Positions 1 through 42,710 of a stretch of DNA of 42,710 bases are shown here, piece by piece; position 1 is the stretch's first letter; every line of letters begins with the position of its first letter. The stretch covers positions 1-42,710 of the forward strand of contig QKEK01000318.1 in assembly GCA_003251775.1 (NCBI GenBank), in the 5' to 3' direction. Below the pieces are notes generated by a model, which worked only from the letters and a program-made list of their open reading frames with translations, did not search any database and was not told the DNA's origin. The DNA is from Clostridia bacterium (GTDB lineage Bacteria; Bacillota; Clostridia; DSM-8532; SZUA-474). The position numbers were made by a program, and so were the translations under genes.

Positions 1-1
1 A

Positions 2-282
2 GTAACTATTCAGACTATAATTTATATATATTTTTTACTGTTACTTTTAAGCACTTAAGTGAAGACTTGAGGCATATAAAATAAGTCGTACAGATTCTAG
101 TTGTTAATTGCCCTAAAAGGCTTAGTGTGGTTCGTATGTCTGACCATTAGGGAGTTTGCGAACACCACTTGCCTTTTAGGGCAATTTGCAATTTAGAAGC
201 TGTAGACTTATTGGTTTATGTAGCAAGGCTTCACATAAGCGTTTAAAAGCTTTTTTAGAAAATTTGAGGTCTGAATAGTTAC
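2..282. mobile_element. Fold-back / MITE-like element, complete copy with 14-bp perfect terminal inverted repeats
   Basis: GTAACTATTCAGAC (2-15) and GTCTGAATAGTTAC (269-282) are perfect inverted termini; the arms are imperfectly complementary along their length, with inner stem AATTGCCCTAAAAGGC/GCCTTTTAGGGCAATT; no ORF; a second near-identical copy lies at 42555-42710. Confidence 0.75.
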
Positions 283-424
283 AGCTTTTATGCACTCAGG
301 TGAAGAGATTTTTAAAAGATTATATTACTTTTATTTGCATTATGATATAATAAATCAACTGATTATTTTAAAATATTGGTTGATTTATTTTTTTTATGAC
401 AGGATTATTATAAGTGGAGAAATT

Positions 425-1291
425 ATGAAGTATGCAATAATAGGTGCTGGGAAACTAGGGTGTTCAATTGGTATAGCTCTGAAAAATAAAGGATATATAC
501 CTGTTGGGGTATATAGTAAAAGTGAGGGTTCACAAAAATCATTATGTGATAAACTAAATATAGTAAGTGATAATACTTATTTAGGTGTCGTAAAAGATGC
601 CGATTTAATTTTCATAACTGTAGCAGATAGTCAAATAAAGAGTGTTTCTGAGCAAATTGCTGAGATGCTATCAAAAGATCTAGTTAGTGAAAAAATATTC
701 TTTCATTGTAGCGGTGCTTCAACCTCAGACATACTTTATGATATTGCAAGAATAAGTGGAATTGTAGCTTCTTTGCACCCTATACAGACCTTCCCTGACC
801 GAGACACAGGGTGGAGGAATTTATCGCATATATATTTTGGGTTCGAAGGTGATGAAAGGGCAAAAGTAGTTGCTGATAAAATAGTAGATGTATTAGATAG
901 CAGACTTTTGACCATTAATAAGGACGACAAGGCTATTTATCATGCAGCAGCATGTATACTTTCAAATTATACGGTTGCATTAGCTGACACCGCTGGTAGG
1001 CTTTTTGCATCTATAGGCATAGACGCTAAGGAAGGCGTGGATGCATTGATGCCATTATTGAGGACTACTGTAAGTAATATAGATAATTACGGAGTTAATC
1101 ATTCTATTAGTGGTCCTATTAGTAGAGGGGATATAGATACAATTAAAGGGCATATTATGGCAATGAGTGAAAAAGGATTGAATTGCATAGATGTATATAA
1201 AACAGTTGGGAAAAAGATGGTTGAGCTTGTATGCGAAAACAGCTTGATAGATGATGAACTTAAAAAGAAGATGAATAACTTAATGGAGTAG
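425..1291 (+). CDS. Rossmann-like / DUF2520 domain oxidoreductase-like protein
   Basis: MKYAIIGAGKLGCSIG nucleotide-binding motif, C-terminal DUF2520-like region (ASLHPIQTFP..., AACILSNYTVAL); the ORF opens at 290 but a GGAG-preceded ATG at 425 begins the conserved fold. Confidence 0.8.
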   Translation: MKYAIIGAGKLGCSIGIALKNKGYIPVGVYSKSEGSQKSLCDKLNIVSDNTYLGVVKDADLIFITVADSQIKSVSEQIAEMLSKDLVSEKIFFHCSGASTSDILYDIARISGIVASLHPIQTFPDRDTGWRNLSHIYFGFEGDERAKVVADKIVDVLDSRLLTINKDDKAIYHAAACILSNYTVALADTAGRLFASIGIDAKEGVDALMPLLRTTVSNIDNYGVNHSISGPISRGDIDTIKGHIMAMSEKGLNCIDVYKTVGKKMVELVCENSLIDDELKKKMNNLME

Positions 1292-1375
1292 TAAAATGAT
1301 TTAGACAGAGATGGTATAAATATATGATTTTCTTTCAACCTAGATTTGTGCATGAGGAGAGGAATGGATATAAAT

Positions 1376-2347
1376 ATGATTAATACGGATAGACCCTTTG
1401 AGCTATATAATAAATTTTCTGATTATTTGGTTATGAGATACGGTGAAAAGGTTTATAAGCTTCCAATTAATCTTCCTCTGTCCTGTCCAAACAGGGATGG
1501 TACAGTTGATACGAAAGGCTGTTCATTTTGTGGAGATGAGGGAGCTGGCTTTGAAACTCTAGAGAGTAGCCTAAGTGTAGAAGAACAACTAAATAGGAAT
1601 TCAGAGTATATTAAAAACAAATATAAGGCAAAAAAGTTTATTGCTTATTTTCAGAATTATTCAAACACGTACGTAGAATATCATAGGTTTGTAGAGTATA
1701 TAAATCAGGCAGTCAAAGAGGATGTTGTTGCTATATATATTTCAACAAGACCCGATTGCATTAATGATAGTTACTTAGGATTTTTGCAATTAATTAAAGA
1801 ACAAAAGGGTGTAGATATTATTATAGAATTAGGTTTACAGACGGTAAACTATAAATCCTTGATAAGACTAAACAGGGGGCATGGGCTTGCTGAGTTTATA
1901 GATGCATGTATAAGAATAAAAAGATATAATCTAGAGATTTGCTCACATTGTATTATTGATATTCCATTTGACGATATAACAGATGTTATAGAGACAGCAA
2001 AGATAATCTCTGCTCTTAGTATAGAGCAGGTTAAATGCCACTCTTTGTATATATTGAAGGATACTGAGTTGGGTAGAATGTTTGAAGCTAATAGTATATT
2101 GCCAATTTCAATTGATAATTTTATAGAAAGGCTAATTACCTTTTTAGAATACACTTCTCCAAAGATTGTGATTCAAAGGCTCTTGGGAAGAGCACCTGAA
2201 GAGAGAAGCTTGTTTTGTAATTGGGGTAAAAGCTGGTGGAAGATTCAGGAGATGATAGAAAGCAAAATGAGGAATGAAAATAGAAAACAAGGTGATAGAT
2301 ATGATTATTTGAATGGAAGTCCTTTATTTAAAGCTAAGTATATTTAG
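1376..2347 (+). CDS. TIGR01212-type (YtqA/YhcC-like) radical SAM protein
   Basis: LPINLPLSCPNRDGTVDTKGCSFCGDEGAGF radical-SAM Cys cluster, IELGLQTVNYKSL; ATG 1376 fits the upstream GGAGAGG better than the ORF-track start 1346. Confidence 0.85.
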   Translation: MINTDRPFELYNKFSDYLVMRYGEKVYKLPINLPLSCPNRDGTVDTKGCSFCGDEGAGFETLESSLSVEEQLNRNSEYIKNKYKAKKFIAYFQNYSNTYVEYHRFVEYINQAVKEDVVAIYISTRPDCINDSYLGFLQLIKEQKGVDIIIELGLQTVNYKSLIRLNRGHGLAEFIDACIRIKRYNLEICSHCIIDIPFDDITDVIETAKIISALSIEQVKCHSLYILKDTELGRMFEANSILPISIDNFIERLITFLEYTSPKIVIQRLLGRAPEERSLFCNWGKSWWKIQEMIESKMRNENRKQGDRYDYLNGSPLFKAKYI

Positions 2348-2533
2348 AAAAAGTTAATAATTCCTTCATAAAATCATACTGTTTGAATATAAATACATGT
2401 TAGAATAAATAATAAACAATAGGATACAAATACCACTGTTAAAATTAAGTAAAAGCTTGTTTAGCATATGAAAATTGTGGTATATAATAACGGGAACATT
2501 AAAAAATTAGATATAGAAAGGTGTTAGAGATAT

Positions 2534-3007
2534 ATGTGTAAGAATAAATTAACAGAGAAAATGTTTCACGAACTAGATGTATATATTGACTCTATAGAGG
2601 ACAAAAATGGTGCATTGATATCTGTATTGCATAAGGCACAAGATATTTTTGGGTATTTACCAAGTGAGGTTCAGCTCTATATTTCTAGAAAATTGGATAT
2701 TCCTGCGGCTAAAGTAAATGGAGTGGTAACTTTTTATTCCTATTTCACAGAAGAACCAAGAGGAGAGCATGTAATTAATGTTTGCTTTGGAACAGCGTGC
2801 TTTGTTAGGGGTGCTGAGGGGATATTGAGAGAATTAGAGGATAAGCTAAAGATAAAAGCAGGACAGACAACTCCTGACGGTAAATACAGTATAGATGCGT
2901 TAAGGTGTGTAGGTGCTTGTGGACTTGCTCCAGTCGTTATAGTTGATGGTAAAGTGTTTGGTAGAGTCAAGAAAGAGGAAGTAAGCTCATTACTTAAGGA
3001 TATATAA
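2534..3007 (+). CDS. hndA: NADH-dependent [FeFe] hydrogenase subunit A (NuoE-like, 24 kDa [2Fe-2S] protein)
   Basis: CFGTACFVRGAEGIL... and ALRCVGACGLAPV Cys ligands; first gene of the hydrogenase cluster. Confidence 0.9.
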   Translation: MCKNKLTEKMFHELDVYIDSIEDKNGALISVLHKAQDIFGYLPSEVQLYISRKLDIPAAKVNGVVTFYSYFTEEPRGEHVINVCFGTACFVRGAEGILRELEDKLKIKAGQTTPDGKYSIDALRCVGACGLAPVVIVDGKVFGRVKKEEVSSLLKDI

Positions 3008-3074
3008 GGATAAACAAGTGTATACAAGGATTAATAAGGATATATAAGGATGTATATGGGTGTATAAGATTATA
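2995..3074. repeat. Two-copy ~40 bp imperfect tandem repeat at the hndA/hndB junction
   Basis: TAAGGATATATAAGGAT at 2995-3011 repeated exactly at 3035-3051; flanks partly conserved. Confidence 0.6.
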
Positions 3075-3103
3075 AAAGTATAAATATCAAGGAGGTGCCT
3101 TCT

Positions 3104-3496
3104 ATGGGACAAATAAAATCATTGGATGAGTTAAAGGCTCTTAGAGACAAAATTAAGGATAATATAGATATTAGAGAAGCTGGAGAGCAAGATACTAACA
3201 TAAGAGTATTGGTTGGTATGGCTACCTGTGGAATAGCAGCAGGGGCAAGAGAGACATTGAATGCATTGTTTGAGGAAGCAAAAAAACAGGGTGTTAATAA
3301 CTTAACCATTATTCATTCAGGCTGTATGGGTGCATGCCATTCAGAGCCTACTGTTGAAGTCAGAGTACCTGGAGAGGAGCCGATTTTATACGGCAATGTA
3401 ACTCCTGATAAAGCAAAGGAAATTATAGATAAGCATATTAAAAATGGAGAGCTAGTTCAGAATTTGATTATCGGTAAGCCCTTTGAAACAGTGTAG
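3104..3496 (+). CDS. hndB: (2Fe-2S) thioredoxin-like ferredoxin domain protein, HndB-like
   Basis: MATCGIAAGAR...HSGCMGACHSEPTVEV; GGAGG at 3091 gives ATG start at 3104 rather than GTG 3095. Confidence 0.85.
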   Translation: MGQIKSLDELKALRDKIKDNIDIREAGEQDTNIRVLVGMATCGIAAGARETLNALFEEAKKQGVNNLTIIHSGCMGACHSEPTVEVRVPGEEPILYGNVTPDKAKEIIDKHIKNGELVQNLIIGKPFETV

Positions 3497-3567
3497 AGGT
3501 ACGAATTGGTTTTAGATAAATACATTTCAACCCAGTTTTGTACCCGAAGAAAGGAATGGATATAATA

Positions 3568-5361
3568 ATGAGTAGATATAGAATGCATTTATTGGTATGT
3601 GGGGGGACTGGATGTAAGGCCTCACAAAGTGATAAAATTATTGAAAATCTGAATGAATTAGTTATAAAGAATGGTTTAGACAAAGAAGTACAGGTAGTAG
3701 CTACAGGATGCTTTGGTTTTTGTGAAAAGGGGCCAATAGTAAAGGTGTTGCCTGATAATGTTTTTTATATAGAGGTAAAGCCAGAGGATGCAGAAGAGCT
3801 TGTAAATGAGCATGTAATCAAAGGTAGAGTTGTTGAAAGACTTTTATATATAGAACCAACATTAAAGGAAAAAATAGAGCAGCATAAGGAAATGCCTTTT
3901 TATAAAAAACAGATTCGTATTGCTTTAAGAAACTGTGGCTTTATAAATCCAGAGGATATAAATGAATATATTTCTGTAGATGGTTATCAGGCATTAGGTA
4001 AGGTTTTAACCGAAATGACACCTCAGCAGGTAATTGAGCTAATGAAAAAGAGCGGTCTTAGAGGCAGGGGAGGCGGTGGCTTTCCAACAGGTCTTAAATG
4101 GGAATTTGCAAGAAAATATGAATCAGACATTAAATATATAATTTGTAATGCAGATGAGGGAGACCCAGGGGCATTTATGGATAGAAGTGTGCTTGAGGGG
4201 GATCCTCACAGTGTGCTAGAGGCAATGGCTATAGCTGGATATGCTATAGGAGCGAGCAAGGGATATGTATATATACGTGCAGAATACCCTCTTGCAATAG
4301 AAAGACTAGAGCTTGCTATAAAGCAAGCAAGAGAAACTGGACTGCTTGGTAATAATATCTTTGGTACAGAATTTTCCTTTGACGTTGATGTTAAGTATGG
4401 TGCGGGAGCTTTCGTTTGTGGTGAGGAAACCTCATTAATAAATTCTATAGAAGGTAACAGAGGAGAGCCAAATAATAAGCCACCATTTCCAGCAGAGAAG
4501 GGGTTATGGGCAAAACCTACTTCAGTAAATAATGTAGAGACATTTGCAAACATACCTCCAATAATACTAAAAGGTGCCGAATGGTTCAGCTCTATTGGAA
4601 CTGAAAACAGTAAGGGAACGAAGGTGTTTGCGTTAGCGGGTAAAATAAATAACGTGGGTCTAGTTGAGGTTCCAATGGGAACTACCTTGAGAGAAATAAT
4701 TTTTGATATTGGTGGCGGTATAAAGGACGGAAAGGAATTTAAGGCTGTTCAGACAGGGGGGCCTTCAGGTGGGTGTATACCAAAGCAATATTTAGACACT
4801 CCAATTGATTATGATAATTTAAGTAAAATTGGCTCTATGATGGGTTCTGGTGGGATGATTGTACTTGATGAGAGCGATTGCATGGTGAATGTAGCAAAAT
4901 TTTATTTGGAATTCACAGTAGATGAGTCTTGTGGTAAGTGTACACCATGTAGAGTAGGTAACAAGAGGCTGTATGAGATACTAACAAAAATTGTTGAGGG
5001 AAAGGGTACAGAACAGGATTTAAAGGATTTAAGGGAGCTAGGAGAGATAATAAAGGATACTGCCTTGTGTGGATTAGGTCAGACCTCTCCGAATCCTATA
5101 TTAAGCACGCTTAACTATTTTTGGGATGAATACGAGGCACATGTAAAAGACAAGAAATGTCCTTCTGGTGTGTGTACAGCTTTATTAAAATACATTATTA
5201 TTCCAGAAAAATGTGTAGGATGTACTTTGTGTGCTAGAGTGTGTCCAGTTAATTGCATTTCAGGTCAGGTTAAAAAGGTTCATGAAATTGACCAGAATAT
5301 ATGTATTAAGTGTGGTGCGTGTCAAAAGGCATGTAAGTTTAATGCGATTGAAAGAAAATAG
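3568..5361 (+). CDS. hndC: NADH-dependent [FeFe] hydrogenase NuoF-like flavoprotein subunit, HndC-like
   Basis: N-terminal thioredoxin-like ferredoxin domain, GLRGRGGGGFPTGLKWE, ESCGKCTPCRVG, C-terminal two 4Fe-4S motifs (CVGCTLCARVCP, CIKCGACQKAC). Confidence 0.92.
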   Translation: MSRYRMHLLVCGGTGCKASQSDKIIENLNELVIKNGLDKEVQVVATGCFGFCEKGPIVKVLPDNVFYIEVKPEDAEELVNEHVIKGRVVERLLYIEPTLKEKIEQHKEMPFYKKQIRIALRNCGFINPEDINEYISVDGYQALGKVLTEMTPQQVIELMKKSGLRGRGGGGFPTGLKWEFARKYESDIKYIICNADEGDPGAFMDRSVLEGDPHSVLEAMAIAGYAIGASKGYVYIRAEYPLAIERLELAIKQARETGLLGNNIFGTEFSFDVDVKYGAGAFVCGEETSLINSIEGNRGEPNNKPPFPAEKGLWAKPTSVNNVETFANIPPIILKGAEWFSSIGTENSKGTKVFALAGKINNVGLVEVPMGTTLREIIFDIGGGIKDGKEFKAVQTGGPSGGCIPKQYLDTPIDYDNLSKIGSMMGSGGMIVLDESDCMVNVAKFYLEFTVDESCGKCTPCRVGNKRLYEILTKIVEGKGTEQDLKDLRELGEIIKDTALCGLGQTSPNPILSTLNYFWDEYEAHVKDKKCPSGVCTALLKYIIIPEKCVGCTLCARVCPVNCISGQVKKVHEIDQNICIKCGACQKACKFNAIERK

Positions 5362-5389
5362 GGCAAAAGCTTAAGTGGAGGTATTATAA

Positions 5390-7135
5390 ATGGATAATGT
5401 TAAGATTACAATTAATGGTATAGAGATTTCAGTTCCTGCTGACTACACAATTCTTGATGCAGCTAAGGAGGTTAATGTAAAAATTCCAACCTTGTGCCAT
5501 ATGAATCTGCACGATCTTAGGGCTGTAAATAGAACTGCTTCCTGTAGGGTATGTGTTGTTGAGGTAGAAGGAAGGAGAAATTTAGCTCCTGCTTGTGCTA
5601 CATTTGTATCAGAGGGGATGAAAATCAAGACAAATACGCCAAGAGCCGTTAAGGCTAGAAGAACAAATGTTGAGCTACTACTCTCAGATCATCCTACTGA
5701 TTGTCTTGTATGCGAAAAAAACCAGAAATGTGACTTACAACGATTAGCAGCAGAGCTTGGAGTAAGAGGTGAGCTTAAATACAAAGGTGAGATGTCAACC
5801 TATAAAAAGGATGTATCAAGCCATTCTATTTATAGAAATCTTGATAAATGTATAATGTGTAGACGCTGTGAAACAATGTGTAATAATGTTCAGACCTGTG
5901 GTATTCTGTCGGCGGTTGATAGGGGCTTTGAGACAGTTGTTTCTCCAGCCTTTGGATTACCAATGTCCGAGACTATGTGTACTTTTTGTGGCCAGTGCGT
6001 AGCAGTATGTCCAACCGCGGCTTTAACAGAAATTAATAATGTAGCAGCAGTCTGGGATGCCATTAATGATAACGATAAGTTTGTGATAGTCCAGACTGCA
6101 CCAGCTGTAAGAGTAGCATTGGGAGAGGAATTTGGAATGGGACCTGGCTCTATAGTAACAGGTAAAATGGTTACAGCGTTAAGGCAACTCGGATTTGACA
6201 GAGTTTTCGATACTGATTTTGCTGCGGATTTAACAATAATTGAAGAGGCATCAGAATTTATTCATCGTCTTAAGCATGGAGGTAGATTGCCTATATTAAC
6301 TAGCTGTTGTCCAGCGTGGGTAAAGTTTTTTGAACATCAATTTCAGGATTTATTAGATATACCATCTACATGTAAATCCCCACACGAAATGTTTGGTGCT
6401 GTTGCAAAAACCTATTATGCAAAGAAATTTAATATTGACCCTGCAAAGATGGTGGTAGTATCAGTAATGCCATGCTTAGCAAAAAAATATGAGGCGGCAA
6501 GAGAGGAGCTAAAATCCGACTCACTTAAAAATGTTGACTATGTTATATCTACAAGGGAGCTTGGTAGCATGATAAAGGAAGCAGGCTTTTGCTTTGAATG
6601 TCTTGAGGATAGCGAATTTGATAATCCTTTGGGAGAGTCTACTGGTGCTGGGGTTATTTTTGGAACTACAGGTGGTGTAATTGAAGCGGCATTAAGAACA
6701 GCATATGAGTGGTTAACGGGTGAAACACTAAAATCTGTAGATTTTGAAGCATTAAGAGGCTTTGAAGGAATTCGTGAGGCTACAATTAAAATAGGGGATA
6801 TGGATGTAAAAATAGGTGTAGCACATGGTCTTGGAAATGCAAGGAAACTACTTGAGGATATAAGAGCTGGCAAGGCTAATTATCATGCTATAGAGATTAT
6901 GGCGTGTCCAGGTGGATGTGTTGGTGGTGGAGGTCAGCCTTACCATCATGGTAATGATGAGATTATAAAAAAGCGAGCTGAGGCTATTTATAGGGAAGAT
7001 CAAGGAATGCCAAAGAGGAAATCACATGAGAACGAGAATGTAATAAAGCTATATCAGGAGTTTCTTGGTGAGTTCTATGGGGATAGGGCACATGAATTAT
7101 TGCATACTCATTATACTGCTAGAGAAAAGATTTAA
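5390..7135 (+). CDS. hndD: [FeFe] hydrogenase, group A catalytic subunit, HndD-like
   Basis: H-cluster motifs TSCCPAWVKFFE, MPCLAKKYEA, MACPGGCVGGGGQP; N-terminal 2Fe-2S, His-ligated cluster (DHPTDCLVCEKNQKC) and two 4Fe-4S motifs. Confidence 0.96.
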   Translation: MDNVKITINGIEISVPADYTILDAAKEVNVKIPTLCHMNLHDLRAVNRTASCRVCVVEVEGRRNLAPACATFVSEGMKIKTNTPRAVKARRTNVELLLSDHPTDCLVCEKNQKCDLQRLAAELGVRGELKYKGEMSTYKKDVSSHSIYRNLDKCIMCRRCETMCNNVQTCGILSAVDRGFETVVSPAFGLPMSETMCTFCGQCVAVCPTAALTEINNVAAVWDAINDNDKFVIVQTAPAVRVALGEEFGMGPGSIVTGKMVTALRQLGFDRVFDTDFAADLTIIEEASEFIHRLKHGGRLPILTSCCPAWVKFFEHQFQDLLDIPSTCKSPHEMFGAVAKTYYAKKFNIDPAKMVVVSVMPCLAKKYEAAREELKSDSLKNVDYVISTRELGSMIKEAGFCFECLEDSEFDNPLGESTGAGVIFGTTGGVIEAALRTAYEWLTGETLKSVDFEALRGFEGIREATIKIGDMDVKIGVAHGLGNARKLLEDIRAGKANYHAIEIMACPGGCVGGGGQPYHHGNDEIIKKRAEAIYREDQGMPKRKSHENENVIKLYQEFLGEFYGDRAHELLHTHYTAREKI

Positions 7136-7165
7136 CTAAGAATGTTAGCACAATAACTACTCATA

Positions 7166-7202
7166 AGCAAAGGGATGTATTTTAATTATACATCCCTTTG
7201 CT
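7166..7202. terminator. Convergent hairpin between hndD and the chemoreceptor gene
   Basis: AGCAAAGGGATGTAT-7 nt-ATACATCCCTTTGCT perfect 15-bp stem; weak U-tract. Confidence 0.6.
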
Positions 7203-7244
7203 ATAATATATAGTTTATTTAATTCATTATCTGCTAGCGTATTG

Positions 7245-8513
7245 CTAGACCTTGTACTTTTTAAGACCTTTATCAAGCTGGTGTACCAAATCATTAAGCT
7301 TAGTAGCGGCATCCTGCATTTCAGATACAACCTGAAGCTGCTGCTCGGTAGTTGCTGCTACCTGTTGACTAGATGAAGCTGTTGATTCTGATACATTAGA
7401 TATACTTTTAATAGAAGTCAAAACATCATTTTTGTCAGAAGACATTATGTTAATTGAATTATTAACCTCACCTATTTTTACAACAATTGAAGAGATAGCG
7501 TTTGCAATATCACCAAAAGCTGTATTGGTCTTATCTACAGAAGCCTGCTGTTCTTTTGATACAGCTTTCATATTCTCTACTGAATTGATGGCTAACTGTG
7601 ATTCTTCCTTAATACTGCTAACTAGATTAGTAATCTGTTCTGTAGATACACGACTCTGATCCGCTAGCTTTCTGACCTCTTCAGCAACAACCGCAAAGCC
7701 TCTTCCAGCTTCACCAGCTCTAGCAGCCTCAATAGTCGCATTTAAAGCTAACATGTTTGTTTGCTCTGCGATATTCTCTATTGACTCTACAAACAATCCA
7801 ATATCATTAATAATTGATGTTAGCTTTTCAACTACAGAAATAAGCTTTTCAGCAGTTGAATAGGTTTCAAATGATTTATCTCTTAATGTATTTACTGATT
7901 CCATACCAATTGTATTTAGGTCACTTATTTTGTCAGTATCAGATATTATTATATTATATGCTTCTGATACAAAGGTTATTTGCTCTGCTAGCTTTTCAAC
8001 TAGCTTTAGACCTTGCTGAGAGTCAATGGCTTGAGTAGTTGCTCCCTTTGCTATATCATCAATGGTTTTAGTAACGTCTTCTAAAGAATCAGAGGCGTTT
8101 TGTGCAGTTGCTGCAACCTTATTAGAGGCAACAACAATGGAATTGGAAAGACTAAAGAAATTGTTAATAAGTGACCTGATATCGCTTAAGAACACATTAA
8201 GATTGGTAGCTACACCATTCAAAGCTCCCATTTCCTTTGACATTATAAGCTTAGTTAGGTCACCATCCTTAATAGCTGCCATATCGTCTGTGAGCTTTTT
8301 AACTAATGCTTTAGTAGCAGATTCTACAATAAATTTTGTAATTGCAAAAGCAGAGATTATACTAGCTAATAAAAAGAAAAGTATTGACAAAAAATTACTT
8401 CCTTCTTTAACTATCAGCAAATTTAAGACTCCAAAAGCTACACCAACAATTGCTGATAAAATAATGATTTTTCCAAATACACTGCCTGGATTAGATTTAC
8501 TAGTCTTGTTCAT
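7245..8513 (-). CDS. Methyl-accepting chemotaxis protein without an evident extracellular sensor domain
   Basis: [35 protein letters not shown] signalling tip; two adjacent N-terminal TM segments. Confidence 0.9.
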
Positions 8514-8802
8514 TTGAAAACTCCCCCTTATACACTGAAATTACTTACAGGTACTATGATTATTTAGTACATAAATAATTCAGTTATGTACTAAAATATG
8601 ATGTAATATTATTCTACCAAACTCTTTTGTTTTCTACAATATTTATTTTTTAATAATTGATTTCTATATTGTCCTACTATTTCCATAATAGTACTTAAAA
8701 TAGTAATAGCAAGGCTCTTATTCTGAAACGAATACCACTTGCTATGTATGTTTATAAAATTATGGTCTATAAAAAATAGGGAAACTCAAACAAATCTTTA
8801 TC

Positions 8803-8831
8803 TTGACACTTTAAATGCGTTAAAGTATAAT
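8803..8831 (+). promoter_or_regulatory. Sigma-A-type promoter for the GntR gene
   Basis: TTGACA (8803-8808), 17-nt spacer, TATAAT (8826-8831). Confidence 0.75.
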
Positions 8832-8840
8832 TGTATACAA
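8831..8840. promoter_or_regulatory. Putative GntR/FadR-type operator overlapping the -10 box
   Basis: Perfect palindrome TTGTATACAA; related half-site-containing copy GTATACAA at 8871-8878. Confidence 0.5.
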
Positions 8841-8935
8841 GAATACAACTATACTTTAATGATTAAAACGGTATACAAATACAAATATCATAATTAATAT
8901 ATTGAAGTTTTGCTTGTCTTAGATGGAGGCGTAAA

Positions 8936-9604
8936 ATGGCTGGGTTCCAGATAGATGGTGAAGAATTACATATTCATTCACTTAGAGGTAAAATATTTAC
9001 TCAATTGGAAAACGATATTTTGAGAGGGAAGTATAAAACAGGAGATGTCCTTAATGAGACTAAGCTTTCAAATGAGTTAGGAGTAAGCAGAACTCCCATT
9101 CGTGAGGTTTTAAGGCAATTAGAGCTTGAGGGCTTGGTTATTTCTATACCAAATAAAGGAACTATAGTAAGAGGATTAACTAAGGAAGATATTGAAGATA
9201 TTTATGAAATTAGAGTTTTAATTGAGGGTGTTGCCGCAAGAAGGGCTACTGAGAAGATTACAACCGAGCAGCTTGCAGAATTAGAAGAGATTATTCATTT
9301 TGAAGAGTTTTACACAACCAAGAACGATGTTGCACATTTAATAAAGCTTGACAATAGATTTCATGAATTAATTTATAGAGCAAGTAATAGTCGCCTATTG
9401 TTGAGAACATTGTCTAGTTTCCATCATTACGTAGAAATGGTTCGAAACGAATCCTTTAAGGTGGGAGTTTTTGCACATGCAGTATTAGATGAGCATAGAG
9501 CTATCTATAGTGCCATTTCAGAAAAAAATTGTGAATTAGCTGAGGTCTTAATGGTAAGCCATATAAAAAACGCGTTTACAAGAATAGAAGGTAGTTTGCA
9601 ATAA
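8936..9604 (+). CDS. GntR family transcriptional regulator (FCD domain)
   Basis: LSNELGVSRTPIREVLRQLELEGLV winged HTH; FCD-type helical C-terminus; GGAGGCG RBS. Confidence 0.92.
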   Translation: MAGFQIDGEELHIHSLRGKIFTQLENDILRGKYKTGDVLNETKLSNELGVSRTPIREVLRQLELEGLVISIPNKGTIVRGLTKEDIEDIYEIRVLIEGVAARRATEKITTEQLAELEEIIHFEEFYTTKNDVAHLIKLDNRFHELIYRASNSRLLLRTLSSFHHYVEMVRNESFKVGVFAHAVLDEHRAIYSAISEKNCELAEVLMVSHIKNAFTRIEGSLQ

Positions 9605-9770
9605 TATAATATTTATGTGATTTAAATATATGATATCAGCAATGATAGAGTATTATTTCATGCAAAACTAATAATTTGTTGAGTTGCATATATTGAAAAA
9701 AATATAAATCATAATAATTGTATTAATATATATTTTATATATTTAATTTAAAAAATTTGGAGGTGTTAAT

Positions 9771-11150
9771 GTGAAAAAATTTGTAAGCAATAAGATATCT
9801 GAAGAATATGTCGAGAATTATTATAATAGTGTTGAGGATAGGATTGTTAATGGAAACACTTTCAAACAGGGTATCCATGACAAATATGACGTTAAACGCG
9901 GTCTTAGAAATAAAAATGGGACGGGCGTATTGGTAGGACTTACAGAGATAGGTGAGGTACATGCTTACGTTATGGATGAAAACGAAAAAATTCCTGTAGA
10001 GGGTAAGCTTAGGTACAGGGGTATAGATGTTTTTGACTTGGTTAAGGGTGCACAGGATGATGATAGATTTGGTTTTGAGGAATGTTGCTATTTATTGTTG
10101 TTTGGACATTTACCTAGTAAAAGCGAGTTGCAGGACTTTCAGAACATTATAGGAGCGTATAGGGTTCTGCCAGAAGGCTTTGTAAGGGATATGATACTAA
10201 AGCTACCTAGTAAGGACATTATGAACAAGCTAGCAAGAAGCGTTTTAGCGACATATTCCTTTGATGATAATCCAGATGATATAAGTACAAAGAATATTTT
10301 AAAGCAGAGTATTGAGCTCATATCAAGATTTCCAGTGTTAGCTTCATATGGATATCAGGCAAAAGCACATTATCACGATGGTAAAAGCCTATTTATTCAT
10401 ACTCCTAAGGAAGAACTAAGTACTGCTGAGAATATACTAAGATTGCTTAGACCAAATAAGGATTATGATCAGGTAGAAGCTAAAATTCTTGATTTAGCTT
10501 TAGTGTTACATGCTGAGCATGGTGGAGGAAATAACTCAACATTTACTACTCATGTTGTTTCATCATCAGGGACTGATACATATTCAGCCATAGCTGCAGC
10601 ACTTGGATCACTAAAAGGACCTAAGCATGGTGGTGCCAATATTAAGGTTACTCATATGATGAATGAAATCAAAAGTAATGTTAAGGATTGGTCAAACGAA
10701 GAAGAGGTTAGACAGTATTTAATTAAAATCCTTAAGAAAGAGGCTTTTGATAAGTCTGGATTGATATATGGTATAGGTCATGCAGTATATACCCTATCTG
10801 ACCCAAGATGTATTATGCTAAAGGAAAAATCAAAGGAGCTTGCTAAGGTAAAGGAAAGAATGAGTGAATTTGAATTGTACTCACTTATTGAAAGAATAGC
10901 TCCTGCTATATTTAATGAGTTTAAGAATACTGATAAGGCGTTGAGTGCAAATGTAGACTTCTATTCTGGTTTTGTATACGATATGATGGATATACCTGTT
11001 GAAATGTATACGCCTTTGTTTGCAATTTCAAGAATTCCTGGTTGGTGTGCTCATAGAATAGAGGAAATGATAAATGGTGGAAAAATAATTAGACCAGCGT
11101 ATAAAAGTGTGAAGGGCAGGCTTAATTATATACCACTAGAGCAAAGATAA
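9771..11150 (+). CDS. gltA: Citrate (or 2-methylcitrate) synthase
   Basis: HAEHGGGNNSTFTTHVVSSSGTDTYSAIAAALGSLKGPKHGGAN, GIGHAVYTLSDPR; GTG start after GGAGGTG. Confidence 0.9.
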   Translation: MKKFVSNKISEEYVENYYNSVEDRIVNGNTFKQGIHDKYDVKRGLRNKNGTGVLVGLTEIGEVHAYVMDENEKIPVEGKLRYRGIDVFDLVKGAQDDDRFGFEECCYLLLFGHLPSKSELQDFQNIIGAYRVLPEGFVRDMILKLPSKDIMNKLARSVLATYSFDDNPDDISTKNILKQSIELISRFPVLASYGYQAKAHYHDGKSLFIHTPKEELSTAENILRLLRPNKDYDQVEAKILDLALVLHAEHGGGNNSTFTTHVVSSSGTDTYSAIAAALGSLKGPKHGGANIKVTHMMNEIKSNVKDWSNEEEVRQYLIKILKKEAFDKSGLIYGIGHAVYTLSDPRCIMLKEKSKELAKVKERMSEFELYSLIERIAPAIFNEFKNTDKALSANVDFYSGFVYDMMDIPVEMYTPLFAISRIPGWCAHRIEEMINGGKIIRPAYKSVKGRLNYIPLEQR

Positions 11151-11174
11151 TGATTTAATGAAGCTATAAATAGA

Positions 11175-11220
11175 AGAGGAGTAATTTGTAATAAAAGGTT
11201 TTGCAAATTACTCCTCTTTT
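11175..11220 (+). terminator. Rho-independent terminator after citrate synthase
   Basis: AGAGGAGTAATTTG / CAAATTACTCCTCT stem followed by TTT. Confidence 0.85.
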
Positions 11221-11240
11221 ACTGTGTAAACAGCAAGGTT

Positions 11241-11280
11241 CTTACTTCTCCATAAACTTTGATTGTGTTGGAGAAGTAAG
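11241..11280 (-). terminator. Hairpin downstream of ferritin gene
   Basis: CTTACTTCTCC / GGAGAAGTAAG inverted repeat 3' of the minus-strand CDS; no strong U-tract. Confidence 0.4.
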
Positions 11281-11288
11281 GTTTATAT

Positions 11289-11795
11289 TTATGCTAGTGG
11301 TGGATTAAAAACCCTTTTTGCAAGCTCTGTATCTAGTGCAAACAATCCATTAGGGTCATTATTTATGAGCTTGAGCTTTTTTAGGACACCATCCATAGTT
11401 GCTTCTTCTTCAATCTGCTCATTTACAAACCATTGAAGAAAGGCATTTGTTTTATGATCTCTTTCTTCTATTGCTAAATCAACTAGCTTATATATAGATT
11501 CTGTTACAAATTTTTCGTGATCATAGGTTTTTTGAAAAACATCTTCAGCAGAGGTAAAAGTATTCGGGGGAGCTTCTAGTGTCTCTAGAGTCACTTTGCT
11601 TCCTGCCTGTATTACATAATCAAAAAACTTCATTGCATGAAATCTTTCTTCTTTAACCTGTACATCAAAAAAATTTGCAAACCCATCAAGATTTTCATCA
11701 GCAAAATAAGCCTTCATTGATAGGTAAAAATACTCTGAATATAATTCCTTCTGTATTTGCTGATTTAACATCTCAGCCATTCTCTCGCTTAACAA
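11289..11795 (-). CDS. ftnA: Ferritin
   Basis: LNQQIQKELYSEYFYLSM, EERFHAMKFFDYV, FVNEQIEEEATMDGVL; GGAGGTG lies inside the ORF-track N-terminus so a TTG start at 11795 (MLSERMAEML) is more likely than 11810. Confidence 0.9.
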   Translation of the reverse strand: MLSERMAEMLNQQIQKELYSEYFYLSMKAYFADENLDGFANFFDVQVKEERFHAMKFFDYVIQAGSKVTLETLEAPPNTFTSAEDVFQKTYDHEKFVTESIYKLVDLAIEERDHKTNAFLQWFVNEQIEEEATMDGVLKKLKLINNDPNGLFALDTELAKRVFNPPLA

Positions 11796-11946
11796 ATTGA
11801 ACACCTCCATAATTTAGAAACATCTTAGTGAATATTATATCACACAAAAACAGCTTTTAAACAAAATTATTCTAAGCTTTTTGAGTTGTTACATATTTAT
11901 GCAAATTTATGCTTAATAAGTGCAGTATTACGTAAAAAGTATTACT

Positions 11947-12705
11947 TTAATTATTGATGGAGAAATGTTGTCCTCTATAATTTATCTTATATATATTATA
12001 TTTATAATATATATCTAAATGTATTTTTTCAAAAACACTGTATTCATCTTTGAAATGCATAGGAAATATAGCGGCATCTTTTAAATTAAGGTTACTTATA
12101 CAGTAATTTAATGTCCAATCCAATGCTTGTCCGAGTCTTGGGTCTACAGGTATAAAGGCTAGATCAATATTATAATCTTTAATCTTTGCTATTTCATTCT
12201 TAAACTTAATTTCTATATCGTGATTCCATTTGAAGCCTTCACTTGGCCAATACCACCAGTTTAAATCACCTAAATGTAAGATTGTAAGTCCATCAACCTT
12301 AATAATAAATGCTATACCTTTATCATTTGAAGACAAAGCTTCTACTTCCAAGTTGTTGACGTTAATTGAAGAACTAGGTTTAAGTATATACAAATTATCT
12401 GGGATACCTTTTACTTTAATATCGTAAGATATAATGTAGTTAATGTTATCATTATTTTTCCATTTTAAAACAACTGGATTGTAGTGGTCATAATGAGAAT
12501 GAGATGAAAGCACATAAATAGGCTTAGATTTAGAATAATTAAGTAGAATATTAATGTCAATAACCCCACCAGAAAATACAGAAGCGTGGAATTCACTTTC
12601 TTTACTTGCTTTTGTTAAATAGTAATCAATAATTAGAACACTTGACTCAGTTTCTACCACAAATCCACTATTATATAAATACCACACATTAATTTTTGAT
12701 TTCAT
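11947..12705 (-). CDS. MBL-fold metallo-hydrolase
   Basis: SSHSHYDHYNP metal-binding motif, LHLGDLNWW. Confidence 0.85.
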   Translation of the reverse strand: MKSKINVWYLYNSGFVVETESSVLIIDYYLTKASKESEFHASVFSGGVIDINILLNYSKSKPIYVLSSHSHYDHYNPVVLKWKNNDNINYIISYDIKVKGIPDNLYILKPSSSINVNNLEVEALSSNDKGIAFIIKVDGLTILHLGDLNWWYWPSEGFKWNHDIEIKFKNEIAKIKDYNIDLAFIPVDPRLGQALDWTLNYCISNLNLKDAAIFPMHFKDEYSVFEKIHLDIYYKYNIYKINYRGQHFSINN

Positions 12706-12768
12706 AGATACCTCAAGTTAGTAAATATATTATTATTTTTATACCGTATTAATAGACTATATCGACTT

Positions 12769-13137
12769 TTATCGTGCAGGTATTATTTCTACCCAATATC
12801 CATCAGGATCCTCAATAAAATAAACACCCATAGCTTTATTTTCATAGCAAATACAGTTATTCTCTTTGTGCAACTCGTATGCAGCATCAAAATCATCGAC
12901 ACAAAAAGCAAGGTGGATTTCATTATCACCTAAATTATACGGTCTTTCCCATTCCGTTAACCATGTAAGCTCTAAAAGGTGTGTTGATGTACCATCACCC
13001 ATAAAAACAAGCTTAAAGCTTTTGTCGGTAGCTTCACTTTGTCTAATTATATTAAGACCTAAGTTCTCTTCATAAAATTTGATGCTCTTTTCTAGATTAA
13101 GAACATTTATATTGTTATGATTAAATCTAAAATTCAT
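12769..13137 (-). CDS. VOC family protein, lactoylglutathione lyase-like
   Basis: RFNHNNINVLNLEKSIKFYEENLGL... GVYFIEDPDGYWVEII. Confidence 0.88.
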   Translation of the reverse strand: MNFRFNHNNINVLNLEKSIKFYEENLGLNIIRQSEATDKSFKLVFMGDGTSTHLLELTWLTEWERPYNLGDNEIHLAFCVDDFDAAYELHKENNCICYENKAMGVYFIEDPDGYWVEIIPAR

Positions 13138-13203
13138 GATAACTCCTTCTTTGCCTAAATATTTAATAATAGTTAAGAACCTTTTTTCTTTGGAATTAAA
13201 AAA

Positions 13204-13232
13204 AATGAAGAGTCAAACTCTTCATTTTTTTT
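13204..13232. terminator. Bidirectional-looking terminator after the zinc-ribbon gene
   Basis: ATGAAGAGT-caa-ACTCTTCAT stem flanked by A-run and T-run. Confidence 0.8.
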
Positions 13233-13236
13233 TAAA

Positions 13237-13404
13237 CTATCTGTTATAGTTTCTGTTATTTCTTTGTTGTTTTCTTGCTCTTCTGCAATCAGGACATCTT
13301 TGTGGTTCATTTTCAAAACCTTTTTCTTTGTAGAAAGCTTGCTCGCCTTCAGTAAAGATGAACTCTGAATTACAATCTTTGCATACAATTGTCTTATCAG
13401 TCAT
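13237..13404 (-). CDS. Small (55 aa) zinc-ribbon protein, absent from the supplied ORF track
   Basis: Direct translation MTDKTIVCKDCNSEFIFTEGEQAFYKEKGFENEPQRCPDCRRARKQQRNNRNYNR*, two CxxC pairs, AAGGAGGT RBS, terminator immediately downstream. Confidence 0.85.
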   Translation of the reverse strand: MTDKTIVCKDCNSEFIFTEGEQAFYKEKGFENEPQRCPDCRRARKQQRNNRNYNR

Positions 13405-13779
13405 TATGAATTTACCTCCTTAATAATCTAGGAACTAACTGATTCTTGACTCCGTTCTCCTATATTTATTAAAGAGACTCAGTACAAAAATTAATTAACC
13501 CGCTGATGCTTTTCAACATCAAAATTAGTATATCACTAAATACTAAATAATGCAATAGGGTTTTTTAAATATGGTTATTTTTAAGATATAAAAGCTGTAA
13601 TAATATTTAGTACTATATTGACATATTAGCATTACTATTTTACAATTACTATGGCGTAAATAATTATTGATAAGAAAGGCACTAAATTACTAAATTTCAG
13701 ATTATGCAATACTAACAACTAAGACTAAAAAACAAATAGTAAAAAAACATATTAATAAAGAAAAGATAGGAAGAAAACA

Positions 13780-15597
13780 ATGACAACAATAAGTAACTTA
13801 AAAAATATTGCAATTATTGCACACGTAGACCATGGAAAGACTACCCTTGTTGATGTAATGCTAAAACAGAGCGGGGTATTTAGAGAAAATGAACAAGTAA
13901 AGGAAAGAGTAATGGACTCAAATGATTTGGAAAGAGAAAGAGGCATTACTATTCTATCAAAGAATACTGCATTATCGTATAAAGGCACAAAAATAAACAT
14001 TGTTGACACACCAGGACATGCTGACTTCGGCGGAGAGGTTGAGCGTGTACTTAAAATGGTAGACGGTGTATTGCTTTTAGTTGACGCATTTGAGGGTGCA
14101 ATGCCACAGACCAGATTTGTATTGAAAAAGGCATTGCAACTAAGCCGTAAGCCAATAGTCGTAATTAATAAAATTGATAGAAAGGAAGCACGTGCTGATG
14201 AGGTTATTGATGAGGTTTTAGATTTGTTTATTGAGCTTGGAGCTGATGAAGATCAATTGGAATTTCCTGTAGTTTTTGCTTCAGCTAGAGATGGCTATGC
14301 ACTTAAGCAGCTTAATGATGAACCCAAGAATTTAGAGCCACTATTTGATATGATTTTGGAGCATGTACCAAGTCCAGTAGGTGATATTGAAGGTGGCTTG
14401 CAATTACTAGTTTCTAGTATCGATTCAGACGAATACGTGGGTCGAATAGCTGTAGGTAGAGTAGAGAGAGGCGTAATAAAATACGGTCAACAGGCAGTTA
14501 TTTGTCGAAAGAGTGGAAAATTAGACAATGTAAAAATAAGTAGGCTGTACATGTTTGAAGGCTTAAAGAGAGTGGAGGTATCTGAAGCGAAGGTAGGCGA
14601 CATTGTTGCCGTATCTGGGATAACAGATGTTAACATAGGCGAGACAATCTGCTCACTTAGTAATCCAGAGCCACTTCCATTTATAGATATTGATCAGCCA
14701 ACGATTTCAATGAATTTTATAGTTAATAATAGTCCTTTTGCTGGAAGAGAGGGTACATTTGTTACTTCTAGACACTTAAGAGATAGACTATTCAAGGAAT
14801 TGGAAACTAATGTAAGCTTACGGGTTGAAGAGACAGAGTCAGCTGACTCATTTAAGGTATCAGGTAGAGGAGAACTTCATTTGTCTATACTAATTGAAAC
14901 AATGCGAAGGCAAGGGTACGAGTTTCAGGTATCAAAGCCAGAGGTTATTTATAAAGAAATCGATGGTGTTCTTTGTGAGCCTATAGAAGATCTTATTATT
15001 GAAGTTCCAGAGGATTTTATGGGGGTAGTAATAGAAAAATTAGGACCAAGAAAAGCTGAGATGGTAAATATGAAATCGGCTGCTCAAGGATATATGAGGC
15101 TTGAATTTAAGGTTCCTGCAAGAGGGTTAATTGGATTCAGATCAGAATTTTTGACTGATACAAAGGGAAATGGTATAATGAATCATATATTTAATGGATT
15201 TGAACCATATAAAGGAGATGTGATATCCAGAACAAGAGGGTCAATTGTTGCTTGGGAGGATGGAGAGAGTGTAACCTATGGGTTGTATAATGCACAGGAC
15301 AGAGGCTCCTTGTTTATTGGACCTGGGGTAAAGGTTTATCAGGGGATGATAGTAGGTGAATGTGCCCGAAATGAGGATATGATAATTAATGTTTGCAAGA
15401 AAAAGCAGGTTACTAATATTAGAGCATCAGGGTCTGATGAGGCTCTAAGACTAACACCTCACAGAGTTTTAAGCCTTGAACAGGCGTTAGAGTTCATTGC
15501 AAACGATGAGTTAGTAGAAGTAACACCACTTTCAATTAGACTTAGAAAAAAAATTCTGGATGCGAATCTAAGAGCAAGGCAGCAGAAAAAGAAATAA
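13780..15597 (+). CDS. typA: Translational GTPase TypA/BipA
   Basis: NIAIIAHVDHGKTTLVDVMLKQSG, RERGITILSKNTA, DTPGHADFGGEVER, C-terminal BipA region. Confidence 0.96.
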   Translation: MTTISNLKNIAIIAHVDHGKTTLVDVMLKQSGVFRENEQVKERVMDSNDLERERGITILSKNTALSYKGTKINIVDTPGHADFGGEVERVLKMVDGVLLLVDAFEGAMPQTRFVLKKALQLSRKPIVVINKIDRKEARADEVIDEVLDLFIELGADEDQLEFPVVFASARDGYALKQLNDEPKNLEPLFDMILEHVPSPVGDIEGGLQLLVSSIDSDEYVGRIAVGRVERGVIKYGQQAVICRKSGKLDNVKISRLYMFEGLKRVEVSEAKVGDIVAVSGITDVNIGETICSLSNPEPLPFIDIDQPTISMNFIVNNSPFAGREGTFVTSRHLRDRLFKELETNVSLRVEETESADSFKVSGRGELHLSILIETMRRQGYEFQVSKPEVIYKEIDGVLCEPIEDLIIEVPEDFMGVVIEKLGPRKAEMVNMKSAAQGYMRLEFKVPARGLIGFRSEFLTDTKGNGIMNHIFNGFEPYKGDVISRTRGSIVAWEDGESVTYGLYNAQDRGSLFIGPGVKVYQGMIVGECARNEDMIINVCKKKQVTNIRASGSDEALRLTPHRVLSLEQALEFIANDELVEVTPLSIRLRKKILDANLRARQQKKK

Positions 15598-15642
15598 GAA
15601 TAAAACAAGTAGAGGTGTTTTGCTACACATGGAGGAAAATAT

Positions 15643-16731
15643 ATGGCCAGAAGAAAACAGAAGAACAAAAAAAATTTTGGTTTAAGATTTCTTTTATTGA
15701 TTATTGTTGTATTTACCGTATTTATGATAAGTGCTTCTATTTCATATAAATTTATTGTTCAGTATCAGGAACAGCTTGAAGCATCAGGAGAGATAGTAAT
15801 TCCTCAAAATGAACAGATACTCTTTGAGGTGCCAAAGGGAGCTACTACCTCTGATATAGCAAGAAAACTGCAAAGAGAAGGGTTTATTAGTAACGCAAAG
15901 TTTTTTGAGTTATGGTCAGAAATTCAGGGATATAATGGTGATTACAAGGCTGGAATACATATTATTAGTAAAAATCTTTCAATGGAAGGAATAATGATGG
16001 TGCTTACTAGTAATCCAGTAGCCGATCCATCTTTGAATGTGAGATTTTATGAAGGGAAATCATATATTGTAGCAAGAGAGCTGATGTCTGCTGATGGAAA
16101 AATAGATAAGGATAAAATGGATAATGTAGTAATAAATCCTGAGTTTGAATATAAGTTCCTAAAGGATATACCAGACAGAAAATATAAGCTTGAGGGATAC
16201 TTATATCCCCAAACGTATCAGATTGAAGAAGGCTGGAGTGAAGAGCAGATTATTGACAGGGCATTAAAGTACTTGAACAAGCTTTTCAAAGAGGAATACT
16301 ATACCCGTTCACAAGAGATGAATATGACTATAGATCAAGTCTTTACACTTGCTTCATTAATTGAAAGTGAGGCAAAGTATGAAGAAGATAAGAAGATAAT
16401 TTCAAGTGTATTTCATAATAGACTTGAAATAAATATGCCTTTGCAATCAGATGCAACAATACAGTATATACTAGAAAACCAAGGAAAAGAAAGAGTTGAA
16501 GTAGTTTTAAACGAGCATACAAGCATACAGGATCCATATAATACATATCAGTACAAGGGGCTACCACCAGGCCCCATATGTTCCCCAGATATAGCTTCAA
16601 TAGAAGCAGCTTTATATCCTGAAGATACGGATTACTTATACTTTTTTGCTAAGCCAGATGGAAATAATGAATACAATGTATCATTTGAGGACCATACAAA
16701 TGGTATGAGAAAGTATGGTTTAATTAAATAG
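15643..16731 (+). CDS. mltG: Endolytic transglycosylase MltG (YceG-like)
   Basis: Single N-terminal TM, LEGYLYPQTYQI, ASLIESEAKYEEDKKIISSVFHNRL, LQSDATIQY. Confidence 0.92.
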   Translation: MARRKQKNKKNFGLRFLLLIIVVFTVFMISASISYKFIVQYQEQLEASGEIVIPQNEQILFEVPKGATTSDIARKLQREGFISNAKFFELWSEIQGYNGDYKAGIHIISKNLSMEGIMMVLTSNPVADPSLNVRFYEGKSYIVARELMSADGKIDKDKMDNVVINPEFEYKFLKDIPDRKYKLEGYLYPQTYQIEEGWSEEQIIDRALKYLNKLFKEEYYTRSQEMNMTIDQVFTLASLIESEAKYEEDKKIISSVFHNRLEINMPLQSDATIQYILENQGKERVEVVLNEHTSIQDPYNTYQYKGLPPGPICSPDIASIEAALYPEDTDYLYFFAKPDGNNEYNVSFEDHTNGMRKYGLIK

Positions 16732-16760
16732 AATAAAAATAGAATTGAAATAGAAAAACA

Positions 16761-17411
16761 TTGAGTGTGATAGATTTGATAAGACATGAATATATAGACC
16801 AGTATATAAGAAACACTATAAAGAGAGAAACAGGGATATTAAAAGAGCTAGAGCAGTATGCTATGGAGCATGGTGTGCCTATAATCCAGCCTGAGGTGGC
16901 GAGGATGCTATCTGTAATAATTAGAATACATAAGCCTGAAAAGGTTCTTGAGGTAGGAACAGCTATTGGTTATTCCGCAATAACGATAGCAGGAGTGCTT
17001 GGAGAAAAAGGGCTTATTGACACGGTAGAGATAAGTGAAGAGAAGGCAATACTAGCAAATGATAACATATATAGAGCAGGACTTAAGCATAGGATTAATA
17101 TAATAGTAGGAGATGCGGCTGATGTACTTAAATGTCTTGACAAAAATTATGACATGATATTTATGGATGCCGCAAAAGGGCAGTACCCCGACTTATTACC
17201 TGAGTGCTTACGCATGCTAAATTCTGGTGGGGTATTAATATCAGACAATATTCTTTTTAAGGGCTTAACAGCAAAGGAACAGGTTAAAAGGAAAAACAGA
17301 ACAATATCAAACAGGTTGAAGCAGTATTTATCTGAGTTGTGTAATCACCCAGATTTAGAAACAAGTATAATTCCTATTGGAGATGGGGTTTCTATTAGCT
17401 ATAAGAAATAA
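16761..17411 (+). CDS. trmR: O-methyltransferase, YrrM/TrmR-like
   Basis: VLEVGTAIGYSAI, DMIFMDAAKGQYPD, LISDNILFKG; gene order mltG-trmR-U32 peptidase; TTG start as in ORF track. Confidence 0.8.
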   Translation: MSVIDLIRHEYIDQYIRNTIKRETGILKELEQYAMEHGVPIIQPEVARMLSVIIRIHKPEKVLEVGTAIGYSAITIAGVLGEKGLIDTVEISEEKAILANDNIYRAGLKHRINIIVGDAADVLKCLDKNYDMIFMDAAKGQYPDLLPECLRMLNSGGVLISDNILFKGLTAKEQVKRKNRTISNRLKQYLSELCNHPDLETSIIPIGDGVSISYKK

Positions 17412-17423
17412 GGAGTTTAGTAA

Positions 17424-18665
17424 ATGCAAAAAGTTGAGTTGCTTGCACCAGCAGGGGATATGGAAAAATTACAAATGGCAATTGTATACGGAGCAGACGC
17501 TGTATATTTTGCAGGGAAAAAGTATGGCTTAAGAGCTGCTGCTGGAAATTTTTCGTTAGATGAAATGAAGGAAGGAATAAGCTTACTTCATTCTATGGGT
17601 AAAAAAGGCTATTTGACCATGAATATGATACCTCATAACAAGGATTTATCTGAAATAGACGAATATATAAAAAGGGTTTCTGAGATAGGTGTAGATGGAG
17701 TAATTCTATCTGATCCTAGTATTCTACAAGCTGTAAAGGACATAAATCCATGTATGGAAATTCACTTAAGTACACAGGCAAATAATACAAATTGGAAAAG
17801 TGCTGAGTTTTGGTATAAACAAGGGGTAAAACGCGTTGTACTTGCTCGTGAGCTTTCTTTAGAAGAAATAAATGAGATTAATAGCAAGAAGCCTGTAGAT
17901 TTGGAACTTGAAGCATTTGTCCATGGAGCTATGTGTATTTCTTACTCTGGACGTTGTCTGTTAAGTAATTATATGGTGCATAGAGATGCAAATCAAGGTG
18001 ATTGTGCTCATCCCTGTAGATGGAATTATCATCTTGTGGAGGAAACACGTCCTGGTGAGTATATGCCAGTATATGAAGATGAGACAGGTACCTTTATTTT
18101 TAATTCAAAGGATCTTTGTATGATAAAACATATACCTCAGCTTATTGAAAGTGGTATATATAGCTTTAAGATAGAAGGAAGGATGAAAAGCTCATTCTAT
18201 GTTGCTACTATTGTACGTGCATACAGAAAGGCAATTGATGAATATTACAATAGTATTAAACAAGAATTACCATATAAATATAATACTGAATGGTATGATG
18301 AGGTTTCTAAGGTGAGTAACAGGAGCTTTACCACAGCCTTTTTCTTCGGTAAGCCTGGAAAGGACGAACAGAATTACGGAACTAGCTCGTATGTAAAAAA
18401 CTATGATTTTATTGGTCGGGTTCTTGAGTACAGCAATGAGACAGGTATAGCTGTAGTTGAACAGAGAAATAGGATTTTTAAAGGGGAAGATATAGAGATT
18501 ATGAATCCAACAAAGGGTATTGTTAAACAGAAGATTCACTGGATGAAAAATGATAGGGATGAGCTTATAGATGTAGCACCTCATCCAAAGATGATTATTA
18601 AGCTTCCTGTTGATGAAGTGGTAGAGCAATATGCAATGCTAAGGAGAGAAATAGTAGTCCAATAG
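17424..18665 (+). CDS. U32 family peptidase (YrrO/TrhP-like)
   Basis: VELLAPAGDMEKLQMAIVYGADAVYFAG, FVHGAMCISYSGRCLLSNYMVHRDANQGDCAHPCRW. Confidence 0.93.
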   Translation: MQKVELLAPAGDMEKLQMAIVYGADAVYFAGKKYGLRAAAGNFSLDEMKEGISLLHSMGKKGYLTMNMIPHNKDLSEIDEYIKRVSEIGVDGVILSDPSILQAVKDINPCMEIHLSTQANNTNWKSAEFWYKQGVKRVVLARELSLEEINEINSKKPVDLELEAFVHGAMCISYSGRCLLSNYMVHRDANQGDCAHPCRWNYHLVEETRPGEYMPVYEDETGTFIFNSKDLCMIKHIPQLIESGIYSFKIEGRMKSSFYVATIVRAYRKAIDEYYNSIKQELPYKYNTEWYDEVSKVSNRSFTTAFFFGKPGKDEQNYGTSSYVKNYDFIGRVLEYSNETGIAVVEQRNRIFKGEDIEIMNPTKGIVKQKIHWMKNDRDELIDVAPHPKMIIKLPVDEVVEQYAMLRREIVVQ

Positions 18666-18680
18666 TGTTGAAATAATTTT

Positions 18681-18790
18681 TGCGATTTGATAAAAATATT
18701 GATAATAAACCATTAAGTTTTTAAAATCGCCAAGACAAAATGGCTTGGAAACCAATTATAGCAGTTATTTTTGCAAAATGTATGGGGGAG
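18681..18790 (+). ncRNA. Putative structured leader RNA, copy A (upstream of the HK-like gene)
   Basis: ATCGCCAAGACAAAATGGCTTGG...GCAGTTATTTTTGC...TATGGGGGAG; shares sequence and helices with copies B and C. Confidence 0.6.
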
Positions 18791-18795
18791 ATAAC

Positions 18796-19809
18796 ATGAA
18801 GAGGTTTTTTGATTTTTTTAAGGATAAACTAATATTTACATTAGGCTTTATAGTTCTAACAATAGTATTTTCTATTTTTTTTCTAAGCATCCCGCAAAAA
18901 AATTCCTTTCCATTGCTCATACTTCTTACAGCAATGTTTATTTATGTGGCTGTTATAGGAGTTGAGTACTATAAATATATTAGGTTTGTTAAGGAGCTTA
19001 TTGAATTCCAAAAGGATTCTGATTTTTTTGTGAAAGCAAACTCAACCGAACAAAGATTTTGTCTAGAGATGATAAATATAATAAAAAAGCAAGCCTGCAG
19101 GGAAAAAGATAATAATATAGAAAAGAATGATCTACTAAAGAATACAGTAAATAAATGGGGATTAATGCAAAAACAAACAGCTACTCAATTGATAGAATTA
19201 ATAAATAGTACAACAAGGCTTAGCATACCAAGAGAGGTTAAAGAACCAATTGAGGACATTAAGTACTACTGTGATAAGATATTAAACGATACAAAAATGC
19301 TCTCAGAACTAACAAAGCTAGATGAAGTGTCTGATAATAAAGAGATGGATAAATATAATTTAGTAGATCAAGTGACATACATAATTGAAAGTAATAAAAA
19401 GTCATTTAGTTATAATGGAGTAACGCCTGAAAACAAAATTTCAGAAGAAGAGGTTTACATAACAACTGACTTGAAATGGAATGGAATAATGATTAGGCAT
19501 ATACTCTCAAATGCAGTTAAATTTTCATGTATCAAAGGTGAAAGTACTACGATAACCTTTGATATTATTAAGAAAGACCATGATGTTATATTGGAAATAC
19601 ATGATCAAGGAATAGGAATTCCAGAAGATGAAATAAATAAAATTTTTCTTCCATTCTTTACAGGTAAGAATGGAAGTCTATACTCTGATTCAACAGGATT
19701 AGGACTATATATTAGTAAATGTATAGCAGATGGCTTGGGGCATGAACTAAAAATAGAGTCGGATCATGAAAATGGAACGAAGGTTAGTATTGTTTATATG
19801 CGTGCTTGA
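18796..19809 (+). CDS. Membrane sensor histidine-kinase-like protein (HATPase_c), with no His at the expected H-box
   Basis: N-box MIRHILSNAVKF, G1 DQGIGIPEDE, G2 STGLGLYISK; two TM segments; ATG 18796 after GGGGGAG, not ORF-track 18745. Confidence 0.85.
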   Translation: MKRFFDFFKDKLIFTLGFIVLTIVFSIFFLSIPQKNSFPLLILLTAMFIYVAVIGVEYYKYIRFVKELIEFQKDSDFFVKANSTEQRFCLEMINIIKKQACREKDNNIEKNDLLKNTVNKWGLMQKQTATQLIELINSTTRLSIPREVKEPIEDIKYYCDKILNDTKMLSELTKLDEVSDNKEMDKYNLVDQVTYIIESNKKSFSYNGVTPENKISEEEVYITTDLKWNGIMIRHILSNAVKFSCIKGESTTITFDIIKKDHDVILEIHDQGIGIPEDEINKIFLPFFTGKNGSLYSDSTGLGLYISKCIADGLGHELKIESDHENGTKVSIVYMRA

Positions 19810-19824
19810 AATATATGCATATTA

Positions 19825-21477
19825 TTAAACATCTTTAGTATTTATTAGAGCAGCATTTATATCTTCATGAAAGTGTTTATCACCAAGAGTATTAACAAAT
19901 TCATACTTAATTAAGGCTTTTAGAGGTTGCTCCTGCACATTAGTTAAATGTAACTGTGTGCCTTGCTTCATACACTTTTTATATAGGCTATATAGTGCGT
20001 GAAAACCAGTAGCATCAATTGTTGGTACACTTTTCATAACAAGGATTAAAATCTTTGGAGTATCTTGTATTTGATCAATAACACTAACAAATTTTTCGGC
20101 TGCACCAAAAAAGAATGGACCATTGATTTCATATATTAATATATGCTTAGGAATGACTTTATTTAGCCTAAGGGTGCTATCAGGAGGATCAGGTAAATCT
20201 GAAAGCTCTTCAGTTATACTATTAATTTGAGTAACATCAGACATACGCTTCATAAATAATATTGCAGCCAAAACCACACCAAACTCTATTGCAATGACTA
20301 AATCAAAAACTACAGTTAGTAGAAATGTTACTAATAGTACAGTGATATCGCTTTTAGGAGCTTTTATAAGCTGAATTATAGAATTCCATTCATTCATGTT
20401 ATACGCTACTACTAGTAGAATAGCAGCAAGACAACATAACGGAATGTGCTTTGCGTATGGCATAAATAATAATGTAATTACAAGAACTGTAGCTGAATGA
20501 ACAATACCAGCAATAGGAGTACTGCCTCCGTTTTTAACATTAGTAGCAGTCCTTGCTATAGCACCTGTAGCAGGCAAACCACCAAATAGACCAGAAGCAA
20601 TATTTGCAATACCCTGAGCAACGAGTTCCATGTTTGAACGATGTCTTCCGCCAATCATACCATCAGCAACAACAGCAGATAGTAAGGACTCTATACCTGC
20701 GAGTATAGCGATAGTAAAGGCTGGCTGGATAAGAGTAGAGATTGTATTTAAATCAAGCACTGGTATTGTTGGTATAGGGAGGGCGGAGGAGATTTCTCCG
20801 AATCTTGCTCCAATAGTCTCAACATCAATTTTAAAAATTAAAGTAATTGATGTTATTGTTAAAATAGCAATTATTGAGCCAGGGAGCTTCTGTCCTATCT
20901 TGGGAATTCTTGGCCAAATAATTATTATCGCTATAGAAAGTAAGCCTAAAAGAAAGCTACTAAGATTAATTGTATTTATGTGTGCAATATAAGCCTTTAT
21001 TTTTTCAATAAAATCAGAGGGCAATGACTCTATTTGAAAGCCAAAAAAATCCTTTAGTTGAGTAAGAGCTATAGTAATGGCAATACCACTTGTGAAGCCA
21101 GTAGTAATAGGGTGAGGTATAAATTTAATGATACTACCAAACCTTAGTAGCCCCATAAAAATTAAAATAATGCCTGCCATTATTGTTGATATAATCAATC
21201 CTGATATACCATGCTTTTCAATTATTCTATATACAATAATAACAAAAGCACCAGTAGGTCCACCTATTTGAACCCTACTACCACCAAAAAAGGAAATCAG
21301 AAAACCTGCAATAATGGCTGTATGCAAACCCTTTTCTGGTGACATACCTGAGGCTATTGAAAGTGCAAGAGATAATGGAATAGCAATTATTCCTACAATG
21401 ATACCAGCGGTAATATCCTTAAGTAACTGGGGTTTACTATAATGGCTTAGAACTGTAAACAGCTTTGGTTTAAACAT
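19825..21477 (-). CDS. SulP family anion transporter with C-terminal STAS domain
   Basis: DITAGIIVGIIAIPLSLALSIASGMSPEKGL, IQIGGPTGAFV-like region, STAS IPTIDATGFHALYSLYK. Confidence 0.93.
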   Translation of the reverse strand: MFKPKLFTVLSHYSKPQLLKDITAGIIVGIIAIPLSLALSIASGMSPEKGLHTAIIAGFLISFFGGSRVQIGGPTGAFVIIVYRIIEKHGISGLIISTIMAGIILIFMGLLRFGSIIKFIPHPITTGFTSGIAITIALTQLKDFFGFQIESLPSDFIEKIKAYIAHINTINLSSFLLGLLSIAIIIIWPRIPKIGQKLPGSIIAILTITSITLIFKIDVETIGARFGEISSALPIPTIPVLDLNTISTLIQPAFTIAILAGIESLLSAVVADGMIGGRHRSNMELVAQGIANIASGLFGGLPATGAIARTATNVKNGGSTPIAGIVHSATVLVITLLFMPYAKHIPLCCLAAILLVVAYNMNEWNSIIQLIKAPKSDITVLLVTFLLTVVFDLVIAIEFGVVLAAILFMKRMSDVTQINSITEELSDLPDPPDSTLRLNKVIPKHILIYEINGPFFFGAAEKFVSVIDQIQDTPKILILVMKSVPTIDATGFHALYSLYKKCMKQGTQLHLTNVQEQPLKALIKYEFVNTLGDKHFHEDINAALINTKDV

Positions 21478-21843
21478 AAATTATGCCTCCCATTAAATAA
21501 GCTTTAAATTAAATAAGCTTCAAATATTAGTTTTAATTATTTTAAATTAGAAGCTTGTTGTTAGGTCAATAAAAACTTATTAACAATGTAAGTATTAGCT
21601 ATAATTATTGTATACAAAATACACGCAAATTCTAGTATAACAGATTTAATAACATAATATATATGAAAAATCTACAAAAAATCATATTAAATACGGAAAG
21701 TATTTGTATAATATTTATATTTATTAGTACATTTCAGAATAATTGTGTTAACAAGGCAAAAAGCTTTTATGAAAAACATAGATATAAACCAATTAGTATG
21801 CTAATATTATTTACAAGGTAGTAAATACTGAGGGAGAGATTTT

Positions 21844-22767
21844 ATGGTTAATTATTTAAGTATTTTTGTTAATAATTCAGGATTAGATAGTAATACTTTT
21901 AAGATATTAATTTCGCTTGCAATAGCAATTATTTTAATACTAATAAAGAAACTAATACAATTGGTTTTGCAGAACAGTAAGAAGGAGATTCAATACAAAT
22001 ATAAAAGAAAAAAGATTATTGACTATACAACAACTACACTGATAATTATGTTGATTGCTATTACTTGGTTTGAAGAAACAAAATCAGTGACGACATTTTT
22101 GGGGTTATTTTCTGCTGGTCTTGCAATATCGTTGAAGGATCTTATAGTTGGTCTTGCAGGCTGGATTTTTATACTTTGGAGAAAACCCTTCTCCGTAGGT
22201 GACAGAATAGAGATAAACAATAAAGCAGGGGATGTTATTGATATCAGACTGTTTCAATTCACTATTCTGGAAATAGGTAATTGGGTTCATGGTGACCAAA
22301 GCACTGGAAGAATAATACATATTCCGAATAATGAGGTTTTTATTTATTCCATTGCAAATTATAGCAAGGGGTTTCAATACATATGGAATGAGATACATGT
22401 ACTAGTTACCTTTGAGAGTAATTGGCAGCATGCGAAAAGCTTATTACTTAACATAGCTAAAAAGCATACAGAGCATTTAACAGAAGAAGCAGATAAAAAG
22501 GTGAAAAATGCGGCTAAGAGGTATATGATATATTATTCAAGATTAACACCAACAGTTTATACAAAAGCCGTTGATAGTGGAGTATTACTAAGCATTAGAT
22601 ACTTGTGTGAGCCTAGAAAAAGACGTGAGACTGAACAGTTAATTTGGGAAGACATTTTAATAGGGTTTAAAAGTGAAGAAAATATTGATCTAGCATATAA
22701 GACTACAAGAATTTTCAATAATACTAATGAGGGTAAGACTTACTCAGAAAAGGAACTCATAAATTAA
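21844..22767 (+). CDS. MscS-type mechanosensitive ion channel
   Basis: TTFLGLFSAGLAISLKDLIVGLAGWIFILWRKPFSVGDRIEI, IIHIPNNEVF. Confidence 0.9.
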   Translation: MVNYLSIFVNNSGLDSNTFKILISLAIAIILILIKKLIQLVLQNSKKEIQYKYKRKKIIDYTTTTLIIMLIAITWFEETKSVTTFLGLFSAGLAISLKDLIVGLAGWIFILWRKPFSVGDRIEINNKAGDVIDIRLFQFTILEIGNWVHGDQSTGRIIHIPNNEVFIYSIANYSKGFQYIWNEIHVLVTFESNWQHAKSLLLNIAKKHTEHLTEEADKKVKNAAKRYMIYYSRLTPTVYTKAVDSGVLLSIRYLCEPRKRRETEQLIWEDILIGFKSEENIDLAYKTTRIFNNTNEGKTYSEKELIN

Positions 22768-22896
22768 ATACTGACAACGCAAAAAGCTTAAACGAAGGTC
22801 TTGCATGTTTAGCTTAATATGGTATAATACAATAAGGTATTCGGGAGTGACTAGAAAACGGTCAAGAATATAGTATAGAATAATGATGGTGATTTA

Positions 22897-23775
22897 ATGA
22901 TAAAAAGCATGACTGGTTTTGGAAGATATGAGTATAGGGAAGGGCAGGTCACTGCTGAAGCAGAGATTAAGTCTGTTAATCATAGATATTGTGATGTGTA
23001 TGTAAAGCTTCCAAGAAATCTAAATTATTTTGAAGATAAAGTAAAAAGGCTTATTGCAGGATACGTATCTAGAGGCAAAATGGATGTTTACCTATCATAT
23101 CTAAATGAAGGTGATGACTCAAAAGAGGTTATAATTGACGAAGCTTTAATTGATGCATATTACCGTGCATTAGATAAAATATCAAAAAAGTACAATCTAG
23201 AGAATGATGTTTCTCCTTATATACTTGGTAGATTTCCTGACGCACTAAAGGTTGAAAAGGCAGAAGAGGATGAGGCTTCTATATGGGCTGTCCTTGAGGC
23301 TTGCCTAATTAATGCTATTAACCAATTGGTTGAAATGAGGTTAATAGAGGGAGAAAAGCTAAGTAATGATATTTTAGATAAACTAACCAGCATGGAGGCG
23401 TATATAAAAAACATATCTGAACAAGCACCTCTTGTAGTTGATGAATATAAACAAAAGCTGGAGAATAGGATTAGAGACTTAATGGGTCAAAACCAAGTGG
23501 ATGAAATAAGGCTGGCAACTGAAGTAGCTATATTTGCAGATAAATGCAGTATAGATGAGGAATTAGTAAGGTTGAGTAGTCATATATCTCAACTAAGAGA
23601 CATTCTAAAGCAGGATGACCCTGTTGGGAGAAAATTAGATTTTCTTATACAGGAAATGAACAGAGAAGTAAATACAATAGGCTCAAAAGCTAATAATTTG
23701 GAGATAACTAAAAATGTTGTTGAACTGAAAAGTGAGCTTGAAAAAATAAGGGAGCAGGTTCAAAATTTAGAGTAA
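22897..23775 (+). CDS. YicC/YloC family protein
   Basis: MIKSMTGFGRYE start and ...RKLDFLIQEMNREVNTIGSKANN end motifs. Confidence 0.95.
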   Translation: MIKSMTGFGRYEYREGQVTAEAEIKSVNHRYCDVYVKLPRNLNYFEDKVKRLIAGYVSRGKMDVYLSYLNEGDDSKEVIIDEALIDAYYRALDKISKKYNLENDVSPYILGRFPDALKVEKAEEDEASIWAVLEACLINAINQLVEMRLIEGEKLSNDILDKLTSMEAYIKNISEQAPLVVDEYKQKLENRIRDLMGQNQVDEIRLATEVAIFADKCSIDEELVRLSSHISQLRDILKQDDPVGRKLDFLIQEMNREVNTIGSKANNLEITKNVVELKSELEKIREQVQNLE

Positions 23776-23823
23776 AAAATGTTACAAAAAATAGATTACA
23801 GAATGAGAAAGGTTTGAGTATAA

Positions 23824-24096
23824 GTGAAGCTTATTAATATAGGATTTGGTAATATTGTATCAGCAAGTAAAATTATTGCCATTGTTAGTCCTGAATCTGC
23901 ACCTATAAAAAGAATGATACAGGAAGCGAGAGATGGTGGAGCACTAATTGATGCTACATATGGCAGAAGAACCAGAGCAGTTATAATAACCGATAGTAGC
24001 CACATAATTCTTTCTGCAATTCAACCTGAAACTATAGCACACAGGTTAGATAATAAAGAAACTACAAATGATGAAACTGAAACCTTAGAAGAATGA
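23824..24096 (+). CDS. remA: DUF370 / RemA family regulator
   Basis: [59 protein letters not shown] start. Confidence 0.95.
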
Positions 24097-24197
24097 AGGT
24101 ATATAAGATTTAGTACAAAAAGTGCTGTTAAATTAAATGTAAGTGACTAATATTGTTGCTTACTTTAGAATAAATGATAAAATAAGGAGTGTTATTT

Positions 24198-24389
24198 ATG
24201 ATTAAACCATCAATGGGTGAGCTTTTAACAAAGGTTGATAGCAGATATTCTTTAGTTATTGCTGTTGCAAAAAGAGCAAGACAATTAACTGAGGATACAA
24301 TGAGCATTAATATTAAGAAGGTAACTAAGCCTGTTTTAACTGCAATTAAGGAAATTGACAGTGGAAAGGTTATCTGTTATAGAGATTAA
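24198..24389 (+). CDS. rpoZ: DNA-directed RNA polymerase omega subunit
   Basis: MIKPSMGELLTKVDSRYSLVIAVAKRARQL; AAGGAG RBS; locus context. Confidence 0.9.
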   Translation: MIKPSMGELLTKVDSRYSLVIAVAKRARQLTEDTMSINIKKVTKPVLTAIKEIDSGKVICYRD

Positions 24390-24478
24390 ACTAAATATAC
24401 AATATCGGATTACACTCTACTAAGAGTTGTAAAGTGTTAATTAGCTACAAGGGCTACTTAACAAAAAAGAAGGTACAA

Positions 24479-25690
24479 ATGGATAGGAAAGTAAACATTG
24501 TAGTAGGAGTGTGTGGCGGAATAGCTGCATATAAGACTGTAGAAGTAGTTAGCAGGCTAAAGAAAACGGGATATAATGTACATGTAATAATGACACGAAA
24601 TGCACAGGAATTTATTACACCTTTGACCTTTCAGACAATATCATCAAATAAGGTAGATACTGATATGTTTGAAAGACCTGATGTATGGGATGTGCATCAT
24701 ATTTCCCTTGCCCAAAAGGCTGACTTAGTTCTGGTTGCACCTGCAACAGCCAATATTATTGGTAAGATAGCTACTGGTATAGCTGACGACCTTCTATCAA
24801 CAGTAATAATGGCAACAAAAAGCAAGGTTGTATTTGTTCCTGCCATGAATACTGCTATGTTTGAAAATTCAATTGTACAAGAAAATATTTCAAGACTTCA
24901 AAAGGCTGGATACTGTTTTATTGAGCCTGATATAGGATTAATGGCATGTGGAACAGCTGGTAAAGGTAGATTTCCCGAGCCAAAGGATATAGTTGAGTAT
25001 ATAAAGTCAGTACTAATAAGTAACAATAAGGATTTTGATGGTAAAAGGGTTTTGATATCTGCTGGACCTACCAGGGAAATGATAGACCCAGTTAGATTTT
25101 TATCTAATAGGTCTTCAGGTAAAATGGGGTATGCGATTGCTCAGGCTGCATATTATAGGGGTGCTGATGTAAGACTTGTAACAGGTCCAGTAGCTGATCA
25201 TATATCAAAACAAATATCTTCTGATATAAATGTAATAAATGTGACTACCGCTACTGAAATGAATACAGTAATGCTTAGTGAGTATCATAACTGTGATATA
25301 GTAATTATGGCTGCAGCTGTTGCCGACTATATGCCAAAATGCTTTTCTAATATGAAAATAAAAAAGAACGAAGAGGAGCTTTCGTTTAAGCTGGTAAGAA
25401 CACCAGATATAGCAAAAAATCTAGGCGAGATTAAGTCTTATAATAAGCTACATATAGGCTTTGCAGCTGAAACAGAGAATCTCATAGAAAATTCATTAAA
25501 TAAAATTGGAAAAAAGAAATTAGATTTTATTGTTGCTAATGACATTACTCAAAAGGGAGCTGGCTTTGAGGTAGACACTAACATTATAAAAATTATAAAA
25601 CCTAATAAAGAAATAATAGAATATCCTATATTAAGCAAAAAAGAAGCTGCTAATGCAATACTTGATGAGGTTTCAAAGCTGATCAAGTAA
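24479..25690 (+). CDS. coaBC: Bifunctional phosphopantothenoylcysteine decarboxylase/ligase
   Basis: VGVCGGIAAYKTVEVVSRL, PAMNTAMFEN, ISAGPTREMIDPVRFLSNRSSGKMGYAIA. Confidence 0.95.
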   Translation: MDRKVNIVVGVCGGIAAYKTVEVVSRLKKTGYNVHVIMTRNAQEFITPLTFQTISSNKVDTDMFERPDVWDVHHISLAQKADLVLVAPATANIIGKIATGIADDLLSTVIMATKSKVVFVPAMNTAMFENSIVQENISRLQKAGYCFIEPDIGLMACGTAGKGRFPEPKDIVEYIKSVLISNNKDFDGKRVLISAGPTREMIDPVRFLSNRSSGKMGYAIAQAAYYRGADVRLVTGPVADHISKQISSDINVINVTTATEMNTVMLSEYHNCDIVIMAAAVADYMPKCFSNMKIKKNEEELSFKLVRTPDIAKNLGEIKSYNKLHIGFAAETENLIENSLNKIGKKKLDFIVANDITQKGAGFEVDTNIIKIIKPNKEIIEYPILSKKEAANAILDEVSKLIK

Positions 25691-25818
25691 ACAGATAAAC
25701 AAAAATGGAAAAATAAAGGGTGAAAGAAAATAATCTGTATAATTACATAGATAAATAAGGTTTAAATGTAGTTTTCTTTCGACACACTTTTTTATAAAGA
25801 AAGGAATGGTTGTAAATA

Positions 25819-27213
25819 ATGAAGGTTGAAAAAACAATGGAGAAAATAGTTGCACTTTGTAAGAATAGAGGATTTATTTTTCAAGGCTCTGAAATATATG
25901 ATGGTTTAGCTAACACATGGGACTATGGTCCTTTAGGCGTTGAACTAAAAAATAATGTAAAAAAGGCGTGGTGGGAAAAGTTTATTCAAAAAAACCCATA
26001 TAACGTAGGTGTTGACTGTGCTATACTAATGAATCCTCAAGTTTGGGTTGCTTCAGGGCATGTTGGAGGCTTTTCAGACCCACTGATAGATTGTAAGGAA
26101 TGTAAGACAAGACATAGAGCAGATCAGTTAATAGAGGAGTGGAATAAGCTTAATAGTATAGATATGCAGATAGATGGGATGGATAATTCTCAATTGACAG
26201 ATTATATGAATGAAAAGAAAATACCATGTCCTAATTGCGGGTCGAATAACTTTACTGAAATCAGAAAATTTAATCTTATGTTTAAAACCTTTCAAGGAGT
26301 AACAGAAGATAGTAAAAACGAGATTTTTCTAAGACCAGAAACCGCACAGGGTATTTTTGTGAATTTCAAAAACGTACAGAGAACAACTAGAAAAAAGATA
26401 CCCTTTGGTATAGGACAGATTGGAAAATCCTTTAGAAATGAGATTACACCGGGCAATTTTACCTTCAGAACAAGAGAATTTGAACAGATGGAGCTTGAGT
26501 TTTTCTGTGAACCAGGTACTGATTTAGAGTGGTTCAAGTACTGGAAGGATTTTTGTCATAAGTGGTTATTGGCTCTAAGTATCAACAATGAAAGCCTAAA
26601 ACTTAGAGATCATTCAGCAGAAGAGTTATCTCATTATAGTAATGCAACTACTGATATAGAGTACATGTTTCCATTTGGCTGGGGTGAGCTTTGGGGTATT
26701 GCTGACAGAACTGACTTTGACTTAAAGCAACATATGGAGCATGCTAAAGAGGATATGTCCTACTTTGATCCTGCTAAAAATGAAAAGTATATCCCATACT
26801 GTATTGAACCATCTTTAGGTGCAGACAGGGTAACACTAGCGTTTATATGTGAGGCATATACTGAGGAAGAGGTTGGAGAAGGCGACGTAAGAACAGTACT
26901 AAAATTCCATCCAGCTTTAGCACCAATTAAAATTGCAGTTCTTCCATTATCTAAAAAGCTTGATGAAAAGGCATATGCATTATATGAAAGCCTATGTGCT
27001 AAATATGTTTGCCAGTATGATGAAACAGCAAGCATTGGAAAGAGATACCGTAGACAGGATGAGATTGGAACTCCATACTGCATAACCTATGATTTTGACT
27101 CTGAGAATGACAATTGTGTTACTATAAGAGAAAGAGACTCAATGAAACAAGAAAGAGTTAGTATTAATGATTTAGACAAATATTTTGAAGATAAATTTGA
27201 ATTCACAGTATAG
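25819..27213 (+). CDS. glyS: Glycine--tRNA ligase, single-chain (GlyQS/alpha2-type)
   Basis: [58 protein letters not shown]. Confidence 0.95.
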
Positions 27214-27267
27214 ATTAAGCATTTATGATATTTGCAATGTAAAAAAAACTAATAAATTCAGTATTTT

Positions 27268-27308
27268 GAGAGGATGTAACGGAGCTTTTTGTTCCTACAT
27301 CCTCTTTT
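27268..27308 (+). terminator. Rho-independent terminator after glyS
   Basis: AGAGGATGTA...TACATCCTCTTTT. Confidence 0.8.
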
Positions 27309-27431
27309 CTGTATTTAGCTAATTCTCTGAGAAAAGAAGTGGCTTTTTTTTGATTAGGAAAATAATTTAAAAATCAGTAATAAGTTTGTACAATTTTTAA
27401 TATGTATATGGTGTGAGGAGAAGATTATAAT

Positions 27432-27548
27432 GTAAGCGTTTAACGAAATTTAAATATGATAGAAATTCTAATGAAATTTATTAAATCGCCAAGACAAAAT
27501 GTCTTGAAGGCCGCTTACGGTGGTTATTTGTCCACAGGCATGGGGGAG
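27432..27548 (+). ncRNA. Putative structured leader RNA, copy B (upstream of spoIIIAA)
   Basis: GTAAGCGTTT...ATCGCCAAGACAAAATGTCTTGAAGGCCGCTTACGGTGGTTATTTGTCCACAGGCATGGGGGAG; stems CAAGAC/GTCTTG and GTGG/CCAC. Confidence 0.65.
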
Positions 27549-27553
27549 TTAAT

Positions 27554-28537
27554 ATGAATTATGAATGCTTTAATAAGGAAATACTTTGCTATTTACCAGA
27601 TAGGGTGATTGAGCCTATTAGAATGATTGACTACAGTATTTTAAATAACATAGAAGAAATAAGGCTTAGAGTAAACAGGCCTCCTATGGTCAATATATCT
27701 GGTAAAGATTTCATACTAACTCAAAAAGGATTATGCTTACCACATGATTATGAGAATTATATAGTAGATAACATTATAATCATTTCCTCAAGTGATATGA
27801 GAAGATGCTTTGACAAAGTAAGCAAAAGCTCAGCCTTTGTATTCGCTGAGGATATAAATAAGGGATTTATTACCTTAGAGGGTGGACATAGAGTTGGCAT
27901 AAGCGGTAAGGTAGTAACTAATAACGGCATTGTTAAGCAACTAAAAGAAATTTCTGGACTTAACTTCAGAATTGCCCGAGAAATAATTGGATGCTCTGAG
28001 AATTGTATTAATGAAATAATAAGAAATTCTATAGATATATACAATACACTTATTGTATCACCACCTCAGTGTGGGAAGACAACGTTGCTAAGAGACATTA
28101 CTAGGGTTATAAGCTCTGGGTACAAAAAGATTGAGTTTGAAGGGGTAAAGGTAGGTTTAATAGATGAAAGAGGTGAAATAGCAGCATGTATTAATGGAGT
28201 TCCACAGAATAATATCGGCTTAAGGACTGACGTTTTAGATTGCTGTCCTAAAGCAATTGGAATGCTTATGCTATTAAGAAGTATGTCACCAAGAGTTATT
28301 ATAACAGATGAATTAGGGGACAAGCATGATATAGATGCAATATTGCAGATTCATAATGCGGGTGTGAGAATTATTGCTACGGTTCATGGTTATGATTTGG
28401 AGGAACTTAAGACAAAGCCTTATATAAAGGATATTATTGCAAGCAACGTCTTTGAAAGAGTTTTAATACTAGATACAGGCTTTAAAAGGGGAGTATTAAA
28501 GAGTGTTATAAAAACCATGGAAGAGTTAATAGGTTAG
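27554..28537 (+). CDS. spoIIIAA: Stage III sporulation protein AA
   Basis: NIEEIRLRVNRPPMV, VSPPQCGKTTLLRDITR Walker A, GLIDERGEIAA; followed by AB-AH. Confidence 0.95.
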   Translation: MNYECFNKEILCYLPDRVIEPIRMIDYSILNNIEEIRLRVNRPPMVNISGKDFILTQKGLCLPHDYENYIVDNIIIISSSDMRRCFDKVSKSSAFVFAEDINKGFITLEGGHRVGISGKVVTNNGIVKQLKEISGLNFRIAREIIGCSENCINEIIRNSIDIYNTLIVSPPQCGKTTLLRDITRVISSGYKKIEFEGVKVGLIDERGEIAACINGVPQNNIGLRTDVLDCCPKAIGMLMLLRSMSPRVIITDELGDKHDIDAILQIHNAGVRIIATVHGYDLEELKTKPYIKDIIASNVFERVLILDTGFKRGVLKSVIKTMEELIG

Positions 28538-28650
28538 CGTTTTTAAAACTTCCGATTTAATAAAAAATCATTTAAGTTTTAATAATCGCCAAGACAAAAT
28601 ATCTTGAAAACAGCTTACAGTGGTCATATGTACCACAGGTATGAGTGAGT
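28534..28650 (+). ncRNA. Putative structured intergenic RNA, copy C (between spoIIIAA and spoIIIAB)
   Basis: ATCGCCAAGACAAAATATCTTGAAAACAGCTTACAGTGGTCATATGTACCACAGGTATGAGTGAG; stem GTGGT/ACCAC. Confidence 0.65.
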
Positions 28651-28677
28651 AATACAGCAAAAAGGGAGAGCTTGTAA

Positions 28678-29196
28678 ATGATACTTAAAATTTTAGGAAG
28701 CGTACTGGTTATTATTGCTTCCAGTGCAGTGGGATATTATATTTCCTTTACAAAGAGAAAAAGAGTAGCTGATATTGAGGATTTTATTAGTGCCTTTATT
28801 TTTTTTAGAAATGAAGTGGAATACTCCTCTCAGATTCTTTCTAAGGTATTTAAGCAAACATCTAAAGTAATTTCTAAAAGGGTAGCTATATTTTTTAATG
28901 AGACAGGAGTCTTAATAGAAGAAAACAAAATCTCCGCGAGTGATACATGGAAAATGATTGTTAAAAAAAATCATGAACGACTTTATTTAGATAATACTGA
29001 TATAGATATTCTATATGAATTTGGTGAAAAACTTGGAGTTTCTTATATTGAAGGACATTTAAGTAATATTACATTAATCATTGAAAAACTGAAAATTCAA
29101 CTTGAAAGAGCAAAAGCTGAATATAATAGAAATGGAAAGATGTTTAGAATCTTAGGAATAATAAGTGGAATTACTTTGGTCATAGTTTTAGTGTAA
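28678..29196 (+). CDS. spoIIIAB: Stage III sporulation protein AB
   Basis: Size, N- and C-terminal TM segments and operon position; KRVADIEDFISAFIFFRNEVEYS. Confidence 0.88.
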   Translation: MILKILGSVLVIIASSAVGYYISFTKRKRVADIEDFISAFIFFRNEVEYSSQILSKVFKQTSKVISKRVAIFFNETGVLIEENKISASDTWKMIVKKNHERLYLDNTDIDILYEFGEKLGVSYIEGHLSNITLIIEKLKIQLERAKAEYNRNGKMFRILGIISGITLVIVLV

Positions 29197-29262
29197 GTGT
29201 AGTATTCTTTTAATCTTATATGAACCTTGTTATTTGCACAATAAAAATGTGAGGTGTAGGCT

Positions 29263-29457
29263 ATGGAGATTGATTTAATATTTAGAATAGCGGCGATAGG
29301 TATTTTAGTCTCTGTACTAAATGCAGTTTTAAAAAAGTCAGATAGGGAAGAGCAGGCAATGATGACTACTCTTGCAGGACTTATTGTAGTTTTAATGATG
29401 GTAGTAAAGGAAATTGCAAAGCTATTTGATGCAGTTAAAACCATGTTTAATTTTTAA
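29263..29457 (+). CDS. spoIIIAC: Stage III sporulation protein AC
   Basis: 64 aa, IDLIFRIAAIGILVSVLNAVLKKSDREEQAMMTTLAGL. Confidence 0.93.
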   Translation: MEIDLIFRIAAIGILVSVLNAVLKKSDREEQAMMTTLAGLIVVLMMVVKEIAKLFDAVKTMFNF

Positions 29458-29474
29458 TGTAAGGACTATGTGAT

Positions 29475-29861
29475 ATGGATATAGTAAAAATAGCGATAAT
29501 AGGAATTATAGCTGTAATATTGATACTTACTATTAAAAAGGACAGGCCAGAATTTGGAATAATAATAAGTATTGTTGCAGGAATTATAATAATTACATTC
29601 ATTCTTGGAAAGCTTGCAGCTGTAATCAAACTATTAGAAATGTATTCAAATAAAGCAGGTATAAGTAATCAGTATTTAATAATATTGTTGAAGATTACAG
29701 GAATAGCTTATATTTCTGAATTTGCGGCTCAAATATGTAGAGATGCGGGAGAAAGTAGTATTGGCAGTAAGGTAGAAATAGCTTCTAAAATAATAATTGT
29801 AGTGGTTGGTATACCCATAATAACAGCAGTACTCGACTTAATTATCAGCTTAATAAAATGA
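29475..29861 (+). CDS. spoIIIAD: Stage III sporulation protein AD
   Basis: TM protein, GIAYISEFAAQICRDAGESSIGSKVEIASKIIIV. Confidence 0.93.
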   Translation: MDIVKIAIIGIIAVILILTIKKDRPEFGIIISIVAGIIIITFILGKLAAVIKLLEMYSNKAGISNQYLIILLKITGIAYISEFAAQICRDAGESSIGSKVEIASKIIIVVVGIPIITAVLDLIISLIK

Positions 29862-30036
29862 TAAAAAACAGAAATAGTATAGAACATGTAGTGTTTCATA
29901 ATAATATCTAAACATAATGACATTATGTAATTACAACATTACATCTGTTTATGGAACTAGATGTGTCACAAAGCACATGTATGAATATAAGTATGTCAAT
30001 TTCTATGTAAAAAAAGTAAAGAAGGTGGTTTTGAGC

Positions 30037-31236
30037 TTGAATATACGTATAAGAAAAGGATACATGTGTATTATAATGATTATTATTGCTGCTTGGTTTT
30101 TTTTCTTTACTCAAACACAAGTTTATGCTTCTTCGGGTAGTAATAATGAGGACGAGTATAGCTCTGCTTTTTTTCAAGATGAGATTAATAAGCTTGAGAA
30201 TACAATGAATAAATTTGCTTCTGAGGATGCACAAAAAATATTCCCTGAGCTTAATCTTAGGGAAATAATAGAGAATAAAACGAATGCTAATCCAAAAAAT
30301 TCACTAATGACAATTATAAATAATATAGTTCAATACGTAATAGGAGAGGTTTATCTTAATATACAATTACTAATTAAGATAATTACTATTGCTGTATTAT
30401 GTGCACTGCTAAAAAACATTCAGTTAGATAATGAGAATAAAGGTAATTCTGAGCTAGCCTTTTTTGTATGCTATATCGCTCTTGTATTAATTCTAGTTAT
30501 TAGTATTAAATCACTTTTTACAGATATTATAGCTACAGTTAGTAACATGACAGGCTTTATGTATGCCATAATACCTATACTAATAGCAATACTGTTGTCA
30601 GGAGGTAATGTTGTAACTACAGGTATTTTTCAGCCAATAATGATTATATTAATAGAAATTATTGGAACTTTATTTAAGACAGTAATAGTGCCCATGGTAT
30701 TATTTTCAACAATACTATTTATTATCAATAATATATCAGAAAAGGTACAAATCTCAGGTTTAGCAAAGCTTATTAAGCAATTAGCAGTATGGATGACGGG
30801 AATACTCTTGACGGTCTTTGCAACAGTAGTAATGGCACAGGGGTTTGTAGGTGGGGTATCAGATGGAGTTGCACTAAAAACTACTAAGTTTGCATTAAAA
30901 ACATTTATTCCTGTGGCTGGGGGATATTTATCAGACGCTACCGAGGCGGTTATGGGCTCCATGCTTATTATAAGAAACTCTATTGGAATTGCGTTAATGG
31001 TTGGCATTGTCAGTGTTTGCTTAATACCAATATTGAAGTTACTGGCTATTATTTTATTGTATAAAATAGCAGGTGCTTTGATTGAACCAATCTCAGATAA
31101 AAGGATTATAAAATGTATTGAAAGTGTGTCTGACTCTCTAAGTACAATGCTTGGAATATTGGCAGGCGTTACCTTCATGTTCTTATTATCAGTAGTAATA
31201 GTAATTGGGGTGATTAATACTTCATGGAGTATATAA
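30037..31236 (+). CDS. spoIIIAE: Stage III sporulation protein AE
   Basis: Long multi-TM protein, operon position; TTG 30037 after AAGAAGGTGG precedes the signal-like N-terminus; ORF track opens at 29917. Confidence 0.88.
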   Translation: MNIRIRKGYMCIIMIIIAAWFFFFTQTQVYASSGSNNEDEYSSAFFQDEINKLENTMNKFASEDAQKIFPELNLREIIENKTNANPKNSLMTIINNIVQYVIGEVYLNIQLLIKIITIAVLCALLKNIQLDNENKGNSELAFFVCYIALVLILVISIKSLFTDIIATVSNMTGFMYAIIPILIAILLSGGNVVTTGIFQPIMIILIEIIGTLFKTVIVPMVLFSTILFIINNISEKVQISGLAKLIKQLAVWMTGILLTVFATVVMAQGFVGGVSDGVALKTTKFALKTFIPVAGGYLSDATEAVMGSMLIIRNSIGIALMVGIVSVCLIPILKLLAIILLYKIAGALIEPISDKRIIKCIESVSDSLSTMLGILAGVTFMFLLSVVIVIGVINTSWSI

Positions 31237-31892
31237 AGAATTGGATAACAACAATAGTAGTTGTATCAATAATAATAATTATTATAGAAATGATTATTCC
31301 ATCAGGAAAGAGTAAGAATTATATAAAAACAATATCGGGTATGGTAATAATAATTGTAATTATTACACCAATATCTCAGATTATTAGTGGTAGGATTGAT
31401 TTTACAGAAAGCCTCTTTAAGAATCAGACATATATAAATAAGCTGGAAATAAAGAAGAATCACGAATTTTTTGAGAGTAAAAGAAATACTATGATTATAA
31501 ATGAATATCGCAATAGAATAATTGAGCATATAAAGTATACTACTTTAAAAAGCAATTTTGTAAAAGCTGTTGAAGCAGATATTATCTTAAATGAGGATAT
31601 TAATTCAAATGATTTTGGAGCGTTAAGAAGAATTTATGTATACATAGCTGTTGAGAGCGAAGGGAGTGAGAAAAGTAGTATTGTTTCTTCAGCTATCAGC
31701 CAGATTAAAAAGGTGACAATTGAAAGTGTTGAGGTAATAACCACACAAAACAATAAGAAATCAGAATTTGTTAGGGAGAGCTCAGACTCCCAACAAATAC
31801 TAAACGAAAAACAACAAAGTGAAGTATTGAAGAGGCTGAGTGAAGTATTCTCAGTTGAAGAAAATAATATAATAATTGGGATTATGGAATAA
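31224..31892 (+). CDS. spoIIIAF: Stage III sporulation protein AF
   Basis: MEYIKNWITTIVVVSIIIIIIEMIIPSGKSKNYIKTISGMVIIIVIITPI. Confidence 0.9.
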   Translation: MEYIKNWITTIVVVSIIIIIIEMIIPSGKSKNYIKTISGMVIIIVIITPISQIISGRIDFTESLFKNQTYINKLEIKKNHEFFESKRNTMIINEYRNRIIEHIKYTTLKSNFVKAVEADIILNEDINSNDFGALRRIYVYIAVESEGSEKSSIVSSAISQIKKVTIESVEVITTQNNKKSEFVRESSDSQQILNEKQQSEVLKRLSEVFSVEENNIIIGIME

Positions 31893-31908
31893 AGGGGGTA
31901 ACGAGGCG

Positions 31909-32529
31909 ATGCTTACAAAAAAATTTAAGCAGATAATTCAAGATTTGTTTGAGAAAAAGGGAAGAAAAAAAATTATTGAAAATTGTGTCATAATCAGTAT
32001 TATAGGTATAATAATTATTCTAATAGGGAGTTATTTTACTAAGGAGTCAAGTGATAAGTATCAGAATACAAGAACAGAGCTAGTAAAGGAGGCAAATAAT
32101 AGTATAGAGCAAATTTCAATTAATGATATTGAGGTTTATAATGCTCGTTTAGAAATAAAAATGGAAAATATTTTAGGACAGATTTCAGGTGCTGGAGAAG
32201 TAAAGGTAATGATTACATATATTTCAGGCAAGGAGAAGGTTCATTTATTTAATAAAGAGGGTAGTGAAACAATTACATCAGAGCAAGATGCTGAAGGAGG
32301 AACAAGAGATATAAACGAAAAATCATACAAGGATAACCTAGCTATAGAAGAGAATGGTTCGGGAGAAGCATTGATAATAAAGGAATATGAGCCTTTGGTA
32401 AAAGGGGTGGTGGTGGTTGCAGATGGTGCTGATAGGGCTACGGTACGGGAGCAGTTGAGTAATGCAGTTAGTGTATTATTAGATGTTCCAGAGCATAAGG
32501 TCAAGATATTTAGCAGAAACATAAATTGA
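31909..32529 (+). CDS. spoIIIAG: Stage III sporulation protein AG
   Basis: GAGEVKVMITYISGKE, KGVVVVADGADRATVREQLSNAVSVLLDVPEHKVKIF; ATG 31909 after GGGGG; ORF track opens at 31876. Confidence 0.9.
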   Translation: MLTKKFKQIIQDLFEKKGRKKIIENCVIISIIGIIIILIGSYFTKESSDKYQNTRTELVKEANNSIEQISINDIEVYNARLEIKMENILGQISGAGEVKVMITYISGKEKVHLFNKEGSETITSEQDAEGGTRDINEKSYKDNLAIEENGSGEALIIKEYEPLVKGVVVVADGADRATVREQLSNAVSVLLDVPEHKVKIFSRNIN

Positions 32530-32560
32530 TTTTTTGAAATATTATAGGAGGTAGAGTTTT

Positions 32561-33304
32561 ATGAAAAAGAGACAAATAGCAGTTTTGGTTTTGGTAGTAA
32601 TTATTATAGTAGCGGGTTATCTACAATATAATTACGATAAGAAGGGTTATAGTAGCTTACAAACGAATACGGATACACAAAATAATAATGAAAAAATAGG
32701 TGAAGCAATTTATGTTGACAATAGTAATGTAACCTCAAAGGGTATATTTGACTTCTTTAAGAAAAAAAATGATGAACAAAATATAGAGCCAGTACAGGAA
32801 ACAGACAAAGAAAACAAAGAAAATAAAGAGAATAATGAAAATAACAATAATACTAATAGTAATGAACCTACACAAGATAACACGAGTTCATTAAATGCAG
32901 ATAATAATTTGCTAATAGAAGATGAAACAAAAGAGGTTTTTGCAGGACAAAATGAGTACTTTGCTCAGGCAAGACTTGAAAAAAGCAGAACGCGTGGTCA
33001 AGAAGAGGAAATACTAAGAAATATTACGAAGGACGATAGTGCTGCAAAGGATATAAAGAATAAGGCTTATGAAAAGCTGATGAACGTAGTTAACAATAAT
33101 GAAATAGAAATGAAGATTGAATCACTTATTAAGCAAAGAGGGTTTGATGATGCAATTGCCTATTTAAGTCAGGATGGCAGTGTAGATGTTGTAATTAACT
33201 CTACTAGTCTTACAAGCTCACAGACAGCACAAATCTGTGATATTGTTCAAAGACATGCAGGAATTAGTATAGAAAACATACATATAAAAAACGTGTCAGA
33301 GTAG
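32561..33304 (+). CDS. spoIIIAH: Stage III sporulation protein AH
   Basis: N-terminal TM, QARLEKSRTRGQEEEILRNI, QDGSVDVVINSTSLTSSQTAQICDIVQRHAGI. Confidence 0.92.
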   Translation: MKKRQIAVLVLVVIIIVAGYLQYNYDKKGYSSLQTNTDTQNNNEKIGEAIYVDNSNVTSKGIFDFFKKKNDEQNIEPVQETDKENKENKENNENNNNTNSNEPTQDNTSSLNADNNLLIEDETKEVFAGQNEYFAQARLEKSRTRGQEEEILRNITKDDSAAKDIKNKAYEKLMNVVNNNEIEMKIESLIKQRGFDDAIAYLSQDGSVDVVINSTSLTSSQTAQICDIVQRHAGISIENIHIKNVSE

Positions 33305-33317
33305 TGCTATTATATAT

Positions 33318-33360
33318 AAAAGAGAGTGTAACACGATTAAAATCAGTTGCACTCTCTTAT
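33318..33360 (+). terminator. Terminator-like hairpin after spoIIIAH
   Basis: AAGAGAGTG...CACTCTCTT inverted repeat. Confidence 0.7.
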
Positions 33361-33441
33361 TTGTGAAAATAGGCATTTTGTCAAATAGAAAATTGGACAT
33401 AATATAACAATATAATATAATAAAATAAATATAAAACTATA

Positions 33442-33470
33442 TTGACAGTATACGACATTTAATGTAATAT
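33442..33470 (+). promoter_or_regulatory. Sigma-A-like promoter
   Basis: TTGACA (33442-33447), 17 nt, TAATAT (33465-33470). Confidence 0.5.
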
Positions 33471-33648
33471 ATTAGATACCATAGTTGAACCTTGATAATT
33501 AAATTGCAAATATAGTTAATATTTATAATTTTTCGTTTAGCAAATAGCTTAATACTGTACAAAGCCTTTAATAGATTATAAATGAAAATGTAAAGAAAGG
33601 AAAATGTATAATGCTTTTTCATGTTGTTCATTATACAATGGATATATT

Positions 33649-34499
33649 ATGAATAAAGTTAAAAATATTTTGATAATTATTGTTTTAGTTTTTGCTAGAA
33701 GCTTAAATGCTTCACTTTCATTTGCAGAGAAATAAAGCAAGGCATCAGACAACTATTTTGTTCAGATGGGAATAGAGGAATCTATAATTAAAAAGATATC
33801 TGCAGATGATATAAATTATTTAATAGACATAGTTAAAGCAAACAATCTAAGTCAACAACAGACCAATAATCTTTTGACATCTTGGTCGACAAGAAAGATA
33901 ATTGAAACTAATTCTTACGAAATACTTAGCAAAGAAGAGAAGAAAATCGCAGACAGCCAAATTGAAGCTATTAAGAATAAATTAATAAAAGAATCAAGTA
34001 AACTGTCAAATGATTCTACTGATGGGGTTGGAATTTGCTCTGCATCAACATACTCAGATTTGATTGCTCCTAGTGATGGTACTGGAGTTCATTGGCAAGT
34101 TGTTTCAGAATTAGGGTATAATAGGGCTAGTGGCAATATTGATTTACCAACGGTTTATATTAATCCGAATGTATTTCCAGCTGAAGTCCTATATGTGCAT
34201 TGATTAAACAGACTAAAAGCACTGTTCTTAACAGTAGTTCAACTAACGTTAGGATATACAAAGAGACTACTTTTGCATTCGAAAAGAACTTAAATAGACT
34301 CCCTAATAGTGGGTCGTATATGAGAAACGCAATTTGGAGTAATGTGTATCTATATAAACCAAGTGGAACATATGGTCTATGGAGTCCAATAGATACATAT
34401 AGAGCAAATATAAAAGGACGAACGCAAGGTTTTTGCGATTCAGTAACAGTAAATTCATATACCCCTTGGTATCAAGATAATGTTAGCATTCATTATTAA
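33649..34499 (+). pseudogene. Disrupted secreted-protein gene (in-frame TAA after the signal peptide, then a frameshift)
   Basis: MNKVKNILIIIVLVFARSLNASLSFAEK* (TAA 33733-33735) is in the same frame as the ORF at 33766-34203; continuation at 34200-34499 is in another frame. Confidence 0.6.
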
Positions 34500-34719
34500 C
34501 AATCATATTAATAAAAGTTAATTATAATGCATAAAAAACCTGTGGAAAATACACTATACTTAAAGCAATATTATTTAGTAAAAATTTTTATATATGTAGG
34601 AATTATCTTTAGTAATTTATAGTTGTTTTTATTAAACATATGGCAATAACTGCTGGAATGATGCATTATTAAACGTCTAATCTTGAAAGTAATTAATATT
34701 AAATAAGGAGCATTGAATA

Positions 34720-35679
34720 ATGAAAAAATATATAATTGGTTTTATGTGTGGAGCATTATTAGCGAGTGCCTCGGTTGTATATGCTAGTGATACTATTAAG
34801 GCGGTTTTATTCCCAGTGAAGTATGAAATAAATGGTGTAATGAGCGAAATAAAAGATGGTTATTCCACTTTATATTATAATGGTAGGGCATATGTGCCAT
34901 TACGCTATATAGCAGAAAGTCTCGACTCAGTGACTTGGTATGATAATGCTAAAAAAACAATAATAATTGATAATGGATTTAGTCTTAAAAGTATTAGTAG
35001 TGATGTTAAAGTTGGTCATCTAAATGTTATGAAGAACGGAAACACTACAAAAGTGACTGGAAAACTTTATGCTGGACAGAACTACTGGGATTCGCTCTAC
35101 TATAGTAAAATGATGATTGAATCTGGGAGTAAGGTTGATATAAAGGTATATCTTTCTTTCTATAATCAATTGAGTGAGATAGTTTCAAAAATACCAATAA
35201 CTGTATCTTGTGTTGCAAAAGGTGATCAAGTTAAAGATTTTGAAGTTACAACAGCTGATGATTTAAGCAACTACAGCTATGCAACATTGGAATATGTACT
35301 CCCTGAACCGATAAATGCATTCCTACCACCTGATTTCAACGTTCTTGATAACTCTGGAGTAGTAGCTTTGGGGCAAACAGAAGTCATGAAGAGTGGAGAT
35401 TATTCAAAAATTCGATATAAATTTATAATCTTAAAAAAAGGCTATTATCGGATAGAGGGAACTGTTGTATATTATGACATCGCTGGAAATGTATTGGGCA
35501 CCGCTGAGATTAAATCAAAAGGTGAAGGCACAGAAGATAATTCTAGCGGAAACTTAAATGTCTATCAGTATGAAACAGCTGGAAAGGGAGATTTTACTAA
35601 AGCTGATAGATATACTTTAACAGTAGACTTATTTGAAGAGATAAATTCAACGGATACAGAAACTTACCCTTCCTATTAA
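34720..35679 (+). CDS. Secreted protein with copper amine oxidase N-terminal-like (stalk) domain
   Basis: Signal peptide; INGVMSEIKDGYSTLYYNGRAYVPLRYIAESLDSVTWYDNAKKTIIID. Confidence 0.85.
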   Translation: MKKYIIGFMCGALLASASVVYASDTIKAVLFPVKYEINGVMSEIKDGYSTLYYNGRAYVPLRYIAESLDSVTWYDNAKKTIIIDNGFSLKSISSDVKVGHLNVMKNGNTTKVTGKLYAGQNYWDSLYYSKMMIESGSKVDIKVYLSFYNQLSEIVSKIPITVSCVAKGDQVKDFEVTTADDLSNYSYATLEYVLPEPINAFLPPDFNVLDNSGVVALGQTEVMKSGDYSKIRYKFIILKKGYYRIEGTVVYYDIAGNVLGTAEIKSKGEGTEDNSSGNLNVYQYETAGKGDFTKADRYTLTVDLFEEINSTDTETYPSY

Positions 35680-35724
35680 CAAAATTATTTATTGATAACA
35701 AATTGACTGTTCATTTCAATAATA

Positions 35725-35767
35725 CAACTCAACTTTCACAATTTTTATGTGCGAAAGTTGAGTTGTT
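35725..35767 (+). terminator. Hairpin downstream of the stalk-domain gene
   Basis: ACAACTCAACTTTC / GAAAGTTGAGTTGT. Confidence 0.55.
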
Positions 35768-35822
35768 AAGCATAAATAGAGTATAGTCGTAATATAGTCT
35801 ATAATTTAAGGGTGAGGCTGAT

Positions 35823-36521
35823 TTATTTTGCTTCATACCAATTATTTTCATCAGTATTATTAGCATTAGAATCATTGCTATTGCAATCTATAGACCTACT
35901 ACTGTTATTATCTATTGCCTTATTTTTATCATCGGAAGCATGATTAAAGCCTTCTGTGTTATGGTCATAAGTATTTCCAGACATATCGTTATGTGAATAG
36001 TTATGATATTGATATTCTGCGTGTGATTCTCTAGCACTTCTATTTTTTACTATAAAACCAATGCCCATAATAATCATCGCTAGTGGGAGAAGCTTTCTGG
36101 TAAGCCATTTTAATTCATAGAAGCTGACAGTAAAGAATAATGTTACAGCTACAGCAGTTAATATGCCGACCGGTATAAGTAATCCACGAGCCCTTCTTCC
36201 AAAATAATAAAGCTCAAATAGGCCAACTGCTGGGGCTATAATAAAGCCTGGGAAGATAACATCCCAATTTCCAAAGAGAGCTCCTAGCTGACAAGTCATT
36301 CCCACTGTCAATAATATTCCTCCTGGAACCAAAAATCCTGGTCTTCTATGTTCCTTAGAAAATGCACTAATATGAAACATAATCCCAGGGACATAAATAA
36401 ACGCTGGCCATAAGATCTCCATAAGATTACTAAAATTAAAGATATTAAATTCTCCTAAAATTAATACTGAACCGAGTACTAGTAGGATCAATCCCCATAC
36501 TATACCATCTGTTTTCTTCAT
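35823..36521 (-). CDS. Multi-TM membrane protein of unknown function with N/S/D-rich C-terminal tail
   Basis: MKKTDGIVWGLILLVLGSVLILGEFNIFNF..., several hydrophobic segments; GGAGG-preceded start at 36521 rather than 36572. Confidence 0.75.
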   Translation of the reverse strand: MKKTDGIVWGLILLVLGSVLILGEFNIFNFSNLMEILWPAFIYVPGIMFHISAFSKEHRRPGFLVPGGILLTVGMTCQLGALFGNWDVIFPGFIIAPAVGLFELYYFGRRARGLLIPVGILTAVAVTLFFTVSFYELKWLTRKLLPLAMIIMGIGFIVKNRSARESHAEYQYHNYSHNDMSGNTYDHNTEGFNHASDDKNKAIDNNSSRSIDCNSNDSNANNTDENNWYEAK

Positions 36522-36819
36522 AATTAACCTCCGTTGTATAATTACTTTATGTGTCTTATTGTATATCGTCAAAATTAATCAACACTTAATCTAGTATTAG
36601 AATCAGATTAAAATAAAATAATATAATATAATAAAATAATATAAATAAAATAATATATTACATAATTAATAATAATCTATATAAAAATAAAGTATATTCA
36701 ATTTAAGCATTAGAATTACTTAATCCTTTAACTAGTAGTAATTCAAATATTATCTGAGATTTTGTATACTTTTAATAAGCAATAGCTCAAATTTAGTTAA
36801 AAAATTTAACAAAATGCTA

Positions 36820-36847
36820 GTGACAATTAACTATATTATGTTATAAT
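36820..36847 (+). promoter_or_regulatory. Candidate promoter for ppdK
   Basis: GTGACA, 16 nt, TATAAT (36842-36847). Confidence 0.5.
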
Positions 36848-37170
36848 GTATTGGGAATTAGAAAATATTAACTTTGATTTGTTCAGTGGAATTAAATTGA
36901 GCATATTGCGTTCTTGAATACTTATACACTATTTTTAGTTATTTTGAATGAATAGACGCAAATATGCCATTATGAATACAGTTTTGTATAAATATGTAGC
37001 AACGCAAAAAGCTTTATTATATCAATAAAGCTCAATACAATTACGTAGTAGTCCCTTTAGAGCTTTGATAAAATGTTTAAAGCATACGCAATATGTTAAA
37101 TATATTAGTGAACTTAAATTTAATTGCATTAAATTTAATATTTATATATTTTAAATTGGAGGGTTTATTT

Positions 37171-39795
37171 ATGGCTAAATACGTATATTTGTTCAGTGAA
37201 GGTAATGCTTCAATGAAAAATCTTCTAGGAGGTAAGGGTGCAAATCTAGCAGAAATGACAACATTAGGTTTACCTGTACCAAGAGGCTTTACTGTTACAA
37301 CTGAAGCGTGTACAAGATATTATGATGATGGTAAAGTTATTTCTAAAGATATTGAGGATGAGATTTACTCAACACTAGCTAAATGTGAAGATATTGTGGG
37401 TAAAAAATTTGGTGACCCTCAGAACCCATTTTTGGTATCAGTACGTTCGGGGGCACGAGTATCTATGCCAGGAATGATGGATACTATTCTAAATCTTGGA
37501 TTAAATGATATTGTGGTAGAAGGTCTGGCTGAGTTAACAAATAATGAGAGATTTGCATATGACAGCTACAGAAGATTTATTCAGATGTTCAGTGACGTTG
37601 TAATGGGAATTGAAAAGCCAAAATTTGAAAGAATATTAGATGAAGCAAAGGAAGATAAGGGAGTTACATTAGATACTGAGCTTGATGCAAACGATTTAAA
37701 GGAGCTTGTAAGCAAGTTTAAGGCTTTATATAAAAAAGAAAAGGGTGAGGATTTTCCACAGGAGCCAAAGTCTCAGCTAATGGAAGCTATTAAGGCTGTG
37801 TTCCGCTCATGGGATAATCCTAGAGCCAACGTTTATAGAAGACTAAATGATATACCAAGTAATTGGGGAACAGCGGTAAACGTTCAGGAAATGGTTTATG
37901 GGAATATGGGTAATGACTCAGGAACCGGAGTTGCTTTTACTAGAAATCCGTCAACTGGAGAAAAGAAGCTATACGGAGAATTTTTAATGAACGCTCAAGG
38001 CGAAGACGTTGTTGCTGGTATAAGAACTCCACAATCAATAGATCAATTAAAGGAAATTGATATTAAAGCATATAATCAATTTGTAGAGATCGCAGATAAG
38101 CTTGAAGCACATTATAAAGATATGCAGGATATGGAATTTACTATTGAAAAGGGTAAGCTATTCATGCTTCAAACAAGAAATGGTAAAAGAACAGCTGCTG
38201 CTGCTCTGAAAATTGCGGTTGACTTAGTTGAGGAAGGTGTTCTAACTAAAGAACAGGCTATACTTAAGGTAGACCCAAAACAGTTGGACTCATTGTTGCA
38301 TCCAAATTTTGAACCAAAGGCACTTAAGCAAGCTGTTGCTGTAGCTAAAGGCTTACCTGCATCACCAGGAGCCGCTACTGGTAAGGTTTATTTCACTGCT
38401 GATGAGGCTGTTGAGGCATATGAAAGAGGAGAAAAGCAGGTTATTCTTGTTAGATTAGAGACTTCTCCGGAAGATATTGAGGGTATGCATGTGGCTCAAG
38501 GTATTTTGACAGCACGTGGAGGTATGACTTCACATGCTGCAGTTGTTGCTAGAGGTATGGGTACTTGTTGTGTGGCAGGCTGTAGTGAGATTAAGATTAA
38601 AGAAGAAGAAAAATATTTTACAGATAAAAACGGTACTAAGATACTTGAAGGAGACTGGATATCCTTAGATGGTAGTACGGGTAATGTATACGGAGAGCAA
38701 CTACCAACTATTGAGCCAGAAATGACAGGAGACTTTGCTACGCTTATGGGATGGGCTGATAATGTCAGAACCTTAAAGGTAAGAGCGAATGCGGACACAC
38801 CAGCAGATGCAGCTCAAGCAATGAAGTTTGGTGCAGAAGGTATAGGACTTTGTAGAACAGAGCATATGTTCTTTGAAGGTGAAAGAATTAAGGCTATGAG
38901 AGAGATGATAGTTTCTCAAAGCGAAGAACAGCGTAGAAGGGCACTTGATAAGCTCTTACCTATGCAAAGGGGAGATTTTGAAGGACTATTTACCGAAATG
39001 AAGGGCTACCCAGTAACTATAAGATTCTTAGACCCACCATTACATGAATTCCTTCCACAAGAGGATGAAGATATTAAGGCACTTGCTTCTGAAATGGGAA
39101 TGAGCTTTGAGGATTTGAAGGCGATTGTAGCAAGCCTACATGAGTTTAATCCGATGATGGGGCATAGGGGATGTCGTCTTGCGGTATCATATCCAGAGAT
39201 AGCAGAAATGCAGACAAAGGCAGTAATTGAGGCTGCTATTAATGTAAACAAGGGTGGAATGAGTGTTATTCCTGAAATAATGATACCACTAGTTGGTGAG
39301 ATTAAGGAGCTCAAATTCGTTAAGGATATAGTTGTAAAAACTGCCGAGAAGGTAATTAAAGAGGCTGGCGTATCCTTGGAATACAAGGTCGGAACAATGA
39401 TTGAGATACCTAGAGCGGCAATAACTGCTGATGAAATAGCAAAGGAAGCGGAGTTCTTCTCATTTGGAACAAATGACTTAACTCAAATGACCTTTGGCTT
39501 CAGCCGTGATGATGCAGGTAAATTCCTAGAGGATTACTATGAAAAGAAGATTTATGAATCTGACCCATTTGCAAAGCTTGACCAAAATGGTGTAGGAAAG
39601 CTAGTAGAAATAGCAGTACAGCGTGGCAAACAAACAAGACCAGATATCAAGCTAGGAATCTGTGGCGAGCACGGTGGAGAGCCTTCCTCTGTAGAGTTCT
39701 GTCATAATATTGGACTTAATTATGTTTCCTGCTCACCCTTTAGAGTACCAATAGCAAGACTTGCAGCTGCTCAGGCTGTTATAAAAAGCAGGTAG
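37171..39795 (+). CDS. ppdK: Pyruvate, phosphate dikinase
   Basis: GGKGANLAEMTTLGLPVPRGFTVTTEAC, RGGMTSHAAVVARGMGTCCV phospho-His loop, GICGEHGGEPSSVEF; ATG 37171 after GGAGGG. Confidence 0.97.
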   Translation: MAKYVYLFSEGNASMKNLLGGKGANLAEMTTLGLPVPRGFTVTTEACTRYYDDGKVISKDIEDEIYSTLAKCEDIVGKKFGDPQNPFLVSVRSGARVSMPGMMDTILNLGLNDIVVEGLAELTNNERFAYDSYRRFIQMFSDVVMGIEKPKFERILDEAKEDKGVTLDTELDANDLKELVSKFKALYKKEKGEDFPQEPKSQLMEAIKAVFRSWDNPRANVYRRLNDIPSNWGTAVNVQEMVYGNMGNDSGTGVAFTRNPSTGEKKLYGEFLMNAQGEDVVAGIRTPQSIDQLKEIDIKAYNQFVEIADKLEAHYKDMQDMEFTIEKGKLFMLQTRNGKRTAAAALKIAVDLVEEGVLTKEQAILKVDPKQLDSLLHPNFEPKALKQAVAVAKGLPASPGAATGKVYFTADEAVEAYERGEKQVILVRLETSPEDIEGMHVAQGILTARGGMTSHAAVVARGMGTCCVAGCSEIKIKEEEKYFTDKNGTKILEGDWISLDGSTGNVYGEQLPTIEPEMTGDFATLMGWADNVRTLKVRANADTPADAAQAMKFGAEGIGLCRTEHMFFEGERIKAMREMIVSQSEEQRRRALDKLLPMQRGDFEGLFTEMKGYPVTIRFLDPPLHEFLPQEDEDIKALASEMGMSFEDLKAIVASLHEFNPMMGHRGCRLAVSYPEIAEMQTKAVIEAAINVNKGGMSVIPEIMIPLVGEIKELKFVKDIVVKTAEKVIKEAGVSLEYKVGTMIEIPRAAITADEIAKEAEFFSFGTNDLTQMTFGFSRDDAGKFLEDYYEKKIYESDPFAKLDQNGVGKLVEIAVQRGKQTRPDIKLGICGEHGGEPSSVEFCHNIGLNYVSCSPFRVPIARLAAAQAVIKSR

Positions 39796-39825
39796 GTATT
39801 TGACCTTGATTAACAACTAAATACG

Positions 39826-39862
39826 ATAAGCGTATCATTAGAAATAGTGGTACGCTTATTTT
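39826..39862 (+). terminator. Terminator after ppdK
   Basis: ATAAGCGTATCATTA...TAGTGGTACGCTTAT followed by TTTT. Confidence 0.75.
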
Positions 39863-39879
39863 CCTTTGCCCAGAGAAGC

Positions 39880-39965
39880 TTCATGTGTAGGAGGAATTTC
39901 TACGTAAACTCTCAAAGTCACTTTTGGCTAATTATTTATCAAATCGGAAGTTTTAAAAACGCTTA
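39880..39965 (-). ncRNA. Diverged copy D of the putative structured RNA element, 3' of the chemoreceptor gene
   Basis: 23-nt block AGCGTTTTTAAAACTTCCGATTT (39963-39941, minus) identical to copy C (28536-28558); hairpin GTAG...CTAC downstream. Confidence 0.45.
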
Positions 39966-42437
39966 CAAATTAAGCTTATTATACGCCTCATCCATTCTTA
40001 AACACAGCTTATTCATATCCTCAATAATACTATTAGTAATATCACTATTTTCAATATCCTTACTAAGAGCATGAATATCAGAAGACCTAGAATTTATCTT
40101 ATTAATTAGCTCAGACATTTGTTGATTTAAGTCGGAGGTGGTGTTGGTATTATTGCTTAGGACATCTAGAGAGTCTACCATAAAGCCAACACGTGAGATA
40201 ATATCAGAGATATTAATATGAACCTGATTAATTTTCTCAACACCCTGCTCTACACCAGAAACACCTTCTCCCATATAATCAGCAGTTGTTTGAATCTGAG
40301 TTTGTATATCCTTAAGCTGTTTCTTTATTTCACCTGCCGCACGTCCACTGGCTTCAGCAAGCTTTCTTATTTCATCTGCAAGTACAGCAAAGCCTCTTCC
40401 TTCAGAGCCAGCACGAGCAGCTTCTATTGCAGCATTTAATGCTAGTAGATTTGTTCTAGATGCAATATCTGTAATAGTATTAGTAATCTCACCTATTTTC
40501 CCAGAGGATTGATCTAACTGATTCATTGAAACTGATATATCCTTTACTATTGTAGAAGCTTTTGAAATAGCATCAAATGCTTCCTGAGTCGTTTTCTCTC
40601 CAGTTTTTGTTATTTCAAGAGCTTGTCGTCCTTCCTCTGGTGAAATAATTTTATCTAGGGTGTTTTTATTGGAACCAGAAATCATTTTATTAATATTCTT
40701 TGTAGCAGCAGTGCTTGAATTAGCTAAATTAATTGATATTTTATCTGAACTCATTTCTTTTAGTAAATTAACTACATTTTGTGTTATAGATTCCAAGCCT
40801 GTTTTGGATTTAGTAAAGGTAGTAGTAAATTCTGATTTCAAGGAGAACATTTCATTTTTGGCATTTGAGATATCTAAGAACACCCTTTCTCTATTATCTA
40901 ATATCGAGTTCAGTGTTGTTACCAATTCAGACATTTCTTCAAACATATTGTCATCATTTGCTCGCACATTAAGATCCCCCATATCAGCCTTGATAAGAGA
41001 TTGATTAAGCTCCTTAATTGGTTTAACAATTGAATTAGATACAATAAGAGAAATAACAATTCCAAAAAACAATGAAAACACAACAATTATTCCTATACCA
41101 ATAGCTACATAGAGTTTAATACGTTCTGATTGTTGAATGTTTTCTGAAATCATATCATTTATTGTAACTTTAGCTTCTAGCATGGTGTTTTTAGTTAAAT
41201 CGCTAAAAATTTGCATTAAGCTATCAGTGTTTTGTACAATTTGATTCTTTGTTTGTTTTATAGCTTGTTGATTTTTGTTAACACTATCATAAAGCTGTAT
41301 AAATTTATCTGTAGCCTTTAAAACACTGTTTAATTCTTTATTAGTGTCGCTAGGATTAATTGCGGCGATTTTCTTTGAAGACTCCTTTATACTATTAACT
41401 ATTGATTCCAATGTGCTATTATTTGAGTCAGATGTAAGATTAAGCATGGAATTCACAAATAACTCATTGATTGCATAACAGTCTTTAGATATTAAATTGA
41501 CATTATTTAACACCTCGATCTGTTTATTTAAATTTCTTATGTTAAGGAGGTTTGTTTGGCTTTTTAGAATATCAGTATTAGATAATAGACTTGAATAAAT
41601 ATTAGATAGTATCTGTATTTCTACGTGTATTTGCTTAATAATACTATCAATTTCCTGTAGATTTGAAGATGAAAATTTAGGTGGTGCTATCATATTAGCT
41701 TCTTCAGTAAAAAGCTTAAATATATTTGCTGAGTACTCAGAAATGCTTTTATTTAAGTCAATTATAAGCGTTGATATTAAATCAGTTTGTTTCTTGATGT
41801 CCGTTATGGCTTCTGAATTCTCCTGACCACTTATCTTTATTTCATTATAAAGCTTTCTTAATTCTTCAACAATCATTACGTTTTCATTGTACATAGAAGT
41901 AATGCTTCTATTAGCTATACCACTTATTTCATTTAAGCTGGATTGAATACTATTGAGTTCATTAAGTACTATTTGATAATCAGCTTTCGTCTGCTGTTCA
42001 TATTTATTGTTTAAAAGAGGTGTAATTTCGTCTCTGTAAAGCACAGAAATCTGTTGACTTTGCTGACTTAGCTTATTTAAATTTATAGACTCAATCTTAT
42101 TGGTAACATCTACCGTTATATTATCTGATGAATAATAGTCTTGTAATTGCGTTAATATTGATTTAGACTTTTCATTAATTGTATCATCATATTGCTTAAG
42201 CTCTTGCTCTGTTGCAGGAAGCCCCTTAATTATTGTTTGCGAAAGAAAAAGCTGTTTATTTATATATAGGCTCTCTAGCTCATTTAATTCAGAACCTAAT
42301 TGTTTATTAGTTTTTATGTTTTTTACACCATCAATAATATATTTTTGTCCTAAAAAAGTAGAAATAACAAACAAAAGCAGAGATATTAGGATAACAGATA
42401 TAAAGCCTAATACAATCTTATTTCGACACTTTTTCAT
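39963..42437 (-). CDS. Large methyl-accepting chemotaxis protein (824 aa)
   Basis: N-terminal TM, long helical periplasmic region, second TM + HAMP-like region, [35 protein letters not shown]. Confidence 0.93.
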
Positions 42438-42554
42438 AAGTTTTACCCCTTTGTTTTAATATATTTATATATTATCACAAATTGCGACAAACAACCATAC
42501 TTTTTAAATTATTGATAATAGCAAATTTTGCATTTTATAATAATATAACTAGTA

Positions 42555-42710
42555 GTAACTATTCACACCTCAAATTTTCTAAAAAAGCTTTTAAACGCTT
42601 ATGTGAAGCCTTGCTACATAAACCAATAAGTCTACAGCTTCTAAATTGCAAATTGCCCTAAAAGGCAAGTGGTGTTCGTAAACTCCCTAATGGTCAGACA
42701 TACGAACCAC
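42555..42710. mobile_element. Second copy of the fold-back element, inverted relative to the first, truncated by the window end
   Basis: GTAACTATTCACACCTCAAATTTTCTAAAAAAGC...GAACCAC matches the reverse complement of the right half of 2-282 with about 2 visible mismatches over 156 nt. Confidence 0.75.

Follow-up and report, generated by a model that had tools for sequence, protein, structure and literature searches.

Immediately in front of spoIIIAA lies a conserved, foldable sequence that recurs elsewhere in the window, the 42,710-nt stretch of DNA analysed here as a whole. An earlier note on this DNA had suggested that the sequence, as a structured RNA, would add post-transcriptional control to the spoIIIA operon. 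The locus therefore raises the question of whether the sequence is a regulator of spoIIIA or reached this position by other means. We consider it likely that it is a non-autonomous mobile repeat of a PATE- or REP-like kind, which inserts 3′ of TNAATAT and rebuilds start codons, as at spoIIIAA.

Copy B at the spoIIIAA start codon

The downstream gene is indeed spoIIIAA, as its reading frame (27554..28537) matches Spore_III_AA (Pfam PF19568, E 7e-92). All features of this locus lie on the plus strand. Copy B, delimited by sequence and covariance model, is a full-length, 124-nt copy of the repeat (27432..27555; GTAAGCG ... GGGGGAGTTAATAT) situated within the spoIIIAA start codon. The core quoted earlier was found in place, with GTAAGCG beginning at 27432, exactly the noted start. 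That the core ends on the spoIIIAA ribosome-binding site holds for the Shine-Dalgarno (SD) sequence GGGGGAG, which ends at 27548; the element itself runs on to 27555 with TTAATAT.

Reading downstream, the native spoIIIAA SD, GAGGAG (27415..27420; sequence and anti-SD pairing), is stranded 5′ of copy B and 9 nt before the AT at 27430-27431. The host target TTATAAT (27425..27431; family consensus TNAATAT), recognised by flank comparison, borders the insertion point. Copy B follows, and then G and the coding sequence. As the native leader survives upstream and ends in AT, with the G after the element, we conclude that the spoIIIAA ATG was split by the insertion. In the rebuilt ATG (27554..27556), AT comes from copy B and G from the host. 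Deleting copy B in silico yields GAGGAG-AAGATTATA-ATG-AAT-TAT-GAA, an ordinary start, and the element-free site would read GAGGAGAAGATTATAATGAATTATGAA. The first bases of copy B turn the old start into a start-stop, ATGTAA (27430..27435), to which we ascribe a putative function: AUG-UAA may alter ribosome traffic. At the other end, the element-borne SD GGGGGAG (27542..27548; sequence and anti-SD pairing) is the predicted SD of spoIIIAA, followed by the element's own 3′ end TTAATAT (27549..27555; flank comparison), which equals the target consensus. With the old start reading ATG-TAA, spoIIIAA translation would have to begin at GGGGGAG-TTAAT-ATG in copy B and would presumably be driven by the new SD. 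Copy B extends over the leader and includes the ribosome-binding site of spoIIIAA, so it will be part of any transcript that arrives from upstream.

The earlier note had named absence of the element upstream of spoIIIAA in all close relatives as a refutation, and at the order level this absence was observed: the 28 same-order spoIIIAA leaders inspected mostly show a plain SD-ATG, with a few less clear starts, and the element occurs in none. In many of them a conserved CATACATT-type box precedes the SD and ATG. Separately, GGCATACATTTAAGCATGTCC upstream of spoIIIAA, common to many same-order relatives (L190-L218), is a sigma-E -10-like box in an imperfect inverted repeat.

The window contains three full copies (A, B and C) on the plus strand and one left-half remnant on the minus strand. 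The identity of copies A and B as one element was borne out: a direct-repeat family is present at 18704, 27463 and 28563, and these copies score 134, 122 and 85 bits with a covariance model built from genome-wide copies, the three among them. Copy A (18652..18802, plus strand; covariance model, sequence) is left-degenerate; a histidine-kinase-like ATPase gene (PF02518) takes both its SD and its ATG (18796) from the right end of this copy. Copy C (28524..28661, plus strand; covariance model, sequence) lies between spoIIIAA and spoIIIAB (28678-29196; profile match to Spore_III_AB). On the left, copy C overlaps the stop of spoIIIAA, and it does not form the start of spoIIIAB, which has its own SD (AAAAAGGGAGAG) downstream of copy C. 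The degenerate left-half copy (39927..39973, minus strand; covariance model) lies between convergent genes, and its GTAA overlaps the stop of a chemotaxis-receptor gene. Two further repeats of the window may be recorded here. A 156-nt inverted repeat, 99% identical, occupies both contig ends (127-282 and 42555-42710), so the contig was broken off within a dispersed repeat, and a TAAGGATATA-like ten-base tandem repeat lies at 2995-3084.

A dispersed repeat family with a conserved fold

The whole 3.42-Mb genome, a single, incomplete draft assembly, harbours about 140 copies of the repeat: 143 by the covariance model (E<=0.01) and 140, truncated copies included, by nhmmer. A pattern search returned 66 core matches, and a conserved 20-mer of the repeat has 0 expected matches in shuffled sequence. 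The unit is 124 nt long, contains no ORF of its own, and runs from GTAAGCG on the left to GGNGGAGTTAATAT on the right (also written GTAAGCG.../...GGAGTTAATAT). The family is spread over tandem arrays, the gaps between convergent genes and the upstream regions of unrelated genes, and many copies adjoin no gene start. A called downstream gene lies in sense with the copy in 78/100 cases. The leading strand holds 50/73 copies, a bias confounded with gene orientation (13 informative cases, 8:5).

Relatives were compared at the order and class level. The covariance model gave no convincing match in 32 same-order genomes, with one marginal hit (E 0.0055, L188), and did not detect the repeat in about 290 same-class genomes. 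Neither an exact-pattern scan of 85,462 GTDB species genomes nor a search of plasmid sequences returned it. In the window, the repeat is without a match in Rfam 15 at the gathering score, with only chance-level matches at E<=5. A pattern search of IMG/VR found the repeat on two contigs of metagenome 3300028422. Overlap with the genome was checked for one of the two: IMGVR_UViG_3300028422_001996, a 'viral' contig (L186) with two repeat copies, is 100% identical over 2861 bases to genome contig C232, and this metagenome is the probable origin of the genome.

Structurally, the repeat folds into a three-way junction, in which GTAAGCG/CGCTTAC (P0) closes one long and one short hairpin; a further hairpin lies on the 3′ side. 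In copy B, the P0 5′ strand GTAAGCG (27432..27438) pairs with the 3′ strand CGCTTAC (27512..27518), enclosing the long hairpin H1 (27439..27485) and the hairpin H2, CAAGAC-AAAAT-GTCTTG (27490..27506). In an alignment of 37 copies, both strands of H1 change together among the subfamilies TTTAACGAACTTC, TTTTTAAAACTTCC, TTAAAAAAGCTTCC and TTAATCAAGCTTC, with two-sided changes at six pairs (55 such cells vs 19 in shuffles). H2 (CAAGAC/GTCTTG) and P0 are conserved and show little informative variation, and the 3′ hairpin has two-sided changes at one pair, a weak covariation. The consensus fold reaches -41.5 kcal/mol as RNA (z -5.6 vs shuffles) and -29.3 as DNA (z -7.1 vs shuffles). Copy B alone folds modestly (z -1.8), its long hairpin being partly decayed. 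The element SD adjoins the 3′ hairpin, and part of it is paired in the consensus fold of the RNA. An alternative helix, AACCGC/GTGGTT, was rejected as its pairing is broken in the GGCG subfamily. As read from the alignment, these changes show that folding of one strand mattered during the spread of the family, with RNA and single-stranded DNA alike compatible. The proposal of a structured RNA in the spoIIIAA leader thus survives in part: the covariation is real, and the element overlaps the leader and carries the ribosome-binding site, but it recurs in about 140 copies and is not specific to spoIIIA.

Target site and placement at start codons

Outside tandem arrays, host TNAATAT lies directly 5′ of the copies, and the element ends on the right in TTAATAT, preceded by an SD-like GGNGGAG. 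Of 29 young copies, 12 depart from TTAATAT at position -6 on the left and 2 on the right. Because the left heptamer varies and the right is constant, the left is the host target and the right is the element's own. In none of the 20 deviating copies compared do the two sides share a deviation, hence there is no target duplication. Terminal inverted repeats are absent (5/20 matches between one end and the reverse complement of the other). The flanks show, as far as sequence can, a site-specific insertion without duplication. Some copies sit within another repeat family, dozens of whose copies preserve the uninterrupted site ATAAAT|ATGTAACAACGC. Such insertions lie in a second abundant family of repeats, GCGTTGTTTTGAATAAATATACATAAACACTGCACTTATTGAGTATAATTTTGCATAAATATGTAACAACGCAAAAAGC, which occupies at least 70 sites in this genome (L153, L159, L146 and many other contigs). 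Tandem neighbours mostly belong to different subfamilies and are about as identical as random pairs, which indicates that arrays grow by separate, repeated insertions at the TTAATAT end. Genic TNAATAT sites number 1542, outnumber extragenic ones by about 2:1, and are unused; no copy was found with its right end inside a called ORF.

In 25/114 right-end copies, a coding ORF begins at the ATG made up of the terminal ..AT and the next host base, and ORF starts 2-40 nt from the right end peak at a single offset (22/40). By annotation, the split start codons belong to the sporulation-channel gene, acetylglutamate kinase and other genes. Profile matches from residues 2-6 back natural N-termini for a NifS-type cysteine desulfurase, YaaA, YhgE and an ACT-domain protein. 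Start codons account for 16/61 copies vs 6/731 extragenic TNAATAT sites; restricted to copies with the exact target, the proportion is 5/29 (p 4e-6). A native SD stands at the proper distance 5′ of the left junction in 8/16 non-tandem start-codon copies vs 4/45 others (Fisher p 0.0012). The gene calling behind these counts relied on a simple codon-usage model in which a ribosome-binding site earns a bonus; the p-values are strong but not exact. The stranded native SDs indicate that start codons were really entered. In the other 8/16 start-codon copies an upstream SD is not recognisable. Across all 16, left flanks are more degenerate (5/16 with the exact target), so some of the 16 may be old insertions that selection has retained, and not proof of targeting. 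Such placement is compatible both with targeting of RBS-like sites and with random insertion followed by survival and later dependence. Another short repeat with an RBS-like end and ATG (AGGAATGGATATAAATATG) was also observed at gene starts, at window positions 1333-1382 and 3525-3574 and, in similar form, in L120, L015 and L038, and may represent a second family of repeats located on start codons.

We propose that the element would insert directly 3′ of host TNAATAT without target duplication. Where the target supplies the ..AT of a start codon, the product would be native SD - ATG|TAA - folded element - new SD - TTAAT-AT|G. A start codon would reappear 124 nt further on, and element-borne signals would keep the gene translatable. 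A bolder and less likely reading is a mobile-element class adapted to translation-initiation sites, in which one RBS-like unit (GGAG-TTAATAT|G) serves both as target and as 3′ terminus. Such elements might prefer start codons, convert the old start to AUG-UAA, replace SD and start, and spread through gene starts without destroying genes; each gene entered would be left with a folded leader that might also act as a translational switch.

Three other readings were weighed against the mobile repeat. A more conventional account, rather unlikely in our estimation, holds that an ordinary intergenic MITE or REP inserted upstream, that copies ending in SD-TTAATATG were later adopted as starts, and that start codons were never entered. 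Such exaptation fits the start-codon copies, which tend to be older or more decayed than the rest and half of which lack an upstream SD; some right-end-only copies also serve as starts. The native SD correctly spaced before AT| in the remaining half, spoIIIAA included, would be unexpected if the repeat had landed upstream of the gene, and relatives show SD-ATG where this genome has SD-AT|element. Improbable to a greater degree is a riboswitch- or attenuator-like cis-regulatory RNA exerting post-transcriptional control over spoIIIA. The conserved fold, covarying in H1 and to a weak degree in the 3′ hairpin, the partly paired SD beside that hairpin and the predominantly sense orientation are what such an RNA would display. 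Set against this are the many copies before unrelated genes, in arrays, between convergent genes or away from starts, the decayed H1 and modest fold of copy B, and the lack both of an Rfam family match and of conservation upstream of spoIIIAA in relatives. The spoIIIA-associated regulatory RNA of the earlier note is not supported; the start-codon position of copy B is explained by insertion at AT|G. Regulation of a post-transcriptional kind by the element is nonetheless possible.

A mini-intron, spliced from the mRNA to restore AU|G, is hardly credible. It would account for the precise AT|G split, and the genome has group II introns; yet 124 nt is too short for a group II ribozyme, the element carries a redundant SD, no copies lie inside ORFs despite the excess of genic targets, and the ends of the genome's group II introns are unrelated. 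On these grounds the mini-intron was rejected. Taken together, the repeat, its structure, its junction logic and the rebuilt ATG at spoIIIAA can be read directly from the DNA, and they are best accommodated by the mobile repeat.

Mobilisation and comparison with known systems

Small mobile repeats in bacteria are usually viewed as tolerated intergenic litter or as terminators. Insertion combined with the repair of start codons offers a testable route by which a selfish repeat could rewire translation initiation and become indispensable, with the caution that a structured, covarying leader is not always a riboregulator.

The mobile repeat possibly spread as single-stranded DNA through a Y1 transposase (IS200/IS605- or RAYT-type) acting in trans. 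No autonomous partner with matching ends was found among the Y1, TnpB and group II reverse-transcriptase loci of the genome, and a search for IS110 genes found none. The sole near-intact Y1 gene is RAYT-like (L055), with no repeat copies beside it, and the ends of the other Y1/TnpB elements (degenerate IS200-type, TnpB genes) differ from those of the repeat. As the genome is incomplete, the partner may be missing from it. The two group II introns (L219, L220) are unrelated to the repeat; that of L219 follows a terminator hairpin and has an intact reverse transcriptase.

IS200/IS605 elements, for example ISDra2 with its target TTGAT, insert 3′ of a fixed AT-rich pentanucleotide that equals the right-end cleavage site. 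The repeat shares with them the lack of duplication, the hairpin ends and an AT-rich target equivalent to its own right end, but is without a transposase gene, and a single-strand mechanism is putative for it. The terminal inverted repeats and target duplication of DDE-type MITEs are both absent.

The bcr repeats of Bacillus cereus are likewise lineage-specific and interspersed, often transcribed within UTRs, but bcr1-3 are MITE-like and unrelated in sequence (PMC3446304). BOX, RUP and SPRITE of Streptococcus pneumoniae are small, structured interspersed repeats of leaders and intergenic regions, and large BOX elements can supply ORF start codons (PMC3049150). Unlike the repeat here, BOX and RUP resemble MITEs in having terminal inverted repeats and a matching transposase, and the available part of that paper describes no precise landing at AT|G that rebuilds an SD. 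A targeted, non-exhaustive search of the repeat literature, as far as its texts were available, likewise did not find start-codon landing with a rebuilt SD. GTAG-tagged REPs are 20-40 nt hairpins mobilised by RAYT transposases (PMC3733652, PMC2817692). Our repeat resembles them as a high-copy extragenic hairpin repeat with compensatory stem subfamilies, a GTAA motif before the hairpin and one RAYT-like gene in the genome. It departs from the definition in PMC3733652 in its length of 124 nt and its GTAA tag, and further in its head-to-tail arrays, rare in REPs, and in a RAYT-like gene without flanking copies.

PATEs of Haloquadratum are palindrome-associated transposable elements related to IS605-type transposons (PMC3119063). 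The repeat differs from them in its three-way junction core, and no IS605-type element with matching ends is present; an SD-like 3′ end and start-codon insertion are not among the PATE features in the available part of PMC3119063. Three of the four defining features of PATEs were found, the fourth, termini related to an IS605-type transposon, being absent from this incomplete genome. As in PATEs, the repeat is too short for a transposase, has many copies, inserts into another repeat family, lacks terminal inverted repeats and target duplication, and bears near-terminal hairpins, with palindromes close to both ends (H1 on the left, the 3′ hairpin on the right).
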